Assembly: GCF_000316195.1 (NCBI RefSeq)
Contig: NZ_JH994111.1
Location: forward strand, 628,571-692,570
Length of the DNA: 64,000 bases
Source: Brachyspira hampsonii 30446
Lineage (GTDB): Bacteria; Spirochaetota; Brachyspiria; Brachyspirales; Brachyspiraceae
Direction of reading: 5' to 3'
Under the pieces are notes generated by a model that was not told where the DNA came from, made no database searches, and saw nothing but the letters and a program-made list of their open reading frames with translations. The position numbers and the translations under genes are program-made. Shown here one piece after another: positions 1 through 64,000 of the stretch (positions are counted from its first letter, which is position 1; each line of letters starts with the position of its first letter).

Positions 1-370
1 TTATATTGCCTAATTCTTTTATTAAATTAGCCATTCTTTTAGCTTCTTCTTTTCTATTAACTACATTGCTGTCAAATAAATGAACATTTTCTTTAGGTAT
101 ATCTATAAATTTTAAAAAATTATCTTCTAAATATTTCTGCGATATGTTTGAATCTATATATTCACCAGATGAAACTATATGTATATTTTTAAATGATACT
201 ATATTATCATTGTAGAAAGATAATAATTTTTGATAATATGATTTATTGATATATCTTAAAGGAAAAGATAATACAAAAGGTTTTTCTTTATCCGAATAGT
301 CTAATATACATTTTACAGTATAGTAAGCAGCCCATTCATAAACGCTTTCATTTGTAATAATGATTCTCAT
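1..370 (-). CDS. NagB-like (glucosamine-6-phosphate deaminase family) protein, partial
   Basis: Only the N-terminal ~123 codons are in the window; the 3' end runs off the left edge. The start is the ATG at 370, preceded by an AGGAG-like site. The protein opens MRIIITNESVYEWAAYYTVK and continues with FKNIHIVSSGEYIDS and IDIPKENVHLFD, which match the N-terminal half of glucosamine-6-phosphate deaminase (FKNVVTFNMDEYVGL, then IDIPKENINIL). The Asp of DEYVGL, the ring-opening base in E. coli NagB (D72), is Gly here. The next gene upstream on the same strand is a related protein, so the two form a tandem pair. Family membership is fairly sure; deaminase activity is doubtful. The second half, with the His motif, cannot be judged. 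Confidence 0.6.
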   Translation of the reverse strand, partial: MRIIITNESVYEWAAYYTVKCILDYSDKEKPFVLSFPLRYINKSYYQKLLSFYNDNIVSFKNIHIVSSGEYIDSNISQKYLEDNFLKFIDIPKENVHLFDSNVVNRKEEAKRMANLIKELGNI

Positions 371-385
371 GTATATTCTCCTTTT

Positions 386-1159
386 TTATTTTATATTTTT
401 TTCTATCTTCATAAATACTGTCTGACTTGATAATCTCAAAGATGATTCATAATCAGCTATCACAGTAACATCACTATGCTTTTGTAATTTACTTAAAGGC
501 GAAGAGTTGCTTATTCCATATTCTAAACAATCTCTTAAAGAGCAGGAATTATTTATTCCAGATGATGTTAATAACACAGTATCAACCATATCTATAAAGC
601 CCATACCCATACTAAATACCGTTGTAGGTACTTTGCTTTCATCTTCAAATTTATATTTAATCTCGCTTATAGAGTGTTCGCTTAAAGTTTTTATTCTAAA
701 GAGTGATGATAATGATGACATTCTTTCATTTCCTGCCGAAGTGGAATCAGCGGTGAGTGAATACCATATAACATCAAATCTTCCTATTTTTTTTATAATT
801 TCAAGCTGTTTATCCATTTGAGATTCATCGCCGTTTCCGTCAAATAAAAATACATTTTCTTCAGGTATATCTATTTTGGAAAGCAGATTTTCTTTTAAAA
901 AGTATGCTTTGCTGTTTTTATCTGTAGGAGAGAGTCCTATATATTCAGACTGCTGAAATATAAATATATTTTTGAAATTAATTTTATAGTTATTAATATT
1001 TTCTATTATTTCTCTATAAATATCTTTAGTATCATCTTGACTAGAAACTGAAATATAAAGTTTTTCTTTTTTTTCCTGCTTTTTCTCTAAGAAATTGAGA
1101 ATATGTTTTGCTGTGAATACAGTATAATCTTGATATGAATCAGCTATATATATATTCAT
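386..1159 (-). CDS. NagB-like protein lacking catalytic residues
   Basis: 257 aa, close to the normal NagB length (266). It aligns over its whole length with glucosamine-6-phosphate deaminase: FKNIFIFQQSEYIGL in the place of the DEYVGL motif, IDIPEENVFLFDGN, then RIKTL, VPTTVFSMGMG and SPLSKLQKHSDVTVIAD in the C-terminal half. Against E. coli NagB the general base Asp72 is Ser, and the DGHIAFNEP motif reads DSTSAGNER, which keeps Asp141 and Glu148 but replaces His143 with Thr. The fold is probably kept and the deaminase reaction probably lost; a sugar-phosphate-binding or regulatory role is possible but unproven. It lies 15 bp upstream of a second NagB-like gene on the same strand, so co-transcription is likely. 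Confidence 0.6.
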   Translation of the reverse strand: MNIYIADSYQDYTVFTAKHILNFLEKKQEKKEKLYISVSSQDDTKDIYREIIENINNYKINFKNIFIFQQSEYIGLSPTDKNSKAYFLKENLLSKIDIPEENVFLFDGNGDESQMDKQLEIIKKIGRFDVIWYSLTADSTSAGNERMSSLSSLFRIKTLSEHSISEIKYKFEDESKVPTTVFSMGMGFIDMVDTVLLTSSGINNSCSLRDCLEYGISNSSPLSKLQKHSDVTVIADYESSLRLSSQTVFMKIEKNIK

Positions 1160-1176
1160 TAATAAGTCCTTTATAA

Positions 1177-3930
1177 TTAATCGGAGCTTATTATAACATT
1201 TTCCCTATTTTCTGTATATAGTATATTGTTTATTTTATTTGTATTATCCGAATTGTTTATATAATCTTCTATGTTTATATAGTATTCTTTATTTCCTGCT
1301 TTGAAATTTAAATTTGTACTTGTGAAATTTCCTAAGGTGATATTAGGATTTATAATATTTCTTCTCATAGCCTGAGGTACATTATTTTTAGGCATTGTAC
1401 TTATAATTATCCAAGGTTCAAATTTCTTTACATTCTCTCTTGTTGAAACTTCTGCAGTATATAATTTACTCTGGCCTATATTCGTTTGTATAATATTATA
1501 TTCTAATTCATTTGAAGATAGTATTTGTATATATGTATAAGAGTATGCCCCTTCTATAACAAATTTATTTGCTTCATTATCAAAAGTTATAGGAAGTTTT
1601 GAATTGGCATTCCATTTATATTTATATCCGTAAACATGATATTGTTTTGTTATATCAGGCAATGCTTCAATATCTTCTTTTATTATTAAAATATTAGGTT
1701 TTAGATAGTAGAATCTTCTGTCATAGTTTTTAAGATTTACAGAATATGTATATCTTTGATTTGCTTTTGCATAGGCATAGAACATTTTATAATAATTAGT
1801 TGTATTTTTTATATAAGAATAGCTTCCCATATTTTCTTCTATCTTATTTCCGTCTATTGATATTCCATTATGAAAATCAGCATCTTTGAAAAGTGTATAA
1901 TTATTAGAATCAAAGTTGTAACCTAATTCATCTATTATAGAATCTCCGTAATTATAATATACAAAACTCATTCTGTCATTATGATTAAGTCCTAAAGAAT
2001 CATCAGCATTTCTTCCTTTAGCATATACAGCTAAATAAGGGGCATTTAGAGCTTTTATATTTTCATTATAGATAGCAGTTTGTATTTTTTTTAGCAGTAA
2101 AGTTTCATATTGAAAATCAACATTAGAATTAACATTATCCCTAAGATAGTAATTATTCCACATTAAAGCATAAGGGAGATATTTTATTTCAGCAGATTCG
2201 CTTTGTGCAAATACAGCATAATTTTTATATAACGGATTAGCATACATTCTGCTTAGAAGCTCCATAACAGCACTTCTAGCACCTGTATCAAATCTTAATT
2301 TGCTTCTATTATCTATAGCAGTGTATCCTATAGGTAAAGTATAACCTGAAGGATATCCTACTATGGATAAATATTTTCCTATATTTTTAAATGATTCAAA
2401 AGTAAAAGCATCAAATATACCTACATTTTTTAATGATAATGCATAAGTTAATATTGGCATTATAGTATCAAATGCTTCGCTTATTGATGATTTAAAACTT
2501 CCGTCATTTTCAAACATAGAAAATACCATGCTGTTTATATAATTCATAGAAAAATAATGCCAATTTCTAATTTGATCCTGATTTACATTTTCATTAAGCA
2601 TATTAATTGCTATTAGGCCTAATGTTGTAATATATTTTATAGTATTTTTATTTCTGTATTCTGAAGGATTTTCTGTTATATAATTATAAAGTGTTTCTCC
2701 GTATTTTATGAATTCCTGCTTCATCAAAACTATTTCTTCAGGAGAAAACTCATCATACATTAAATCAAATGGCATAAGAAGAGAATTAGCTAATATATTA
2801 ACCGAATCTATAATATTATAATTTTCTATTTTTGCTTCATCTAAATTCACTATGTCTCTTATCATCTGCTTAATTTCATATTTTAATAAATTATTATTAG
2901 GTTCAAATGCTGATTTTAATGACATAAGCATAGCATGAGAGGGAAGATTTTCAAAGTATAATTTATTAGTATCATCAGTTAATGAATATGATATATTATT
3001 AACAGACCATTTACCCATATTTGCTGAAGTATATGATTTGAATGCATTTATATTTCTTAAAAGTACAGAAGGCTGAAGTCTGTTTGCTTTGTATAGTAAA
3101 TTATATAATATTTCAAATGTCTGTTTATCTATTAATACAAAAGGTCTCTTTATATTAAAAGTTTTATTTGTTATAGGTATGATTTTTGTACTGCTGTCAT
3201 CTATAAAGAAATGATAGATTTTTCTTAAGTTTGTATCTCCGTTTTCATCGAAGGCTATATACCATTTGCCGTTTTCTAATGTATTTGTTATTGAGAAGAA
3301 GCTGTTATTTCTCAATGTATATTCATAACGAGTTGTAAATGAAAGCTCTTTAGATATTGATATTCTAGTAAGAGTAGTTCTTTTATTAATCATGACAAAT
3401 GGAGGATTACTCTTTGCTATATGTCCGCTTTCAGGAAGTATCAATGCTATATTTTCTCTTGGTTTTCTTTTATCATCATACTCATTTATTGCTATTTTTA
3501 CTTTATCTTTTGTATCAATATTTCCAACTGTTTCTATACTTACAGACAGTCTGTCTAATTTATCTTTTTCCAATGGAGGATTAAAATTTGTAGCGTATAA
3601 TGTGAGATTTATATTTCTATTAACTAATGGATTTTCTATATTAAATGTTTTTATTATATTGTTTTCTTCTACTTCTATATTTAATTGTATTGGTATATTA
3701 TCAGAATCTATATTATAAGTTAATAATATTCCGTCATTTATTTTTACACTTTTTCCATATTTTAAATTTATAAATTTTGGATATTGTTTATTATATTCAG
3801 GATATGTAATAGTATAAGAATTATCTTTTTTATCATAAACAGCTTCTATTTCTCTATCTATTATTCTTTTTGGCGAGCATGATAATATAGGTATTATCAA
3901 TAGTAGTGATATAATAATCAATTTTTTCAT
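1177..3930 (-). CDS. heparinase II/III-like lipoprotein
   Basis: 917 aa. The N-terminus MKKLIIISLLLIIPILSCSP is a lipoprotein signal peptide with Cys at about residue 18. The middle is largely helical. Around residues 640-690 there is GLNHNDRMSFVYYNYGDSII followed by FHNGISIDGNKI, and then YYLKPNILIIKEDIE. This is the layout of the heparinase II/III and alginate-lyase superfamily (NHxD.gSF.l...G, then HN.i.idG, then a strand of the 'vvDri' type), following an alpha-toroid. Family members cleave acidic polysaccharides by beta-elimination. It is likely anchored in a membrane facing the periplasm or the cell surface. The substrate cannot be told, and no other polysaccharide-degradation genes are next to it. 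It ends 17 bp before the NagB-like gene on the same strand. Confidence 0.5.
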   Translation of the reverse strand: MKKLIIISLLLIIPILSCSPKRIIDREIEAVYDKKDNSYTITYPEYNKQYPKFINLKYGKSVKINDGILLTYNIDSDNIPIQLNIEVEENNIIKTFNIENPLVNRNINLTLYATNFNPPLEKDKLDRLSVSIETVGNIDTKDKVKIAINEYDDKRKPRENIALILPESGHIAKSNPPFVMINKRTTLTRISISKELSFTTRYEYTLRNNSFFSITNTLENGKWYIAFDENGDTNLRKIYHFFIDDSSTKIIPITNKTFNIKRPFVLIDKQTFEILYNLLYKANRLQPSVLLRNINAFKSYTSANMGKWSVNNISYSLTDDTNKLYFENLPSHAMLMSLKSAFEPNNNLLKYEIKQMIRDIVNLDEAKIENYNIIDSVNILANSLLMPFDLMYDEFSPEEIVLMKQEFIKYGETLYNYITENPSEYRNKNTIKYITTLGLIAINMLNENVNQDQIRNWHYFSMNYINSMVFSMFENDGSFKSSISEAFDTIMPILTYALSLKNVGIFDAFTFESFKNIGKYLSIVGYPSGYTLPIGYTAIDNRSKLRFDTGARSAVMELLSRMYANPLYKNYAVFAQSESAEIKYLPYALMWNNYYLRDNVNSNVDFQYETLLLKKIQTAIYNENIKALNAPYLAVYAKGRNADDSLGLNHNDRMSFVYYNYGDSIIDELGYNFDSNNYTLFKDADFHNGISIDGNKIEENMGSYSYIKNTTNYYKMFYAYAKANQRYTYSVNLKNYDRRFYYLKPNILIIKEDIEALPDITKQYHVYGYKYKWNANSKLPITFDNEANKFVIEGAYSYTYIQILSSNELEYNIIQTNIGQSKLYTAEVSTRENVKKFEPWIIISTMPKNNVPQAMRRNIINPNITLGNFTSTNLNFKAGNKEYYINIEDYINNSDNTNKINNILYTENRENVIISSD

Positions 3931-3951
3931 TATTATTTATTATCCTGTTAT

Positions 3952-5496
3952 TTATTCCATTCTAACTCTATGCAATCCTCTTAAATAATAGGTAATATCT
4001 TGTATATTTTTATCTATCATTTGTTTATATTCGTCAGGTATATTCTGATCTCTTATAAGTTTGAACATTTCAAGACCTTCCTGCAAATTACCGAATAAAC
4101 TTATTCTTGCGGCATTTCTTAATATTCTTTTGTATTTAGAATAGTAAGTATTTTCAGGCATATTATCAAAACCATAAGTAATTACAAGTTTCTTTTCATA
4201 ATCATCTATATCATCTAAGAGCTTCATTCTCATAGTAGGGGTTTCACTTGCTGGTTTTAATTGAGATTCAGGCTTAGCCAATTTAGCACTTTCTTTAGGA
4301 GCTTCAACTTTAACTGTGATATTAGGCTGCTGAGTTTGAGGAGCCTGTCCTATTTGCTGAGAAGAATCTGGAGAAGCTACTATAGACTGTCCACCAGGAG
4401 GAGGAGTATATCCTTCATTTATTTCCACGCGGCTATTTTCTATTTTATCTATTATAGTGAAAGGTCTTTTATTTAAATTTTCATCTTTAGTGCTGTCAGA
4501 GTCTTCGAGTCTGTTTTCAACTAGATTTTCTAATTCTTCAGATGCTCTGTTTAGTCTTTCTTCCCCTTCAGATAAGACTGATACTTCCTCAGATGTTTTT
4601 TCAGCTTCTTCTCTTTCTTTTTCTTTCTGCTCTCTGTAATCGTCCATAGCGGCACATAATAAAGTAGCTAATTTTGTAATACCTTCTTCTGTTTTTGCAT
4701 TCATATTAGAAAGGAAATCACCATTATTAGAATCTTCATCTTCATCATCGTCAGCTACATAGCTTTTTTTCATTGTAGAGGCTATATCTTTAGCGGAACT
4801 TTTTATATCCCCTCTTATTTCTTTAAGTTTTTCTTCTTCTTTTTTTAAGAGTTCTCTTTTTTTATCTAATGCTTTTGATTCTTTTTCTATCTGTTTTAAT
4901 ATTTTTAAATTTTCTTTATACTGCTCTTTATCTTCTTTAGACAGCTTATTTGTATTTTTCTTAGCATTTTTTAAATCCGCTACAGCTTCTCTTAATTTTG
5001 CTTTTAATTCTTTCTTCTCCTGTTCTGATTCTAATAACTGCTCTTTTAATGCTTTAATTTCTTTTAGAGCTTCTCTGTCTGTTTTAGCAGTTTTTGATGC
5101 CGTTTCAGTTTTTGATTTTACAGCTTCTTTTGCTTTTAGTTTAAGTTCTTCATTTTTTAATTCTATTTTTCTTTTTTCTTCTTCAAGCTTTTGATTTGTT
5201 TTTTCTAATTTTTCTAATCTTTTTTGAAGTTTATTTATTTCAGCATTACTGCTTTGACTTTTAGCAGGTATAGATTTTTTTGCCTCTAAATCTTCTATTA
5301 TTTTTTTGTATTTGTCTTCTATTTTCTTTTTTTGTATATCTACTACTTTTTTATATTTTTTATTAAGTTCAGCAATTTTTTCTTCAGACTGCTGCAATTT
5401 TAATTTTAATTCTTCAGATAATTCTTTGTATGAAATTCTGCCTGTATTTTTTGCTTCTGATGAAGTTTTTTTAGTATCTGTTTTTTTTACAGCCAT
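3952..5496 (-). CDS. large coiled-coil protein, function unknown
   Basis: 514 aa, very rich in Lys and Glu. Residues ~25-230 are an almost unbroken heptad-type coiled coil (repeated LKLKLQQSEEKIAEL-like segments). A second charged stretch, then a Pro/Gln-rich linker around residues 365-410, and a compact C-terminal domain (~430-514) follow; the latter carries KYKRILRNAARISLFGNLQEG and ends in LRGLHRVRME. No signal peptide or membrane segment is visible, so it is probably cytoplasmic or membrane-associated. It lies 21 bp upstream of the heparinase-like lipoprotein on the same strand. I do not recognise the family; a cytoskeletal or scaffold role is only a guess from the coiled coil. Confidence 0.6.
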   Translation of the reverse strand: MAVKKTDTKKTSSEAKNTGRISYKELSEELKLKLQQSEEKIAELNKKYKKVVDIQKKKIEDKYKKIIEDLEAKKSIPAKSQSSNAEINKLQKRLEKLEKTNQKLEEEKRKIELKNEELKLKAKEAVKSKTETASKTAKTDREALKEIKALKEQLLESEQEKKELKAKLREAVADLKNAKKNTNKLSKEDKEQYKENLKILKQIEKESKALDKKRELLKKEEEKLKEIRGDIKSSAKDIASTMKKSYVADDDEDEDSNNGDFLSNMNAKTEEGITKLATLLCAAMDDYREQKEKEREEAEKTSEEVSVLSEGEERLNRASEELENLVENRLEDSDSTKDENLNKRPFTIIDKIENSRVEINEGYTPPPGGQSIVASPDSSQQIGQAPQTQQPNITVKVEAPKESAKLAKPESQLKPASETPTMRMKLLDDIDDYEKKLVITYGFDNMPENTYYSKYKRILRNAARISLFGNLQEGLEMFKLIRDQNIPDEYKQMIDKNIQDITYYLRGLHRVRME

Positions 5497-5623
5497 TATA
5501 AAGTACCTGCCATTATATTATAGTCCTTATTAGTATTAACGGAAAAAATTTAAATTTACTAATAAAAATATTTTTTTATTTACATAATACCATATTTCTG
5601 CAATAAAATTAATAGTTTTATGC

Positions 5624-5652
5624 TTGAAAAATATTTTTTATAATGATATAAT
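5624..5652 (+). promoter_or_regulatory. sigma-70-type promoter of secG
   Basis: TTGAAA at 5624-5629 and TATAAT at 5647-5652 with a 17-bp spacer, about 57 bp before the secG start. The region lies between divergent genes. Confidence 0.6.
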
Positions 5653-5709
5653 TTTCAGCAACAAAATAGTCTTTATGATATAAGAAATTAATTTTAAGGA
5701 AAAATATAT

Positions 5710-6072
5710 ATGAACGCTTTACTAACTTTAGGAATCATAGTTTATTCTATAATATGTGTACTATTAATATTGATAATCATCATACAAGGCGGTAAAGCTG
5801 AAGGTTTATTTTCAAGTGCTCAGGCTAATGTTTTGGGAAGCCAAAGAGGAAATGCCTTAAGTAAGGCTACTACTTTTCTTTCTACTATATTTATAGTAGG
5901 TGCTTTACTCATATCTGTTGCTATAAGCACTCAGAAAACTGCTTTTGAAAATGTTGTAAATACTCCTGCTAATAATACAGCAAATACTGCTCAGCAGCAG
6001 ACAGCATCTCCATTAACAGCACCTACTAATGCTGCTCCAACTATGGAAAATACAAATACTGTTTCTAATTAA
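5710..6072 (+). CDS. secG: preprotein translocase subunit SecG
   Basis: 120 aa. It has two transmembrane helices (residues ~5-25 and ~55-75) around the conserved cytoplasmic loop with IIIQGGKAEGLFSSAQANVL and the SATTFLST-like region (KATTFLSTIF), which is the SecG signature. The tail is rich in Asn, Thr, Ala and Gln and is probably disordered. SecG binds SecYE and aids SecA-driven protein export across the inner membrane. The start is preceded by AAGGA. It is monocistronic and faces a convergent gene at 6118-6669. Confidence 0.93.
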   Translation: MNALLTLGIIVYSIICVLLILIIIIQGGKAEGLFSSAQANVLGSQRGNALSKATTFLSTIFIVGALLISVAISTQKTAFENVVNTPANNTANTAQQQTASPLTAPTNAAPTMENTNTVSN

Positions 6073-6117
6073 TAATTAATTTTTTAAAAGTAATTTTTAA
6101 TACTTTATAGTTAAAGT

Positions 6118-6669
6118 TTACTGATTTATTTTTATCTTTCTAATATTTATACTGTTAGTTTTGATTAGATTATTATCGAATTGAAGTATTATTTCTAGTT
6201 TATTTGCTTCTTTCCAATAATTTTTATCAAAGTTAAGATTAAATCCTATTCTTTGACCTACAGGGAATCTTATATTATTAAAAGAACGATCACCTGAAAA
6301 TATTAATTTCCTATATTTGTACAATGAAAAAGAAGCTCTTAGTATTTCTATGCTTTCAGAATTAGTATAATTGGAATTTTCAAGTTCTATAGTTGTTACT
6401 ACAGCATCATTAACATATTCTGCTTTATTAATTTTGACTATTACATCAGTTTTGGGCTTTAAAGCTTCAAATAATGGTATATTATTAAAGAAACCTTTTT
6501 TATACAAAAGCATACCAATCACTGCTAATGTTAAAAAAGTACCGTATAAAAACATAAACCATCTTCTTGCAAATATACTTACTTCTCTTTTAGGGGCAGG
6601 ATGTTTTATATTTCTTTTAGCATAGAATTCTAATTCTTTTTGTTTAGGGTCGTAAACTTCTCTAGGCAA
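6118..6669 (-). CDS. single-pass membrane protein of unknown function
   Basis: 183 aa starting at a TTG (6667-6669) placed 9 bp after AAGGA; no ATG gives a better start. A basic N-terminal cytoplasmic stretch (MPREVYDPKQKELEFYAKRN) is followed by one transmembrane helix at about residues 36-58 and an extracytoplasmic domain of beta-strand character (VIVKINKAEYVNDAVVTTIE). The domain resembles small FxLYD/DUF-type domains that sit outside the membrane, but I cannot assign a family. It lies 4 bp downstream of nnrDE on the same strand and is probably co-transcribed with it. Confidence 0.7.
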   Translation of the reverse strand: MPREVYDPKQKELEFYAKRNIKHPAPKREVSIFARRWFMFLYGTFLTLAVIGMLLYKKGFFNNIPLFEALKPKTDVIVKINKAEYVNDAVVTTIELENSNYTNSESIEILRASFSLYKYRKLIFSGDRSFNNIRFPVGQRIGFNLNFDKNYWKEANKLEIILQFDNNLIKTNSINIRKIKINQ

Positions 6670-6673
6670 AATT

Positions 6674-8215
6674 TTATATCCTTTTTAGTATTTTATATGA
6701 AATATTTGCTAAATCTTTAGGCTGAATATAGTCATTTCCGAATTTTTTTGATAACATATTAAAAGATTTAGCCTGTATTATCAATGCCAATTTTGATGCA
6801 TCTAGTATATTTAATTTTCTGGCAAGCAAAGCTCCTATAAATCCTGCAAAAACATCTCCCATACCCGCTTTTCCCATAGATTCTCTAGGATTATAATTTA
6901 TATATATATCATTTTCATACATTAGGAAACTTACAGCATCTTTTAATACTATTGAAGCATTTGTTTTTTGTCTATATCTAAGTAATGCCTGATACGGATT
7001 TTCTAATGCTTCTATATGATTTATTTGTGTAAGTTTTTCAAATTCATATATATGCGGTGTGATTATAAAATTATTTTTAAGTTCATTAAGAGTGCTTTCA
7101 AACATTAAATATAAAGCATCAGCATCTATAACAGTAGGTATATTTATTTGCTTTAATATGCTGTTTACAAAAATTTCTGTAGACATATCTCTGCCTATGC
7201 CGGAACCTATTATACAAGCGTCGCTTTTATTTATGTCATTTACTATTTCAATGTCATTTTCTGTGAAGAATTTCTGATTTTCTTCTCCAACTCCTATAAT
7301 AACAATTTCGGGCATAGATGATATTACAGCATCTCTTATATTTTTAACTATACCTTTAGGTACATACAGCCGTATATATCCTACCCCTAATCTATAAGCG
7401 GCATTTACAGCTAAAACAGCAGCTCCTATATAATTATTGCTTCCTGCTACTATAGCAAGCATTCCCTGTTCTCTTTTGCTGTATAGTGAGTTTCTATTTA
7501 TATGTATTTTCTCATTATAATCTATTAATTTAGCCTTATATCCCCAATTATTTAGTATTTCATTAGGGAATATTGATTTTATTATGAATAATTTTCCTAT
7601 ATATTCTCTAGTTCTGTATAAAAAGAAGATATCTTTAGCGAAGCATATTGTGTAAGTTTCATGTGCTTTAAAACAAACATGTACATTGTCATAGTCATTT
7701 ATTTTTGAGGCTAATCCTGAAGGTATATCTATTGCTATTCTAAGAACATCTAATTTATTTAAACTATCTATAAGTGTTTTTTGTATTCCTTCCAATGGTC
7801 TGTTTCCGCCTGTACCGAATAATGAATCCAATACTATAGATTTTCTTTCTATATTTTCGGTAGCTGATATCACATCTTCTTCGCTACCTAAGTAATTAAT
7901 ATCTATATTCATGGATTTTAATATATTGAAATTAGAATATGTATCTTTATTAACTCTGTCAAGATTTCCTGTGATATATATTTTCACTTCATATCCATTT
8001 TTTATTAAATACCTAGCTATTGCAAGCCCATCTCCTCCGTTTCCTCCTACAGATGAGAAAATATAAACTGTCTTTTGATATAATAATTTTCTATGTCTTT
8101 TTACAAGTAAATAAAATATTTCGCTTGCTACATGCTCCATAAGAAGTATGGATGGTATTTTTTCTATTGTTTTTTTGTCTATATTAATTAGATCTTCTGT
8201 CGTTACAACTTTCAT
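6674..8215 (-). CDS. nnrDE: bifunctional NAD(P)H-hydrate epimerase / ADP-dependent dehydratase
   Basis: 513 aa in the usual two-domain order. Residues ~1-215 are the YjeF-N epimerase domain (GGNGGDGLAIARYL for substrate binding; SLFGTGGNRPL and AIDIPSGL). Residues ~235-513 are the ribokinase-like dehydratase domain (GSNNYIGAAVLAVNAAYRLG, VIDADALY, IITPHIYEF, GMGDVFAGFIGALLA). It repairs damaged NAD(P)H: the N-domain epimerises R- and S-NADHX and the C-domain dehydrates S-NADHX using ADP. The start codon overlaps the stop of the upstream HU/LysM-like gene (4-bp ATGA-type overlap), so translation is probably coupled. Confidence 0.93.
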   Translation of the reverse strand: MKVVTTEDLINIDKKTIEKIPSILLMEHVASEIFYLLVKRHRKLLYQKTVYIFSSVGGNGGDGLAIARYLIKNGYEVKIYITGNLDRVNKDTYSNFNILKSMNIDINYLGSEEDVISATENIERKSIVLDSLFGTGGNRPLEGIQKTLIDSLNKLDVLRIAIDIPSGLASKINDYDNVHVCFKAHETYTICFAKDIFFLYRTREYIGKLFIIKSIFPNEILNNWGYKAKLIDYNEKIHINRNSLYSKREQGMLAIVAGSNNYIGAAVLAVNAAYRLGVGYIRLYVPKGIVKNIRDAVISSMPEIVIIGVGEENQKFFTENDIEIVNDINKSDACIIGSGIGRDMSTEIFVNSILKQINIPTVIDADALYLMFESTLNELKNNFIITPHIYEFEKLTQINHIEALENPYQALLRYRQKTNASIVLKDAVSFLMYENDIYINYNPRESMGKAGMGDVFAGFIGALLARKLNILDASKLALIIQAKSFNMLSKKFGNDYIQPKDLANISYKILKRI

Positions 8216-9813
8216 TTTTTTATTCCTAGTGATTCCTTTATAATATCAAAAATAGATAAAATTATATTTTCATTTAATTGACCGTATTTAATAAGATCAT
8301 TATATGTGGTGCTTATTGTGTTGTTATTATTTAATATTTCTGTATATATATCTTTTGGTATGATATTTGAATTGTTTTTAAATACATTCAAATCATAATA
8401 CGCTGATAATTTTAATGCCCATAAAGCATGATTATGTTTATTGTCATTTGTAAGCACTGGATAAACATATATATAAGACTTTGATAATGTATTGTTTAAA
8501 TATTTTATATCATTTATAGAATAAAAATCTGGAATATTTCTATATGATATAGTGCTTCCTTTTTTTATAACATTGCTTATTTTGAATTTATCATTATTGT
8601 AAGCATATATTAAAGGCCAATATGTGGCATCTCCGTATAAAGTTTTTGCTATATCCCAATAATACATATCTTTTGATGTTATATATGTTAAGTTGGCAGA
8701 ATCTATTTCATTAAAATATTCATTAACTATATCATAAAGTTTTCTATTTTCTATACTATTATCAGATATTACTTTATTACTGCTGTAATATATTGATGAT
8801 GCTATACCAAGTATAAATATTATTATTACGATGAGTATTACTCTTATTATACCTACAAGCAGCATATTTTTTCTTTTAACATTGTTTTTATTCATAGTTT
8901 TATTTCCTGTTTTTTTAATATTAGTGTTTTGTATTTCTTTATTATTTAATAATTCCTTTTGTATATTTACTTCTAATAAGTTATTTTCTTCTCTATACTC
9001 TTTACTGTTTGTATTATCATCATTGTACTCTAAATCCTCTTTCTCAAAATGATTAATATCAAGCAGTTCTTCTTTAGAATATTCTTTCATTTCAGGATAA
9101 TCATCTTTATTATTATCGGATACATCATTATTATTTTCTTTTTCATCTTCATTTTCTATGTCTTTTTCTTCATTTAGTTTTTTTATCATACTATTTAAAT
9201 CTATAGAATTATAATTTTTCCATATATTTCCTACAACATTATTATCTATAGATTTATTTTCTTCGTCTTTATTTTCCTCATACTTATTTTCATCTGTAAT
9301 TTCTATAATTTCTTCAATCTCATCATCATCACTGTTATAACTGAGTTTTTTATTTTTTATTTGACTATCCAATTCATCTAATATGTCTTCTGCTATTTCA
9401 TTACTATGCAATTCTTTTATTTTATTTTTTAAATGAGTATCAGCTTCAAAGTTTTTATTTGAAAAAGTTCCGAAGTCTTTTATATATACATCTTCTTCTT
9501 TTGATATATCAGCTATATTTTTAAATATGCTTTTATATATAGATTTTTCCAAAAAAATGTTTTTTATATTATTATTTGTAACGTTTAAAGATTCCAATGA
9601 TTCATCAAAGTTTTCATCTTCATTATCTAATATAATATCGTCATTTTCATCTAAACTTAAAATACCAATCTTATAAAGATAAAATCTATTTCCATTTAAA
9701 ATAGATGATGTTATTTTTGAGAATAATTTTTGAATGATGCTTTCGGATTCATTATTTTCTATATTAAATTCATTTGATATATTTTCTATCAATTTATTAT
9801 TAGTATTAAGCAT
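8212..9813 (-). CDS. HU-like, single-TM, LysM-like domain protein
   Basis: 533 aa. Residues ~5-60 resemble the HU/IHF DNA-binding fold (LIENISNEFNI, then a helix, GNRFYLYKIGILSL), and a second half-copy at ~95-130 has the typical VYIKDFGTFS strand. A long acidic, Asn/Glu-rich region (~155-310) follows. One transmembrane helix lies at ~312-340 (LLVGIIRVILIVIIIFILGI), and the outer part (~375-440) looks like a LysM-type domain (YYWDIAKTLYGDATYWPLIY). The predicted topology puts the HU-like part in the cytoplasm and the LysM-like part in the periplasm. It overlaps nnrDE by 4 bp. Domain calls are by eye; the overall design resembles spirochaete/Bacteroidetes HU-LysM proteins. Confidence 0.55.
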   Translation of the reverse strand: MLNTNNKLIENISNEFNIENNESESIIQKLFSKITSSILNGNRFYLYKIGILSLDENDDIILDNEDENFDESLESLNVTNNNIKNIFLEKSIYKSIFKNIADISKEEDVYIKDFGTFSNKNFEADTHLKNKIKELHSNEIAEDILDELDSQIKNKKLSYNSDDDEIEEIIEITDENKYEENKDEENKSIDNNVVGNIWKNYNSIDLNSMIKKLNEEKDIENEDEKENNNDVSDNNKDDYPEMKEYSKEELLDINHFEKEDLEYNDDNTNSKEYREENNLLEVNIQKELLNNKEIQNTNIKKTGNKTMNKNNVKRKNMLLVGIIRVILIVIIIFILGIASSIYYSSNKVISDNSIENRKLYDIVNEYFNEIDSANLTYITSKDMYYWDIAKTLYGDATYWPLIYAYNNDKFKISNVIKKGSTISYRNIPDFYSINDIKYLNNTLSKSYIYVYPVLTNDNKHNHALWALKLSAYYDLNVFKNNSNIIPKDIYTEILNNNNTISTTYNDLIKYGQLNENIILSIFDIIKESLGIKK

Positions 9814-9864
9814 ATATTATACCTTAAATTTTATAATATAATTGAGAATTATATATCAATTTAT

Positions 9865-9900
9865 AATAAATAAAAGCCTAATTTTTAATAAAATTAGGCT
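9865..9900 (-). terminator. terminator of trxA
   Basis: An 11-bp perfect stem (AGCCTAATTTT 9875-9885 with AAAATTAGGCT 9890-9900) has a 4-nt loop and is followed on the minus strand by a T-rich run. It lies 20 bp after the trxA stop. Confidence 0.75.
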
Positions 9901-9919
9901 AAAAATAAAATATTTTTCT

Positions 9920-10237
9920 TTATAGATATTCTTTTAACCAATCTTTTAATTGAGCTTCATTTTTCATTCCTTCAGCTCTTTTAATAAGTTCTCCGCCTTT
10001 GAATACCATTAGAGTAGGTATAGACTGCACTCCGTATTTAGCAGCCACTTCTTCAGCAGCATCTACATCAACAGCACCGAAATTCATTTTATCAGAATAT
10101 TGATCTGCTATTTTATGTAATACAGGAGTCTGCATTTTACAAGGTCCGCACCATTCAGCGAAAAAATCAACTAATATTGCTTTATCTCCAGATATAGCTT
10201 CTTGAAAATTATCTGTTTTTAATTCTTGTACTGACAT
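9920..10237 (-). CDS. trxA: thioredoxin
   Basis: 105 aa, the normal thioredoxin length. The active site EWCGPCK has Cys30 and Cys33; DFFAEW before it and the cis-Pro loop SIPTLMVFKGGE (about residue 77) are present. It reduces protein disulfides in the cytoplasm with thioredoxin reductase; no reductase gene is nearby. A strong RBS (GAGGGGA) precedes the ATG, and the gene has its own promoter and terminator, so it is monocistronic. Confidence 0.97.
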   Translation of the reverse strand: MSVQELKTDNFQEAISGDKAILVDFFAEWCGPCKMQTPVLHKIADQYSDKMNFGAVDVDAAEEVAAKYGVQSIPTLMVFKGGELIKRAEGMKNEAQLKDWLKEYL

Positions 10238-10276
10238 ATTTATTTCCCCTCGCTTATATTTATAATTTGTTCAATT

Positions 10277-10304
10277 AGTATACTCTAACTTTATTAAAAG
10301 TCAA
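10277..10304 (-). promoter_or_regulatory. promoter of trxA
   Basis: On the minus strand TTGACT (10299-10304) and TATACT (10277-10282) are separated by 16 bp, about 40 bp upstream of the trxA start. Confidence 0.6.
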
Positions 10305-10325
10305 TACCTTTTTTTATTTTTTTAA

Positions 10326-10421
10326 TATACCTATATGGTGTATATTTTGCTTGACTTATTTTTGTTTTTGTGTATAATAAGCTATCTTATTATAAGAATA
10401 CTTACTATAAGGATACTTACT
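10326..10421 (+). promoter_or_regulatory. promoter and candidate operators of the marR gene
   Basis: TTGACT (10351-10356) and TATAAT (10373-10378) with a 16-bp spacer form the promoter. An imperfect dyad with TATAC/GTATA arms sits just upstream (10326-10344). Between the -10 box and the start lies a 15-bp sequence repeated twice in tandem with one difference (10392-10406 and 10407-10421), which also includes the RBS. Such placement suits autorepression by the MarR protein, but binding is inferred. Confidence 0.5.
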
Positions 10422-10422
10422 A

Positions 10423-10839
10423 TTGGAGAATCTGCATTATTTATTAATGAAAGCCAATTCTATGTTTGCCCGTAAGGTAATGTACGAGGCAAATAAGATA
10501 GGGCTTACATCAGGGCAGCCTAAAATATTATATTTTTTATCTCGGTTTGAAGAGGCTGATCAAAAGACTATAGCCAGCTATCTCGAAATAGAGCAGGCAA
10601 CAGTAGGGAGCATACTGCTTGGTATGGAGAAATCTGGTCTTATAGAGAGAAGACAAAGAGAAGGAAACAGGCGATCTCTTTATGTATCTTTGACAGAAAA
10701 TGGAAAAGAGGTTTCAAAGAAGATGGAAAAAATATTTGAAGATGCTGAGAATATAGCTACTGATAAATTATCAGAAAAAGATAAAGAAAAATTAAAAAAA
10801 CTATTGATTGAAATGTGTAATTCATTAAAAGGAGTTTAA
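10423..10839 (+). CDS. MarR-family transcriptional regulator
   Basis: 138 aa. It starts at TTG (10423), about 9 bp after AAGGA; no better ATG is present. The winged-helix core is clear: QKTIASYLEIEQATVGSILL (helix-turn-helix, ~47-66), MEKSGLIERRQREGNRRSLY (wing) and a C-terminal dimerisation helix. MarR proteins are usually ligand-responsive repressors of their own operon. Here the gene is followed 3 bp later by a YczE-type membrane protein, which is the likely target. The ligand is unknown. Confidence 0.9.
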   Translation: MENLHYLLMKANSMFARKVMYEANKIGLTSGQPKILYFLSRFEEADQKTIASYLEIEQATVGSILLGMEKSGLIERRQREGNRRSLYVSLTENGKEVSKKMEKIFEDAENIATDKLSEKDKEKLKKLLIEMCNSLKGV

Positions 10840-10842
10840 TTT

Positions 10843-11505
10843 ATGTTTAAGAAAATTTTAGAAAAGCATATTATAGAAAGAACTATAATACTTTTAATAG
10901 GACTTTATATTATGTCTTTAGGTATAGCCTTTTCTATTAAAGCGTCGCTTGGTACTTCTCCTATTTCAAGTGTGCCTTATGTTACAAGCTGCATATCAGG
11001 GCTTTCTGTGGGAGAAACTACAATTATTATTAATCTTGTATTTATACTAGCACAAATACTTCTTCTTAGGAAAAAATATAATCCATTTCAGCTTTTTCAA
11101 ATACCGGCACTTGTTCTATTTGGTATAATGATAGATATAAGTGGTTCTTTGATAAAAGATATAACATACAGCAATTATTTTCAGCAGTGGGTATTATGTT
11201 TTATTGGGATAATCTTAGTAGGTGTTGGAGTGAGTATAGAAATTATGGCAAAACTTGTAACTACTCCTGGTGAAGGCGTTGTACTTGCTATATGTAAAGT
11301 TTTTCCTTTAAAATTCGGCAATACAAAAATTATGTTTGATGTTGTATTAGTATTGATTTCTTTAATAACAGTTTTGGCATTTTTAGGTCATTTAGAAGGG
11401 GTTAGGGAAGGTACTATAATAGCTGCAATTTTAGTAGGATTTATAGCAAAACATTTGAGCAAGCCTTTAAAACTTTTAGAGAACAAATATTTACTTAATG
11501 AATAA
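10843..11505 (+). CDS. YczE/YitT-like integral membrane protein
   Basis: 220 aa with five or six hydrophobic helices. The N-terminal IMSLGIAFSIKASLGTSPIS and the middle VSIEIMAKLVTTPGEGVV are typical of the YczE/DUF6198 family, whose function is not firmly known. GGAG precedes the ATG. It lies 3 bp after the MarR gene, shares its promoter and is followed by a strong terminator, so the two form a two-gene operon. A transport or export role under MarR control is a reasonable inference only. Confidence 0.75.
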   Translation: MFKKILEKHIIERTIILLIGLYIMSLGIAFSIKASLGTSPISSVPYVTSCISGLSVGETTIIINLVFILAQILLLRKKYNPFQLFQIPALVLFGIMIDISGSLIKDITYSNYFQQWVLCFIGIILVGVGVSIEIMAKLVTTPGEGVVLAICKVFPLKFGNTKIMFDVVLVLISLITVLAFLGHLEGVREGTIIAAILVGFIAKHLSKPLKLLENKYLLNE

Positions 11506-11543
11506 AATGAATAACTAGTAAAAATTTTCATTTATTTTATATG

Positions 11544-11580
11544 AAAAGCCATGTTTCTATTGGAAGCATGGCTTTTTTAT
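11544..11580 (+). terminator. terminator of the marR operon
   Basis: A stem of about 14 bp (AAAAGCCATGTTTC with GGAAGCATGGCTTTT, one wobble) is followed by a T run. Confidence 0.85.
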
Positions 11581-11678
11581 TAATATTATATTTTTTATTC
11601 TATAATCTTATGCCATATTAAAATTGGTATATAAATTAAATTGTAATATAAGTGAAATTTATTTGTGAATAATAAAAT

Positions 11679-12025
11679 AGACCTGTTGCAATTTTGTGTT
11701 TTTATACAGTTATGATTAAAAATACATAATATAAATTTTATTTATAGTAGTTTTATATATTATTTTTTGTTTTAAATGTAATATAATTTTATACAAATAA
11801 GATATAAAAATGCAGTCTTTCGCCGTAGGCGGGCTTTGCCTGCTTCTCACCGAAGGCGTACTTCGTATGTGCCACACCGAAGGCGGACAGCGTCACAAAA
11901 GAAGTGGGGTTTGGCACGAATGTGTGCTTCGCAGCAAAGCCCCAATTATTAAAACTATAAATATTATTTTTAAATTTATTATATAATAATATCACTATAT
12001 GTATGTATAAAATTGCAACAGGTCT
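11679..12025. repeat. 347-bp element with 17-bp terminal inverted repeats
   Basis: The ends are exact inverted copies: AGACCTGTTGCAATTTT at 11679-11695 and its reverse complement at 12009-12025. The outer two thirds are AT-rich, but 11810-11945 is far more GC-rich than the surroundings and contains repeated CCGAAGGCG and small palindromes (CGCCGTAGGCG). AAT flanks both ends and could be a 3-bp target duplication, though this is weak in AT-rich DNA. There is no transposase. It looks like a MITE-like or other non-autonomous dispersed element. A compositionally similar island lies at 49420-49660. Confidence 0.6.
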
Positions 12026-12043
12026 AATATTAATTTTGCACAA

Positions 12044-12077
12044 ATAAAAAAGCCCTGTTTCATAAAAAACAGAGCTT
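12044..12077 (-). terminator. terminator of fabF
   Basis: On the minus strand an 11-bp stem (12067-12077 with 12050-12060, one G-U pair) is followed by TTTTTTATTT, 21 bp after the fabF stop. Confidence 0.8.
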
Positions 12078-12097
12078 ATTATTTTTATAATTTTATA

Positions 12098-13351
12098 TTA
12101 TATTTTTTTGAATACTATAGAAGCATTATGCCCGCCGAAACCGAAAGAATTACTTATAGCATATTCTATTTTGTAATCCTGAGCAGTATTAGCAACAACA
12201 TCTAAATCGCATTCTGGGTCTTGATCTTCTACATTGATAGTAGGGTGTACTTTACCATTAATCATACTCATAATAGTTGCAATAGCTTCTATACCGCCTG
12301 CAGCTCCCAAAGCATGACCTGTCATAGATTTTGTAGAGTTAATTTTTATTTTTTTAGCATGATCTTCGCCTAAAGCCTTTTTAATAGCTTTAATCTCAGC
12401 AATATCTCCTACAGGAGTAGAAGTACCATGAGTATTAACATAGCTGATTTTGTCAGGGGATATTTTAGCACTTTCAATAGCTAAAGACATAGCCCTTGCT
12501 CCCATAGCACCGTCTTCTAAAGGAGCAGTGATATGATTAGCATCAGCAGTAAATCCATAACCGCAAACTTCAGCAAGTATATTGGCATTTCTTTTTTTGG
12601 CATGTTCATACTCTTCAAGTATTAATATACCGGCACCCTCAGCTATAACAAAACCGTCTCTTCCTTTATCGAAAGGTCTTGATGCTTTTGAAGGCTCATC
12701 ATTTCTAGTAGATAAAGCTCTGGCATTATTAAAACCAGCTATAGTAAGAGGATTAATAGTAGCTTCAGAACCTCCAACTACCATAATATCAGCTTCATTA
12801 TCTTTAATATGTTTGTATCCTAAACCTATAGAATGATTTGAAGAAGCACAAGCAGTAACTGTACTGTAATTAGGTCCGTTCATACCATATTCCATAGAAA
12901 TAAGTCCTGGTGTCATATTAATTATTTGCATAGGCACAAAAAAAGGCGATACTCTGCTAGGTCCGTCATTAAGTAAAATTTGATGGTTAGATAAAAGAGT
13001 AGTCATACCGCCAATACCGCTGCCAAGAACACAGCCGGCTCTTAAAGGATCAAATCCTGTTTTAGGTTCTATACCAGCCTGCTTAAATGCATGATGAGCG
13101 GCATATATTCCAAAATTGATAAAAGGGTCTAGTCTTCTTAACATTTTTTTATCAGAATAATAATCACCTTCTAATGGTAAAGCTTCAGCACCGATTTTGG
13201 TAATAAGCTGTTCTTTTTCAGGATCAAAATATTTACTTAATGTTTTTATTCCAGAAACACCATTAAGCAAGTTATCCCAAAATGTTTTTACATCATTTCC
13301 AAGAGAACTTACTATACCGAGTCCTGTAATTACAACTCTGCGTTCACTCAT
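12098..13351 (-). CDS. fabF: beta-ketoacyl-ACP synthase II
   Basis: 417 aa, standard FabF length. The Cys-His-His triad is present: Cys in VTACASS (~residue 167), His in NTHGTSTPVGD (~308) and His in MTGHALGAAGG (~345). It catalyses the condensation of acyl-ACP with malonyl-ACP in fatty acid elongation. It is downstream of acpP and fabG on the same strand. A 13-bp stem with a T run sits between acpP and fabF, so fabF is probably made at a lower level than acpP. Confidence 0.97.
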   Translation of the reverse strand: MSERRVVITGLGIVSSLGNDVKTFWDNLLNGVSGIKTLSKYFDPEKEQLITKIGAEALPLEGDYYSDKKMLRRLDPFINFGIYAAHHAFKQAGIEPKTGFDPLRAGCVLGSGIGGMTTLLSNHQILLNDGPSRVSPFFVPMQIINMTPGLISMEYGMNGPNYSTVTACASSNHSIGLGYKHIKDNEADIMVVGGSEATINPLTIAGFNNARALSTRNDEPSKASRPFDKGRDGFVIAEGAGILILEEYEHAKKRNANILAEVCGYGFTADANHITAPLEDGAMGARAMSLAIESAKISPDKISYVNTHGTSTPVGDIAEIKAIKKALGEDHAKKIKINSTKSMTGHALGAAGGIEAIATIMSMINGKVHPTINVEDQDPECDLDVVANTAQDYKIEYAISNSFGFGGHNASIVFKKI

Positions 13352-13381
13352 ATATAAAACTCCTATGATTTTGAACTATAT

Positions 13382-13425
13382 CAAAAAATTTCCCGTAAAA
13401 GATATGATTCTATTTACGGGAAATT
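13382..13425 (-). terminator. terminator or attenuator between acpP and fabF
   Basis: A perfect 13-bp stem (AATTTCCCGTAAA 13387-13399 with its complement 13413-13425) is followed on the minus strand by six T (13383-13388). It lies 12 bp after the acpP stop and 31 bp before fabF, so it probably ends most acpP transcripts and lets some read through. Confidence 0.75.
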
Positions 13426-13436
13426 AAATGGTATAA

Positions 13437-13673
13437 TTATTTTTTATGTTCTTCAATGTATTTAGCAGCATCTGCTACATTTTTAATTTTTTCTTGATCT
13501 TCTTGAGGAATTTTGATTTCATAACGTTTTTCTAATTCCATGATTAATTCTACTAAATCAAGTGAATCAGCGTTTAAATCATCTACGAAAGAAGCTGTGT
13601 CAGTGATTTTACTTTTGTCTGAGATGTTTAATTGATTAGCAACAACATCTTTAATTTCATCGATTAATGCCAT
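13437..13673 (-). CDS. acpP: acyl carrier protein
   Basis: 78 aa, acidic. The phosphopantetheine attachment site is Ser37 in LNADSLDLVEL. It carries growing acyl chains for fatty acid synthesis, consistent with fabG upstream and fabF downstream. CTAAGGAG-type RBS precedes the ATG. Confidence 0.97.
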   Translation of the reverse strand: MALIDEIKDVVANQLNISDKSKITDTASFVDDLNADSLDLVELIMELEKRYEIKIPQEDQEKIKNVADAAKYIEEHKK

Positions 13674-13751
13674 TTTTAATCTCCTTAGTTATTTATATTT
13701 ATTTATTCTTTTTTTAATAAAGTGCAATAATAAGCACATTATAAGCTTTAA

Positions 13752-14501
13752 TTACATTGACATACCGCCGTCAACCGCTATAACCTCTCCTGTAATATAG
13801 CTGCTCATATCAGAAGCTAAAAATAATACCAAATTAGCTACATCTTCAGGTGTGCCTAATCTTTTTAATGGTGTAATATTCATAATACCTTTTACAGTAT
13901 CTTCCGGTAAAACTCCTGTCATATCTGTTTGTATGAATCCCGGAGCTATAGCATTTACGCATATATTTCTAGGAGCAAATTCTTTAGCCATAGATTTTGT
14001 TATTCCTATGATTCCAGCCTTAGCAGCAGAATAATTAACCTGTCCTGCATTTCCCATTTTTCCTATAACGCTTGATATATTAATTATTTTGCCTTTTCTA
14101 GCTCTAAGCATATTTTTAGCAGCTTCTCTAGACATATAGAAAGTACCTGAAAGATTTGTAGATATTACATCATTCCAAGCATTATCGTCCATTTGAAGCA
14201 CTAACATATCTTTAGTGATGCCGGCATTATTTACAAGTATATCAATGGAGCCGAACTTTTCTATTGTTTTAGCAATCACATCTTTACATGATTCGCTGGA
14301 TTTTGCATCATGCTCAATTGCTAAAGTCTCTACATTGAAAGATGATTTTATTTCATCGGCAACTTGAGAGGCTTTATCAAAGTTTGTAGCAGTGATTACA
14401 ACATTAACCCCTTCTTTAGCTAGAGTTTCTGCTATTTTTTTACCAATTCCTCTGCTGGAACCTGTTATTATAGCTGTTTTATTTTTAAGATTTAAGTCCA
14501 T
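13752..14501 (-). CDS. fabG: 3-oxoacyl-ACP reductase
   Basis: 249 aa short-chain dehydrogenase. It has the nucleotide-binding TGSSRGIG (14-20), NNAGIT (91-96), catalytic Ser143/144, Tyr157 and Lys161 (YSAAK), and the C-terminal GEVIAVDGGMSM of FabG. It reduces beta-ketoacyl-ACP with NADPH. It is the first gene of the fabG-acpP-fabF cluster and has its own promoter. Confidence 0.95.
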   Translation of the reverse strand: MDLNLKNKTAIITGSSRGIGKKIAETLAKEGVNVVITATNFDKASQVADEIKSSFNVETLAIEHDAKSSESCKDVIAKTIEKFGSIDILVNNAGITKDMLVLQMDDNAWNDVISTNLSGTFYMSREAAKNMLRARKGKIINISSVIGKMGNAGQVNYSAAKAGIIGITKSMAKEFAPRNICVNAIAPGFIQTDMTGVLPEDTVKGIMNITPLKRLGTPEDVANLVLFLASDMSSYITGEVIAVDGGMSM

Positions 14502-14571
14502 ATTTACCCTTTTTGAAGCATATAAAGATATAGATATTTGACAAAAAAATTATTATTCAAATATATGATAT

Positions 14572-14600
14572 ATTAAAACAAAATATATTGAATTTGTCAA
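14572..14600 (-). promoter_or_regulatory. promoter of fabG-acpP-fabF
   Basis: On the minus strand TTGACA (14595-14600) and TTTAAT (14572-14577) are 17 bp apart, about 70 bp upstream of fabG. A second TTGACA-like motif lies closer to the gene but lacks a good -10 box. Confidence 0.5.
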
Positions 14601-14623
14601 GCTAAAAATATCATTTTAAAATT

Positions 14624-14650
14624 TTCGACTTTTTTGGTTTAAAAGTCGAA
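14624..14650 (-). terminator. stem-loop downstream of the phosphohexomutase gene
   Basis: A perfect 10-bp stem (TTCGACTTTT with AAAAGTCGAA) has a 7-nt loop. On the minus strand it is followed by a short AT-rich run, so termination is likely but less certain than at other sites. Confidence 0.5.
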
Positions 14651-14706
14651 GTATAAAAAACTTTTGAAAATTATAATTACAGAGTTTTTTATATTTATTA
14701 ATAATA

Positions 14707-16119
14707 TTATTTTTTAGTTTTTTTACTTACTTCTTTTTTTGTTTTGCTTTCTTTAGCAGGTTTTACAGAAGGTTTTACTCCTTTTATCATATTCATAGCG
14801 GCAGTAATTAAATCTTTAGCTTCTTTTTTGCTTTTAGCTTCAGCGATAATTCTTACTATAGGTTCTGTATTTGATGAACGAACATGTAGCCAGCCTTCTT
14901 CTAAATCTATTTTTATACCGTCAATAGATGTTATTTTAGCTTTAGGGTACTCTTCTTTAATTTGTTTTAAGAATTTATCTTCATCTATTTTTGAAACTTC
15001 CAATTTTTCTTTAACTATCTCATATTTTGGTATTTCATTTACAAGTTCAGTAATAGTTTTACCTGTTTTTGCCATTAATTCTAATATCAATGCTATACCC
15101 AAAAGTGAATCTCTTCCCGGAGTAACAGCAGGAACTATTATACCCCCATTACCTTCCCCTCCGAAATATAATTTGTTTTTTACAACATGTGAAGAAACAT
15201 TAATTTCACCTATCTTTGTTCTATCTACAGAATATCCTTTTTCTTTAGCCAAATCATCTATCATTCTTGAAGTAGATAAGTTTACAGCAGCATTCCCCTT
15301 ACCTACAAGCCATAAATATTTAGCACATAGAGCTAAAGTATATTCTTCGCTTATTATAGTGCCGTCATCAAGAACTAATGCAAGTCTGTCAGCATCAGGG
15401 TCTTGAGTAAATCCTATATTAACTTTATTTTTTTTAACTAAATCAGATAAACTTTTCATACTAGCAGCGGAAGGTTCAGCAACATGTGCAAATTTTCCTG
15501 TATGTTCTTTATTTATAGAAATTTCTTTAACTCCCAATGCTTTAAGCAGTGGAGGCGTAGCAAATAAACCTGTTCCATTAACATAATCGCATGCCACTTT
15601 AAAATTGGCTTTTTTTATCTTTTCTGCATCTATCCATCTTAATATTCTTTTAATATGTTCTTCTATGGCATTATCTATTTTTTCATAAGTACCTGTTTCA
15701 AGTGCTTTAACAAATCTTGATGACTTTTTATCATAAAGCTTCATAAGTTCATTAACTGCTTTTTCATCTAAAAAATGTCCGCCTTTACCTATAAGTTTTA
15801 AAGCATTCCATTCTATAGGATTATGGCTTGCAGATATCATTATGCCGCCATGTATTTTAAGTTTCTCTACCATATATAATGCTGTAGGGGTAGGTGTTAT
15901 TCCTATATCTATTACATTTATACCTGATGCCATTAATGTTGAAGCAACAGCATTTAATATAGATTCTCCTGTTATCCTTGTATCTCTTGCAACTAAAACT
16001 TTAGCTTTTTTCGGAAAAAGACATGCAAATGCAGCAGTATAATCCACTACAGCTCTTATATCTAAACCGTCTCCTATTATTCCTCTTATTCCTGATATGC
16101 TTGTTTTTAAAGTGGGCAT
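14707..16119 (-). CDS. phosphohexomutase (phosphoglucosamine/phosphomannomutase family)
   Basis: 470 aa. The catalytic phosphoserine is Ser98 in ISASHNPIEWNALK, the Mg-binding loop is DPDADR (~residue 240), the sugar loop is GEGNGG (~320), and the phosphate-binding RSSNTEPIVRIIAEA is near residue 420. Members interconvert hexose 1- and 6-phosphates. The opening TSISGIRGI and the GEGNGG loop resemble GlmM-like mutases, but the exact sugar cannot be fixed from sequence. The Lys-rich tail (~447-470) is an extension. Stands alone on the minus strand. Confidence 0.85.
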   Translation of the reverse strand: MPTLKTSISGIRGIIGDGLDIRAVVDYTAAFACLFPKKAKVLVARDTRITGESILNAVASTLMASGINVIDIGITPTPTALYMVEKLKIHGGIMISASHNPIEWNALKLIGKGGHFLDEKAVNELMKLYDKKSSRFVKALETGTYEKIDNAIEEHIKRILRWIDAEKIKKANFKVACDYVNGTGLFATPPLLKALGVKEISINKEHTGKFAHVAEPSAASMKSLSDLVKKNKVNIGFTQDPDADRLALVLDDGTIISEEYTLALCAKYLWLVGKGNAAVNLSTSRMIDDLAKEKGYSVDRTKIGEINVSSHVVKNKLYFGGEGNGGIIVPAVTPGRDSLLGIALILELMAKTGKTITELVNEIPKYEIVKEKLEVSKIDEDKFLKQIKEEYPKAKITSIDGIKIDLEEGWLHVRSSNTEPIVRIIAEAKSKKEAKDLITAAMNMIKGVKPSVKPAKESKTKKEVSKKTKK

Positions 16120-16270
16120 TTAAAACTCCTGAAAAATTATATTGATATATTATAAAACAACTGCATATAAAAGTAAAATATTTTGCTTTTTATTTTATAA
16201 TTTTTATTGATATTTAGTTATTTAGTACGGCATTCTATATCAAAGATTATATAAATTATACTAACATATT

Positions 16271-17455
16271 TTAAAAATACATCATACTATGATGATGAGT
16301 ATTGCTTAGTCTGTTAATACAGTTTCTATATTCTATTATAAGGCTTTTTATATCTGTTATATTAATATATCCGTCCGATCCTACTGATACTCCTCTTACT
16401 CTGTTTAATTCTCTTTCTATAAGTTTTACATCTTTTATATCAGTTAAAGTTTTTATATCATTTAATGTATATAACAAATTTATAGAATTAACATCTTCAG
16501 GCAATATTTCTGTTTTTAACATATAATAAAGTGTTATAAGCAGTTTTGATAGTAAATCATCTACGCTAAGAACCATTAACTTTAATATTGTATTTCTTAT
16601 CTTTATGCTTACCATTTTTATATAATAAAGATTAAGTTCAGGATCCTGCTCTGATATATTTATTAATTCATTTCTTGTTACTTTTTTTATAGCAGTGTCT
16701 TCTAAAGCAACGGCACAAGTTGAAAGAGGAAGATACTGCAAAACGGGCTTGTATCCGTCTATCATACTATTTTTTGAATAAATGGCTCTTGTCATTTGCT
16801 TGGAGTTTATTATATTGTATATTCCAATTACTCCGGATTTTATAATATACAAGGTATTAGTATATTCTAATTCAGTATATAAACAATATCCTTTTTTATA
16901 ATAAAATATATTATCATCATTCTTTTGAGGCTCTTCTACCGGAGTTATTTCTGATAATTTATCTTTTACATCATCAGCATTCTCTGGAAATAGTTTTATA
17001 TATTCATCATAAAGTTTATATGCTACATGTTTAAATTCATTTTTATTGTAAATATCTGCCATATTCATTATTTCTTCTTTAGTTCTTATATTAGCAATTT
17101 CTTTATTTTCTGAAAGCAGCATATAATATCTTCCAAGCCAAGTTTCAAATGAAGCATCTAAATTGGCGGCTATTTTTACCATTAACTCTTCATTTTTTGT
17201 TTTAATTACTTCTGTTATGTCTACTTCTATAGCTTCCACATCTTCCATAGCTTTTACATTAAAGAAATAAGGTTCATTTAATAAAATATTTACTAACCCT
17301 AAAATATCTCCTTGATTGAACTCCACATTATAGTTAAAAGTACCATAAGATATGGCTTTGCCCTTTGTTATTATGTAAAAGACATCTTTTGGCATTTGAT
17401 CTTTAATATAAATTATAGTTGATTTTTTAAAATGTGCTGTATTATATTTGTGCAT
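16271..17455 (-). CDS. protein with two cyclic-nucleotide-binding-like domains
   Basis: 394 aa. Residues ~5-85 have the cNMP-binding beta-roll pattern (IIYIKDQMPKDVFYIITKGK, then FNQGDILGLVNILLNEPYFF). A second, more diverged copy is at ~185-290 (FYYKKGYCLYTELEYTNTLY, IIKSGVIGIYN). The C-terminal ~100 residues are helical, as in Crp-family regulators, with a possible winged-helix tail (GVSVGSDGYINITDIKSLI). The PRxA-type phosphate-binding signature is not clear in either copy, so ligand binding is uncertain. It could be a regulator or a sensor subunit. No clear operon partner. Confidence 0.6.
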   Translation of the reverse strand: MHKYNTAHFKKSTIIYIKDQMPKDVFYIITKGKAISYGTFNYNVEFNQGDILGLVNILLNEPYFFNVKAMEDVEAIEVDITEVIKTKNEELMVKIAANLDASFETWLGRYYMLLSENKEIANIRTKEEIMNMADIYNKNEFKHVAYKLYDEYIKLFPENADDVKDKLSEITPVEEPQKNDDNIFYYKKGYCLYTELEYTNTLYIIKSGVIGIYNIINSKQMTRAIYSKNSMIDGYKPVLQYLPLSTCAVALEDTAIKKVTRNELINISEQDPELNLYYIKMVSIKIRNTILKLMVLSVDDLLSKLLITLYYMLKTEILPEDVNSINLLYTLNDIKTLTDIKDVKLIERELNRVRGVSVGSDGYINITDIKSLIIEYRNCINRLSNTHHHSMMYF

Positions 17456-17532
17456 ATATTTTATCCGTATAACAGTTATATTATTTTATTCTAATTCATT
17501 ATTATTATTAGTCAATATTCAGTTTTTATTTT

Positions 17533-18114
17533 TTATTCATCGTATCGAGTTTTTTTGTAAAAATCACAGTCTACACAATGATCATTTATTATCCCTATAG
17601 CTTCTAAATAGCTGTATATAATAATACTCCCTACAAATTTAAATCCTTTCTTTATCATATCTTTACTTATAGTATCTGATAATTCATTTTTTGCAGGAAG
17701 CGGATCTTCATAGCATAATTTATTGTCTATTTGTTTTCCATTAGTAAAAGACCATATATATTTATCGAAACTTCCATATTCTTTTTGTACTTCTATAAAT
17801 TTATTTGCATTTGTTATAAGGGCATTAATTTTTCTTTTATTTCTTATTATTTCTTTATTATTTAAAAGCTCTTCTATTTTTTTTTCATCGTATTTAGATA
17901 TTTTTTTGTAATCAAAATTATCAAATGCTTTTCTCATATTTTCTCTTTTTTCTAATATGCATCTCCAGCTAAGACCTGCCTGCATATTTTCTAGTATCAG
18001 CATTTCAAATAATTTTTTTTCATCATGGCATATTCGGCACCATTCTTCATTATGGTATTTAATTTCTATTTCGCTTTTAGCCCATTTGCATATTGTCGGC
18101 ATAATTAAAAACAC
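17533..18114 (-). CDS. tag: DNA-3-methyladenine glycosylase I
   Basis: 193 aa. The family hallmarks are all present: CKWAKSE at the N-terminus, YHNEEWC, the helix-hairpin region LILENMQAGLSWRCILEKRE, and the C-terminal GFKFVGSIIIYSYLEAIG with DHCVDCDFY, where Cys and His residues bind zinc. It excises 3-methyladenine from alkylated DNA in base-excision repair. It is near, but not tightly coupled to, the sigma-factor operon upstream. Confidence 0.93.
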   Translation of the reverse strand: MFLIMPTICKWAKSEIEIKYHNEEWCRICHDEKKLFEMLILENMQAGLSWRCILEKRENMRKAFDNFDYKKISKYDEKKIEELLNNKEIIRNKRKINALITNANKFIEVQKEYGSFDKYIWSFTNGKQIDNKLCYEDPLPAKNELSDTISKDMIKKGFKFVGSIIIYSYLEAIGIINDHCVDCDFYKKTRYDE

Positions 18115-18131
18115 TTTCCTATTTATAATAT

Positions 18132-18632
18132 TTATTCTATATTTATTGAAACTTCCGCGTCATCAACTTTTATGTTATAACTTCCGTTTTTTAAACTTGA
18201 AGAATAATTATCTTTTTGTCCGAATATATTAACTATCTTTTCTCCATTGTATTCCATTACGCACCAATTTTTTATATTGCTTATATTGATATAATATTGA
18301 TTATTGCTTTTGTATATTTCTATATTTTTATAAACATAAATATCTTTGATTTTACTATCTTCTTCTCCTCTTGAAGATAATGGAGTCAATTTGCTGAAAT
18401 AAAGCATATAATTAATTATGCTGTCTTTTATATTAATAATTGGCTTTATTTTAACTTCTTTAAGCATATCAGAATCTTCTATATTTTCCATAAGAAATAA
18501 ATCATTTCTTAGAGAGCTTACTTCTCTTTGTAAGTCAGCATTCAATTCAAGCTCTTTTAGAAAGTCATCAGATACTTTTATGCCATTAACATAGTTTATA
18601 ATTTCTTCTTTTGTATAATCATATTTGTTCAT
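18132..18632 (-). CDS. putative anti-sigma factor
   Basis: 166 aa. The N-terminal ~45 residues (EEIINYVNGIKVSDDFLKEL followed by NADLQREVSSLR) have the pattern of the sigma-binding domain of anti-sigma factors, without the zinc-binding HxxxCxxC. There is no obvious transmembrane helix, so any signal would be cytoplasmic. The gene starts one base after the stop of the adjacent sigma-like gene, which is the usual sigma/anti-sigma arrangement. The assignment rests mainly on this context. Confidence 0.4.
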   Translation of the reverse strand: MNKYDYTKEEIINYVNGIKVSDDFLKELELNADLQREVSSLRNDLFLMENIEDSDMLKEVKIKPIINIKDSIINYMLYFSKLTPLSSRGEEDSKIKDIYVYKNIEIYKSNNQYYINISNIKNWCVMEYNGEKIVNIFGQKDNYSSSLKNGSYNIKVDDAEVSINIE

Positions 18633-18633
18633 A

Positions 18634-19515
18634 TTATAAGTCCGATAAATTATTAAAATGCTCTTTTAAACTAGTTTTTATTTTATTTATAATCTTTGTA
18701 ACTGCATTGTTTGTAATATTTAAAAGTTTTGCTATAAACTCATAAGGTACATTTATTTTTATAGAATGCAGTTTCTTAATATAATTTTGTTTTTTGCTTG
18801 CTAAATGTACGGTGAAAAGTCCTCTTTTATTATTGATTTCTATTTGTGCATTTATTTTTGCTATTTTATCCTGCTGCTTTATTATTTCATTATATTTCTT
18901 TATGTATGTTGCTCTTGCTTTTTCTATTATAGAATATGCTTCTTCATAATTTATATTAAAATATTTCATTAGAGGCTGTATTATGAGATTTATAAATAAC
19001 TCTAAATTATGTATAAAAAATGCTATTGAATCTCTCTTGCTGAATTCTTTTTCTATATAATTAAACATATTGAGCGAGAGTTTTTCGATATCGCTTTCAT
19101 TATAATTATTAGTATACTCATTCATAACATAAGACTTACTGTCATAGAGTACATCATGCAATGTTAATGCCTCTTTTCCGCATAATGGAGCATCTATTGA
19201 TATTTCTTGTTTTTTGTATTTATCTTTTCTTTTTTTATGATCCAAGAAATTTAAATAATGGCTTCTTAATGTATATGTAAACCAAGTGATAAATTTGGCA
19301 TCTGTTTCATTATACTTTATTATTATATTGTCTATTCTTTCTATATAATATGAGTAGAATTCTAAAGCATCATCATGAAATACTCCGAAAACTTTTCTAG
19401 GATAATTATAAATATAATTAGACAAATGCTCATTAATTTCTTTTAAAGTTTCAATACTTCTAGCAGCTTTATATTCCAGAATCAGCTTCTTTATAAATAC
19501 ATCATTTATCATCAT
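18634..19515 (-). CDS. RNA polymerase sigma-70-family factor, divergent
   Basis: 293 aa. Residues ~35-105 match sigma region 2: FHDDALEFYSYYIERIDNII, then KFITWFTYTLRSHYLNFLDH with the -10-binding TWF..tlR pattern and a basic KKRKDK stretch. The last ~45 residues (VPYEFIAKLLNITNNAVTKI) form a region-4-type helix-turn-helix. The long middle (residues ~130-245) is unusual for ECF factors and has no clear similarity. It overlaps the DciA-like gene by 14 bp and abuts a putative anti-sigma gene, so the three are one operon. Confidence 0.65.
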   Translation of the reverse strand: MMINDVFIKKLILEYKAARSIETLKEINEHLSNYIYNYPRKVFGVFHDDALEFYSYYIERIDNIIIKYNETDAKFITWFTYTLRSHYLNFLDHKKRKDKYKKQEISIDAPLCGKEALTLHDVLYDSKSYVMNEYTNNYNESDIEKLSLNMFNYIEKEFSKRDSIAFFIHNLELFINLIIQPLMKYFNINYEEAYSIIEKARATYIKKYNEIIKQQDKIAKINAQIEINNKRGLFTVHLASKKQNYIKKLHSIKINVPYEFIAKLLNITNNAVTKIINKIKTSLKEHFNNLSDL

Positions 19516-19966
19516 TATCCTCGTATTTTAATATATTAGCAAATATTTCTTTCATTCTCTCATCTTTTATACCAGATTCTTTTATGGTATTTTCTATCCA
19601 TTCTTTATGTTCTTTTGTTAATTTTTTTTCTTCTTGTTTTTTATCTTTATAATTCGTATTTTCTGTTATTTTATTATTAACTTCCCCAATTCTAGTTTTC
19701 AGCTCTACTACTTCTATATTAGTTTCTTTTTTTATATTTTTGAATATATTGTTTCTATTCATAAATATTTCATTAGCCCATACGCTATCAGTTATAGTTA
19801 CAGTGAGAACGGCATTTCTATAAAATGACGGATAGCATATTTTAGAAAGCACTTCTCCCATAATATCATTCCATTTTTGAGATATTTTTATGTAATTTGC
19901 TAAATTAATATTTTGATATAATTTTCTATCTGAATACTCTTCTAATGTCTTTTTTATTGTATGCAT
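19502..19966 (-). CDS. DciA-like (DUF721) protein
   Basis: 154 aa. The DUF721 core is at ~10-95: WNDIMGEVLSKICYPSF, then AVLTVTITDSVWANEIFMNR and VVELKTRIGEV. DciA proteins are the ancestral loaders of the replicative helicase DnaB in bacteria that lack DnaC or DnaI. A charged Lys/Glu-rich tail (~100-154) follows. It is the first gene of an operon with a sigma factor, which is unusual; DciA often sits near recF and gyrB. Confidence 0.65.
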   Translation of the reverse strand: MHTIKKTLEEYSDRKLYQNINLANYIKISQKWNDIMGEVLSKICYPSFYRNAVLTVTITDSVWANEIFMNRNNIFKNIKKETNIEVVELKTRIGEVNNKITENTNYKDKKQEEKKLTKEHKEWIENTIKESGIKDERMKEIFANILKYEDNDDK

Positions 19967-20023
19967 TTATAAATCCTTACGATAGATATAATGATACAAT
20001 AATTTTTTATATAATCAATATCA

Positions 20024-20947
20024 TTAATTATTAGTTTTCTGTGTATTTGTTTGAGAAATTGTGATATTAGTATCTGCAGTATTTGTTGCTGTATCATTTG
20101 TATTTATTATTATATTATTGGTATTGATGATATCATTTTTTATTACAGTGTTTGTTGATGATTCCATTATATCCATTTCTATTGGTTTAACTTCCACATC
20201 TTCATCGTATGTTATTATTGTATTATTTTGATTTGTATTAAGAGGTTTATTTTCTTCCAATAAATTAGAGATATCATTTGTGTTTCCTGATATTCTAGCT
20301 AATATGTTTTTATTTCTATCTATTGAATCTTTTAATCCTCTGTAGTTAGGATTTATTTTATATGCCTCCTGATAAGTATTAAGAGCTGAACTAAAATTTT
20401 TATCTCTCTCATAAGTAGCAGCGAGATTTACCATGTATACTACATTATTCGGACTGTAAACTGTAGCTTTTAAAAATGAAGATTCAGCCTGTTTATAATC
20501 TTCTACATATAGATATAAAAGACCAAGAAAATTATTCATATAAGCATCATTAGGTTTTAAACTTATAGAATATCTTATAGAATCTATAGCCTTATTTGTA
20601 TCTCCTAATTTATAAAGAGCATATCCTTTTTGGAAATGCAGTTTAGAGGAAAAACTATTTACTATTATACCGCTTCTTGCCGCCCTAAGCATATTGGTAT
20701 AATCTTTTAGATTCATATAGGAATTAGCTAAATTTTCAAAATATTCTATTTTAAGAATAGGAGAATATTCTATTTCATATTCAAATAATTCAGCCGCTTT
20801 TTTATAATTTTTGGCATTATAATATCTGTATGCATTAGATAAATTTTTCCTATCATATTTAAATACATCATTTGTCTGAGAATATAATGACAATGTAATG
20901 AATGTAATTAAAGAAAAAAGTATAAAAATTAACTTATTAACGGCCAT
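20024..20947 (-). CDS. exported TPR-repeat protein
   Basis: 307 aa. A signal peptide (residues 1-23, ending LSLYSQT) is followed by about five tetratricopeptide repeats (~32-205), with typical helices such as AAELFEYEIEYSP, GYALYKLGDTNKAI and AYERDKNFSSALNTYQEAYK. The C-terminal ~90 residues are rich in Asn and Thr and look disordered. TPR proteins are scaffolds; no partner is evident. It overlaps the upstream gene by 11 bp, so the two are co-translated. Confidence 0.8.
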   Translation of the reverse strand: MAVNKLIFILFSLITFITLSLYSQTNDVFKYDRKNLSNAYRYYNAKNYKKAAELFEYEIEYSPILKIEYFENLANSYMNLKDYTNMLRAARSGIIVNSFSSKLHFQKGYALYKLGDTNKAIDSIRYSISLKPNDAYMNNFLGLLYLYVEDYKQAESSFLKATVYSPNNVVYMVNLAATYERDKNFSSALNTYQEAYKINPNYRGLKDSIDRNKNILARISGNTNDISNLLEENKPLNTNQNNTIITYDEDVEVKPIEMDIMESSTNTVIKNDIINTNNIIINTNDTATNTADTNITISQTNTQKTNN

Positions 20948-21779
20948 CTTTTTTGAAACTTTGCAGTCTGAAATCGTTTATCATAGCATTGGCATAAGCT
21001 ATAGTTGCATCATACATTTCTTCTTTAGTTTTTCCTTTGAAAAAATTATATACTCTAGGTGATTGTACATTTAAATAATCAGGAAGAACTATTTCTCCAT
21101 CGCTGCTTGCTTTAAGAGCTAATGGTTTTATGTTGTTCATTTTTTCAATGAATGCATGAAGAAAGAAACCTGATTCTTTAAGTATGAATTGTTCTGCTCT
21201 GCTTGAGTTCTCTTTTTTATTTAAAGCAAAAACATAATCAGAAAATATTTGAGGCACTTTACTTTCACCAATAGGGATTATAAATTTTTGGAATTGATTA
21301 TCATAATCTTTTATAGCAGTTTCTACAACATAATCACTTGCAGGTCCGCATGAAAAATATCTAATAACAGAAAAACAATTATACAATTCTTTGAAAGCTC
21401 CGTATAAATGGCAAATTTCCTGATCTGCTTTAGGATGCATGTCTTCTAAAGGATATTTTTCTGTAGCACTTTTAAATTTTTCTATCATGTTATCTACTTT
21501 ATTCATAAAAGAATTTTCTTTAGCTTTTTCTTCTTCAGCTTTTCTTCTCTGACGCTCTAATTCTCTGTCTCTTAAAGTAGTTTTTATATCCTCTAAAATT
21601 TTTATTTCAACAATTAAAAAATTTGATAAATCTTGTCTGTTTTGCAATGCTTCTCTGTATCTGTCATTAAAACTATTTACATTATATATTTTATTACCAT
21701 ATTTTTCAGCACCTTGTTCATATTCAGTTCTTATTTTTGTTAAAGTTGCATTAATTTCTTTATCGCTTAAACTTGCCAT
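20937..21779 (-). CDS. cytoplasmic protein of unknown function
   Basis: 280 aa, no signal peptide. The N-terminal ~100 residues are mostly a charged helix (RELERQRRKAEEEKAKEN). The rest is a helical domain with HPKADQEICHLYGAFKELYN and CGPASDYVVETAIKDYDNQF. I do not recognise the family. It has a good RBS (GGGAGG) and overlaps the downstream TPR gene by 11 bp. Confidence 0.65.
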   Translation of the reverse strand: MASLSDKEINATLTKIRTEYEQGAEKYGNKIYNVNSFNDRYREALQNRQDLSNFLIVEIKILEDIKTTLRDRELERQRRKAEEEKAKENSFMNKVDNMIEKFKSATEKYPLEDMHPKADQEICHLYGAFKELYNCFSVIRYFSCGPASDYVVETAIKDYDNQFQKFIIPIGESKVPQIFSDYVFALNKKENSSRAEQFILKESGFFLHAFIEKMNNIKPLALKASSDGEIVLPDYLNVQSPRVYNFFKGKTKEEMYDATIAYANAMINDFRLQSFKKDGR

Positions 21780-22014
21780 TAAAACCTCCCTTATGAAAAG
21801 TATTACTTTAGTATGTAAAAATTATTATAAATTATTTGTTATCATAATATATCGAAAAATCTTTACAATAGATTATACAATTTTTTAAAAATAAATCTAG
21901 TATAAAAAATATTGCTGTTATTTATTTTAATTAAAAAGTATTTATTAAAAAATAATATTTAATAATAATATTAAGAATTATATTTAATGCTATAGCTTAG
22001 AAATTATTATTTAC

Positions 22015-23283
22015 TTATTTATCTATCATTATATTAAGTATTTCTATATCAGTACCTTTCATACCTTCTTTAGCCATTCTTCCTATACTATCAATAGTTT
22101 CTTCTATATCATTTTTTACAAGCCCATCTCCAGCTTTAAATACTTTTCCGTCTCTAGCTAAATTGAAAGCTAATATGCCGCAGTCAACGGCTTCAGCAAT
22201 TTTTGAAGCACATGAAGATTTAGCCCCATCGCAAACCATGCCGCCTATTGTACATAATGCATTTGTTATTGTATTGCAAATAATATTATAATCAGCATCA
22301 TTAAGATATGCTATTGCAGATGCTGCACCTGTTGCAGCACAAACAACCCCGCAGAATGCAGATAATTTGCCTATATGTTTTTTTTGAAGTATAGCTATTA
22401 AATTTGAAAGCACTAAAGCTCTGTATAATTTTTCTTCAGATACTTTCATGTATTCAGCATATTTTATTACAGGGACAGATACAGTTATACCCTGATTTCC
22501 GCTTCCGGAATTAGTAACTACAGGCATAGAACAGCCGCCCATTCTGGCATCTGATCCTGCAGAAGCATAAGCCTTAGCTTTATTTTTTATATCATCTCCG
22601 TAATATTTCATTAATGTTTTTCCTACACTAGAACCGTAATCATTTTTCAGTCCTTCTTCTGCTATACTGTAATTAAGTTCTATCTGTCTTTTTATAGTAT
22701 CTTTAATATCATCTATATTAACTTCATTTGCAAAAGTGAGTATATCTTTTATATTTAGAGTTTCTCTTATATCTTCTTCTTTTTTGTTTGAAGAATTATC
22801 AGAATTTAATAGTTTTTCACCATTTTTTATGATTTTTGTAATATTAGTATGTGAATTTTTTATTTCTACTAAGGCATTTGTATTTTTATATTCTGCTTCT
22901 ATTATGATATGGAGGTTTTCATCTCCTTCTATTAATTCACAGGTGCAGAATTTTTTATTTAAAAGTTCTTTTGTTTTATATATATCATCTTGTTTTACAG
23001 CAGATAAAACTTCGAGATTTTTACTTGCATCTCCTCCAATTAATCCCAAAATAGCAGCAGTATCTATTCCTTTTAATCCTCCTGAATTTGGTACAGTTAC
23101 ACCTTTTACATTTTTTATAATGTTTCCGCTGCATTTTACTGTTATATGTTCTGGTATATTCCCAATTATTTCTCTGATTTTAGCACCGGCAAAAGCTATT
23201 GCTATAGGCTCTGTGCATCCTAGTGCCGGTATTAATTCTTCTTTTAGAATATTAATATAATTATTATATAAAGTTTTATCCAT
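22015..23283 (-). CDS. L-cysteine desulfidase family protein (CyuA/UPF0597)
   Basis: 422 aa. It begins with the family signature EELIPALGCTEPIAIAFAGA, where the Cys ligates the Fe-S cluster, and has further conserved parts GGLKGIDTAAILGLIGG, AGSDARMGGCSMPVVTNSGS, FCGVVCAATGAASAIAYL and GAKSSCASKIAEAVD, which supply the other cluster cysteines. The family includes CyuA, which degrades L-cysteine to pyruvate, ammonia and sulfide, and is related to L-serine dehydratases. The gene stands alone with over 200 bp of AT-rich DNA on each side. Confidence 0.85.
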   Translation of the reverse strand: MDKTLYNNYINILKEELIPALGCTEPIAIAFAGAKIREIIGNIPEHITVKCSGNIIKNVKGVTVPNSGGLKGIDTAAILGLIGGDASKNLEVLSAVKQDDIYKTKELLNKKFCTCELIEGDENLHIIIEAEYKNTNALVEIKNSHTNITKIIKNGEKLLNSDNSSNKKEEDIRETLNIKDILTFANEVNIDDIKDTIKRQIELNYSIAEEGLKNDYGSSVGKTLMKYYGDDIKNKAKAYASAGSDARMGGCSMPVVTNSGSGNQGITVSVPVIKYAEYMKVSEEKLYRALVLSNLIAILQKKHIGKLSAFCGVVCAATGAASAIAYLNDADYNIICNTITNALCTIGGMVCDGAKSSCASKIAEAVDCGILAFNLARDGKVFKAGDGLVKNDIEETIDSIGRMAKEGMKGTDIEILNIMIDK

Positions 23284-23512
23284 AAAATAAAATCCTGCTG
23301 TGTATTTGTACTTTTGTATTTATATTATATTATTGTTTTTTATCAAAATCAATTATTTTAATAATTATTTATTTTAGTTTAAAGAAAAATTTACGATTTA
23401 TATTCTATATTTTTAAAATAAAATATTATTTTTTTATAATAACTATTATTTATACTATTGATTTTTTTTTATTTTATGATATTTATAACAGATAATTTTT
23501 GAGAGACTTAGT

Positions 23513-24694
23513 ATGATACCTAGATTACATTTAAAAATAGTAGCAAGATTTAGAGAAGTTTTTGGGCATAAAGGCGATACAAAGCTTTATTTTGCTCCGG
23601 GAAGAGTTACAGTTATAGGAGAGCTTATAGATTATTCAGATGGGGATACTATAACTTCTGCTATAGACAGAGGAACATATATAGTAGCTAGAAAAAGACC
23701 TGATAATAAAGTGAATATATATGCCCATTCTTTTAAAGCTAGAAAATCATTTACATTAGATGATTTAGAAAAGAATAAAGAAGATGAGTGGGCTATTTAT
23801 TTTAAAGGCGTTTATTCTGTACTTTTAGAAAAAGAATATAAAATACATGGTATGGATATATTTGTATATACAGATTTACCTTTTAATACCTCTTTGGCAT
23901 CATCAAGCTCATTATGTGCTTGTTTAACTTTTGCTGCTTTAGATATAAACAATATTAAAGATGTTGCTCCTATTGAAATGGCAAAATTATCTTATGAAGG
24001 CGAAATTAAATATGCATCTCATAGAACATCTTTAAGCGATCATGTTACAATATTTTTAGCCAAAGAGAATACTTTATTTTTCTTTAATATGAAAACACTT
24101 AAATATGAATATTTTGATTTCAATTTAGGTGATTACTGTATGGCTGTTATTAATAGTAACAAAAAAAGAACTTCCAGCGATGGGGAGTATAATGCTAGAA
24201 AAAGAGAATGTGAAAATGCATTAAAGAAACTAAAAGAAAAGAAAAGTTCTTTAAAATCATTGTCTGATTTGAAAGTTAAAGATGCTGATTTTATTAAAGA
24301 AACCTTGCAGAACAAGGAGCAAAGAAGGGCATTATATGTTTCTGCTGAGCAGGATAGGGTTAATCAGGCAGTAAAAGCTATTAAAAAGGGTTCTGTTAAA
24401 GATTTAGCTAATTTGATACTTAAAACTCATGACGGTTTGAGTAAATTATATGAAGTTTCCACTGCAGAATTGGACATTTTGGTTGAAGAGGCTATGAATA
24501 TGGATGGTGTTTTGGGAGCTAGAATGATAGGTACAGGTTTCGGCGGCGGTGTTTTAATGTTTCTCAAAAAGACTGAAGTTGAAAATGTTATAGAAAATTT
24601 ATATACGCGTTATAAAGAAAGAACTAGAAGAGATGCTGATGTTTATATATTAAAATTATCAAGCGGAACTAGAATTTTACCTACAGAAGAGTAA
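23513..24694 (+). CDS. galactokinase-like GHMP kinase
   Basis: 393 aa, normal GalK length. The N-terminal galactokinase signature is present but altered: APGRVTVIGELIDYSDG (28-44), where the sugar-binding Glu-His is Glu37-Leu38; Arg31 and Asp40 are kept. The ATP-binding GHMP motif is LPFNTSLASSSS (122-133), lacking the usual glycines. The catalytic Asp is probably Asp176 in SLSDH (usually GIMDQ). SNKKRTSSDGEYNARKRECE and TGFGGG match GalK well. It is clearly of the galactokinase family, but the substrate may not be galactose. No other gal genes are adjacent. The array of hairpin repeats begins 126 bp after its stop. Confidence 0.7.
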   Translation: MIPRLHLKIVARFREVFGHKGDTKLYFAPGRVTVIGELIDYSDGDTITSAIDRGTYIVARKRPDNKVNIYAHSFKARKSFTLDDLEKNKEDEWAIYFKGVYSVLLEKEYKIHGMDIFVYTDLPFNTSLASSSSLCACLTFAALDINNIKDVAPIEMAKLSYEGEIKYASHRTSLSDHVTIFLAKENTLFFFNMKTLKYEYFDFNLGDYCMAVINSNKKRTSSDGEYNARKRECENALKKLKEKKSSLKSLSDLKVKDADFIKETLQNKEQRRALYVSAEQDRVNQAVKAIKKGSVKDLANLILKTHDGLSKLYEVSTAELDILVEEAMNMDGVLGARMIGTGFGGGVLMFLKKTEVENVIENLYTRYKERTRRDADVYILKLSSGTRILPTEE

Positions 24695-25254
24695 TTTTTA
24701 ATAAAAAATATTTATTTTAAGTATTATATTTTTTGTAGTGTTATATATTATAAATATAGCATTTTTGTATTATATAGTTAATTTTAATGTATTAATATTT
24801 TTATATTGTAAAACAATTAGATATAAACGAGCAGATTATAACTTTAGTTGTAATACATTTTCAGCGAGTTTATATCGTAAAGGGTAGCCGAGATATAAAC
24901 GGGCAGATTATAACTTTAGTTATAATCTATTTTCAGCGAGTTTATATCGTAAAGAGTAACCGAGATATAAACGGGCAGATTATAATTTTAGTTGTAATAC
25001 ATTTTTAGCGAGTTTATATCGAAACAATAGCCGAGATATAAACGGGCAGATTATAATTTTAGTTGTAATACATTTTTAGCGAGTTTATATCGAAACAATA
25101 GCCGAGATATAAACGAGCAGATTATAACTTTAGTTATAATCTATTTTCAGCGAGTTTATATCGAAACAATAGCCGAGATATAAACGAGCAGATTATAACT
25201 TTAGTTATAATCTATTTTCAGCGAGTTTATATCGAAACAATAATAGGACATTTT
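24695..25254. other. gene-free interval between galK-like gene and prfB
   Basis: About 125 bp of AT-rich DNA and then the six-copy hairpin-repeat array (24820-25241), which ends a few bases before the prfB ribosome-binding site. No coding potential is seen. Confidence 0.8.
24820..25241 (+). repeat. six tandem copies of a 71-72 bp hairpin-forming unit
   Basis: Units start at 24820, 24892, 24964, 25035, 25106 and 25177. Each has an outer 9-bp inverted repeat (GATATAAAC with GTTTATATC) and an inner one (ATTATAACT, TT, AGTTATAAT). Joining sequences are of two kinds, GTAAAG(G/A)GTA(G/A)CCGA in the first two units and GAAACAATAGCCGA in later ones. Changes inside the inner stem (T to C-type differences) give G-U pairs in plus-strand RNA, so the stem is kept. 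The last hairpin ends about 11 bp before the prfB RBS (AGGA 25245-25248). Confidence 0.92.
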
Positions 25255-26359
25255 ATGACATTATCAGAAATTAAAAGTATAGTATCTAATATTAAAGAAC
25301 AATCAGAAATATTAAGGGGGTATCTTTGACCCGGATTCTATTTATAAAAGAGTTAAAGAGATAGATGAGATATCAGCCAAAGATGATTTTTGGAATGATA
25401 ATATATCAGCTCAGAAACTTATGAAGGAGAGAATGCTTCTTCTTGATAAAATAGAGCCTGTTGAAAATTTGATAAAGAATTCCAATAATATATATGAATT
25501 GGTAGAAATGGCTATAGAGTCAAATGATACTGAAATGGAAAAAGAATTAGAAGCGGAATGCTTAGAACTGCAGAAAGTTTTTGATGAATTAGAAACAAAG
25601 AATTTATTTTCAGGAGAATTTGACAGTAAGAATGCATATTTAACTTTGAATGCAGGTGCCGGCGGTACTGAGAGCTGCGATTGGGCTTCTATGCTTTCAA
25701 GAATGTATGTAAGATTCTGCGAAAGACATGGGTTTACTGTTGAAACAACCGATGAACTTCCCGGAGATGAAGCAGGAATAAAACAAATAAGTTTTTATGT
25801 TCAGGGGCTTTATGCTTATGGGTATTTGCGTTCAGAGATAGGGGTGCATAGGCTTGTAAGAATATCTCCTTTTGATGCTAATGCTAAAAGACATACTTCA
25901 TTTGTTGCGGTTAGTGTTATGCCGGATATAGATGAAGATATCGAAGTAGAAATAAATCCTGCTGATTTAAGAATAGATACTTACAGAGCCTCCGGAGCAG
26001 GCGGACAGCATGTTAATAAAACTTCATCAGCTATTAGAATAACTCATATACCAACTAATACAGTTGTTCAATGTCAGGCAGAAAGAAGTCAGCATAATAA
26101 TAAAGATATGGCAATGAAAATGCTTAAAGCTAAACTTTATCAATTAGAAAAAGAAAAATTGGATAAAGAAAAGCAAAAAATAGCAGGTGAGAAAACCGAT
26201 ATAGCTTGGGGAAATCAAATAAGAAGCTATGTTTTCCAACCTTATCAAATGGTAAAAGATTTAAGAACGGGATGTGAAAGCGGAAATATGAACTCTGTAA
26301 TGGACGGAAATATAGATGAATTCATATCTGCATATCTTAAACAGCAAATAAAAAAATAA
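25255..26359 (+). CDS. prfB: peptide chain release factor 2, with programmed +1 frameshift
   Basis: Translation starts at ATG 25255 (AGGA six bases upstream) and gives MTLSEIKSIVSNIKEQSEIL then RGYL before an in-frame TGA at 25327-25329. The sequence AGGGGGTATCTTTGAC is the classic RF2 frameshift site: an internal Shine-Dalgarno-like AGGGGG three bases before CTT-TGA. Slipping +1 on CTT continues as DPDSIYKRVKEIDE and joins the long downstream frame ending at 26359. The product is about 367 aa, normal for RF2. The stop-codon motif is SPF (ISPFDANAKRHTSF) and the peptidyl-release motif is GGQ (SGAGGQHVNKTSS). RF2 reads UGA and UAA, so low RF2 favours frameshifting and self-restores. Confidence 0.96.
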
Positions 26360-26383
26360 AATTATGCTATATTATATAATTTT

Positions 26384-26410
26384 ATAATCATATCATATAA
26401 ATATGATTAT
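26384..26410. other. stem-loop downstream of prfB
   Basis: A perfect 10-bp stem (ATAATCATAT with ATATGATTAT) has a 7-nt loop but no T run after it. It could be a weak terminator or a 3'-end-stabilising structure. Confidence 0.4.
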
Positions 26411-26418
26411 GCTACTTG

Positions 26419-26447
26419 TTGACATTTTTTTACATAAATAGTATATT
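26419..26447 (+). promoter_or_regulatory. promoter of the first outer-membrane protein gene
   Basis: TTGACA (26419-26424) and TATATT (26442-26447) with a 17-bp spacer, about 30 bp before a strong RBS (GCGGAGGA) and the ATG. Confidence 0.7.
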
Positions 26448-26477
26448 GTAAAAAGAAATAATAAAGCGGAGGATATT

Positions 26478-27059
26478 ATGTTAAAAAAGGTTACACTTGT
26501 ATCTCTTATGATGGCTGTTTTAGTTGTTGCTGTACCTAAGAAAGCTGAAGCTGCTTATTCAGACGGAGCTGCGATAGGAGCTTCTTTATTTTTTGGATAT
26601 CCAAATCAAGGTTTAACATTAGTAGGTCAATTTGACGGAGTACCTTTGATGTTTGGTGTTCAAGCTGTAGCAAATGTATTTAATGATGGTTATCAATATT
26701 TTGGTATTGGTTTAACTATGGATTGGTGGGGACTAAAAATACCTTTGGGTAAAGCAGGGGAATCTGATGTTCATTTCTATTTAGGACCTGGACTTGCTGC
26801 TGACACTGCTTTTGGTTCAGATTATTGGTCAATTAATGCTGGTTTAAGAATGCCTATAGGTTTTTCATTCTTAATTAAAAATCAATGGGAGATATTCTTG
26901 GAACCTGCTCCAGTGGTTAATGTTTTGCATGCTGATAGTTATGGCGTATCTTTGTTAGGTTTTTATCTAGGAGATACTGATGACAGACATAGAAATCGTT
27001 GGAATATAGGACATTTCTTACATTTGACATTCCAAGTTGGATTTAGATATTGGTTCTGA
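26478..27059 (+). CDS. small outer-membrane beta-barrel protein
   Basis: 193 aa. A Sec signal peptide ends with PKKAEAA (~25). The rest is a series of short amphipathic strands with aromatic girdles (LTMDWWGLKIPLGKAG, HFYLGPGLAADTAFG, YWSINAGLRMPIGFSF) and the last residue is Phe in GFRYWF, a beta-barrel assembly signal. It resembles the DUF3996/BAPKO_0422-like spirochaete outer-membrane family. Consistent with that, the strong promoter and RBS suggest an abundant protein. A paralogue follows immediately. Confidence 0.75.
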   Translation: MLKKVTLVSLMMAVLVVAVPKKAEAAYSDGAAIGASLFFGYPNQGLTLVGQFDGVPLMFGVQAVANVFNDGYQYFGIGLTMDWWGLKIPLGKAGESDVHFYLGPGLAADTAFGSDYWSINAGLRMPIGFSFLIKNQWEIFLEPAPVVNVLHADSYGVSLLGFYLGDTDDRHRNRWNIGHFLHLTFQVGFRYWF

Positions 27060-27082
27060 TATTATTAGTTTAGAATATTTAC

Positions 27083-27112
27083 AGCTCCGTTATTTTATAG
27101 CGGGGCTTTTTA
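27083..27112 (+). terminator. terminator after the first outer-membrane protein gene
   Basis: Stem AGCTCCG (27083-27089) with CGGGGCT (27101-27107), one G-U pair, then a T run. Confidence 0.75.
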
Positions 27113-27186
27113 TTTTGATTATAATTTTTCACTTTTTTATATTATTTTTTATATTTATATAAAGTAAATAATTAGGTTTTGTTTAT

Positions 27187-27759
27187 ATGTTAAAAAGAGT
27201 AATAATTTATAGTTTATGTTTTTCGATTTTAATTTCTTTTTTCTCTGCCTCATCTAAACTATATGCAGATTATCCCAATGGTGCTGCGGCAGGATTTTTT
27301 TTGAGATTCAGTTTTCCAAGTCAGGCTTCTTTAGGAGTAACAGGTAAAATCGATAATTTTCCATTGATGTTTAGCGGCATATTAAATATAGGAATATCAA
27401 GTAAGGGATGGGCTTGGTTTGGTCTTAGTGCCAATGCTGATTGGTGGGCTTTAAAATATAATATAGGAAAAGCAGGTAATTCTGATGCTTGGCTTTATTT
27501 TGGTCCTGGAGCTGAGGCTGTTGCAGAGTTTGGAAATAATTATTGGAATTTAGGTTTAGGTTTTAGGCTTCCTTTAGGAGTTTCTTTTATAGTTGATATG
27601 GATTGGGAAATATTTTTGCAGGTTTCGCCAGGGCTTAATGTAATATCTATAGGAAGTGACGGCTTTGGAACTTTTGGCTGGTATCCTAGTCATACGGGTT
27701 GGACTTTTTCTAAATTCTTCAGATTCTCAGGAGATTTCGGATTTAGATATTGGTTTTGA
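27187..27759 (+). CDS. small outer-membrane beta-barrel protein, paralogue
   Basis: 190 aa with signal peptide (cleavage likely after ASSKLYA, ~27). It shares the order NADWWALKYNIGKAGNSDAW, YFGPGAEAVAEFG, YWNLGLGFRLPLGVSF and MDWEIFLQVSPGLNV with the preceding gene, and ends in FGFRYWF. The two clearly arose by tandem duplication and have diverged most at the N-terminus and in the loop before the last strands. It is separated from the first by a terminator, so expression is probably independent. Its own promoter is not obvious. Confidence 0.75.
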   Translation: MLKRVIIYSLCFSILISFFSASSKLYADYPNGAAAGFFLRFSFPSQASLGVTGKIDNFPLMFSGILNIGISSKGWAWFGLSANADWWALKYNIGKAGNSDAWLYFGPGAEAVAEFGNNYWNLGLGFRLPLGVSFIVDMDWEIFLQVSPGLNVISIGSDGFGTFGWYPSHTGWTFSKFFRFSGDFGFRYWF

Positions 27760-27770
27760 TTAATATATAG

Positions 27771-27806
27771 AAGGCTATTCTCAAATAATATAAGAATAGC
27801 CTTTTA
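27771..27806. terminator. bidirectional terminator between convergent genes
   Basis: Perfect 11-bp stem (AAGGCTATTCT 27771-27781 with AGAATAGCCTT 27793-27803), T run on the plus strand. It serves the outer-membrane protein gene and possibly the convergent phosphatidyltransferase gene. Confidence 0.75.
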
Positions 27807-27811
27807 CATTA

Positions 27812-28366
27812 TTATTTATTTGATTTTCCTGTTATTAAAGGCATATAATCAAAGAATGAATATATTGTTATTATTGTAACAACTAATAAACTGTAGTATG
27901 TTATTTGATCATAAGGAAGAGATATTTCTGTATGTTTTAATATTTTTATGAGAAATATTAAAACTACAGCAGCAGCTCTCGATGCAGTTTTAAGTTTGCC
28001 GCTGAATTTAGCAGCAACAGCAAAACCTCTTAATCCGCCTAAAATTCTTATAAACATTGAAAACATATCTCTATAAAGTGAAATTATATACATCCATATA
28101 GGCATAGAACCTTCATAAAGAAATATTGTAAACATAGTTATATGAAATACCGTATCAGCAAAAGGGTCAAGCACTTTTCCTAAATCACTAACAATATTAA
28201 ATTTTCTAGCCATAGCTCCGTCTAAAGCATCTGTGATTTCTAATATTATGAGAAATATCAATGCTAATACTGCACTTATCATGGAATTGTAAAAGTACAG
28301 AAATATAACAAGAGGTGATAAAACTATTCTGCTAATGCTTAGTAAATTAGGTATTTGCTTTTTCAT
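27812..28366 (-). CDS. pgsA: CDP-alcohol phosphatidyltransferase (PgsA-like)
   Basis: 184 aa with four or five transmembrane helices. The family motif D-G-x2-A-R-x8-G-x3-D-x3-D is complete (DALDGAMARKFNIVSDLGKV, then LDPFADT). The length and the opening IPNLLSISRIVLSPLVIFLY fit CDP-diacylglycerol-glycerol-3-phosphate 3-phosphatidyltransferase, which makes phosphatidylglycerophosphate at the inner membrane; another substrate cannot be excluded. It lies 26 bp downstream of the DUF4340 gene on the same strand. Confidence 0.85.
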   Translation of the reverse strand: MKKQIPNLLSISRIVLSPLVIFLYFYNSMISAVLALIFLIILEITDALDGAMARKFNIVSDLGKVLDPFADTVFHITMFTIFLYEGSMPIWMYIISLYRDMFSMFIRILGGLRGFAVAAKFSGKLKTASRAAAVVLIFLIKILKHTEISLPYDQITYYSLLVVTIITIYSFFDYMPLITGKSNK

Positions 28367-28391
28367 AATTTACTCCTGTATTTATTAAAAT

Positions 28392-29408
28392 TTATTGCTG
28401 CAAATTTTCATCTAATCTCATGGCATCTTCTTCCATATAAGGATTATTTTCATCATTCATTTCTTTTTCATCATCTTCAGTTTTTATATAATAACTTCTG
28501 TCACGCATAGCAGCCGAATATATATTATAGTCTACTTCGTATATTATACCGCTTTTAGGTTTAACATATACTCTGTTATCATTATTATCATATACTAATT
28601 GATACTGAGTTTGAGTGTTATCTTCCATGTATATAGTAATAGTTGCATCAGGTATTCTGAATAATCTATTTAAATATTTCAGCATATTCTCATCATATAC
28701 AAAACCTATAGCTTTAACCAATGATAATGTTTCAAAATCTCTATATGCCTTATTTAAATTGATTTCTTCATCTACTCCATCAACAATCCAATTAGTTCTA
28801 TTTTCTTTTATGATAGTATTTGTATAATCTCTTATATTGCTCTCTGTTTTTACTACAGAATCAATATAAATAGTTTTATCAAATATTTGCTTATCTCTTA
28901 GCATATCAATAGTTTTCTTTAATGCTTCTATATAAACAAGCTCTACACTGAAATATTCATCATTATATTTAACATAATATTTTTCTTCATCTGCAGTTTT
29001 ATTTCCAACAAGTACTTTATATTCTTTATTGCCTTCCCAAACAGTGAATTCATTGCTTGGATTTTCCAAACCAAATGAATCTAATTCAGCAAGATTTGTT
29101 ATTGTAGTATCTATATTCAAAGTATTAAAGTTTTTAACATTTGCAAATGCCTCTAACTGATCTATTTTATAATTGTTAGAAGGAGATACAACTTTCCAAG
29201 TTTCATCTATTTTTTCTACGATAATAGGTTCTTCGCTATATTTTAATTCATATTTAGTAACATTAGTTTCATTAAGTTCAAAAAGCTGTTTTCTAGGTTT
29301 ATTTGCCTCTATTTTTTCACGGCTTTTTTTAGTTGTTAGAAATGCTGTAACACTTATTACTGCTAATGCTATAAGTAAAACTATAATTTTTGTAACACTT
29401 TTGTTCAT
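28392..29408 (-). CDS. DUF4340-domain protein linked to ABC exporter
   Basis: 338 aa from the ATG at 29408, chosen because AGGA lies 8 bases before it; an upstream ATG at 29417 touches the RBS. An N-terminal transmembrane anchor (~6-26) is followed by repeated DUF4340 modules (ELKYSEEPIIVEKIDETWKV, then FGLENPSNEFTVWEGNKEYK). The domain is usually encoded with a Gld-type ABC-2 transporter, as it is here. It probably sits on the outer face of the inner membrane. No GldG (ABC_transp_aux) gene is present in the operon. Confidence 0.75.
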   Translation of the reverse strand: MNKSVTKIIVLLIALAVISVTAFLTTKKSREKIEANKPRKQLFELNETNVTKYELKYSEEPIIVEKIDETWKVVSPSNNYKIDQLEAFANVKNFNTLNIDTTITNLAELDSFGLENPSNEFTVWEGNKEYKVLVGNKTADEEKYYVKYNDEYFSVELVYIEALKKTIDMLRDKQIFDKTIYIDSVVKTESNIRDYTNTIIKENRTNWIVDGVDEEINLNKAYRDFETLSLVKAIGFVYDENMLKYLNRLFRIPDATITIYMEDNTQTQYQLVYDNNDNRVYVKPKSGIIYEVDYNIYSAAMRDRSYYIKTEDDEKEMNDENNPYMEEDAMRLDENLQQ

Positions 29409-29458
29409 TTTATTCATCCTATAAGTTTATAATTTCTTTTAATTTTTAATATCGTAAA

Positions 29459-30184
29459 TTATTTTCTGTTTTCAAGCATAATATTTGCTAAATATATGAA
29501 TATTACTGTAACTGATAGAAAGTATATAATATCTCTTAAATCTAATACCCCTCTTGCTATATTAGCGAAATGATAATCACCGCTTATTACCTCTATAAAA
29601 TTAACAGAAGCAGGGAAAAGCAAAGTTAAATATCTTAAAAACATATTTAAAGATATCATAATTGCAAGCCCTACAATTAAAGCCACTATTTGATTTTTTG
29701 TAGTGGAAGATGCGAATATTCCTATAGCACATAAAGACATAATAAGAAATACGCTTCCTATATATCCTGCAATAACAGGTCCTATATCTAATCTTCCTAA
29801 AAAACTTAATGTAATAGGGTAGAGTATAGTAGGTATTAAAGCGAAAAGCATAAATATCACTGCTGAAAAGAATTTTCCTAGTATAATTTCCAAAGCAGAA
29901 ACTGACTGAGTGCTTATAAGCTCATAAGAACCGCTTGAAAACTCACTTGATAGTAATCCCATAGTTATAGGAGGAATTATCAAAGAAAGTATTAAAGGCA
30001 GAATGCTGAAAAAATCCTGCATGTCATTTTGCTGAAGTATAAAAAATCTTGAGAAGAAATATACTCCGCTCACTATTAAAAATATTGCTGAAAATATATA
30101 TGCTGTAGGAGAAAAGAAAATATGTCTTAATTCTTTTTTTAATATAACATTAGATTTATTTATAGTATAACTTATTGACTGCAC
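29459..30184 (-). CDS. ABC-2 type permease (GldF-like)
   Basis: 241 aa, about six transmembrane helices. It starts at GTG (30182-30184), just after the stop of the ATPase gene, with GGAG inside that gene's 3' end. Parts such as VILKKELRHIFFSPTAYIFS and PPITMGLLSSEFSSGSYELI are characteristic of GldF/NosY-type permeases. It forms the membrane part of an ABC exporter with the adjacent ATPase. The substrate is unknown; in gliding bacteria the system is needed for motility, but that role does not carry over to spirochaetes without proof. Confidence 0.8.
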   Translation of the reverse strand: MQSISYTINKSNVILKKELRHIFFSPTAYIFSAIFLIVSGVYFFSRFFILQQNDMQDFFSILPLILSLIIPPITMGLLSSEFSSGSYELISTQSVSALEIILGKFFSAVIFMLFALIPTILYPITLSFLGRLDIGPVIAGYIGSVFLIMSLCAIGIFASSTTKNQIVALIVGLAIMISLNMFLRYLTLLFPASVNFIEVISGDYHFANIARGVLDLRDIIYFLSVTVIFIYLANIMLENRK

Positions 30185-31132
30185 TTATTTATCTCCTTTT
30201 GTTAATGTATGGAATACTTCTTCTAAATTTTCTCTTTCTCTAAACATTTCATATATTATCCAATCTGTACTTTTTATGAAAGCATAAATTTTTTCTCTAG
30301 GCTCTTCATCATTAGAGTATATTGTAATATCTTTTAAATCTCCGTTATCTTCTGCTTTAACATCATAAACATTTTCTATTTTTTTTAGTTTTTCTATTAT
30401 TTTACTATCATCATCGCTAGTTTTAATAGATAATTTTATTCTTGAAGATATTTTATTTTCTTTGCCGTTATTTAGAGTTAAATGTTTAGGGTCAGCATCT
30501 GCTATAACATTACCCTGATTAATAATAATAGCCCTAGAACAAGTAGCCTCAACTTCACTTAATATATGAGTTGATATAAGAACAGTTTTTTCTTTACCAA
30601 GCTCTTTTATAAGCTCTCTTATTTCTACTATTTGATTTGGGTCAAGTCCGTTTGTAGGCTCATCTAATATAAGTATTTTAGGATCATGTATTATAGCTCC
30701 TGCAATACCGACTCTCTGTTTATAACCTTTAGAAAGCTCTCCGATTGACTTTGATATAACATCTTTAAGGCTGCATGCCTCTACAACATATTTAAGTCTC
30801 TCATTTAATCTGCTTCTTTCAAGCTCCTGAATTTCAGCCATATAAACTAGATAATCAAATACACTCATATCATCATAAAGCGGTGCTGATTCTGGTAAGT
30901 ATCCTATAACTTTTTTAACTTCTCTTTCATTATTTAATATGCTTTTCCCGTCAATAATTGCATTTCCGCTTGTAGGTGAAAGGTAGCATGTTAGTATTCT
31001 TAAAGTAGTGGATTTTCCTGCTCCGTTAGGTCCTAATATTCCTACAATTTCTCCTGCATTTATTTCAAAACTTACGCCTTTTAAAGCATGAAAATCGCCG
31101 TAGTATTTGTTTAAATTTTCTACTAATATCAT
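30185..31132 (-). CDS. ABC transporter ATP-binding protein (GldA-like)
   Basis: 315 aa. Walker A GPNGAGKSTT (~37), Q-loop GYLPESAPLYDDM, signature ELSKGYKQRV (~138) and Walker B ILILDEPTNGLDP (~155) are all intact. The C-terminal ~90 residues form the accessory domain of the GldA/CcmA type. It powers the permease encoded immediately downstream, and the order ATPase-permease-DUF4340 matches Gld-type operons. AGGA precedes the ATG. Confidence 0.85.
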   Translation of the reverse strand: MILVENLNKYYGDFHALKGVSFEINAGEIVGILGPNGAGKSTTLRILTCYLSPTSGNAIIDGKSILNNEREVKKVIGYLPESAPLYDDMSVFDYLVYMAEIQELERSRLNERLKYVVEACSLKDVISKSIGELSKGYKQRVGIAGAIIHDPKILILDEPTNGLDPNQIVEIRELIKELGKEKTVLISTHILSEVEATCSRAIIINQGNVIADADPKHLTLNNGKENKISSRIKLSIKTSDDDSKIIEKLKKIENVYDVKAEDNGDLKDITIYSNDEEPREKIYAFIKSTDWIIYEMFRERENLEEVFHTLTKGDK

Positions 31133-31379
31133 TTTATTCCTTTATATTTTGTATATTGCTAAAAATTAAATCATTATTTAAAATTATAATCTAAAAATAT
31201 ATAAGTAGAAAAACATTATAAGATATATAAAGTAAAAAAACAATTATAATTTATATTATACGGTGAAGATTTATTTATTAAAAAATATAAAAAAATTATA
31301 TTATTTTATTCATTGAAACCAAGCAATACTATATTTTATATTATATAAATTGCTTATCTTTTATATGAAAAATAATTTT

Positions 31380-32507
31380 TTAAATATCATATTTTTTAAC
31401 CCCTTTTATAAGGCTTTTTTCCATATCCATTGTAAATACATTAATTTTATTAACATTAGGTTTCAAAATTATTATTTCATCTTTTTCATACATTCTTTCT
31501 GTGTATGATGAATCTTGAGAATATTCTATGCCTGACTGATTAGGAATAATTTCATTATCATTAAAATGCAGTAAATAATTAGTATATTTTCCAAGAAAAG
31601 TCTTAGATAAAATTTTAGCTTTCATACCTTCTTCATTTTCAGAATTAATAAAAAATTCTTCAGGTCTTATACCTACAACAACTTCATCACTGTCTTTAAC
31701 ATCTAATAAATTATTCATCTTCAATTTGTATCCGCATCTGAATAAAATATATGTATCATTTCCTTCTATTTTTATGCTGGCATAGAATAAATTTGAATGA
31801 CCTATAAAGGTAGCAACAAATACATTATAAGGTCTTGTATAAATATTTATAGGACTTCCCACCTGCTGTATAATGCCGTTTTTCATTACAGCTATTCTGT
31901 CAGATATGGCAAGTGCTTCTTCCTGATCATGAGTAACATAAATAGTTGTTATGCCTATTTGTCTTTGTATATCTTTTATTGCACTTCTCATTTCTATTCT
32001 TAATTTTGCATCTAAATTAGAAAGAGGTTCATCCATAAGTAAAACATTTGGAGTTATAACTATCGCTCTTGCTAAAGCTACTCTCTGCTGCTGTCCTCCT
32101 GATAATATTTCAGGAAGTCTGTGCTGATATTCTTCTATTTTTACTGTATGCAGTATTTCATCTACTTTTTTCTTCATAGATTCTTTATTTTCTTTTCTTA
32201 GTTTTAATCCGTATTCAACATTCTCTCTGACAGTCATATGAGGAAATATTGCATAGTTTTGAAATACCATACCGATATTTCTTTTATGAGCTGGGATATT
32301 ATTGATTACATCTTCATCAAATTTTATTATTCCGCCTTCTATTGTATTAAAGCCGGCAATCATACGCAAAAGTGTAGTTTTTCCGCATCCTGAAGGACCA
32401 AGTAAAGTAAAAAATTCTCCGTTTTTTACCTCTAATGAAAGATTAGGTATTATTGTAAGCTTATCATAGCGTTTCACTGCATTTTCAATAGATATGGATA
32501 CACTCAT
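31380..32507 (-). CDS. ABC transporter ATP-binding protein (PotA/FbpC type)
   Basis: 375 aa from ATG 32507, chosen for its strong RBS (AAAGGAG) and the normal start MSVSISIENAVKRYDKL; an in-frame ATG 39 bp upstream has no RBS. Walker A GPSGCGKTTLLRMIAG, signature LSGGQQQRVALARAI, Walker B VLLMDEPLSNLDA and the C-terminal TOBE-type domain are present. This class energises uptake of polyamines, iron or sugars. There is no permease or binding protein beside it, so the partner is encoded elsewhere and the substrate cannot be told. Confidence 0.8.
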   Translation of the reverse strand: MSVSISIENAVKRYDKLTIIPNLSLEVKNGEFFTLLGPSGCGKTTLLRMIAGFNTIEGGIIKFDEDVINNIPAHKRNIGMVFQNYAIFPHMTVRENVEYGLKLRKENKESMKKKVDEILHTVKIEEYQHRLPEILSGGQQQRVALARAIVITPNVLLMDEPLSNLDAKLRIEMRSAIKDIQRQIGITTIYVTHDQEEALAISDRIAVMKNGIIQQVGSPINIYTRPYNVFVATFIGHSNLFYASIKIEGNDTYILFRCGYKLKMNNLLDVKDSDEVVVGIRPEEFFINSENEEGMKAKILSKTFLGKYTNYLLHFNDNEIIPNQSGIEYSQDSSYTERMYEKDEIIILKPNVNKINVFTMDMEKSLIKGVKKYDI

Positions 32508-32916
32508 TATAATCTCCTTTCTTATAATGTAACAGCTAGAATACATAATTAACTAAAAGCGAATCAGAATTATATTTTTTAGTTTATATTTACTATAGTA
32601 TAAAGCATATTCAATAAATTACCATAATATGAAATTATAACTATAGAATTTTTTTAATTAATGACAAATAAATATTCATTTGATAATTTTTTAATTTTAT
32701 TTATTATTTTTTATATAATAATAAAGATTAATTCTATAAATTAAATTATAAAAAATAATGCAGTTATTTATATTGATTTATTAAAAATATTATATATGAT
32801 TACTAATCATAATTAGTTTTAGGGTTAATATATGCATTGATAATTTATTTTATTTCATTAATTTCAAACAATATTCAAATACTTTATTCTAAATTTTTTA
32901 TTTACAGAGGGTTTCA
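32508..32916. other. gene-free AT-rich interval
   Basis: 409 bp between divergently transcribed genes. It is almost pure A/T with no stable structure or clear promoter that I can place; an RBS (GAGGG) precedes the EamA gene. Confidence 0.6.
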
Positions 32917-33777
32917 ATGTTAAATGTTTTACTTGTTATAATAGGCTCTATTGCTTACGGGTTTTTACCGATTTTTGTTAAAAATATTATAGCATATAAT
33001 TATTCTTCACTTTCAATAGTTTTTTATAGATATTTTCTTACGGCAATTTTTTTATTTATAATTATTATAGTTTCAAAGAAGAGTTTTAAAATAACAAAAA
33101 GACAGTTTATAGAGTTATTAATATTTAGCATTACAGGTCTTGGACTTACATTTTTCTTTTTATCTAAATCATTATTATATATATCTGCGGGTTTAAGCAA
33201 TATGATACATTTCGGATATCCTGTTATAGTTCTGCTTGTAATGATATTTATGTTTAAAGAAAATGCTAACATATTAAAAATTCTTTCTATAGTATTTGCC
33301 GTTATAGGAATAGTAATGCTTACTCAGGTTGTAGAAGTGGAATCGTTTTTGGGAGTAATATATGCATTAATAACTACTGTGACTTATGGTTCTTACATAG
33401 TAGCTAATAAGAGATGCAGTTTTTCTGAAGTTGATACCATAGTTTCACTTTTTTATATGTCATTATTTGTGTCTGCATCTTTTTTTATAGCAGGAATGTT
33501 TACAGGTTCTTTGCAGGTACTTAATAATTTATATGTGTTTGTAAATTTTGCTGTAATATCTTTAGTATGTACAATATTTTCTCTTGGTCTTTTACTTTAT
33601 GGAGTTAAAAAATTAGGGTCTTCTCTTGCATCAATACTTAATATGTTTGAACCGACTACTACTGTTATTGCTTCTATTTTTATATATAAAGAAGAGCTGA
33701 CAGTTAATATTATTATAGGATCTATTTTAATAATACTCTCTACCATAAGTATGGTGATAGGAAGTAAAAATAATTAA
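32917..33777 (+). CDS. EamA/DMT-family transporter
   Basis: 286 aa with ten hydrophobic helices in two EamA repeats (residues ~1-130 and ~140-284). Landmarks are YRYFLTAIFLFI, GLTFFFLSKSLLYISAG and, in the second half, LLYGVKKLGSSLASILNMFE, PTTTVIASIFIYKEE. This superfamily moves small metabolites such as amino acids or nucleotides, often outward. The substrate is unknown. It is upstream of feoAB but separated by the feo promoter. Confidence 0.85.
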   Translation: MLNVLLVIIGSIAYGFLPIFVKNIIAYNYSSLSIVFYRYFLTAIFLFIIIIVSKKSFKITKRQFIELLIFSITGLGLTFFFLSKSLLYISAGLSNMIHFGYPVIVLLVMIFMFKENANILKILSIVFAVIGIVMLTQVVEVESFLGVIYALITTVTYGSYIVANKRCSFSEVDTIVSLFYMSLFVSASFFIAGMFTGSLQVLNNLYVFVNFAVISLVCTIFSLGLLLYGVKKLGSSLASILNMFEPTTTVIASIFIYKEELTVNIIIGSILIILSTISMVIGSKNN

Positions 33778-33827
33778 TAATTTTCTATTTTTTTGTGTAA
33801 TAAAATAACAAAAATATATTTTCTCTA

Positions 33828-33855
33828 TTGACAATTTTATTTTCAATGTTAGAAT
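33828..33855 (+). promoter_or_regulatory. promoter of feoAB
   Basis: TTGACA (33828-33833) and TAGAAT (33850-33855), spacer 16 bp, about 55 bp before the start. A Fur-type site could overlap here, but I cannot identify one with confidence. Confidence 0.55.
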
Positions 33856-33910
33856 ATACAAACAATTTGTAAATATATATTAATTTTCTATTTTTGAAAA
33901 AGGAGAAAAT

Positions 33911-36400
33911 ATGAAATTAACAGAATTAGATATTGAAGAAGGTTTTGTTGTTGATAAAGTAGCCACTGACGGTGAAATTAGACAAAGAATTATAGAAATG
34001 GGATTTACTCCGGGAGCAAAGGGTTGGGTTGTTAGAAAAGCACCTTTAGGAGATCCTATACAGGTTCATATTATGGACTATGAAATTTCTCTTAGAAAAT
34101 CTGAAGCTAATGGTATAGAAGTTGCTAAATCAAATGTTGAAATAAAAAAAGAAAGAGTATTAAAGCCTATAGAACATAAAGAAGTTAAAGATGAAGATGA
34201 TGCTTTAATAGAAAGTAAAAGGGATATAGAAAAGAAAACAAAAGTTCCTTCTAATAATACCAAATTTAAAATAGCTTTAGCAGGAAATCCAAATTCCGGA
34301 AAAACAACTATATTCAATGCACTAACCGGTGCTAATTATAAAGTTGCTAATTACCCAGGTGTAACTGTAGAGAAAAGACAGGCTAATATGCTTTATAATG
34401 GCTACACTTATGATTTAATTGATTTACCGGGTGTTTATAGCTTGAGTGCTTATTCTCAAGATGAGGTAGTTGCCTGCGATGTGCTTCTTAATGAAAAACC
34501 TGATTTTATAATAAATGTTATAGATTCTACAAATTTGGAAAGGAATCTTTATCTTACATTGCAGCTTGTAGAATTAGGTATTCCTATAGTATGTGTTCTT
34601 AATATGTATGAGCATGCTGAAAAAAATGGAGTTCATATAGATGAAAAGAATTTGAGCGAGCTTTTCAAATTTCCTGTGATGAAAGTTCATGGAAATAAAT
34701 ATGAAAGCGTTGTTAGAATATTAGAGAAAATAGAGCAGATGCATACTTCTGGAAATAAGCTTCATAGAGATTCTGCTATAAGATATGGTGAGGAAGTAGA
34801 AAACTCTATAAAAAATATTGTAGATACTATGCATGGTGATATAAGCGAGATTCATAAAAGATGGCTTGCTATTAAAACTTTAGAAAAAGACGAAAGAGCT
34901 ATTCATTCTATAAGAAGAGAATGCAATAACGGCGGAGAGGTAATAGAAGTTTTAAATAAGGAAATAATTAAATTAGAAACTTCTATGAATGCCAAAACAG
35001 ATTCTATAATGGCTGATAAGAGATATTCATATATAAGAGGAGCTTTGCAGGAGGCTGTTCATAAAGATAATATACAGGCATTCAATTTTACAGAGGCTGC
35101 TGATGTAATATTTTTAAATAAATGGCTTGGACTTCCAATATTCTTAGTTGTATTATGGCTGATATTTAAAGTAACATTTACGGTAGGGGCTTATCCTCAA
35201 GGCTGGCTTGAAGCTGGAATAGGTGCATTATCTGGTTTTGTAGGCAGTTTGCTTCCTGAGGGCAGTTTGATACAATCTGTTGTTGTTGATGGTATTATAG
35301 GCGGAGTAGGTGCGGTATTATCTTTCCTTCCATTAGTATTGATATTATTTACAGGAATTTCATTCTTAGAGGACTGCGGTTATATGGCTAGGGCTGCTTT
35401 TCTAATGGATAAAATAATGCATAAATTAGGGCTTCATGGTCAGTCATTTATACCTTTATTTTTAGGTTTTGGATGTACAATTCCCGCAGTTATGGCGGCT
35501 AGAACATTAAGGAGTAAAAAAGATAGGGTAGTAACTATATTGATTACTACATTTATGAGCTGCGGTGCAAGACTTCCTGTTTATATATTATTTATTGGTG
35601 CTTTCTTTGCTCCTAAAATGGCTGCTTCTGTGATGTTTAGTATATATATGATTGGTGTATTGATGGCTTTTATAATGGCATTTATATTTAGAAAAGCATT
35701 TTTCAAAGGAGAGGAAACTCCTTTTGTAATGGAACTTCCTCCATACAGGATACCAAGAGCTAAGGCTGTATTAAGACATATGTTTGACAGAGGCTGGATG
35801 TATATTAAAAAAGCTGGTACTTATGTGTTTGCTGCTTCTGTTATAATATGGGCTTTAATGACATTCCCTCAGTACAAACCTACAGATGAAGATAATGCAA
35901 GACTTATGCAGGAAGCTAAATCATTGGCTATTAGTCAGGGATTAGATGCCAATGATGAAGAGGTTATTACCGCTGAATATGATAGATTAGTTGCTTCAGA
36001 AGGTTTAAGAAATAGTTATGCTGGAAAAATAGGTACATTTATAGAGCCTGTATTAAAGCCTTTAGGTTTTGATTGGAGAATAGGTATCGGACTTGTTGCT
36101 GGAGGTGCTGCCAAAGAGGTATTAGTTTCTACTATAGCACAGATTAAATCTATAGAAGACGGAGATGAGGCTGTACTTACAGAATCATTACAGAATGACC
36201 CTGTATTTAATCCTATAGTGGCATATACATTACTTCTTTTTGTACTTCTTTATTTCCCTTGTTTTGCTGCAATTGGGGTTATAGGGGCAGAGATTGGTAA
36301 TAAATGGATTCCTTTCTTAGTAATTTATACTTTGTCTGTTGCTTGGATAGTGAGCTTTGCTTTCTATCAGATTGCAGGAAGAATAGCGGGTATTATATAG
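33911..36400 (+). CDS. feoB: ferrous iron transporter, FeoA-FeoB fusion
   Basis: 829 aa. Residues 1-75 are a FeoA-type SH3-like domain (MGFTPGAKGWVVRKAPLGDP), then a linker (~76-120), then FeoB: G1 GNPNSGKTT (~124), G3 DLPGVYSL, G4-like LNMYEHAEK, and a membrane part with two Gate motifs (GYMARAAFLMD, GCTIPAVMAARTL, CGARLPVYILF). It takes up Fe(II) across the inner membrane in a GTP-dependent way. In most bacteria FeoA is a separate gene, so the fusion here replaces it. An AAAAAGGAG RBS gives a strong start. Confidence 0.95.
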   Translation: MKLTELDIEEGFVVDKVATDGEIRQRIIEMGFTPGAKGWVVRKAPLGDPIQVHIMDYEISLRKSEANGIEVAKSNVEIKKERVLKPIEHKEVKDEDDALIESKRDIEKKTKVPSNNTKFKIALAGNPNSGKTTIFNALTGANYKVANYPGVTVEKRQANMLYNGYTYDLIDLPGVYSLSAYSQDEVVACDVLLNEKPDFIINVIDSTNLERNLYLTLQLVELGIPIVCVLNMYEHAEKNGVHIDEKNLSELFKFPVMKVHGNKYESVVRILEKIEQMHTSGNKLHRDSAIRYGEEVENSIKNIVDTMHGDISEIHKRWLAIKTLEKDERAIHSIRRECNNGGEVIEVLNKEIIKLETSMNAKTDSIMADKRYSYIRGALQEAVHKDNIQAFNFTEAADVIFLNKWLGLPIFLVVLWLIFKVTFTVGAYPQGWLEAGIGALSGFVGSLLPEGSLIQSVVVDGIIGGVGAVLSFLPLVLILFTGISFLEDCGYMARAAFLMDKIMHKLGLHGQSFIPLFLGFGCTIPAVMAARTLRSKKDRVVTILITTFMSCGARLPVYILFIGAFFAPKMAASVMFSIYMIGVLMAFIMAFIFRKAFFKGEETPFVMELPPYRIPRAKAVLRHMFDRGWMYIKKAGTYVFAASVIIWALMTFPQYKPTDEDNARLMQEAKSLAISQGLDANDEEVITAEYDRLVASEGLRNSYAGKIGTFIEPVLKPLGFDWRIGIGLVAGGAAKEVLVSTIAQIKSIEDGDEAVLTESLQNDPVFNPIVAYTLLLFVLLYFPCFAAIGVIGAEIGNKWIPFLVIYTLSVAWIVSFAFYQIAGRIAGII

Positions 36401-36438
36401 TTTTGCTACATTATGATAGTTTTTTAATATAGTGTTTA

Positions 36439-36478
36439 GTCCAAGGCTTTGTTTAATCAAAGTCTTGGGCGTTTTTTT
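36439..36478 (+). terminator. terminator of feoAB
   Basis: An 11-bp stem (CCAAGGCTTTG 36441-36451 with CAAAGTCTTGG 36458-36468, one G-U pair), then GCG and a run of seven T. Confidence 0.85.
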
Positions 36479-36583
36479 ATGTTAAATTAACAATAATAGT
36501 GGAATAATCAATAAAAATATTGTTTACTTAATTTCTTTTACTAGTATAATTATTTAAGAAAAAATTATTTATGAGATTTATTT

Positions 36584-38104
36584 ATGAAAAGGGCTTTATT
36601 TGTTATATTATCAATTCTTTTTATTTTAATATTATTTAATACATGCAATAGCCATTTTAATCCTAGATATTATTATCAGGAAATGTCGAGAAATAATAGC
36701 ACTTCTGACAATACAGCAGAACCTGATATTGGCGGAGAAAGTATTTTAAGTGCAGATGAAGATCCATTTGTTTATGATGCTGTATCAAAAGCTTGGAATG
36801 ATCCTAATTATAGGGGATTTACTCTTGATCTTGATAATGATTATGTTATAGCTGCTTCTTTCGGATTAAAAAATGAGCCTACATATATGCTTATAAAAGA
36901 TGATACTTGGAAGATAAATGATCCTTTAAGAAATGAATATTATTATGACGGAACTAATACAAAAGCTGCAGGTTTTACAGTAAGTAAAGTAAAATACTAT
37001 ATGTATAAGAATATGAATCCCACATTCAGTTCTTCAAGTGCATACAATAAAAGCGATAGATTAAAAAGATTTTGGTTTTATAGATTTACAGGAAGTGCAG
37101 GACTTGATACTGATAATTATTTAATAGCAATAGACAGCTACTCAAAACTTGTATTTGCATTTGCAGTCCCTACAAAATGGAAAACTATATTTGGAATACC
37201 TGCTCCTGTTGAATGGGGAGCTGTTGAATTAGGCTGGGAAGCTAGTGCGGATAGTGTTACTTTAAATAGTCAAGTGAAATTTGCTGTTGATGGTTTTACT
37301 TATTTTTATGAATACGATCCTGTAGGAATAGTTCATTCTGACGGTACTATAGAGATATATCCTTGGTGTACTTCATCTATAGCAAATGATAATAGTTATG
37401 CCCCTATTGTGGAAGGCGGTAAAATAGATTTATCAAGAAATATTGCTAGTAATGGAAGTCCAGGACGATCTCCTTATATGCCTATAAAAACTGTTAAGAA
37501 AAATAAAATAGCTTTGCAGGTTCAGAATTTAGAAATAGAAAATATCAGTGCTAAAAGTTTTAATGACAGAACTATTGGAAGCGATGAATATTTAAATTAT
37601 GCAGGTTTTAGGTATGATATGAGAATAGCTAATACTATCAATGGTACAGAAACTTTAAATACTATAGCTTCAAAAGATAAGCCTAGTTTATTTTTTGATT
37701 CTTTATTTAAAGTAAATATCGGAGAAACTAAAAGTATTCTTTCTACTATTTATACTCTCGATATAGAGTATGAAGATAAAGATAAAAATAGTATTAGTAT
37801 ATCTTTGGATTGTCAAATTTCTATGTATGATAAGAAAGGTATATCTATTGGAACTGAAGCTGTCATAACAGATTATGATTCTCCAAGTATTAATTTTACT
37901 TATGACAGTAATCAAGATGCTTTTATTTTTAAGGATATAAATGGAGCTAATAGTACCAAAATTGTAGAATATACTCAAGGGTTTACTTTGAAAAAAGGAG
38001 AAACTAAAGTTTTCTATGCTGTAATAGAAGATGCGGGTATTGGTGAGAGTAATGGTGCTGAAGCAAGCGGAAGAATAAAATTAATATATACATTATACTA
38101 TTGA
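36584..38104 (+). CDS. exported (lipo)protein of unknown function
   Basis: 506 aa. The N-terminus has a hydrophobic core and a possible lipobox around LFNTCN (Cys ~22), looser than the E. coli consensus as is common in spirochaetes. The rest is rich in beta-strand patterns and Asp/Asn/Tyr. I do not recognise a domain. There is no operon partner; it lies between feoAB and radC on the same strand. It could be a surface lipoprotein. Confidence 0.6.
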   Translation: MKRALFVILSILFILILFNTCNSHFNPRYYYQEMSRNNSTSDNTAEPDIGGESILSADEDPFVYDAVSKAWNDPNYRGFTLDLDNDYVIAASFGLKNEPTYMLIKDDTWKINDPLRNEYYYDGTNTKAAGFTVSKVKYYMYKNMNPTFSSSSAYNKSDRLKRFWFYRFTGSAGLDTDNYLIAIDSYSKLVFAFAVPTKWKTIFGIPAPVEWGAVELGWEASADSVTLNSQVKFAVDGFTYFYEYDPVGIVHSDGTIEIYPWCTSSIANDNSYAPIVEGGKIDLSRNIASNGSPGRSPYMPIKTVKKNKIALQVQNLEIENISAKSFNDRTIGSDEYLNYAGFRYDMRIANTINGTETLNTIASKDKPSLFFDSLFKVNIGETKSILSTIYTLDIEYEDKDKNSISISLDCQISMYDKKGISIGTEAVITDYDSPSINFTYDSNQDAFIFKDINGANSTKIVEYTQGFTLKKGETKVFYAVIEDAGIGESNGAEASGRIKLIYTLYY

Positions 38105-38252
38105 ATTGTATAATTTTTTGTAATAATGATAATTTTTTTAAAAAAGTTATAAAAGTTAAATATATACTGTTTATTTTCTTTAATAAATGGCTTATTTTTT
38201 AAAAAGAATTTGTTTAACTAGGGCTATACTATAATTTATTAAGGAAATGTTT

Positions 38253-38954
38253 ATGTATAATGATTTTTATAATGATAATACAAAATTTAGTAATGCCCTA
38301 GAAAATACTAATGCAGATATTATCAATGAAAAGCAAATATTAGCTTCAATTATATCGAATGGTATATCTTTAGAAAGGGCTAATACTATAGTAGAAAAAC
38401 TTTATTATAATTTCTACAATTTGCATAATATTGTCAATGCTTCAGAAGAAGAATTGTCAAAAGTTAAAGGTCTTAATTCAAAAAAGATTAATTTGATAAA
38501 AAGTATTCCTTCTATTTTGGAATATTATTTACTTAGCAGTTTAAAAATTGCTTCTCCTCATATAAAGAAAAAAGATTTAATTAATTATCTAATTATAAAA
38601 TTAGGAAAATTAAAATTTGAAACTTTTTCTCTTATTTGTTTAGATGTGAATAAAAGATTCATATCTATGGAGCATATATTCAGAGGAACAATAGATTCAG
38701 CTACTATATATCCAAGAGATTTAGTAGAAAAGTCATTATCATTAGGTGCTAGTTATGTCATAATATCTCATAATCATCCATCAGGTATATCCAAGCCGTC
38801 AAAAGAGGATATTGAAATTACAAAGGTTTTATATCAGGCGTTTCTAATGGTAGAAATAAAAATGATAGATCATATTATAGTTGCCGGTAATTCTTTTTAT
38901 AGTTTTAGGGAAGACGGTATGTTTGACAAATACAAACATAATGCGGAGGTTTGA
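38253..38954 (+). CDS. radC: RadC-family (JAB/MPN) protein
   Basis: 233 aa from ATG 38253, chosen because it is 7 bases after AAGGA; the ATG at 38247 is too close. It has the helix-hairpin-helix part (VKGLNSKKINLIKSIP, ~70-87) and the JAB metal-binding motif in SHNHPSGISKPSKEDIEITK, with an upstream Glu in the EHIFRG region. RadC was named for DNA repair but its true role is unknown. Its stop codon overlaps the RBS region of the next gene, an XRE regulator. Confidence 0.9.
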   Translation: MYNDFYNDNTKFSNALENTNADIINEKQILASIISNGISLERANTIVEKLYYNFYNLHNIVNASEEELSKVKGLNSKKINLIKSIPSILEYYLLSSLKIASPHIKKKDLINYLIIKLGKLKFETFSLICLDVNKRFISMEHIFRGTIDSATIYPRDLVEKSLSLGASYVIISHNHPSGISKPSKEDIEITKVLYQAFLMVEIKMIDHIIVAGNSFYSFREDGMFDKYKHNAEV

Positions 38955-38956
38955 AT

Positions 38957-39382
38957 ATGCTTACAACTAATTTAAAGAAACCTTTTTATAATAATATACT
39001 TAGTGACAATAAAGAAGAAGATAATAATAATAATAATAAAGAGATATTGAGAGAAGATGATGAGCTTGTATCTTCTGTTGGAAAGAATATAAGAGCTATA
39101 AGAAAATCGCAGACTAAGACTATATCGGAAATAGCAGAAATGTCAGGAATATCTGCTAAATATCTTCAAAGTGTTGAGGTAGGAAAAAGAAATATATCGA
39201 TAACAAATTTAAATAAAATAGCAAGAGCTTTAAATGTACCTATAGCTATACTATTTAGTTATGATCATATAGAAAAAACTAAGAAACTTTTATATATAGC
39301 AAATAAGCTTAAAAATTATTCAGTTTTGCAGTTATCTAATATAGATACTATAATAAAGGACTTGAAAAATATCATAGATTAA
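38957..39382 (+). CDS. XRE-family DNA-binding protein
   Basis: 141 aa. I place the start at ATG 38957, seven bases after GGAGG; an in-frame TTG at 38951 is too near the RBS. The HTH_3 domain is at ~42-100: GKNIRAIRKSQTKTISEIAE, GISAKYLQSVEVGKRNISIT, NLNKIARALNVPIAIL. It is preceded by an Asn/Glu-rich stretch. It is tightly linked to radC (2 bp between them). The target is unknown. Confidence 0.85.
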   Translation: MLTTNLKKPFYNNILSDNKEEDNNNNNKEILREDDELVSSVGKNIRAIRKSQTKTISEIAEMSGISAKYLQSVEVGKRNISITNLNKIARALNVPIAILFSYDHIEKTKKLLYIANKLKNYSVLQLSNIDTIIKDLKNIID

Positions 39383-39395
39383 ATTTTTTATATAT

Positions 39396-39450
39396 TTAAA
39401 TTAATCCCTTATATTATTAATATAATGAAATATTAAAATATAAGGGATTG
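39396..39450. terminator. bidirectional stem-loop between convergent genes
   Basis: A stem formed by AATCCCTTATATT and its near-complement AAATATAAGGGATT has an AT-rich loop; it lies between the ends of the XRE gene and the convergent lipoprotein gene. Confidence 0.5.
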
Positions 39451-39457
39451 ACTTATT

Positions 39458-41386
39458 TTATTGTAAATTTAAAATCTTAATCATTTCAGCTTCTATTGCT
39501 TTAATATCGCCTTTTGCCTCCTGAATGGTTTTTATTTCTGCCCTTCTTTGCTCCAATAATTCTTCCTGGCCTTGTTTATCCAAAGTTTCTTTTTTAGCAA
39601 AATACGCATCACTTATAAGTTTGTCAGCCATTCTCAAAGTTCTATCGGATACTATTGCCTTGTCGGATGCATTTTCTGCCTTAGACATATCAAAGCTAGC
39701 ATCTGTTTTTAAAGCTCCTTCTGGCATTCCGTCAAGTATGCTTCCTTTCCATTCCAATTTGGGCTGATAAGTATAAGTAATATAATCAAAATAATCTGCA
39801 TTCTTTATTTCATTATTATCAATGAATATATCAGATGCTTTATTATAATTTGTATCTAATAAAAATATTTTATTCTTACCATCTTCAGTATATATTTTTT
39901 GAATACAGTTTAAATCTTGAAAATCTTTATTATTAATAAGCTTTCCTATTTCTGAATCAAAATCTACTTCCAAATTCTCTTTCAAAAGTAAAGTAAAATT
40001 CACTGTACCGCCTCTTCCTCCGCCATAATCATAATCCCCTGAAAGCATTAATTCTTCTTTACCATCATTATTTATGTCGCATAAGAAGAAAGATGGAAAA
40101 TATATACGCCAACCCATTGTTTCATCTATATAATCCAAATATTTTTCTTCATCAAATTTACCAAAACTTATAAATTTAGAGCCTTTAGTATAATCTTTCA
40201 AATCATTTGTAGAAATTGAATTAATTTCAGCAGATTCTACTTTATCTATATCTCCAAGTCTGAAATTATAAGTTTTTATCTCCTCAAATGAAGCATATAT
40301 ATGATCATTCATAAACTCAGGATTATAATAATGCATATTTACTTTTGATTCAATTAAAAATGTATTTTTCTTAAACTCAAGAAAGCTAAGTCCATTCCAT
40401 CCATCATAATACTCCATAAAATCAATTCCGTAATAATTTCTAAAATACTCCGTATCATCAAAATATAATTTATCATTGCTGAGTCTATTTGTAACATATG
40501 TTTTTAAATATTTATTTATTATATTTGTATTGACTATTTCTGGCACTACCATTACTGAAGCTATATGAGCTGTACCTTCCAATTCAATTGAACTTAAAGA
40601 ATAATTATTTTCATTAAATAAATCTATATATCCAGTATTTTTTGTAATATATCTAGCGAAACCATTGTTATAAGCATCAGCTACTAATTTTTCTGCCCTT
40701 AAAGAATCAGGGGCTTCTATTATATAATCAACTAATTTCATTTTATTACTATAAGCGTCATCATCATACTTTGATATCATCATAGCAATATTACTTCCGC
40801 CTGCTTTTTTCCATTCTGTTAAATACTTTTTTTCTTCTTCAAAATAATAAAGCGAATCTGTAGCAAAATGAGATAAGAATAAAGCTAAATAAACATCAGC
40901 ATCTTTTTTATTTAATTTTAATAATTCTTCTCTTGCCTTTTTTAATGCTAAATTCTGTTCTACATATAAATATTCATCAGCATAATAATCTGTAAGATCT
41001 TCATTATATCTATCCCAACTTGAAAATGTTTCACTAAATGGATCATAATTAACATTTGATATAAACTCTATAGAATATTTTTTTCTTTCATCATCATTGG
41101 CAAATTTCCTATTGAGAAAATCAAAATTTCTTTTTGCATATTCATTATTTTCTCTTGTATTTTTAAGCTCTTCATCAAATTTAGCTTTATCTACTCTAAC
41201 ACCTTTATAAACATATTTCATATCAAAGAATTCTTTTTTAGCTTCTGCTTTTTGATTATACGATGAAGTCTGAGAGTTAGTATTTTGTGATTGTTCTGTT
41301 TGATTTGCTTCTTTGTTACCGTCGCCGCAGGAAATAAGTGTAATTATTAAAATAAGTATTATTATAATAGAAAGAAGTTTTTTCAT
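39458..41386 (-). CDS. large lipoprotein with a calcium-binding-like repeat
   Basis: 642 aa from ATG 41386 (MKKLLSIIIILILIITLISC), the start that gives a clean lipoprotein signal peptide; an ATG 33 bp upstream would add a non-signal tail. The mature part has an Asn/Gln/Ser-rich linker, then a helical domain, and around residue 475 a segment FFLCDINNDGKEELMLSGDY that matches the VCBS/FG-GAP or dockerin-like Ca-binding loop DxNxDGxxE. I do not recognise the whole. Its first ~25 codons and upstream region are homologous to those of the ankyrin lipoprotein at 42514-44187. Confidence 0.6.
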   Translation of the reverse strand: MKKLLSIIIILILIITLISCGDGNKEANQTEQSQNTNSQTSSYNQKAEAKKEFFDMKYVYKGVRVDKAKFDEELKNTRENNEYAKRNFDFLNRKFANDDERKKYSIEFISNVNYDPFSETFSSWDRYNEDLTDYYADEYLYVEQNLALKKAREELLKLNKKDADVYLALFLSHFATDSLYYFEEEKKYLTEWKKAGGSNIAMMISKYDDDAYSNKMKLVDYIIEAPDSLRAEKLVADAYNNGFARYITKNTGYIDLFNENNYSLSSIELEGTAHIASVMVVPEIVNTNIINKYLKTYVTNRLSNDKLYFDDTEYFRNYYGIDFMEYYDGWNGLSFLEFKKNTFLIESKVNMHYYNPEFMNDHIYASFEEIKTYNFRLGDIDKVESAEINSISTNDLKDYTKGSKFISFGKFDEEKYLDYIDETMGWRIYFPSFFLCDINNDGKEELMLSGDYDYGGGRGGTVNFTLLLKENLEVDFDSEIGKLINNKDFQDLNCIQKIYTEDGKNKIFLLDTNYNKASDIFIDNNEIKNADYFDYITYTYQPKLEWKGSILDGMPEGALKTDASFDMSKAENASDKAIVSDRTLRMADKLISDAYFAKKETLDKQGQEELLEQRRAEIKTIQEAKGDIKAIEAEMIKILNLQ

Positions 41387-41414
41387 GCTAAACCGTCCAT
41401 AAGTATTTTTATGT

Positions 41415-41443
41415 ATCATAAATTAAAATGATTGAAATTGCAA
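41415..41443 (-). promoter_or_regulatory. promoter of the 39458-41386 lipoprotein
   Basis: On the minus strand TTGCAA (41438-41443) and TATGAT (41415-41420) with a 17-bp spacer. The same arrangement is found before the ankyrin lipoprotein at 44219-44247. Confidence 0.55.
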
Positions 41444-41461
41444 TTATAAAATATTTTTAAC

Positions 41462-41496
41462 AAAAAAAGTGCTACATATAAAAATATGCATGCACT
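41462..41496 (-). terminator. terminator of the Rpn-like gene
   Basis: On the minus strand a ~12-bp stem with one bulged A (41468-41496) is followed by seven T. Related hairpins lie at 42474-42500 and 44274-44302. Confidence 0.7.
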
Positions 41497-41516
41497 TCAA
41501 TATTTTTTATTTATTA

Positions 41517-42425
41517 TTATAGTTTTTCTATTTTTTCTATGCTCAAGCCTGTTAATTCACTAATAAGTTTAATATCCATATTTTTATTTTTCATATTTTT
41601 TGCAATTAATATTTGATTTTCTATTATACCTTCTTCTTTAGCCTTCTTCATATCTAATTCTATACTTTTATTAAAAAAATAAGTATCTACTTCTCGTTTT
41701 TTATATTTATCCATTACTGGACTATCGTTAATAAATATACGGCATTTTTTTTCTACTTCTTCAAATATAGTATTTTCTTTCATTAAAACAGACATATTTT
41801 CCCCCTTAAAAAATTTTACCCAAGAAATGAATTCTTTATGTATATTATCTAAATTTTCTATTTCATTAATATCTTTTAAATTGAATTTAGGAAGTTCAAG
41901 GAAATGCAATTGACAATGATCTGTTAGAATTTTATTATTGTTTAATTCTTTTAAAACATAACAGCTATGTACTTTATCTTCATCAGTTAATATAAAATTT
42001 GTAATATTAATACTTACAGTAGCTTTTAATTCATCATAAAAAGAACCTCTATTTAAACTAGAACTATAATTATAAGCCCAATAATATAAAGCTCTTTTTA
42101 TAAAATCTTCATTTCCTCTCGATTGTATCTCTATTAAAACAGTTATACCTGTTTCTGTAGTAGCTTTAATATCAACTATAGATTCTTTCTCATCGTAATT
42201 TTCAGCAATATTAAATGGATTTAATATCTCTATTTTTTTAAAAGTTTCAAATCCTAAATCTTTAAATACGGCATTAATAAAGTTTAAAGCTATATTTTCA
42301 TTACCTGTATGTGAAAATAAATAGCGTATAAAATAATCATTAATTCTATTTAAATTTTCAACAGTAACAGGTTCATTTAATATTTGTTTTAATCTATCCA
42401 AATCTTTCATAGTATTATTATACAA
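41517..42425 (-). CDS. Rpn-family PD-(D/E)XK nuclease-like protein
   Basis: 302 aa. The nuclease core is at ~70-130: SIVDIKATTETGITVLIEIQ is the D...ExQ motif of the PD-(D/E)XK superfamily Rpn/PDDEXK_2 branch, followed by FIKRALYYWAYNYSSSL and GSFYDELKATVSINI. These are often annotated as transposases, but they are better described as recombination-promoting nucleases. A C-terminal helix ends with a possible HTH-like LISELTGLSIEKIEKL. It is inside a cluster of accessory lipoprotein genes. Confidence 0.75.
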   Translation of the reverse strand: MYNNTMKDLDRLKQILNEPVTVENLNRINDYFIRYLFSHTGNENIALNFINAVFKDLGFETFKKIEILNPFNIAENYDEKESIVDIKATTETGITVLIEIQSRGNEDFIKRALYYWAYNYSSSLNRGSFYDELKATVSINITNFILTDEDKVHSCYVLKELNNNKILTDHCQLHFLELPKFNLKDINEIENLDNIHKEFISWVKFFKGENMSVLMKENTIFEEVEKKCRIFINDSPVMDKYKKREVDTYFFNKSIELDMKKAKEEGIIENQILIAKNMKNKNMDIKLISELTGLSIEKIEKL

Positions 42426-42473
42426 AAATAATTATAAAAGTAAAGTTTATTAAAATTATTATATATAATAAAG

Positions 42474-42500
42474 AGTGCATACATATATAATGCATACACT
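42474..42500 (-). terminator. stem-loop after the ankyrin lipoprotein gene
   Basis: On the minus strand AGTGTATGCAT pairs with ATGTATGCACT (two G-U pairs); the T tract after it is weak. It lies 14 bp after the gene's stop. Confidence 0.5.
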
Positions 42501-42513
42501 TTTTTATTATTTA

Positions 42514-44187
42514 TTAGTAACTAAGATAATGTTCTAAATCGCTTGGATTAGTCATGTGATGAAGTGCTGATTTATCATTTCTAGCTGAAGCAATATCAAT
42601 GGCTGTTTTTCCTTCTTTGTTTTTAATATTATAATCTGCCCCCATATTTACAAGAACTCCCACAATACCATAACTATAACTTGCAGCTGCAATCATTAAT
42701 GGAGTATTTCCTTCTTTATTCTTTTTATTTATATCAGCACCATTTTTTATCATATAATAACAAAGATCCGCTCCGCCGCCGTACTTCTTGGCATTTACCA
42801 AATATGTTAAAGGAGTATCGCCTGTTGCTGAACATATAGCATTTAAATCAGGCTTCAAATCAATAATATTTTTAGCTAAACCAATATTATAATAATCTAT
42901 TGCTTTCATTAAAGGAGTATATCCGTATCCATCTTCTAAATTTATATCAGTACCTTTATCTGATAAAAATTTTACCATTTCTTTATCATTTCTAGCAGCA
43001 GCTAAGCCAAGAGGTGTAATATTATCATATTGTTTATTTAAATCAGTATCATCTTTTATAAGTTTTTCTAATGCTTTCATATCTCCTTTTGATACAGCAT
43101 TCATTAATTCATCATATCCGTCTATATTATTTGAAGCTTCGCTTGATAATAATTTTTCTATTTCATAATATTTTTTCTTCTTTGCTAATTCTATAGCTTC
43201 TTCTCTAGTTGTATTAGTATTAAGATTAAAAACATCATTATCTATTAATAATTTAGCTATATCATAATTACCATAATCTATTGCATTGTATATATAATCA
43301 TCGCTTGAGTTTAAATTAGCTCCTTTATCAATTAAAAGCTTAGCTATTTCTATATTACCATTTTGAGCTGCTATTTTTATAGGAGAGTTAATCCAATCTC
43401 CATCTGCAAATATTTGAGCATTTACATCTTGTCCTATAGATATTAAATATTTAACCATTTCTATATTATCTTTTTCTATGGCATCAGGAATTAAGCTTGA
43501 TTTCAAATCAATATCTCCGCTTTGTACAAGTATTTTAAGCATATCAAGATTATTATTGTTTATTGCTGCATCTGTTAAATAATAAGAATATTCATAACCA
43601 TAATCTCTGCCTGCATCAAGTCCTTTATCAATTAAAATTTTACTCATTTCAACATTATTATTTCTAACAGCATAATAAAGCATATCAATACCATCTTCTG
43701 TTTCCATATCGCTTGCTCTGGCATTAACATCTGCCCCTTCTTTTATAAGCTCTTTTGCCAAATCATTGTACCCGAATTGTACTGCCAAAAACAAAGGAGT
43801 AGAATCTTTATATATGTATTTATCACCAAAATTTGTCATTTCAGTAATTTTTCCTTCTAGTCCTTCCTCTGCTAATAATTTTGATATTTCGTATATTGGT
43901 GCTTTATATTTATATTGATTAAGTATTTCATCTATTTTACTATATCCTGTAGCTATAGGATCTAACTCTGTACCTTGAATATATTCATTAGTATAGTTAG
44001 TTTTATTAATATCTATATCTGTATTATGATTTTCATTTGTAGTTGTAGGATTAATATATACTTTATTAGTTTCTGTTTTATTAGTTTGAGTATTTTCTGT
44101 TTGTTCTGTTTCTTTGTTTCCGCTGCCGCATGAAATTATGGCAGTAATTAAAATAATGCTTGCAATTATAGAAATAAAATTTTTCAT
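42514..44187 (-). CDS. ankyrin-repeat lipoprotein
   Basis: 557 aa. Lipoprotein signal peptide with lipobox IISC (Cys20). After a Thr/Asn-rich linker come about ten ankyrin repeats from ~100 to 545, with repeats such as PLFLAVQFGYNDLAKELIKE, GADVNARA, PIKIAAQNGNIEIAKLLIDK, GANLNSSDD and TPLMKAIDYYNIGLAK. Ankyrin repeats mediate protein binding. It is likely surface or periplasmic. Signal-peptide and upstream sequences are shared with the lipoprotein at 39458-41386. Confidence 0.85.
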   Translation of the reverse strand: MKNFISIIASIILITAIISCGSGNKETEQTENTQTNKTETNKVYINPTTTNENHNTDIDINKTNYTNEYIQGTELDPIATGYSKIDEILNQYKYKAPIYEISKLLAEEGLEGKITEMTNFGDKYIYKDSTPLFLAVQFGYNDLAKELIKEGADVNARASDMETEDGIDMLYYAVRNNNVEMSKILIDKGLDAGRDYGYEYSYYLTDAAINNNNLDMLKILVQSGDIDLKSSLIPDAIEKDNIEMVKYLISIGQDVNAQIFADGDWINSPIKIAAQNGNIEIAKLLIDKGANLNSSDDYIYNAIDYGNYDIAKLLIDNDVFNLNTNTTREEAIELAKKKKYYEIEKLLSSEASNNIDGYDELMNAVSKGDMKALEKLIKDDTDLNKQYDNITPLGLAAARNDKEMVKFLSDKGTDINLEDGYGYTPLMKAIDYYNIGLAKNIIDLKPDLNAICSATGDTPLTYLVNAKKYGGGADLCYYMIKNGADINKKNKEGNTPLMIAAASYSYGIVGVLVNMGADYNIKNKEGKTAIDIASARNDKSALHHMTNPSDLEHYLSY

Positions 44188-44218
44188 AGTAAACCGTCCG
44201 TAGTATTCTGATTTTTAT

Positions 44219-44247
44219 ATCATAAATTAAAATAATTAAAATTTCAA
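44219..44247 (-). promoter_or_regulatory. promoter of the ankyrin lipoprotein
   Basis: On the minus strand TTGAAA (44242-44247) and TATGAT (44219-44224), 17-bp spacer. Confidence 0.55.
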
Positions 44248-44432
44248 TTATAAAATATTATTACAATAAAAATAGCATGCATATAAAAAATATGTATACA
44301 CTTTAATAATTTTATTTATATAAATAATCATCTAATTGTACGATATATAAAATTATACATTTATAATTACTTTGACAATTATATTTTTAGTATTATAATA
44401 ATTAAAAAAATTATAATAAAAGGTTATTTTAT

Positions 44433-45140
44433 ATGTACGAAATGAAAACTATTGTAGGTACAAGCCAAATTGATAAAGATGGACTTCTTAAGGCTTCATC
44501 TATATTTGATATGATGCAGGATTGTTCTTTTTTTCAATTAGATTCTGATATAGAGCTTACTAAATATTTTAATGAAAATAATATAAGCATGTTTTTAGTA
44601 TCAAGACAAGTAGATATATATAAACTTCCTAAATACAGTGATAAAGTAACCATACGAACCTATGTATATGAATGCAATGAGGCTTATGGGTATAGGAATA
44701 CTTTTATATATGATGAAAATGATAATGAGCTTGCGGTTTGTTATGCTATTGGCGGATTTGTAGATTTATCAAGCGGAGCTTTAATTAGAGTACCGTCTTC
44801 ATTTATAGAAAATTATAAATTTGATGAAAAACAAGAAATGAATTATCTTCCTAGAAAAATAAAGGCTGATAATTCTTTATTAGAAGAAGTTGATAGATTT
44901 AAAGTTAAAAAATATTGTATAGATGATAATAATCATGTTAATAATGCCAGATATATTGATATGGCAATAGATTATGTAGATGATTATTATAAAAGAATAA
45001 GAATAGAATACAGAGTACCTGCAGCATTGGGCAATGTTATAGTTGTAAAGAAGGCTGTAATTGATGATAAGATTTTATTAAAGTTTGATAGTGAAGATAA
45101 TAAAACTTATGCTATATTGGAGTTTTCTTATAGCTTATAA
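44433..45140 (+). CDS. acyl-ACP thioesterase
   Basis: 235 aa with two hotdog domains. The first (~1-125) has the family-type VSRQVDIYKLPKYSDKVTIR and GYRNTFIYDENDNELA; the second (~140-235) holds the catalytic DDNNHVNNARYIDMAIDYV, which matches the N-x-H-V-N-N-x-Y motif of FatA/FatB-like enzymes. It releases free fatty acids from acyl-ACP. It is on the same strand as rpiB downstream, 69 bp away. Confidence 0.88.
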   Translation: MYEMKTIVGTSQIDKDGLLKASSIFDMMQDCSFFQLDSDIELTKYFNENNISMFLVSRQVDIYKLPKYSDKVTIRTYVYECNEAYGYRNTFIYDENDNELAVCYAIGGFVDLSSGALIRVPSSFIENYKFDEKQEMNYLPRKIKADNSLLEEVDRFKVKKYCIDDNNHVNNARYIDMAIDYVDDYYKRIRIEYRVPAALGNVIVVKKAVIDDKILLKFDSEDNKTYAILEFSYSL

Positions 45141-45209
45141 TTGGTTTTGCTTTATAATGCTGTTATAGATTTAAGATAGAAAAATATATAATAAAAAGGA
45201 AATAAAAAC

Positions 45210-45659
45210 ATGAAAATTGCTATAGGCTGTGATCATTCAGCTGTTGAATTAAAAAAAGAGATAATCAAATATTTAGAGGAATTAGGGCATGAGGTAAAAG
45301 ACTTTGGAACTCATACTACTGAAAGTGTAGATTATCCTATATATGGGAAAAAAGTTGCTGATGAGGTGGCAAGCGGAAGATATGAAGGCGGCGTTTTAAT
45401 ATGCGGTACAGGTATTGGTATATCATTAGCGGCAAATAAAGTTAAAGGTATAAGAGCCGCTGTATGCAGTGAGCCTTATTCTGCAAAATTATCTAAACAG
45501 CATAACAATTCTAATATAATAGCATTCGGTGCTAGGGTTGTAGGTGTTGATTTAGCTAAAATGATAGTAAAAGAATGGATTGATGCTGAGTTTGAAGGCG
45601 GACGACATGAGAGAAGAGTTGGGCTTCTCACAAAAATAGAGAACGGCGAGGAAATTTAA
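45210..45659 (+). CDS. rpiB: ribose-5-phosphate isomerase B
   Basis: 149 aa, the standard length. GCDHSAVELK (N-terminus), VDYPIYG, the catalytic Cys in LICGTGIGIS (~residue 70) and HNNSNIIAFGAR are conserved. It interconverts ribose 5-phosphate and ribulose 5-phosphate in the pentose phosphate pathway. A strong RBS (AAAAAGGA) precedes the ATG. Confidence 0.95.
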   Translation: MKIAIGCDHSAVELKKEIIKYLEELGHEVKDFGTHTTESVDYPIYGKKVADEVASGRYEGGVLICGTGIGISLAANKVKGIRAAVCSEPYSAKLSKQHNNSNIIAFGARVVGVDLAKMIVKEWIDAEFEGGRHERRVGLLTKIENGEEI

Positions 45660-45684
45660 TTTTTTATTAGGTAACATAATATAA

Positions 45685-45720
45685 AAAGGGTTTTGAGTTA
45701 ATTGAAAACTAAAGCCCTTT
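45685..45720. terminator. bidirectional terminator between rpiB and the ankyrin-like gene
   Basis: AAAGGGTTTTGAGTT and AACTAAAGCCCTTT form an imperfect stem with T-rich flanks on both strands, between two convergent genes. Confidence 0.6.
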
Positions 45721-45728
45721 ATTATTTT

Positions 45729-47321
45729 TTATTTATTGTATTCTTCTATTAACTTATTAAAGAAACCTCTTTCTAAATCAATAGCTTTTATTCTGCTTGT
45801 GTGATTAAATTTGGCAGCATCTGTTTTGTAATTATAATAATGCTCTTCGTTTTTTCCCTCTTTAGTATCTGATAGATTATACTTAGAGAAAGAAAATTTA
45901 TCTAAATAAAAATCATTATTTTCTATTATAAATGTATAATAATATACTCCATCATCAGTTGCTTCTATTGTAATATAATTTCCTGATGAAGCAATATCAT
46001 AAATTTGTGAGTAGTCATCATTTTGCATTGGATAAAAACCTGTTATAAACTCTGATTTATTTTCATCGTTTTTATCTCTTTTCCATATAGTTACATAATT
46101 AAAATATTTATCGTTTACTTCAAAATCATATACATATTTTTCCATTGATATAAGATTTTCTACATATTCTTCATTTAATATATGACTTTGTATTAAAATA
46201 TATTTTTCATTATTATTTGTAAATTCAGTTTGTGAGGCAGGTGAATAAATATAGCTTGTATCTGCAAATTTAAAAGTTTGAGATATTTTATTTAATATTC
46301 TTATCATCAAATCTGCATTATTATTTTCAGTGATAACAGTATTAATCAAATTTGTAGGACTTAAAACAGGAAAATTTTCCATCAATACAAAAGATATATG
46401 AGGATCGTAAGTATGAATACTTTCTAATTCTTCTGTATCTTGAAAGCAGTGAATAGTAATATCCGCATTTTTTTCTTTTAAATAATCCATAATATCATAC
46501 TTTTCATAATAGGCACTATACATTAAAGGAGTTCCCACATAACCATCGCGCATTCTGTTTATGGAATTGATATCAACACCAAGTTTTAAAAATAATATTA
46601 CTAAATCCAAATTATCAGCTAAAATGGACTGAAATAATAAGTCGCTTTGTAATTGATAATCTATATCAGAAAAATAATAACCTGCAGATTCTAACTTTTT
46701 AATCAATTTTGATATTAAATTATAATTATTATTTTTTAAGTCAATTTTATTATATATTGTATTATAATCAAAATTAACTCCGCTATCTAATAAATAATCT
46801 ATAATCTTATCAGTATAATTATAATTTAGTATTTCAGTATCATCTAAACTAATGCCATGTTCAACAAGCCATTTTACTAAATCATTATAAGCATAATTTT
46901 TATAGTCAAGTTTCTGCATTAGCATTAATATACTGTTTCCATCTTCATCTTCGCTGTTTATCCCTTCCAAAAGTAAATCTTTAATATTCTGCATTCTTTG
47001 TTTTTCTTCTTCTCTTCTTTCTTTTTTGGAATTATCAGATATTCCATAATTTGCTAATTCTGTGTCAATGGTTTTGTATAATATCTCATCAATTTCTTCT
47101 TCTGTATATGGTTTGATAGGATATATATTTTTAAATTCTGTTTTTTTCTTTATTGTTTCATTTGTTTGCTTACTTATAATTTGATTTGTATTTTGTGTAG
47201 TATTATTATTTACTGTTATGTTTGTATTGTTATTAACTGTTGTATTTGTTTGTGTGTTACTAGATTTGTTACTACAGCTTATTAAAATGCTTAAAGCTAT
47301 TATTAACATAATTTTTTTCAT
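45729..47321 (-). CDS. lipoprotein with ankyrin-like repeats
   Basis: 530 aa. Signal peptide and lipobox LISC (Cys16), then an Asn/Thr-rich linker (~17-60). Residues ~95-300 have ankyrin-like repeats (ILMLMQKLDYKNYAYNDLVK, FQSILADNLDLVILFLKLG, VDINSI, PLMYSAYYEKYDIMDYL). The C-terminal ~200 residues have no repeats and look like a beta-rich domain of unknown type. It is preceded by a very good promoter (47366-47394) and AAGGA RBS. It is on the far side of the AIPR gene from a near-copy of that promoter. Confidence 0.75.
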   Translation of the reverse strand: MKKIMLIIALSILISCSNKSSNTQTNTTVNNNTNITVNNNTTQNTNQIISKQTNETIKKKTEFKNIYPIKPYTEEEIDEILYKTIDTELANYGISDNSKKERREEEKQRMQNIKDLLLEGINSEDEDGNSILMLMQKLDYKNYAYNDLVKWLVEHGISLDDTEILNYNYTDKIIDYLLDSGVNFDYNTIYNKIDLKNNNYNLISKLIKKLESAGYYFSDIDYQLQSDLLFQSILADNLDLVILFLKLGVDINSINRMRDGYVGTPLMYSAYYEKYDIMDYLKEKNADITIHCFQDTEELESIHTYDPHISFVLMENFPVLSPTNLINTVITENNNADLMIRILNKISQTFKFADTSYIYSPASQTEFTNNNEKYILIQSHILNEEYVENLISMEKYVYDFEVNDKYFNYVTIWKRDKNDENKSEFITGFYPMQNDDYSQIYDIASSGNYITIEATDDGVYYYTFIIENNDFYLDKFSFSKYNLSDTKEGKNEEHYYNYKTDAAKFNHTSRIKAIDLERGFFNKLIEEYNK

Positions 47322-47658
47322 AAACTTTCCTTAATTTATTTTTTAAATATTAAAAGTGTTCTAGCATTATACTAATTTATTTTTTAATTGTCAATTTTTA
47401 TGTTGTTCTTTTTACCTATTTCATGCATTACGACACCATAGCGGAACTTTGTCGATGTACATCTAGCATGACTAACTCATATTAAATTTATAATGATGTA
47501 TATTAGTACTTGTTTATCTAATTATGGTATATATAGTGGGTTGATAATTTTTTATGTGAATTTATAATTTGGATAATAATCATATTAATGTTATTGAGAT
47601 GAATAATTTTATTATTACATTATTTATAATATGATGGATTAAGCCTCATATTAAAATA
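47322..47658. other. gene-free interval
   Basis: Holds the promoter of the ankyrin-like lipoprotein. A short GC-richer patch at 47420-47480 has no recognisable coding or RNA structure. Confidence 0.6.
47366..47394 (-). promoter_or_regulatory. promoter of the 45729-47321 lipoprotein
   Basis: On the minus strand TTGACA (47389-47394), 17-bp spacer, TATAAT (47366-47371): a consensus sigma-70 promoter. The 34-bp stretch 47368-47401 recurs with two differences at 49700-49733. Confidence 0.8.
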
Positions 47659-49266
47659 TCATTTGATATATTCTAATATTATTTCTGTGGATTTTTGAGA
47701 TTTAAAAAAATTAGTGTATGTAAAAGTTTTTATATTATCATTTCTATATTGTTGTACTATGTTATTAATTTTATCCATAGCAATATTAAATATTTCTATT
47801 GTTTTATTTTCATCAAAATTTTTTTTTAGTTCTGGTGAGATTTTTGTCATAAAAAATAAAACGGAATACAAAGAATGCGGAACGTGTTCGTAATTTGAAT
47901 TTTGGTATTTTTCAATTATACAGTCATATATGTAAAAAGATATTAATAAATCATTATATATATCATCTCTTTTATATACTTCAGAATAGTATTTATTAAC
48001 TAAATAATTTTTTGCTCTTTTAGCCTCATGTGGTATATCCATATATATAGAACAATATATTTGAAGTAATTTTTCAGATATTATGTGTTTTTCTAATAAG
48101 TTTTCTTCAGAATTCCTTTCAATTATTAATGATATATTTTTAATCGCAAAATATTCTTTTAATGTTTTTAAATTTTTTATATTTGATTTCAAATCAAACA
48201 TTGTAATTTTGTTTTGATTATTTGTTCCTATTACTATTTGTTCTATCTTTTGATCATCTGTTGTTTGATATATTCTTAGTAATATAGAAGAAGTTACAAA
48301 TATTTCATTTGTTTCATCTTTTTTAAAAATATTGTATAGTATTTTACTTGTTTGTCCCCCATTAACTATATATGGATCTTCTAATTCCATAATTGTTTGT
48401 CCTTTTAAAGTTTTTTTCTCGGCTCTTTTACATATAATAGATATACCATTATTTTTATACCAAAACATTTCAGGATCATTTATTATACTTTTTTCTATTT
48501 CTTTATTTAAACTTGTTTTTAACAATTTTCTTATATTTTTATTTAAAATATCATCTCCAATTTCTGAATATAATTTACAAATTTCATATGTATTAACATT
48601 AACTATATATGATAATATACCTGTGTTTATAGTTATACAATCTTTTGTATTTAAATTTAAAATGTGTGTTCTATTGGTTAATTTATTTTTATTTAGGAAA
48701 AATCTTGATTCAGTAATTACATTTATTTCAAATAAATTAGAATGTTCTTCCTGAAATTCTGATAATTTAATTTTATCTAAATCTGTTATATCATTACCAT
48801 TTGTAACAAGAAATAAATTAAAATGTACTTTTTCAATGGGTAAATCTTCAAATTGTTTATATTTTTTTGAAAAAAAATCATTAAAATTTACACTATTTAA
48901 TTTTTTATCAATGAATATTTTTTTGATACTATTTAAAAAATCATTTATATCCCTTGATCCTATAGTTGATGATAAATTTTGATCATTATGATATTTTACT
49001 TGAAATAAATTTATAATTATATCATCATAATCATCATCATCTATATAAAAAATATCTATATTATTATCATTTGGACCATCTGTTATATCATTTAATATTT
49101 CTACAGAGTAATTTCCTATGTAATTTTGTAGGGTATATATATTAAAACAATATGGAATTATATTATCTCCTTTTATTTTTCTTTGCTCTAAAAAATTTTG
49201 AATTTCTTTTTTATTACTTAGTTCTATTAAATGTTTTTTTAATATTTGATTTTCTAATTTATTCAT
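47659..49266 (-). CDS. AIPR-family (abortive infection phage resistance) protein
   Basis: 535 aa from ATG 49266, chosen for its RBS (AGGAAA 8 bases upstream); an ATG at 49329 adds an unlikely tail. Residues ~50-120 contain a PD-(D/E)XK-like segment (NIDIFYIDDDDYDDIIINLF, QVKYH). The AIPR hallmark is at ~265-370: MFWYKNNGISIICKRAE, then DPYIVNGGQTSKILYNIF, QIVIGTNNQNKITMFDLKS. AIPR proteins occur in phage-defence loci. It is a solitary gene, with no restriction or toxin partner next to it. The coding sequence is AT-rich and flanked by 34-bp direct repeats that are promoter-like. Confidence 0.75.
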   Translation of the reverse strand: MNKLENQILKKHLIELSNKKEIQNFLEQRKIKGDNIIPYCFNIYTLQNYIGNYSVEILNDITDGPNDNNIDIFYIDDDDYDDIIINLFQVKYHNDQNLSSTIGSRDINDFLNSIKKIFIDKKLNSVNFNDFFSKKYKQFEDLPIEKVHFNLFLVTNGNDITDLDKIKLSEFQEEHSNLFEINVITESRFFLNKNKLTNRTHILNLNTKDCITINTGILSYIVNVNTYEICKLYSEIGDDILNKNIRKLLKTSLNKEIEKSIINDPEMFWYKNNGISIICKRAEKKTLKGQTIMELEDPYIVNGGQTSKILYNIFKKDETNEIFVTSSILLRIYQTTDDQKIEQIVIGTNNQNKITMFDLKSNIKNLKTLKEYFAIKNISLIIERNSEENLLEKHIISEKLLQIYCSIYMDIPHEAKRAKNYLVNKYYSEVYKRDDIYNDLLISFYIYDCIIEKYQNSNYEHVPHSLYSVLFFMTKISPELKKNFDENKTIEIFNIAMDKINNIVQQYRNDNIKTFTYTNFFKSQKSTEIILEYIK

Positions 49267-49424
49267 AAAATATTTTCCTATATTATTTAGTCTACAATAA
49301 TATTGTAAATTATAATATTTATTTTTCAATGGAACTATAGTTTGTATTTTTTACTTTTTTAATATAAAGTGTGGTTATTTGTAAAATCACAGATATAAAA
49401 ATCAAAAATAAATTTAAAAATATT

Positions 49425-49665
49425 TATAGGGCTTTGCCTCGCACACTGCTTCTTTTGTTGACGCAAAGAACTTATATCATCGATAAACTCGGATACGTTT
49501 TGCAAAAGGCTATATTTGACGAAACGTGCTTTTTGCAAGGTGTGCTTAAATTTAATAGTTTATATTACATGTAAGATAATTTTAGTATGATGTAGTATTA
49601 ATTTTATACTTGCACTTTCGCGAAGCGTGCCTTTGGCAGCAATTTTTTGCGGCGGAAAAAGTTGA
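49425..49665. repeat. GC-richer intergenic island, probably a dispersed repeat
   Basis: Contains GGGCTTTGCCTCG, similar to GGGCTTTGCCTGC in the 11.8 kb element, plus palindrome-like GCAAAAAG/CTTTTTGC pieces and TTTCGCGAAGCGTGCC. Composition contrasts with the surrounding ~20% GC. Its borders are not clear. Confidence 0.4.
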
Positions 49666-49697
49666 ATAAAAGAATTTACAAACTTAATAATTTTCAG

Positions 49698-49726
49698 TAT
49701 ATACTAATATGTTTTTTAATTGTCAA
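49698..49726 (-). promoter_or_regulatory. probable promoter of the AIPR gene
   Basis: On the minus strand TTGACA (49721-49726), 17-bp spacer, TATATA (49698-49703). It lies about 430 bp upstream of the AIPR start, so the leader would include the GC-rich island. Confidence 0.55.
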
Positions 49727-49774
49727 TTTTTATAAATCAGATTATAAAACTATGATAAAAAATATTTACAAAAT

Positions 49775-51523
49775 TTATTTATTAATTATTTTCTCTAAAT
49801 CTTCTTTTATACTTAAAGCCATTTCATCATCAAAACTTGAAAATGAATTCTTTGTGTATAATATATTTTTGTTGCTGTCAATAACTATTATCCAAGGAAG
49901 CCATTTAACATTATACTCATCAGAAATATTTTTGTATTTATCAACATCAACTTCAGTGAAAATCATATTATCATCTATGAATTTTTTTAGTTCTTCATTT
50001 ATAAATACTTTCTCTTTAAGTTCATAACAATTTGCACACCAAACAGCAGAGAAATCTATTAATATCGGTTTGTTATTTTGTTTTGAAAGCTCTAATGCTT
50101 CATTGTATGATATAGTATTTGAAACTTCGCTTTTTGACTTTATAAATCCGTATGTAGAACCTAATGCTATTGATATAATGACTACAGAAACGAATATTTT
50201 TATTTCTAATGCACTCAGTATAGCAGATTTATTTTTAATTATGTAAACTAATACTGCAAATACTAATATTGTAACAGAGGCAAGTATATAACTTATTTTA
50301 TTAAATCCTAAAACTCCGAAAAGTATATTAGCATAATAGAAACTTATTATCATCATTAGAAAAGTGAAAATATATTTAACATATACCATCCAAGTTCCAG
50401 CCTTAGGCATTTTGGTGAGTATCGAAGCAAAAGTACCAAGAACAAATAATACAGAGGCAAAACCCAAAGCATAAACAGCCATGTATAAAGTTGCAAATAC
50501 AGGATTAAGAAAACCAATTTCTAATATAACTGCTATTATAGGAGCAGCACAAGGAGTAGCAACTATTCCTGCAAGAAGCCCCATTATGTATTTATGAAAT
50601 AATGACTGATTTTTTTTAGAGTACGCATTTGTTTTTGCAGATTGTAAAAAACTAGGAGCTTTAATCTCGTAAAAACCAGCCATAGAAAAAGTAAAGTATA
50701 AAAATAACAATACTAAAATAGTCAGTACAATAGGATTATATCCAATACTTCCAAATAGAATAGTTTTATGAAAAGCAAATCCAGCAACAGAAACCACAGC
50801 ACCCAAAAGAGTGTATGTTGTAATTACTCCCAATGCAAATAAAAGAGAAGCTAATACACTTGATTTTTTATTGTTTTTGTCATCTGTTGTTGTTCCTAAA
50901 ATAGACACTGTTATTGAGAGCAATGGATAAGTACAAGGCAAAAGTACGGATGCAAGTCCTGCTGCAAATATTAAAATCAATGTTATAAATATATTATTGC
51001 TTCCTTTTATATAATTTTCTATAGAACTTGCATTTTCTGGCTTTTCATCTGCTATATTATTGTTCGGTATATCAATTTCTTCTCCGTATATAACTTTACT
51101 TTGAGGCTGCAGACATACATTGTCTTTTGCTGAACATAATTGATAGGTAGATTTTATAAAGTTAATTTTATTTATATCAATGCCTTCTAAAATAAACTCT
51201 TGTTCGCCTTTTATTATAATGTCATCATGATATTTTTCTCCTTCTGGGTATATTGTATTAATTTGTTTATTTTCTGCAAAAAATAATATTTTATTTGCTA
51301 TTTTTGATTCTAAATAGGCATAGTAATTGTTTGGTATATTTGCCTTTACTGCTAATTGATTATTATTATTCGTAATTAATGTAAAAGATATTTCTGCATT
51401 TTTATTCAAGCTGTCAAATGCATTTAAATTTATAAGATTATTATTTTGAGCCAAAGAAGTATATGCAGTAATAAAAATTACAATTATAATGTACTTTAAG
51501 ACCTTAAATTGATTGTTATTCAT
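49775..51523 (-). CDS. dsbD: thiol:disulfide interchange protein DsbD
   Basis: 582 aa from ATG 51523 (GGAG 8 bases upstream), which gives a good signal peptide. The N-terminal domain (~25-160) has Cys in YQLCSAKDNVCLQP. The membrane domain (~175-440, eight helices) has the paired cysteines in LPCTYPL and TPCAAPI. The C-terminal thioredoxin-like domain has WCANCYE (~490). It moves electrons from cytoplasmic thioredoxin to the periplasm. It is monocistronic and followed by the accessory AIPR region. Confidence 0.93.
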   Translation of the reverse strand: MNNNQFKVLKYIIIVIFITAYTSLAQNNNLINLNAFDSLNKNAEISFTLITNNNNQLAVKANIPNNYYAYLESKIANKILFFAENKQINTIYPEGEKYHDDIIIKGEQEFILEGIDINKINFIKSTYQLCSAKDNVCLQPQSKVIYGEEIDIPNNNIADEKPENASSIENYIKGSNNIFITLILIFAAGLASVLLPCTYPLLSITVSILGTTTDDKNNKKSSVLASLLFALGVITTYTLLGAVVSVAGFAFHKTILFGSIGYNPIVLTILVLLFLYFTFSMAGFYEIKAPSFLQSAKTNAYSKKNQSLFHKYIMGLLAGIVATPCAAPIIAVILEIGFLNPVFATLYMAVYALGFASVLFVLGTFASILTKMPKAGTWMVYVKYIFTFLMMIISFYYANILFGVLGFNKISYILASVTILVFAVLVYIIKNKSAILSALEIKIFVSVVIISIALGSTYGFIKSKSEVSNTISYNEALELSKQNNKPILIDFSAVWCANCYELKEKVFINEELKKFIDDNMIFTEVDVDKYKNISDEYNVKWLPWIIVIDSNKNILYTKNSFSSFDDEMALSIKEDLEKIINK

Positions 51524-51718
51524 TATTATTGCTCCGTTTTTTATCATATATTTTGTTTGTGTAATATAACATTTATAGCAACAAGTTTGTTAAAAGTCAA
51601 TAGTTTAATTAAAATTAAAACATAAACTATAAAATTATATTATTCTAAAAAATACACAGTGAAAATTACGGAGAAATAAATAAAAATAAGAAAATATTTT
51701 TTGCATAAAAAATTAATA

Positions 51719-52306
51719 TTATTTTAGTTTTTTATCTTCTAAAGCCTTCATTAAATAAGCTATATTTATACCAAGATTTTTTATAGTTTTTATTCCTTCT
51801 TCATCATTTTTTACATCTTCAATATCTTTACCAAAAGCAAAAGTCCAATAGCTTGATCCTGCTAAAAACATATCCTGAATAATTAAAAAATGATTCATAG
51901 CATCAATAGCATTCAAAGCTCCGCCTCTCCTCAAGGCACAAACAGAAGCACCAGCTTTATATTTAAATAAGTTTTTATCCCTATGCATATCAGAAATAAC
52001 CGATGCCCTCTCTAAAAATGCCTGAAGATTAGAAGAAATATTTGCACTATAAACAGGAGATGCTAGTATGATGCCATCGGCATTTTTCATCTTCTCAAAA
52101 TATTCTTGAAAATTATCATTTCTATGCACACAGTTAGTTTTTTTAGCACAGCCCCAGCATGCTTTACAAGGTTCTATCACTTGTCTTGCTAATTGTATCA
52201 TTTCAGTTTCAATTCCTTCTCTGTTAAGCTCTTCAAATATTATGTTTACAAGAATAGCAGTATTTCCATCTTTTCTCGCACTTCCATTAATAGCTAATAC
52301 TTTCAT
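51719..52306 (-). CDS. iron-sulfur flavoprotein / NADPH-dependent FMN reductase
   Basis: 195 aa. The FMN-binding start MKVLAINGSARKDGNTAILV and the ASPVYSANISSNLQAFLER loop are typical of the flavodoxin-like reductases. CKACWGCAKKTNC (residues ~47-59) is the compact CX2CX2CX5C Fe-S motif of the archaeal-type iron-sulfur flavoproteins. It probably transfers electrons, for example in oxygen or nitro-compound detoxification. It lies downstream of the aldo/keto reductase on the same strand. Confidence 0.85.
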   Translation of the reverse strand: MKVLAINGSARKDGNTAILVNIIFEELNREGIETEMIQLARQVIEPCKACWGCAKKTNCVHRNDNFQEYFEKMKNADGIILASPVYSANISSNLQAFLERASVISDMHRDKNLFKYKAGASVCALRRGGALNAIDAMNHFLIIQDMFLAGSSYWTFAFGKDIEDVKNDEEGIKTIKNLGINIAYLMKALEDKKLK

Positions 52307-52379
52307 TTTTTAACACCTCTTTTAATATATAAAAATTAATATTCAAACATTATTTTTTAGTTTTTTATTTATTATAAAA

Positions 52380-53330
52380 CTATTTCATATTCTCTTCCCA
52401 ATCTCTTACTGTTTTTATATTAGTATCATCTGCCAATTTTTCTAAATATTTAATTTCATCTTCTTTTAAGATAATATTTAGAGACTCTTTTGCCTCTTCA
52501 ACTTGATGTACTTTTGTAACCCCAATAATTGGTAATGTTCCTTTAGATATAGCCCAAGCAATGCTAACTTGTGCAGGGCTTGCATTATATTTTTTTCCAA
52601 TAGTTTTTAAGCCTTCAATTAATGCTTCTAATTCTTTTAAGTGAGAATTGTAAGCTTTATCTCTCGCAGTATCTTTTTTGAATGGATTTGAAACATTATA
52701 TTTTCCTGTTAATGCTCCTTGTTCTAAAACCATATAAGAGAAAAACATAATGCCTTTATCTTTAGAATATTTTAATATACCAGAGTTTTCAGAAAATCTA
52801 TCTAATAGGCTAAAATGATTTTGAATAGCTGATATTTTTAATCCTTCTTTTTCAAGTATATCTTCAGCTTCTTTGATTTGTTCTATATTGAAATTTGAAA
52901 GTCCAATACTTTTAATTTGTTTATCTTTAGCTATTGGTATTATATAATTTATCCATTTTCTAAAGTCTGAAGGATTGTGAATCCAATATATATCTATTTT
53001 GTTAGTATTAAGACGTTTTTTACTTTCATCTAGCATTTCTTTAATAGGATTATCAGATTTTCCAGCTATTTGAGGAGTAAATTTTGTTGAGATTATGATA
53101 TCATCCGTATTTGGCAAATTTTTAATAAAATTACCCAATATACGCTCTGAACTACCTTCTCCATAAACTGCAGCGGTATCCCATAAATTTAACCCTAATC
53201 TAATTGCTTTATCAAATACAGGTTTTAATTCTTCTTCAAATAAACTATTTCCAAAAACTTGATCTCCTCCTGCAAAACCTGCTCCCCAAGACCAAGCTCC
53301 TAATGCTATTTTAGGCATTTTTACTTCCAT
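52380..53330 (-). CDS. aldo/keto reductase
   Basis: 316 aa (beta/alpha)8 oxidoreductase. The catalytic Asp in LNLWDTAAVYGEGSSE (~50), Tyr in the same stretch, Lys in IISTKFTP and His in DIYWIHNPSD are all present; the NADPH-binding end has GVTKVHQVEEAKESL. It reduces aldehydes or ketones with NADPH. AAGGAG sets the start at 53330. It is upstream of the Fe-S flavoprotein and probably co-transcribed. Confidence 0.9.
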   Translation of the reverse strand: MEVKMPKIALGAWSWGAGFAGGDQVFGNSLFEEELKPVFDKAIRLGLNLWDTAAVYGEGSSERILGNFIKNLPNTDDIIISTKFTPQIAGKSDNPIKEMLDESKKRLNTNKIDIYWIHNPSDFRKWINYIIPIAKDKQIKSIGLSNFNIEQIKEAEDILEKEGLKISAIQNHFSLLDRFSENSGILKYSKDKGIMFFSYMVLEQGALTGKYNVSNPFKKDTARDKAYNSHLKELEALIEGLKTIGKKYNASPAQVSIAWAISKGTLPIIGVTKVHQVEEAKESLNIILKEDEIKYLEKLADDTNIKTVRDWEENMK

Positions 53331-53553
53331 AAAATTAACTCCTTATCATATGTTATTAAATTATTTTGGATTATAAATATTTTTTCTATAATATCAAATA
53401 TTTAATTGTTATAGTTAATTATGCTTAATAGGTATGGAAGTGAGATTATTATATTTATTAATTATTAATATTTTATTACAAAATAAAATAGTTAAAATAA
53501 AAAAGCCACCGTAAATAACAGCAGCTTTCATAATTTTTATATTTCAGTAAAAA

Positions 53554-53880
53554 TTAATATCTAGTTTCATAAGGTAAAAGTGCTATATTTCTAGCTCTTT
53601 TAATAGCTTTAGTAACTAATCTTTGATGTTTAGAACAAGTACCGTTTAAGCGTTTAGGTATAATTTTACCGCTGTCTTTAACATATCTTTTTAATAATTT
53701 AATGTCTTTATAATCTAAAACATCAATATTATTTTTGCAGAAATAGCAAACTTTTTTCTTAAAGAATTTTTTTCTGCCATCTTTTTCATTAGCTTCTTTA
53801 TTGAAATGAGGTTTTCTTTCACCTTTAGCTTTTACTTCTTCTTCGTTATTATTATTATTTTCATTATTTTCTAAATCCAT
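53554..53880 (-). CDS. rpsR: 30S ribosomal protein S18
   Basis: 108 aa; the usual protein is about 75-80 aa. The core is CYFCKNNIDVLDYKDIKLLK followed by GKIIPKRLNGTCSKHQRLVT and AIKRARNIALLPYETRY. The first ~35 residues are an Asn/Glu/Lys-rich extension. It binds S6 on the 30S platform. It is the last gene of the rpsF-ssb-rpsR operon. Confidence 0.96.
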   Translation of the reverse strand: MDLENNENNNNNEEEVKAKGERKPHFNKEANEKDGRKKFFKKKVCYFCKNNIDVLDYKDIKLLKRYVKDSGKIIPKRLNGTCSKHQRLVTKAIKRARNIALLPYETRY

Positions 53881-53913
53881 TGTTTTTCTCCTAAAAAATT
53901 ATACTATTAATTA

Positions 53914-54342
53914 TTAAAATGGTACTTCATCATCATCTTCAAAACTGCCTAAATCAACATTTCCGCTAGAAGCAGAAGGAGAATAGGCAGTATCCATACC
54001 GGGAGCTGCATTAGCAGAAGTTCCAAGCATCTGCATAGACTGCATAATGATTCTCACTTTAGATCTGGCAGTATTAGTATCTTTATCCTGCCATCTTTCC
54101 TGCCTTAAAGTACCCATCACAGCAACTTGCTTTCCTTTTGTAAGATATTTGCTTACAGTTTCAGCCATTTTTCCGAAAGCAACAACATCAAAGTAATTAA
54201 CTTCAGTAGTGTTTTTGCTGCTTACATAATAATTATTTGCTATAGAAAACTCAGCAACAGCACTTCCGCTAGGTAAATATTTAGATACAGGATCTGCTGT
54301 AAGTCTTCCTATTAAAGTTACACTGTTAAAATCTGTAGCCAT
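53914..54342 (-). CDS. ssb: single-stranded DNA-binding protein
   Basis: 142 aa. The OB-fold is at ~1-108 (NSVTLIGRLTADPVSKYLPS, VNYFDVVAFGKMAETVSKYL, GKQVAVMGTLRQERWQDKD), followed by a short disordered tail ending in the acidic tip FEDDDEVPF that recruits partner proteins. Its place between rpsF and rpsR is the classic one. Confidence 0.96.
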   Translation of the reverse strand: MATDFNSVTLIGRLTADPVSKYLPSGSAVAEFSIANNYYVSSKNTTEVNYFDVVAFGKMAETVSKYLTKGKQVAVMGTLRQERWQDKDTNTARSKVRIIMQSMQMLGTSANAAPGMDTAYSPSASSGNVDLGSFEDDDEVPF

Positions 54343-54354
54343 AATAAAACCTGC

Positions 54355-54723
54355 TTAAGCCTCTTTAGAAGCTTCTTCATTAACATTTTCTTTATTGTTT
54401 TCTTTTTTATTTTTTTGAATAATTTCATCTAAACGAACTATTATGAATCTTAATATGCTAAGCTCATAGCGAAGTTCTTTTTCAATGCTTGATAAACTGC
54501 TTCCGTCGCATCTAAAATGGTAATAATAGAATTTACCCTGATTAACTTTACGAATAGGGTAGCTTAAATTATGAATACCATAATCAGCTTCATTAAAAAT
54601 TTCTGCATGATAGTTTTGAAGAATAGTTTTTACATGATCTTTTGCATTTTGATGCACAGCGTCATTGATTTCTGTTACGAATAATATTTCATATTCTCTC
54701 ATTGTTTTTAACTCCTTGGACAA
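54355..54723 (-). CDS. rpsF: 30S ribosomal protein S6
   Basis: 122 aa. REYEILFVTEIND, IHNLSYPIRKVNQGKFYYYH and ELRYELSILRFIIVRLDE match S6. A C-terminal charged tail (~100-122) is unusual in length. Start chosen at the ATG at 54723, just after an AGGAG; an alternative downstream ATG would remove the first strand. Confidence 0.95.
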   Translation of the reverse strand: MSKELKTMREYEILFVTEINDAVHQNAKDHVKTILQNYHAEIFNEADYGIHNLSYPIRKVNQGKFYYYHFRCDGSSLSSIEKELRYELSILRFIIVRLDEIIQKNKKENNKENVNEEASKEA

Positions 54724-54947
54724 AGCTTCTCTGAGTTTGTATTAAATTTTAACTCTATAAAGAAGCGAAGTATGTATTTTAATCAAAATATAATAAATTA
54801 TTTTTTAGAAAAAGTCAATATATATCACTTTATTATCAAGTTATGTTTAATAAAGTGTAAAAAAATATCCATAAGTAAACATAATGTATTTGATTTTATT
54901 ATTCAATAATAGTATAATAATAAATAATAAAAATCTTGGAGAACAAA

Positions 54948-55853
54948 ATGAGAAAATTACTAGTTATGTTTTTGTTGGTAGCTATATCAATATCAGTTCA
55001 TGCATACCAAACTGTTCCTTTCATGTTTAATGATTTAGTACCTTATGGAATCACTCCTGATGAAGTTAATGAAATATTAATGGCTTCTAATTTTTCTTCA
55101 GCAGCTGCTGAGCCTGTAAGCGGTACATTTTATGTTAGTAAATATCCTGATCCTGATTTAGTATGGTATAATCCTCATACTATGAAATGGATAAATGTTA
55201 AATTTACTACTAATGATGTTTCAGAAATTTTCACAAGAGATGAAAATATTTTATATTTTAATTTCATTGTTACTAATGAATTTAAATGTATGACAGTTAG
55301 AGCTGATGCCATTAATGAAGAAGCTACTTTAGCTGGAAAAGAAACTAAATGGGCTTATAAATTCTTCTTTCATGAAGATAAATTATTTGCTGTAAGTGCT
55401 GTTTATGAAGGTGATTACACATTAGAACAGTACAAATCAAGAAATGAAGGTAAAGAATATGCTCACCCAGGTTATGTAATGTCAAGAGGTTTATTCAGCA
55501 GAACTTTAGGCGGTTTCCATATGAAATACGGCGGATTCCACAATAGCGGATATACTACTTTTGATGATTTCACTTCTATGAGATATGGTAATTATGCCAA
55601 TAGTGCTGCTAATACTTCTTTAGCTGTTTATTATGCTACTTATGCCGGCAAAAGTATTAACTTTGTTGCTTCTTATGTAGATAATTTTAGAATGCAGCCT
55701 ATAGCTAATAGATTCCAAAACTTATATTATGAAAATTATTTTGATTTTGCTGATGTTCCTGTAGGAATACCTCCAGAAATCAAACCTCCAAAAGATGAAA
55801 ATACTGAGAACAATAATAACAATGAAACTCAAGCTACTGAAAACGCTCAGTAA
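54948..55853 (+). CDS. exported protein of unknown function
   Basis: 301 aa. I place the start at ATG 54948, seven bases after GGAG; a TTG at 54936 would lie in the RBS. The signal peptide (MRKLLVMFLLVAISISVHA) ends near residue 19. The mature part has many aromatic residues (DLVWYNPHTMKWINVKF, GYVMSRGLFSRTLGGFHMKY) and ends in an acidic, Asn/Thr-rich tail. I do not recognise the family. A good terminator follows. Confidence 0.7.
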   Translation: MRKLLVMFLLVAISISVHAYQTVPFMFNDLVPYGITPDEVNEILMASNFSSAAAEPVSGTFYVSKYPDPDLVWYNPHTMKWINVKFTTNDVSEIFTRDENILYFNFIVTNEFKCMTVRADAINEEATLAGKETKWAYKFFFHEDKLFAVSAVYEGDYTLEQYKSRNEGKEYAHPGYVMSRGLFSRTLGGFHMKYGGFHNSGYTTFDDFTSMRYGNYANSAANTSLAVYYATYAGKSINFVASYVDNFRMQPIANRFQNLYYENYFDFADVPVGIPPEIKPPKDENTENNNNNETQATENAQ

Positions 55854-55871
55854 TTATAATTGATTTTAATA

Positions 55872-55909
55872 AATAGAGAGTCTGTATTTTGCAGGCTCTC
55901 TATTTTTTT
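55872..55909 (+). terminator. terminator of the exported protein gene
   Basis: AATAGAGAGTCTG and GCAGGCTCTCTATT form a ~13-bp stem followed by a T run. Confidence 0.8.
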
Positions 55910-56011
55910 ATATTATAGTTTAAAAAATATATTTATTTTTTGCAAAAAAGATTCATACATGATATAATCTTTCAAATTAATAACTTTTATTAATGGGAGA
56001 GGTTTTTTATT

Positions 56012-57460
56012 ATGGAGTTAAATGAATTGACTATAATTCAAATAAGAGAAAAATTAAAAAATAAAGAAATAGATGCTCCTACATTAGTTGATTCTATCAT
56101 AAAAAAAATAGAAGAAGACAATAAAAGAGATGATAAAATATATGCATATATTGAAATTTTCAAAGAGGAAGCATTAGAACAGGCTAAAAAAGCACAGGAA
56201 AGAATCAATAACGGAGAAGATTTGCCTTTGCTTGGAGTTCCATTGGCTATTAAAGATAATTTATGTTATAAAGATCATTTGATGACAGCTTCTTCAAAGA
56301 TGCTTGAAGGTTATAAAGCTCCTTATACAGCACCAACAGTTCAGAGATTAATAGATAACGGAGCTATTATTATAGGCAGAACTAATATGGACGAGTTTGC
56401 TATGGGAGGTACTACAGAAACTTCAAATTACGGAGTTACTAGAAATCCTAAAAATAGAGCTCATGTTCCAGGAGGTTCTTCAGGCGGTTCTGCTGCTGCA
56501 GTTGCTGCTAATTTTGCTTTCGGTGCTTTGGGTAGTGATACAGGAGGATCAATAAGACAGCCGGCTTCTTTCTGCGGTATAGTTGGTGTTAAGCCTACTT
56601 ATGGAAGAGTTCCTAGACTAGGCTGTGTTGCTATGGCAAGCAGTTTAGACCAAGTGGGACCTTTAACTAAAGATGTTAAAGATGCTGCTTTAATGACTAA
56701 GATTATTTCAGGATTTGATCCTAAAGAATCTACTACTTTAAATATCCCTGTACCTGATTATAATTCTTATTTAGATGGAAATATTAAGGGTATGAAAATA
56801 GGACTTGCTAAAGAGTATTATGATACAGATTTAATATCTCATGATGTTAAAGAGAATGTTATGGATGCTATAGGCAAATTAAAAGATCAGGGTGCCGAAA
56901 TTGTTGAGATTAGTTTGCCTAATGCTAAATATGGCTCAAGAGTTTACACAGCAGTCATGGATGTTGAGGTTGCTTCTAATATGGGAAGATATGATGGTAT
57001 AAGATACGGATATCACCCTAAAGGTGATTTTAATTTAGATGAATATTATTATACTTCAAGAAGTGTAGGACTTGCTTTTGAAACTAGAGCTAGAATATTA
57101 TTCGGTACTTTGATGACAGGTAAAAAATTCTTCTACAGCCATTATCAGCATGCTTTGAAAGTAAGAAAACTTATGCAGATGGATTTTGATAATGCATTCA
57201 AAAATGTTGATGTTATAATTTCTCCTACTTCTCCTGTAACTGCAGGGCTTTTAGGCACTAGGGATCAAACAGACAGTGCTTTAAGTTTCTTGGCTGACAG
57301 TTATGTTTCTAATATTAACTTGGTTGGCTTACCTGCTATGAGTGTACCTTGCGGTGCAGATAAAAACAATATGCCTATTGGTATACAATTTATTACTAAA
57401 CAATTTAATGAAGTTGATATGTTTAGAATGGCTTATGCTCATGAATTGGCTAATAAATAA
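56012..57460 (+). CDS. gatA: aspartyl/glutamyl-tRNA amidotransferase subunit A
   Basis: 482 aa. The Ser-cisSer-Lys triad is visible: Lys in LAIKDNLCYK (~80), Ser in PGGSSGGSAAAVAA (~155) and Ser in SDTGGSIRQPASF (~178). GatA releases ammonia from glutamine for the transamidation of Glu-tRNA(Gln) and Asp-tRNA(Asn). gatB and gatC are not in the window. A GGGAGAGG RBS precedes the ATG. Confidence 0.95.
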   Translation: MELNELTIIQIREKLKNKEIDAPTLVDSIIKKIEEDNKRDDKIYAYIEIFKEEALEQAKKAQERINNGEDLPLLGVPLAIKDNLCYKDHLMTASSKMLEGYKAPYTAPTVQRLIDNGAIIIGRTNMDEFAMGGTTETSNYGVTRNPKNRAHVPGGSSGGSAAAVAANFAFGALGSDTGGSIRQPASFCGIVGVKPTYGRVPRLGCVAMASSLDQVGPLTKDVKDAALMTKIISGFDPKESTTLNIPVPDYNSYLDGNIKGMKIGLAKEYYDTDLISHDVKENVMDAIGKLKDQGAEIVEISLPNAKYGSRVYTAVMDVEVASNMGRYDGIRYGYHPKGDFNLDEYYYTSRSVGLAFETRARILFGTLMTGKKFFYSHYQHALKVRKLMQMDFDNAFKNVDVIISPTSPVTAGLLGTRDQTDSALSFLADSYVSNINLVGLPAMSVPCGADKNNMPIGIQFITKQFNEVDMFRMAYAHELANK

Positions 57461-57482
57461 TTTAAGTTAGTTTTGAAAATAT

Positions 57483-57510
57483 AAGGGGGCTTTAATGCCT
57501 CCTTTTTTAT
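57483..57510 (+). terminator. terminator of gatA
   Basis: AAGGGGGC and GCCTCCTT form an 8-bp stem, then a T run. Confidence 0.8.
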
Positions 57511-57539
57511 TGATTTATAAGAATATTTAATGATATTAA

Positions 57540-57773
57540 TTATTTTACTTTTGTTAGAGTAACGAGTATATCTTCATTTTCTATATGTTTGAAAGTTCCT
57601 TCATAACCGTATTTTTTGCATCCTCTGATAACACTTTCACAGCTTGAATGTCCGCTCACTAAAACTTCTATGATTGTATTTAATTCTATATTATTAATAG
57701 CAGCACATTTTGCCTGAAAAGAGGCTTGAGAACATGACATTCCTCTAGTATCTACTTTTATAGTATCGGGCAT
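57540..57773 (-). CDS. TusA-family (sulfur/selenium relay) protein, altered active site
   Basis: 77 aa, typical of the TusA/SirA/YedF fold. The family motif CPxP is replaced: the sequence reads DTRGMSCSQASFQAK, so the active-site Cys is present but both prolines are absent. SGHSSCESVIRGCKKYGYEG follows. TusA-like proteins pass persulfide sulfur, and YedF relatives are tied to selenium. The upstream neighbour on the same strand is a YedE-like membrane protein, which supports a sulfur/selenium role. 255 bp separate the two. Confidence 0.65.
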   Translation of the reverse strand: MPDTIKVDTRGMSCSQASFQAKCAAINNIELNTIIEVLVSGHSSCESVIRGCKKYGYEGTFKHIENEDILVTLTKVK

Positions 57774-57885
57774 ATAAAATCCTTTTAAATTAAAATAAAG
57801 ATGTATAATATTTTTTTATATAAGTTTTGTTTAGAAAAATTCTTATTATAAGAATTATATTTTTATCTAAATCTTTTTTATAATT

Positions 57886-57947
57886 TTTGCCTCTGCCTTG
57901 TATTATCATAACTCTATTAAGTTTTAAGAATACAAAGCAGAGGCAAA
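57886..57947. other. long stem-loop between yedE and the TusA-like gene
   Basis: 19-nt arms (57886-57904 and 57929-57947) pair with one mismatch around a 24-nt loop. There is no T run typical of a terminator on either strand. It could be a transcript-processing or regulatory structure. Confidence 0.6.
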
Positions 57948-58028
57948 GTTTATTATATTACTTCCAAAAATTTGCTTCATTATCTCTCTTTTTTTATTAT
58001 TGCAGCACACGGCTGTAAAAGAGATATA

Positions 58029-59114
58029 TCACGCAGCAGTATTTTCTTTCATTGTAAAACCAATGATTATACAAAATACTAATCCTAAAATAACAGCTCC
58101 CATTCCATAAGCAGTAGGACCAGCAGTAGAACTTGCTAAATTAAAGTTATGAGCAAATCCTGCACCAACTAACATACCTATAACGAATATAAAACTGTCC
58201 ATATTTCCTTCCGCAGATTGTATAACTTGTCTTCCAGGACATCCTGCACCTAAAGTGAAAGCTAATCCTGTAAGAATCATTGATACAGTATTCCATAAAA
58301 TATTTGTATGGGCTATTGGCTGATTTTCCATAGATAAATTAAATCTGCTTGTAGCTATATTAACTATAAAAGCAGCAACGATAAAAGCTATAACACCTTT
58401 AGTCATATGGAAATCTTTCATAAATATTCCATCTCTAAGTCCGCCTACAGTACAGAATCTTGATTTTTGTGCTATAAATCCTATCACTATAGAAGCTATT
58501 AATGCTATTACTATAGGAGCTTTCATACTTCCAGGGCCAGATTCAGAGAAAAATATAGGACCGCCTTCAGAAAATTTAGTTTGTTTTAGTAATAGAATTA
58601 ATAGAATTATTGATATAACTAACGGCAAGAATCCTACTAACTTATTTTTATAAGCTTTTGGCTGACCTAAAGAGAAATTTTGTTTCCAAAAGAAAACTCC
58701 TATTCCTCCACCTATAATGATGCCTATTAAACCGAATATTCCGTTAATATCACCGCCTGCCACTCTAAGCAAAGTTCTCCAAGGACAGCCCAAGAAAACT
58801 AAAGCTCCTATCATAGCAAAGAAGCCTAAACAGAATCTTATAATAGGTGAACTTCCTCCCTTAGGAACAAATTCCTTAGAGAGCATTGCTGAAACTGTAG
58901 CACCAATAACAAGCCCAATTAATTCAGGTCTTATATATTGTACTGCAGCCGCTCTATGTAATCCCAAAGCTCCAGCCAAATCGCGGGTAAAACATGCTAT
59001 ACATATACCCATATTGGCAGGGTTTCCCATTACAGCGAGCCAAGCAGCTATAGCACCTATAACAGCACCTGCTATTATAACTCCTATAGAGCTTGTGAAA
59101 ATGTTTTTATTCAT
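58029..59114 (-). CDS. YedE-family transporter (putative sulfur/selenium)
   Basis: 361 aa from ATG 59114, chosen for its RBS (AAAGGAG six bases upstream); a longer frame begins at 59237 but adds a non-conserved tail. It has about nine transmembrane helices, with the family motifs GCPWRTLLRVAGGDING, QKSRFCTVGGLRDG and GAGCPGRQVIQSAEG, the Cys residues of which are typical of YeeE/YedE thiosulfate/sulfur importers. It is next to a TusA-like gene, a pairing seen in selenium and sulfur pathways. It probably brings a sulfur or selenium species across the inner membrane. Confidence 0.85.
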   Translation of the reverse strand: MNKNIFTSSIGVIIAGAVIGAIAAWLAVMGNPANMGICIACFTRDLAGALGLHRAAAVQYIRPELIGLVIGATVSAMLSKEFVPKGGSSPIIRFCLGFFAMIGALVFLGCPWRTLLRVAGGDINGIFGLIGIIIGGGIGVFFWKQNFSLGQPKAYKNKLVGFLPLVISIILLILLLKQTKFSEGGPIFFSESGPGSMKAPIVIALIASIVIGFIAQKSRFCTVGGLRDGIFMKDFHMTKGVIAFIVAAFIVNIATSRFNLSMENQPIAHTNILWNTVSMILTGLAFTLGAGCPGRQVIQSAEGNMDSFIFVIGMLVGAGFAHNFNLASSTAGPTAYGMGAVILGLVFCIIIGFTMKENTAA

Positions 59115-59252
59115 TTTCAACTCCTTTAATATATTTTTTTCAATTTTATAATAAAAAATGTTTATTATCAATATATAAGTTTTTTTTTGACAATTATTGT
59201 TATTTGTTTTAAAATAAATTATTAGTTTATAATACAATTATGGATTTTAATT

Positions 59253-60077
59253 ATGTTTTATTTGCAAAAAGAAAGTGAATTTTTAGATGAGTATAAGGAT
59301 GTAGCTTTTATAATAGGGTCTCCTGAATTTTTTGGTGCTAGGGCAGAAGATGATGATAAGATAAATGTACTTATGATGTGCATTGCATATAAAGATATTG
59401 AAACAGGATATATAGAAAAAAATAAAAAAATAGTTGTAAGAATGAAAATTGATGAAAAAGAGTTGGATTATTATAAAAAGATAATTAAGAGAGAGTCTGT
59501 TGTAAAATTGAAAGTTAGATACGAAAAAGAACAGGGAGAAGAATTAGCAGAGTTTTTGCTTGCTGATATTATAGATAATAATTACAAAGATGAAGATTTA
59601 AATAAAATGCTTAGAGACTATTTAAAGCCTATTTATTATAGTGATGAGGTTCTTGGGAGTTTTTTATATAATAGAATGGTAGGTTCTTTTGATAAAGAGA
59701 TTGAATGGCTTAATAATAAAAAAGTGCTTATGGCATTTGATGATTCTACTGAAAGTGATAAAAATAAAGCTGTTAATTTTTTAAGAGATATATTTTTGGA
59801 TAAGGAAGAATTCGACAAAAAAATAAAGGAATACTCTGCAAGAAAGATTATAAGAGAGGGTAACAATATTTCTTCTAAAAATGGTGGAAATACTATTGAT
59901 GAGGAAGTATTTATTAAGGAGTTTATGAGTAAAATTGATTTTTTAGAGATTATAGTTCATGAAAAAGATGATTATGTTAATTATAGATTGGGAAATAAGA
60001 AAGTTTTTAAAATGGATATAATTGCTGAGGGTAATCTTAGCGGAAATTTATTTAATGCTTTTATAAGTCCTTTTTAG
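59253..60077 (+). CDS. DUF2262-like protein
   Basis: 274 aa, no signal peptide. The N-terminal half is a beta/alpha region (FIIGSPEFFGARAEDDDKIN); the C-terminal half matches DUF2262 by eye (IEWLNNKKVLMAFDD, then VNFLRDIFLDKEEFDKKIKE and FIKEFMSKIDFLEIIVHEKD). The function of this family is unknown, but it occurs often in toxin-immunity-type contexts, for which I see no partner here. Weak RBS. Confidence 0.5.
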   Translation: MFYLQKESEFLDEYKDVAFIIGSPEFFGARAEDDDKINVLMMCIAYKDIETGYIEKNKKIVVRMKIDEKELDYYKKIIKRESVVKLKVRYEKEQGEELAEFLLADIIDNNYKDEDLNKMLRDYLKPIYYSDEVLGSFLYNRMVGSFDKEIEWLNNKKVLMAFDDSTESDKNKAVNFLRDIFLDKEEFDKKIKEYSARKIIREGNNISSKNGGNTIDEEVFIKEFMSKIDFLEIIVHEKDDYVNYRLGNKKVFKMDIIAEGNLSGNLFNAFISPF

Positions 60078-60247
60078 TGAAAAATATATTTTTTACTATT
60101 ACATATTAAATGTATAAAATGTATTATTGTATTATAATTAATAATAGTATATAATAACTATTATTAATAAATATCTATATTTATAATATTGACATTTTCT
60201 AATATAATCGGTAAAATATTTTTAAAAATGATTATGGATTTTTATAT

Positions 60248-60598
60248 ATGATGAGAAGTGTCATAAAATCCAAAATAAACAGACTTACAGTTACAAGGAC
60301 AGATTTAAACTTTAGAGATTCAATAACTATAGATGAGGCTCTTCTTGATAAATCAGATATAATGGATGGGGAGAGGGTATCGGTTATTAATTTAAGTAAT
60401 GATATTCGCTTTGAAACTGAAGTTGTTAAAGGTATAAGGGGTACAGGTATCATAGGTATAAATGGAGATAATGTCCATTATGCAAAAAAAGATGATACTA
60501 TAATAGTTCTTTTCTACGGGCATATACCGGAGGAAAATATAAAGAAGCATAAAACTAAAATAATATTTGTTAATTCGTATAATATGGTACTTGAATAA
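60248..60598 (+). CDS. PanD-like (aspartate 1-decarboxylase family) protein with altered active site
   Basis: 116 aa, near normal (126). The sequence aligns over the whole protein: KSKINRLTVTRTDLNFRDSI, TIDEALLDKSDIMDGERVSV, NDIRFETEVVKGIRGTGIIG. With the residue numbering of E. coli PanD, Lys9, Ser25, Arg54 and Thr57 are kept, but His11 is Asn, the self-cleavage Gly24 is Asp, and the proton donor Tyr58 is Glu. PanD makes beta-alanine for coenzyme A; self-processing and activity are in doubt here. The downstream gene uses CoA thioester substrates, but there is no panB or panC. Confidence 0.6.
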   Translation: MMRSVIKSKINRLTVTRTDLNFRDSITIDEALLDKSDIMDGERVSVINLSNDIRFETEVVKGIRGTGIIGINGDNVHYAKKDDTIIVLFYGHIPEENIKKHKTKIIFVNSYNMVLE

Positions 60599-60618
60599 TA
60601 AAAATTAGGAGAGATATT

Positions 60619-63600
60619 ATGGAAAAAATTTTCAAAGCAGGTATTGATATTGGTTCAACTACTGCAAAAATGGTTGTATATGATAATGACAACATGATAT
60701 TTAAAACTTATGTTAGACATAATGCCGACATAAAAGATACATTATTGTCAATATTAGATAACTTACAGGCTATGCATGGCGATTTGAAACTTTCACTTGC
60801 TATGACAGGTACTGCAGGTATGGGGGTATGTGAAAAGACAGGTGTTAGCTTCGTACAAGAGGTAATTGCTTCTTCAACAGCTATCAGAAAGATTTATCCT
60901 TACGGAAGAACATTAATAGATATCGGAGGAGAAGATGCTAAAATTATAGTATTTGATGATAACTTCAAAGCCGATATAAGAATGAATGGTAACTGTGCAG
61001 GCGGTACGGGTGCTTTCATAGACCAAATGGCTACACTTCTTAATGTTCAGCCTTCAGAGCTTTCTACATTAGCAGAAAAATCAACTTCTATTTATCCTAT
61101 GGCAAGCAGATGCGGAGTATTCGCAAAAACAGATGTACAAACTCTTATAAGCCGTGATATTCCTAAAGCTGATATTGCTAAAAGTATATTCCAAGCTGTA
61201 GCTGTTCAAACAGTTAATACTTTGGCTAAAGGTTTTGAGATTAAGCCTAAGATATTATTTACAGGCGGTCCTTTAACATTCCTTCCAGAATTAAGAAGAA
61301 CTTTCTTAGCTCTTTTAGATGCTACAGAAGATGATATGTATACTGTTGATCACCCAGAATTAACAGCTGCAATAGGTGCTGCTTTCGGTGAAGCAGAAGA
61401 GCAGACTATAATAAAAGTTTCTGATTTTACTAAATTAGTTCAAAATATTTCTGCAGAGGTAAAAATAACTAATTCTAAAACAAGAGAAGCATTATTTTCA
61501 AGTCAGGAAGAATATGAACAGTGGCAGGAAGAGCATAGCAAAGATAAAGTAAGAGCTGCTGATGTTTCTACTGTTAATGGTAAAAATACATTCTTAGGTA
61601 TAGACTCTGGTTCTACTACTACAAAAATCGTTATTATAGATGAAGACGGACAGGTAGTATTAAGACATTACAGAAACAATAACGGCAACCCAGTAGGTGC
61701 TGTTACTGAAGGTCTTACAGAGATAAAAAAAGAATTAGATGAAAAAAATATTAAAATAAATATAGCAAGAACTGCCGTTACAGGATACGGTGAAGACTTG
61801 ATAAAAGCTGCCTTTAATATGGACGAAGGTATCGTTGAAACTATGGCACATTACAGAGGTGCTAAGGCTTTTGATAAAGATGTCAGCTTCATACTTGATA
61901 TAGGCGGACAGGATATGAAGGCTATATTCATTAAAGACGGTATTATAGAAAATATTGAAATTAATGAGGCTTGTTCTTCAGGATGCGGTTCATTTATAGA
62001 AACATTTGCAAGAGGAATGGGTTATAAAGTAGCTGATTTTGCTAATATTGCCTGCGAATCCGCAAGCCCTTGTGATTTAGGAAGCCGCTGTACAGTATTT
62101 ATGAATAGTAAAGTTAAGCAATCATTAAGAGAAGGTTCTTCTGTTTCTGATATTTCTGCTGGTCTTGCTAAAAGTGTTACATTAAACTGTTTCACTAAAG
62201 TATTAAAAATTACTGATACTTCTATTTTAGGAGATCATATAGTCGTTCAAGGCGGTACTTTCAAAAACTCTGCTGTTCTTCGTTCTGTAGAAAAGTTTTT
62301 AGATAAAAAAGTTATTCGTCCTGATATATCTGAGCTTATGGGTGCTTATGGATGTGCATTGCTTGCTTTGGATACTTATAATACAAAAGAAGAAGATACT
62401 ACATTTGTAGGTTTGGATAATTTACAGGAAGCTAATGATTATGAAAGAAAACAGCTTACTTGTAAAGGATGTGAAAATCTTTGTACTGTTACAAGATTAA
62501 AATTTAAAGATTTAAAATCATTCTACACAGGAAATAAATGCGAAAGAATATTCTCAAATAAAGGTACAGGCGAAAAGAAATATGGTATGGATATTACTCA
62601 GAAAAAACTATCTCTTCTTTTTGACAGACCTTTAGCACCTGATTCAGATGAAATAAAAGGTACTATTGGTATACCTCGCGTACTTAATATGTATCAAAAC
62701 TTCCCATTCTGGGCTACTATACTTGTAGAATGCGGATACAGAGTGCAGTTATCATCTCCTTCTAGTATGGCTATAGCTGAAAAAGGTTCTGGTACTGTTA
62801 TGAGTGATAATATATGTTTCCCTGCTAAAATAGCTAACGGACATATATATGATTTGATAGAATCTAAAGTAGACAGAATATTCTATCCTTCTGTAGTTTT
62901 AGAAAAAACTGAAGATGACGGAAGTTTCAATAGTTATAACTGCCCTGTAGTAACAGGATATCCAGATGTAATAGACAGTTCTATCAGCCCATTAACTAAA
63001 TACGGCATACCTTTTGATGCTCCGACAATTTCTTTCTTGAATGAAGATTTATTATATAAAGGCTGTAAAGCTTATTTTGTAAAAGTGCTTGGAATAAATA
63101 AAAAAGATTTTGACAGAGCTTTCAAAATGGCTTTAAAAGAGCAGGAGAGAATCAAAAAAGAATTAAAAGCTGAAGGCAAAAAAATAATAGAACATGCCAA
63201 AGAAACTCAGACACCTACTATACTTATAGTAAGCAGACCTTATCATATTGACCCATTAATCAACCATAAAATACCTGAAACTATTGCTTCATTCGGTATT
63301 AATGTACTTACTGAAGATGGTCTTGATATAGATGAATCTCTTGCTGATGTACAAGTATTAACTCAATGGTCTTATCCTAATAAAATGTTTAAAGCTGCTT
63401 TGTGGGCTGCTAAACAAAATGACATGAAACTTGAAGTAGTTCAAATTAATAGTTTTGGATGCGGTCCAGATGCTACTACTTCAGATGAAATAAAATCTAT
63501 ACTTAATGCTTATGGTAAGAGTCCTACTTTGGTAAAAGTTGATGAAATATCAAGCCCTGGAAGTATCAGATTAAGAATACGCTCTATGATAGAAAGTATG

Positions 63601-64000
63601 AAAATGAAAGGCGATTTCATACCTAAAGAAAAACCTGAAAGAACTATCATTAAAAGATATGAGAAAAATGATAAAAGAAAAATACTTGTTCCTAAATTCG
63701 CTCAATTCTATGACGGCATGATACAAACTCTTTTGGAAAGAAGCGGATATGAACCTATAGCTTTACCAGATCCTGATGTAGAATCTGTAGAATTAGGTTT
63801 AAGATATGCCAATCAAGATATATGTTACCCTGCTACTATTGTAGTTGGTGATATTATAAGAGCAGTTCAAAGCGGACAGTATGATCCTAATGAAATAGCT
63901 GCTGGTATTACTCAGACAGGAGGACAATGCCGTGCTAGTAACTATGCTTCTCTTATAAAAAGAGGTTTAATTAATGCTGGTTATCCAGATGTTCCAGTAG
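60619..64000 (+). CDS. 2-hydroxyacyl-CoA dehydratase activase-related protein, partial
   Basis: Starts at ATG 60619 (AGGAGA RBS) and runs off the right end, so at least 1127 codons. There are two activase (ASKHA ATPase) domains: GIDIGSTTAKMVVYDNDN (~7) with NGNCAGGTGAFIDQM, and a second LGIDSGSTTTKIVII (~330) with EACSSGCGSFIETFARG. The Cys in each loop bind a shared [4Fe-4S] cluster. Next come a CKGCENLCTVTRLKF Cys cluster and a DUF2229-type region with CGYRVQLSSPS-like and ISRPYHIDPLINH-like parts, as in the giant activase proteins. These inject an electron into radical dehydratases. Confidence 0.88.
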   Translation, partial: MEKIFKAGIDIGSTTAKMVVYDNDNMIFKTYVRHNADIKDTLLSILDNLQAMHGDLKLSLAMTGTAGMGVCEKTGVSFVQEVIASSTAIRKIYPYGRTLIDIGGEDAKIIVFDDNFKADIRMNGNCAGGTGAFIDQMATLLNVQPSELSTLAEKSTSIYPMASRCGVFAKTDVQTLISRDIPKADIAKSIFQAVAVQTVNTLAKGFEIKPKILFTGGPLTFLPELRRTFLALLDATEDDMYTVDHPELTAAIGAAFGEAEEQTIIKVSDFTKLVQNISAEVKITNSKTREALFSSQEEYEQWQEEHSKDKVRAADVSTVNGKNTFLGIDSGSTTTKIVIIDEDGQVVLRHYRNNNGNPVGAVTEGLTEIKKELDEKNIKINIARTAVTGYGEDLIKAAFNMDEGIVETMAHYRGAKAFDKDVSFILDIGGQDMKAIFIKDGIIENIEINEACSSGCGSFIETFARGMGYKVADFANIACESASPCDLGSRCTVFMNSKVKQSLREGSSVSDISAGLAKSVTLNCFTKVLKITDTSILGDHIVVQGGTFKNSAVLRSVEKFLDKKVIRPDISELMGAYGCALLALDTYNTKEEDTTFVGLDNLQEANDYERKQLTCKGCENLCTVTRLKFKDLKSFYTGNKCERIFSNKGTGEKKYGMDITQKKLSLLFDRPLAPDSDEIKGTIGIPRVLNMYQNFPFWATILVECGYRVQLSSPSSMAIAEKGSGTVMSDNICFPAKIANGHIYDLIESKVDRIFYPSVVLEKTEDDGSFNSYNCPVVTGYPDVIDSSISPLTKYGIPFDAPTISFLNEDLLYKGCKAYFVKVLGINKKDFDRAFKMALKEQERIKKELKAEGKKIIEHAKETQTPTILIVSRPYHIDPLINHKIPETIASFGINVLTEDGLDIDESLADVQVLTQWSYPNKMFKAALWAAKQNDMKLEVVQINSFGCGPDATTSDEIKSILNAYGKSPTLVKVDEISSPGSIRLRIRSMIESMKMKGDFIPKEKPERTIIKRYEKNDKRKILVPKFAQFYDGMIQTLLERSGYEPIALPDPDVESVELGLRYANQDICYPATIVVGDIIRAVQSGQYDPNEIAAGITQTGGQCRASNYASLIKRGLINAGYPDVPV

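Follow-up and report, generated by a model that had tools for sequence, protein, structure and literature searches.

A MITE of Brachyspira hampsonii with a Modular Hairpin Core That Recurs between IS5-Type and IS630-Type Ends

The Window Element and Its Setting

The window, a stretch of 64,000 nucleotides of the Brachyspira hampsonii 30446 genome, carries at positions 11679–12025 a MITE of 347 bp. Two convergent genes enclose it: an open frame that ends at 11505, and a minus-strand gene at 12098–13351, which from its translation we take to be fabF-like; each of these neighbors has a terminator-like hairpin of its own (11543–11577 and 12077–12050, respectively). The element is bounded by terminal inverted repeats of 17 bp with no mismatch, AGACCTGTTGCAATTTT on the left and AAAATTGCAACAGGTCT on the right, which we designate TIR-A, and at up to three mismatches these are the only two sites of this end within the window. 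The parts of the element, including the AAT duplication that flanks it, are given in table 1.

The GC content is 0.405 over positions 11800–11999 compared with 0.145 over the preceding 200 bp (11600–11799), and the core proper reaches 58%; CCGAAGGCG is present twice within this GC-rich center. An earlier note, made from the DNA letters alone, had described the perfect inverted ends, a center of unusual composition and short repeats within it, and all three descriptions hold. It had also considered a minus-strand frame in the element as probably not a gene, and we agree: Neither this frame nor the plus-strand ATGCAG frame has a Pfam match at E values up to 1, and the copies of the element differ by indels of about 19–20 nt, mostly not multiples of three. 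A coding origin of the core was rejected, given the lack of a Pfam match and a frame that is not kept among copies. The element thus has the length (below 600 bp) and the terminal inverted repeats of a MITE, and is present in multiple copies with no transposase gene, its open frames being without Pfam matches.

Table 1. Parts of the window element, with positions counted from the first nucleotide of the window.
Feature	Position	Strand	Remarks
Target-site duplication AAT, left	11676..11678	.	AAT/AAT or ATT/ATT in 17/18 paired TIR-A elements
Left terminal inverted repeat TIR-A, AGACCTGTTGCAATTTT	11679..11695	+	52 own-genome matches at <=3 mismatches; reversed control 0
Left AT-rich arm	11696..11811	+	From alignment; from about 11768 aligns with IS630-type elements
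GC-rich hairpin core, GCAGTC to CCCCA, 133 nt	11812..11944	+	Anchor AAAAGAASTGGGG
Double hairpin 1, CGCC-GTA-GGCG + GGC-TTT-GCC	11821..11840	+	Perfect 20-nt unit
5' arm of hairpin H1, CTTCT	11843..11847	+	
Double hairpin 2, CACC-GAA-GGCG + TAC-TTC-GTA	11848..11867	+	One first-stem mismatch
Double hairpin 3, CACC-GAA-GGCG + GAC-AGC-GTC	11875..11894	+	One first-stem mismatch; present/absent between copies
3' arm of hairpin H1, AAAAGAAG	11897..11904	+	
Hairpin H2, GGGG...CCCC	11906..11943	+	Double hairpin 4 in loop
Double hairpin 4, CAC-GAAT-GTG + TGC-TTC-GCA	11915-11933		Inside H2 loop
Right AT-rich arm	11945..12008	+	From alignment of copies
Right terminal inverted repeat TIR-A	12009..12025	-	
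Target-site duplication AAT, right	12026..12028	.	Empty site of G019 has one AAT

Copies, Empty Sites, and Candidate Transposases

Using window positions 11600–12100 as the query against the organism's own genome (3.04 Mb in four contigs) and 40 relatives, we found 43 own-genome matches, 13 of which, including the window's own, have E values of 2e-60 or better and span most of the element. The paired TIR-A elements on which the duplication was counted (15 from the own genome and three from relatives, leaving out partnerless single ends and both chimeras with one TIR-A and one TIR-B end) have a single exception, a nested TIR-A pair of 1,158 bp with further MITEs inside (locus L081). In the relative G019, the empty site is exact: Flanks of about 300 bp each, 86% and 95% identical, join at one AAT. 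Two further relatives are also without the element at the orthologous place (G024, locus L048, and G016, locus L049), the left flank being less exact there. The earlier note had suggested that the element, lacking a transposase, could be a MITE or another nonautonomous mobile or structural element, against which it set the picture of a single copy conserved everywhere with no empty site; the copies, the target duplications and the empty site support the former, the element being multicopy and absent in relatives.

The TIR-A end also occurs in named records of B. innocens ATCC 29796 and of an uncultured Brachyspira. In the GTDB species collection, exact TIR-A was found in 53 stretches, three of them from Brachyspira and the rest looking like chance. 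The four outgroup loci inspected among the matches to the window query are AT-rich and without the core motif, and neither the element nor its core was found in plasmid, phage, and viral collections. Two long end pairs were considered as autonomous elements and rejected, one of 2.7 kb enclosing ordinary genes and the 1,158-bp pair, which is a nest of MITEs; the frame at L081 54–977 adjoining this nest presumably encodes an Rpn-type protein (PD-(D/E)XK).

A second end, AGACTTGTTTCAAAACT, first seen in the L081 nest, defines the sister family TIR-B. With 134 and 128 matches in the own genome (controls 1 and 0), it amounts to about 130 copies there, is found in 25 of 26 genomes of the genus, and is accompanied by an AAT/ATT duplication in 18 of the 19 paired elements fetched. 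The transposase domain PF01609 is encoded in four of the 26 genomes, and two of these genomes (G041 and G022) have a TIR-B end directly after the transposase frame; the matches in G020 and G023 were set aside, no TIR-B end lying nearby at up to two mismatches. The transposase fragment belongs to the IS5 family (NF033581, E 2.7e-28; PF01609, E 7e-20), and its incompleteness explains why the NF033581 match falls below the cut-off set for that model. Protein searches retrieved an IS5-family transposase from five of the 26 genomes, with a weak match in G009. The right end of the IS5-family element in G041, AGACTTGTTTCAAAAGT, is present at 13 places, 12 of which abut AAT/ATT; most of these copies border contig ends, where a draft assembly would be expected to break at a repeated IS. 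At locus L185 of the same genome, the IS5-family transposase relic is flanked by inverted frames, IS3-like as we read them, one of which seemingly cuts the relic. A degenerate IS in G022 has the left end AGACCTGTTTCAAAATTACTTGACAAAC.

TIR-B is identical to the end of the IS5-family IS at 16 of 17 positions, and TIR-A to the end of the degenerate IS in G022 at 14 of 17. As judged from this match of ends, most of which abut AAT/ATT in the IS, the TIR-B elements are IS5-family MITEs. The earlier note had proposed a search for a transposase sharing the ends. Such a transposase was found in relatives for the sister family TIR-B, and for exact TIR-A the search yielded no autonomous IS. The own genome yielded neither PF01609 nor, in a direct protein search, an IS5-family transposase, and PF13586 was found in none of the 26 genomes. 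With no IS of exact TIR-A and no IS5 transposase of its own, the link between TIR-A and IS5 is drawn from the similarity of the ends, the shared rule of target duplication, and the A/B chimeras. The latter (L040 and L044) have no target-site duplication and unlike flanks on the two sides, which is what recombination between copies would be expected to leave.

Architecture and Distribution of the Hairpin Core

To describe the core, 62 unique cores were extracted from the fetched loci and 57 kept, five being dropped for a length over 206 or a GC content under 0.40. The smallest is 57 nt long and comprises two hairpins, H1 (CTTCTTT..AAAAGAAG) and H2 (GGGG..CCCC). In the 46 of 57 cores with a recognized end, the lengths before the H1 3' arm cluster at 27–28, 45–49, 65–70, 83–90, 97–108, and 122–125 nt, with few between, and those after it at 28–32, 47–53, and 68–70 nt. 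These steps of about 19.5 nt reflect the presence or absence of entire 20-nt double hairpins in individual copies, each unit consisting of a 4-bp stem with a 3-nt loop followed by a 3-bp stem with a 3-nt loop; of the four units in the window copy, one is perfect and three are imperfect. A looser search, accepting first stems of at least 4 and second stems of at least 3, yields 56 double hairpins among the 57 cores, compared with 6.9 on average (sd 2.5) and 14 at most when the cores were dinucleotide-shuffled 100 times; the distinct units number 29.

Among the 21 position-defined units, 93.9% of the pair cells are standard compared with 84.1% after shuffling. The second stem takes the forms GGC/GCC or TAC/GTA and covaries, with 20 cells changed on both sides against 0 of 500 shuffles, a count inflated by related rows; changes in the first stem are mostly one-sided. 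The outermost bases of H1 are C..G in 41 of 57 cores, G..C in six, and mismatched in four, the remaining six having no recognized 5' arm. Units also nest: In nine cases, one is enclosed by the 4-bp stem of another, the loci L180 and L181 differ by the insertion of one nested unit, and the same unit types occur at different core sites. Taken as a whole, the core shows no significant folding advantage over shuffled sequences on the plus strand (z −0.94 as RNA and −1.81 as DNA); the z value of the minus-strand RNA is −1.92. In the core, no match to an Rfam family comes near the gathering score, on which ground a known RNA family was rejected as its identity.

We counted 98 sites of the core anchor AAAAGAASTGGGG in the own genome; across the genus they number 1,614, spread over 23 of the 26 Brachyspira genomes, and the reversed control gave 0 in every genome. 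The absence of the anchor from G021, G005, and G009 could help to date the expansion of the core in Brachyspira. The own genome has the commonest unit at 33 places, and for 31 of these an anchor or a listed TIR-B end lies no more than 200 bp away. An isolated perfect double hairpin was observed at 10141–10160 of locus L162, a phage-like contig of the own genome (G000:C2), with no MITE ends seen nearby; on the minus strand it reads CGCCAAAGGCG GACTTCGTC, and it sits where a minus-strand frame meets a plus-strand frame, presumably terminase-like and portal-like, respectively. The same contig has two TIR-B elements (L162 2274–2625 and 3546–3770), and phage or plasmid DNA can thereby carry such MITEs between strains.

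In other species, cores lie between ends of a different type (C), TATACTGAAAATTTTTAAGTTTGTCAA and TATACCTAAACAACTATATTTTGTCAA. A relic in G024 (L190 758–1813) has both C ends, TA on either side, and pieces of an IS630-type transposase, including a DDE_3 fragment with an E value of 1.7e-7; such a relic was found in one of the 26 genomes only. By the evidence of this relic, the C elements have the ends of an IS630-family IS and its TA target, and thus the features of IS630-type MITEs. Their TA duplication is hard to read because the end itself starts TATA, and some C elements, for example L096, show none. In a BLAST comparison, positions 90–241 of the window element align with the C element L106 (80% identity over 153 bp; E value 5e-34), a stretch that takes in the greater part of the core plus the 44 bp preceding it and stops short of the ends. 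In two further chimeras, L101 and L105, a C left arm is joined to a B right end. Taken together, this alignment and these chimeras indicate that the same interior is common to two unrelated transposase systems.

An extra hairpin near the left end was observed in L103, L101, and other IS630-type elements; it exists in two matching forms, GTTCTTTTT..AAAAAGAAC and CAACTTTTT..AAAAAGTTG, which suggests paired changes.

Origin of the Core and Comparison with Known Systems

We consider it highly probable that the window element is a MITE, putatively mobilized in trans by the IS5 family, with a hairpin core that gains and loses units and recombines. The mode of movement is well supported as far as sequence comparison can speak to it: An intact IS elsewhere would supply the IS5-family DDE transposase, which would act on the ends of the element and paste it into an AAT/ATT site. 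The loops of H1 and H2 would gain and lose 20-nt double hairpins, probably by replication slippage or template switching at the hairpins, and dispersed copies of the core may recombine, leading to swapped ends. Such turnover of units together with recombination of cores would explain both the presence of the core between IS5-type and IS630-type ends and the chimeras. Most of the core we think to be passenger sequence, its hairpins being tolerated, or else favored for the insulation of transcription or the pairing of ends.

A bolder reading, which we regard as doubtful, would have structure-defined 20-nt double hairpins on Brachyspira chromosomes proliferate by inserting into hairpin loops, their own included, with the MITEs of two unrelated transposase families as their vehicles, and would make them a bacterial counterpart of mitochondrial double-hairpin elements and GC clusters. 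Equally doubtful is the related view of the units as tiny mobile elements that target hairpin loops, a bacterial counterpart of the mitochondrial double-hairpin elements. A fixed architecture with differing stems in 29 distinct units, the nine cases nested in the stems and loops of other units, the recurrence of unit types at different sites, and the lone unit in the phage-like contig with no MITE ends seen nearby would all fit; yet duplication by slippage or recombination gives the same picture, and with 31 of the 33 places of the commonest unit close to an anchor or TIR-B end, movement outside the cores is hardly seen.

That the core is instead a selected functional unit, a structured noncoding RNA or a DNA signal captured more than once by MITE families, we judge unlikely. 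The same 57-nt base core occurs in MITEs with unrelated ends, the end pair of H1 switches from C-G to G-C, and the second stem covaries beyond all shuffles, but relatedness inflates the covariation, the length is very variable, the plus strand has no global fold signal, Rfam offers no family at gathering score, and promoter-like sites are no more frequent than in shuffles (8 vs. 6.0). It is quite improbable that the element owes its retention to a role as bidirectional terminator or insulator of transcription, as some REP elements do: The window copy does lie between convergent genes, as do seven of 14 TIR-A copies in a crude call of open frames, but the same call places six between tandem genes and one between divergent genes, the neighbors of the window copy already have terminator-like hairpins, and insertion into AT-rich intergenic DNA alone would give such a placement.

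As a MITE, the window element is ordinary. It resembles IS5-family MITEs in being short, intergenic, and without a transposase, in its inverted ends similar to those of IS5-type elements of the same genus, in its 3-bp duplication, and in its many copies; it differs in its center, which is a modular GC-rich hairpin core common to IS630-type MITEs and has no recognizable remnant of an IS. Modular MITE interiors and mitochondrial double hairpins are already known, and in the open-licence literature we found no report of nested 20-nt double hairpins in a core common to IS5-type and IS630-type MITEs. Such cores form a legible record of the swapping of ends between unrelated transposases and of hairpins growing inside hairpins.

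Besides the papers cited below, the literature covered included PMC3532143, PMC2650404, PMC2897892, and PMC4603578. BrickBuilt, a MITE of Porphyromonas gingivalis, has a tandem 23-nt minisatellite between a leader and a tail (PMC4596501) and likewise a middle made of a repeating short unit; the Brachyspira cores lack such a tandem 23-nt repeat, their units being 20 nt long, varied in sequence, placed at several sites, and in some cases nested, with no tandem array. The BOX elements of Streptococcus pneumoniae consist of ends and a variable number of boxB modules, with a predicted stem-loop RNA, and in S. suis the same boxB modules lie between two different end types (PMC3049150). The likeness to BOX, a modular interior with a variable number of modules, is one of architecture, and the Brachyspira end types differ in tracing to two transposase families. 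REP and BIME sequences are described as palindromes of 20–40 bp, mosaic and intergenic, with some REP dimers inside other palindromes (PMC3733652), a description that the Brachyspira hairpins resemble in being short palindromes in intergenic mosaics and depart from in being carried by DDE-type MITEs. The repetitive double-hairpin elements of mitochondrial DNA comprise several unit types repeated in one genome (PMC2800124; PMC5910586), as do those of Brachyspira, which differ in being located on bacterial chromosomes and, so far, in being confined to MITE cores, without signs of independent mobility. Should the Brachyspira double hairpins prove to be mobile in their own right, bacteria could serve for studying how mitochondrial GC clusters arose.

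Follow-up and report, generated by a model that had tools for sequence, protein, structure and literature searches.

The hairpin array upstream of prfB in Brachyspira hampsonii: probable local amplification of a dispersed, genus-specific structured element

Comparison with described intergenic repeats

The repeats of the NEMIS/Correia and ERIC types are intergenic and active in mRNA, where documented examples undergo RNase III cleavage or present a site for RNase E (PMC10969869). REP, BIME and REPIN repeats are dispersed extragenic palindromes that go with a RAYT transposase (PMC2817692, PMC3116915), and a REP is defined by a GT(A/G)G head beside a 20-40 nt palindrome (PMC2817692). We describe here a tandem array of hairpins placed before prfB, the gene of RF2, in a 64-kb stretch of the B. 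hampsonii 30446 genome (hereafter the window), together with the dispersed copies of the same element found in this genome and in its relatives.

Like the NEMIS/Correia and ERIC repeats, the Brachyspira element is short, dispersed and intergenic, it folds when transcribed as RNA, and it is present in tens of copies or more. It differs from them in sequence and host, and also by its free stems around a fixed inner motif and tail, its strong gene-strand bias and its tandem arrays. With the REP/BIME/REPIN group it shares dispersed palindromes, complementary stem changes and arrays, but it is ~70 nt long with two nested stems, against 20-40 nt for a REP, and its units lie in direct orientation whereas they alternate in REP-type arrays. 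The GT(A/G)G head was absent from the column frequencies of 76 own-genome copies. A search for a cognate Y1 (RAYT) transposase (PF01797), positive in 5 control genomes, found none in 26 Brachyspira genomes, and mobilisation of the REP/IS200-605 kind was thereby ruled out.

The likeness to MITEs is that both are small, non-coding, dispersed and AT-rich, with inverted-repeat ends (PMC10969869). However, the terminal repeat of the Brachyspira element covaries without sequence conservation (double changes in 9 of the 10 outer pairs), and no parent element was found in searches for Y1 and RVT_1. No short target duplication was found either; the duplications beside the element, of 19-137 bp, are variable in length where a MITE has a fixed one, and may be tandem duplications. 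Integron attC sites have nested stems, a variable loop, the orientation of the preceding gene and an AAC/GTT core. The Brachyspira element shares all but the last of these, AAC/GTT core triplets being present in one subfamily only; an attC site was ruled out, as these triplets and the outer-stem end vary among copies. Tandem repeats with variable copy number, a property that the array shares, are used for typing in the same genus (the Bhyo VNTR loci of B. hyodysenteriae, PMC9714239). Judged on these comparisons, the family can be placed near the mRNA-active intergenic repeats such as NEMIS and ERIC, outside every named family tested.

A known RNA family was also ruled out: none of the Rfam 15 families matched at gathering score for eight loci, and matches in the window stretch were at chance level only. 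A search of the literature open without subscription yielded no published description of the repeat. As far as Rfam and this literature show, it looks like an undescribed, genus-specific structured element.

The six-unit array at the prfB locus

TRF reported a repeat at 24819-25242 (period 71, 5.9 copies, 94% matches), and a 22-base core searched with up to 3 mismatches was found six times, versus 0.00 expected by chance. Together with a check of the stems, these results bear out the initial annotation, in which six units of 71-72 bp with nested inverted repeats had been described. The units, listed in Table 1, cover 24820-25233 with start-to-start spacings of 72, 72, 71, 71 and 71, and all have a fold of two nested hairpins. 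Every unit has a perfect outer stem, GATATAAAC/GTTTATATC; the inner stem, of 10-11 bp with a TT loop, is perfect in units 2, 5 and 6. It had been remarked that differences within the inner stem are kept as G-U pairs in plus-strand RNA. This applies to units 1, 3 and 4, which do carry U.G pairs, but the remark overlooked one or two broken pairs at the base of the same stems (AATCT to AATAC), so that pairing is not preserved throughout the array.

Folded as plus-strand RNA, the units gave -11.7 to -18.9 kcal/mol, with z values of -3.5 to -6.4 relative to shuffles. For unit 3, the minus-strand RNA was much weaker (-7.5 kcal/mol versus -11.7 on the plus strand). Unit 6 is the best of the six matches to the covariance model R2 described below (78.6 bits); its outer stem ends at 25233, leaving 11 nt before the Shine-Dalgarno (SD) sequence of prfB at 25245, the distance initially given. 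No terminator-like site was found in the array/prfB region, and the reading as an intrinsic terminator was dropped; plus-strand promoter-like matches in the same region were weak. The RF2 frameshift site AGGGGG TAT CTT TGA C lies at ~25315-25330 (CTT TGA C near 25324-25330), its CTT being in frame with the ATG at 25255. Beyond prfB, at 26478-27759 of the window, two adjoining, similar genes (193 and 190 aa), apparently tandem paralogues, have starts that resemble signal peptides.

Table 1. Positions of the array units and neighbouring features in the window
Feature	Position	Strand	Remarks
Galactokinase-like GHMP kinase gene, upstream of array	23513..24694	+	co-directional with prfB
Unit 1, nested hairpin, inner stem imperfect at base	24820..24876	+	RNA -14.3 kcal/mol
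Unit 2, nested hairpin, perfect inner stem	24892..24948	+	RNA -18.2 kcal/mol
Unit 3, nested hairpin, U.G and broken basal inner pairs	24964..25020	+	RNA -11.7 kcal/mol
Unit 4, stem-loop identical to unit 3	25035..25091	+	RNA -11.7 kcal/mol
Unit 5, nested hairpin, perfect inner stem	25106..25162	+	RNA -18.9 kcal/mol
Unit 6, SD-proximal nested hairpin, perfect inner stem	25177..25233	+	RNA -18.9 kcal/mol
3' tail of unit 6, GAAACAATAATAG (family consensus UAGCAAUAAUAA), runs into SD	25234..25246	+	
AGGA, Shine-Dalgarno of prfB	25245..25248	+	start codon ATG at 25255
prfB (RF2), programmed +1 frameshift	25255..26359	+	PCRF and RF-1 domains

The array had been proposed to be a structured leader of prfB, tuning RF2 levels jointly with the frameshift. 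Its position flush with the SD, the stable fold of the plus strand and its retention in nine related genomes speak for such a leader: recognisable units precede prfB at 9 of the 24 Brachyspira loci (the own genome, G004, G005, G006, G008 and G022-G025). At the other 15, the array is absent. The array-free species have a short spacer before prfB with a similar AGGA...ATG spacing, and those array-free loci whose sequence was inspected have the frameshift site. Since the array is missing at so many prfB loci, it is unnecessary for RF2 expression or frameshifting. Moreover, the element is not found only or mainly upstream of prfB: in the own genome it occupies ~45 other places, and it precedes unrelated genes at an equal distance from the SD. 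Copies unconnected with prfB, one of the refuting conditions named in the initial annotation, thus do exist. A prfB-only leader was rejected because of these dispersed copies and the 15 array-free loci, and we regard a prfB-specific role in RF2 control as very improbable. What stands of the proposal is a structured, strand-constrained element with its proximal hairpin flush with the SD. Two prfB genes of the set were unusual in their coding sequence: that of G019 (L068, ~1395-1415) reads CTT TAA C at the frameshift site, where CTT TGA C is usual, and that of G010 (L066) contains one internal TAA and is 3 bases longer, by sequence error or gene change.

The nine prfB arrays contain from 1 to 7 recognisable units, further degenerate units being visible in the sequence. 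Internal units have decayed in several species, some of them with broken pairing, so that stem pairing in the relatives is not kept throughout. In 8 of the 9 arrays, no other recognised unit is better paired than the SD-proximal one, a comparison in which several arrays hold just one recognised unit; in the array of the own genome, unit 2 is one base pair better. From species to species the number of copies drifts, in keeping with the turnover of a minisatellite. We therefore weighed the possibility, already raised in the initial annotation, that the unit has no role and that the array is a neutral minisatellite, a by-product of slippage at a hairpin. The differences in copy number, the degenerate internal units and the existence of other tandem arrays with locus-specific periods are in line with it, and it may still account for the copy number at prfB. 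As an explanation of the whole it has little chance of being right, as it leaves the dispersal, the covariation of the family, the orientation bias and the SD-flush spacing without explanation.

A dispersed family with covarying stems and gene-strand orientation

The B. hampsonii 30446 genome (3.04 Mb, 4 contigs) was searched at the DNA level, and related single and tandem copies were found away from prfB. A first covariance model, built from 23 varied copies, gave 57 matches at E<=1 in this genome, including a few in which a palindrome is matched again on the reverse strand; at E<=1e-6, 20 of 26 Brachyspira genomes had copies. With the wider model R2, 70 matches at E<=0.01 were obtained in the own genome, corresponding to roughly 45-50 places; in the window, only the six prfB units and two weak reverse-strand echoes were recovered. 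In an even draw of 149 spirochaete genomes, 18 of the 21 Brachyspira had matches, and none of the ~128 genomes from other spirochaetes did. The exact pattern of one subfamily, compared with 84,980 species, returned Brachyspira records only.

The element is ~70 nt long, with an outer stem of ~10 bp, an inner stem of ~11 bp and a variable loop. Between the stems, an internal motif places GAGC opposite GCGA, forming two G-C pairs and opposed GA steps, and each base of GAGC (5' side) and GCGA (3' side) is conserved at 80-96% among 76 own-genome copies. A T/A-rich bulge of 7-8 nt on the 3' side is conserved, and so is the 3' tail (consensus UAGCAAUAAUAA, seen as TAGCAATAATAA in the column frequencies). 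The label of kink-turn was dropped because the bulge does not adjoin the opposed GA steps. The stems, in turn, differ in both arms from copy to copy: GATATAAAC/GTTTATATC at prfB against GCTATAAAC/GTTTATAGC in another copy, or again AGCAATAAAC/GTTTATTGCT and AGTCATAAAC/GTTTATGACT elsewhere in the own genome, and entire subfamilies have unrelated outer stems (for instance ATAAAAATTGT/ACAATTTTTAT). A fold whose loops are conserved while its stems covary freely usually marks a structured RNA, or else a single-stranded DNA that is recognised.

Covariation of the stems is strong. In 76 distinct own-genome copies, whose alignment was fitted to the model and hence leans towards it, 92.8% of the cells were paired versus 64.2% after shuffling, and both-side changes occurred in 22 of 23 pairs. 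Double-changed cells numbered 489, against 153 in shuffled and at most 103 in slid controls. A structure-free MAFFT alignment (A1) still contained 4 pairs with double changes (39 cells versus 14.1), and covariation was likewise present in alignment A3, which like A5 was fitted to the model. Among the paired cells, G.U exceeded A.C by 95 to 16 (42 to 16 once a wobble-rich pair is removed), a count favoured by the model since it permits G.U. A U.G wobble at one inner pair is retained in half of the copies. Part of the covariation could come from template-switch repair of imperfect palindromes. It is strong enough for an entry as an RNA family.

A second hairpin type, ..GTGAGCCGAAGCC[hairpin]..GGCGAACATAGCAATAATAAAA, was noticed at L172:1500-1844, L175:1300-1850 and L135:1529-3702. 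It has the tail and the opposed GA steps in common with the element, with which it often alternates, and the two look like parts of a wider superfamily.

Orientation was then related to genes, as called by our own ORF analysis. Of the 30 own-genome elements placed between co-directional genes, 27 share the strand of these genes (binomial p 8e-6; 27 to 2 without one weak match). Where the flanking genes converge, 7 of 8 elements adjoin the 3' end of the gene that has their strand. Among the relatives, in a sample chosen by score that includes related loci, 22 elements were on the gene strand and 8 opposite. Copies antisense to both neighbours number 2-3 in the own genome and 8 of 30 in this same sample. 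The gene-strand rule is strong in the family, not absolute. With respect to replication no bias was found in four other Brachyspira genomes (23 of 50, using dnaA positions and a terminus assumed opposite), and an effect of the replication strand was thereby ruled out. That orientation follows genes and not replication suggests that the sense strand is the one under constraint, for which RNA would most simply be the carrier. Covariation, the excess of G.U over A.C and the gene-strand orientation thus uphold the part of the initial proposal that saw a structured element constrained on the transcribed strand.

Many elements begin within ~35 nt after a stop codon. Others are flush with an SD: the tail AACAATAG leads into GAG, and ATG comes next. 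Eight own-genome clusters of this class have a start codon 8-12 nt past the element (prfB and seven unrelated genes), and about ten more were found in the relatives. Judged from their first residues, the genes concerned look like argJ, a symporter, serA and a flavodoxin gene, among others. No function in common was found for the genes flanking the elements. In several species, a flavodoxin-like gene is preceded by an SD-flush element, but the stems have entirely different sequences (L131:2863-2932 compared with L182:1587-1659 and L179:4982-5050).

Duplications, spread and meaning for the family

Tandem arrays exist at several loci, with a period that is locus-specific because the local flank is part of the unit. 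At 14 of 73 loci, the sequence preceding the element recurs behind it, exceeding the 99% level set by mismatched pairs. The repeated stretch, of 19-137 bp, starts at AG|AA in 12 of 19 loci and extends almost to the element's 5' end, and its second copy begins directly after the tail. Direct repeats were observed at L184, L169, L126, L140, L170, L099, L165, L155, L130, L198, L214 and L224, several copies differing at synonymous sites only (e.g. L169, 6 of 6 by eye). A terminase-small-subunit-like gene of prophage/GTA type (L211-L224) is a hot spot, its 3' end carrying the element, tandem copies or remnants in many species. Hairpin-deletion scars AAAGCAATAATAA are present there (L212, L214), and look as if the hairpin had been lost between the 5'-end AGCAATAA and the tail.

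These duplications may reflect insertion with a long target duplication. We do not claim it, because the scars show that tandem duplication plus hairpin loss also explains the pattern; the latter course, with loss of the last hairpin, would be favoured at the terminase-small-subunit-like locus. A simple target-site duplication was set aside for the same reason, although the duplications themselves are real.

The boundaries bear on two further explanations. The family could be a selfish element acting as DNA, i.e. a non-autonomous mobile repeat whose hairpins are recognised in single-stranded form by a putative recombinase; its palindromes would be maintained by the enzyme or by template-switch repair, and its orientation would tell where insertions are tolerated. 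Copies both dispersed and in tandem, duplications with fixed boundaries (at the tail and, for 12 of 19 loci, at AG|AA) and mostly intact palindromes are what such an element would leave. We hold it to be unlikely, given the lack of a Y1 transposase in 26 genomes, an orientation set by genes and not by replication, a U.G wobble kept in half of the copies where palindrome repair should erase it, and outer stems that are not a conserved terminal repeat.

Alternatively, the sense RNA could be converted to DNA in a SINE-like manner, its A-rich tail being joined at AG|AA, with a long and variable target duplication. The constant 3' end with its A-rich tail fits this scheme, as do the duplicated stretches and their AG|AA start, but RVT_1 was missing from the own genome, which rules out a resident reverse transcriptase, and was present in only 7 of 26 genomes; in addition, tandem duplication and hairpin deletion explain the pattern at one locus. 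RNA-templated spread is on these grounds quite improbable. The broader idea of a mobile structured RNA copied sense-wise into gene ends and leaders, with the tail at AG|AA and 19-137 bp duplicated, is improbable as well; if true, it would represent a new kind of bacterial mobile structured RNA.

The explanation that we consider probable is that the array is a locally amplified copy of a dispersed, Brachyspira-only element of ~70 nt, most likely acting as folded RNA in mRNA. One dispersed copy at prfB would have been amplified locally in tandem. As the element is retained mainly on the strand transcribed with the neighbouring gene, it would most likely act as folded RNA inside mRNAs, sitting either directly behind a stop codon or, as at prfB, in a leader where it abuts the SD. 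There, it may influence the stability or processing of the adjoining mRNA, or provide access to, or a defined context for, the SD region. At prfB, probably only the SD-proximal unit matters, and the extra units would turn over like a minisatellite by neutral drift in copy number. For the family as a whole, the best reading is one of mobile-like structured intergenic elements, new in Brachyspira, for which we infer a selfish origin. That the neighbouring duplications have a sequence-specific boundary is a sign of some underlying mechanism.

Brachyspira genomes, across a genus of gut spirochaetes, thus contain tens of copies of this element. Because it stands directly before unrelated start codons and grows in tandem, it offers an explanation for leaders and intergenic spacers that vary, and the family offers a ready test of whether a spreading repeat alters mRNA processing or translation.
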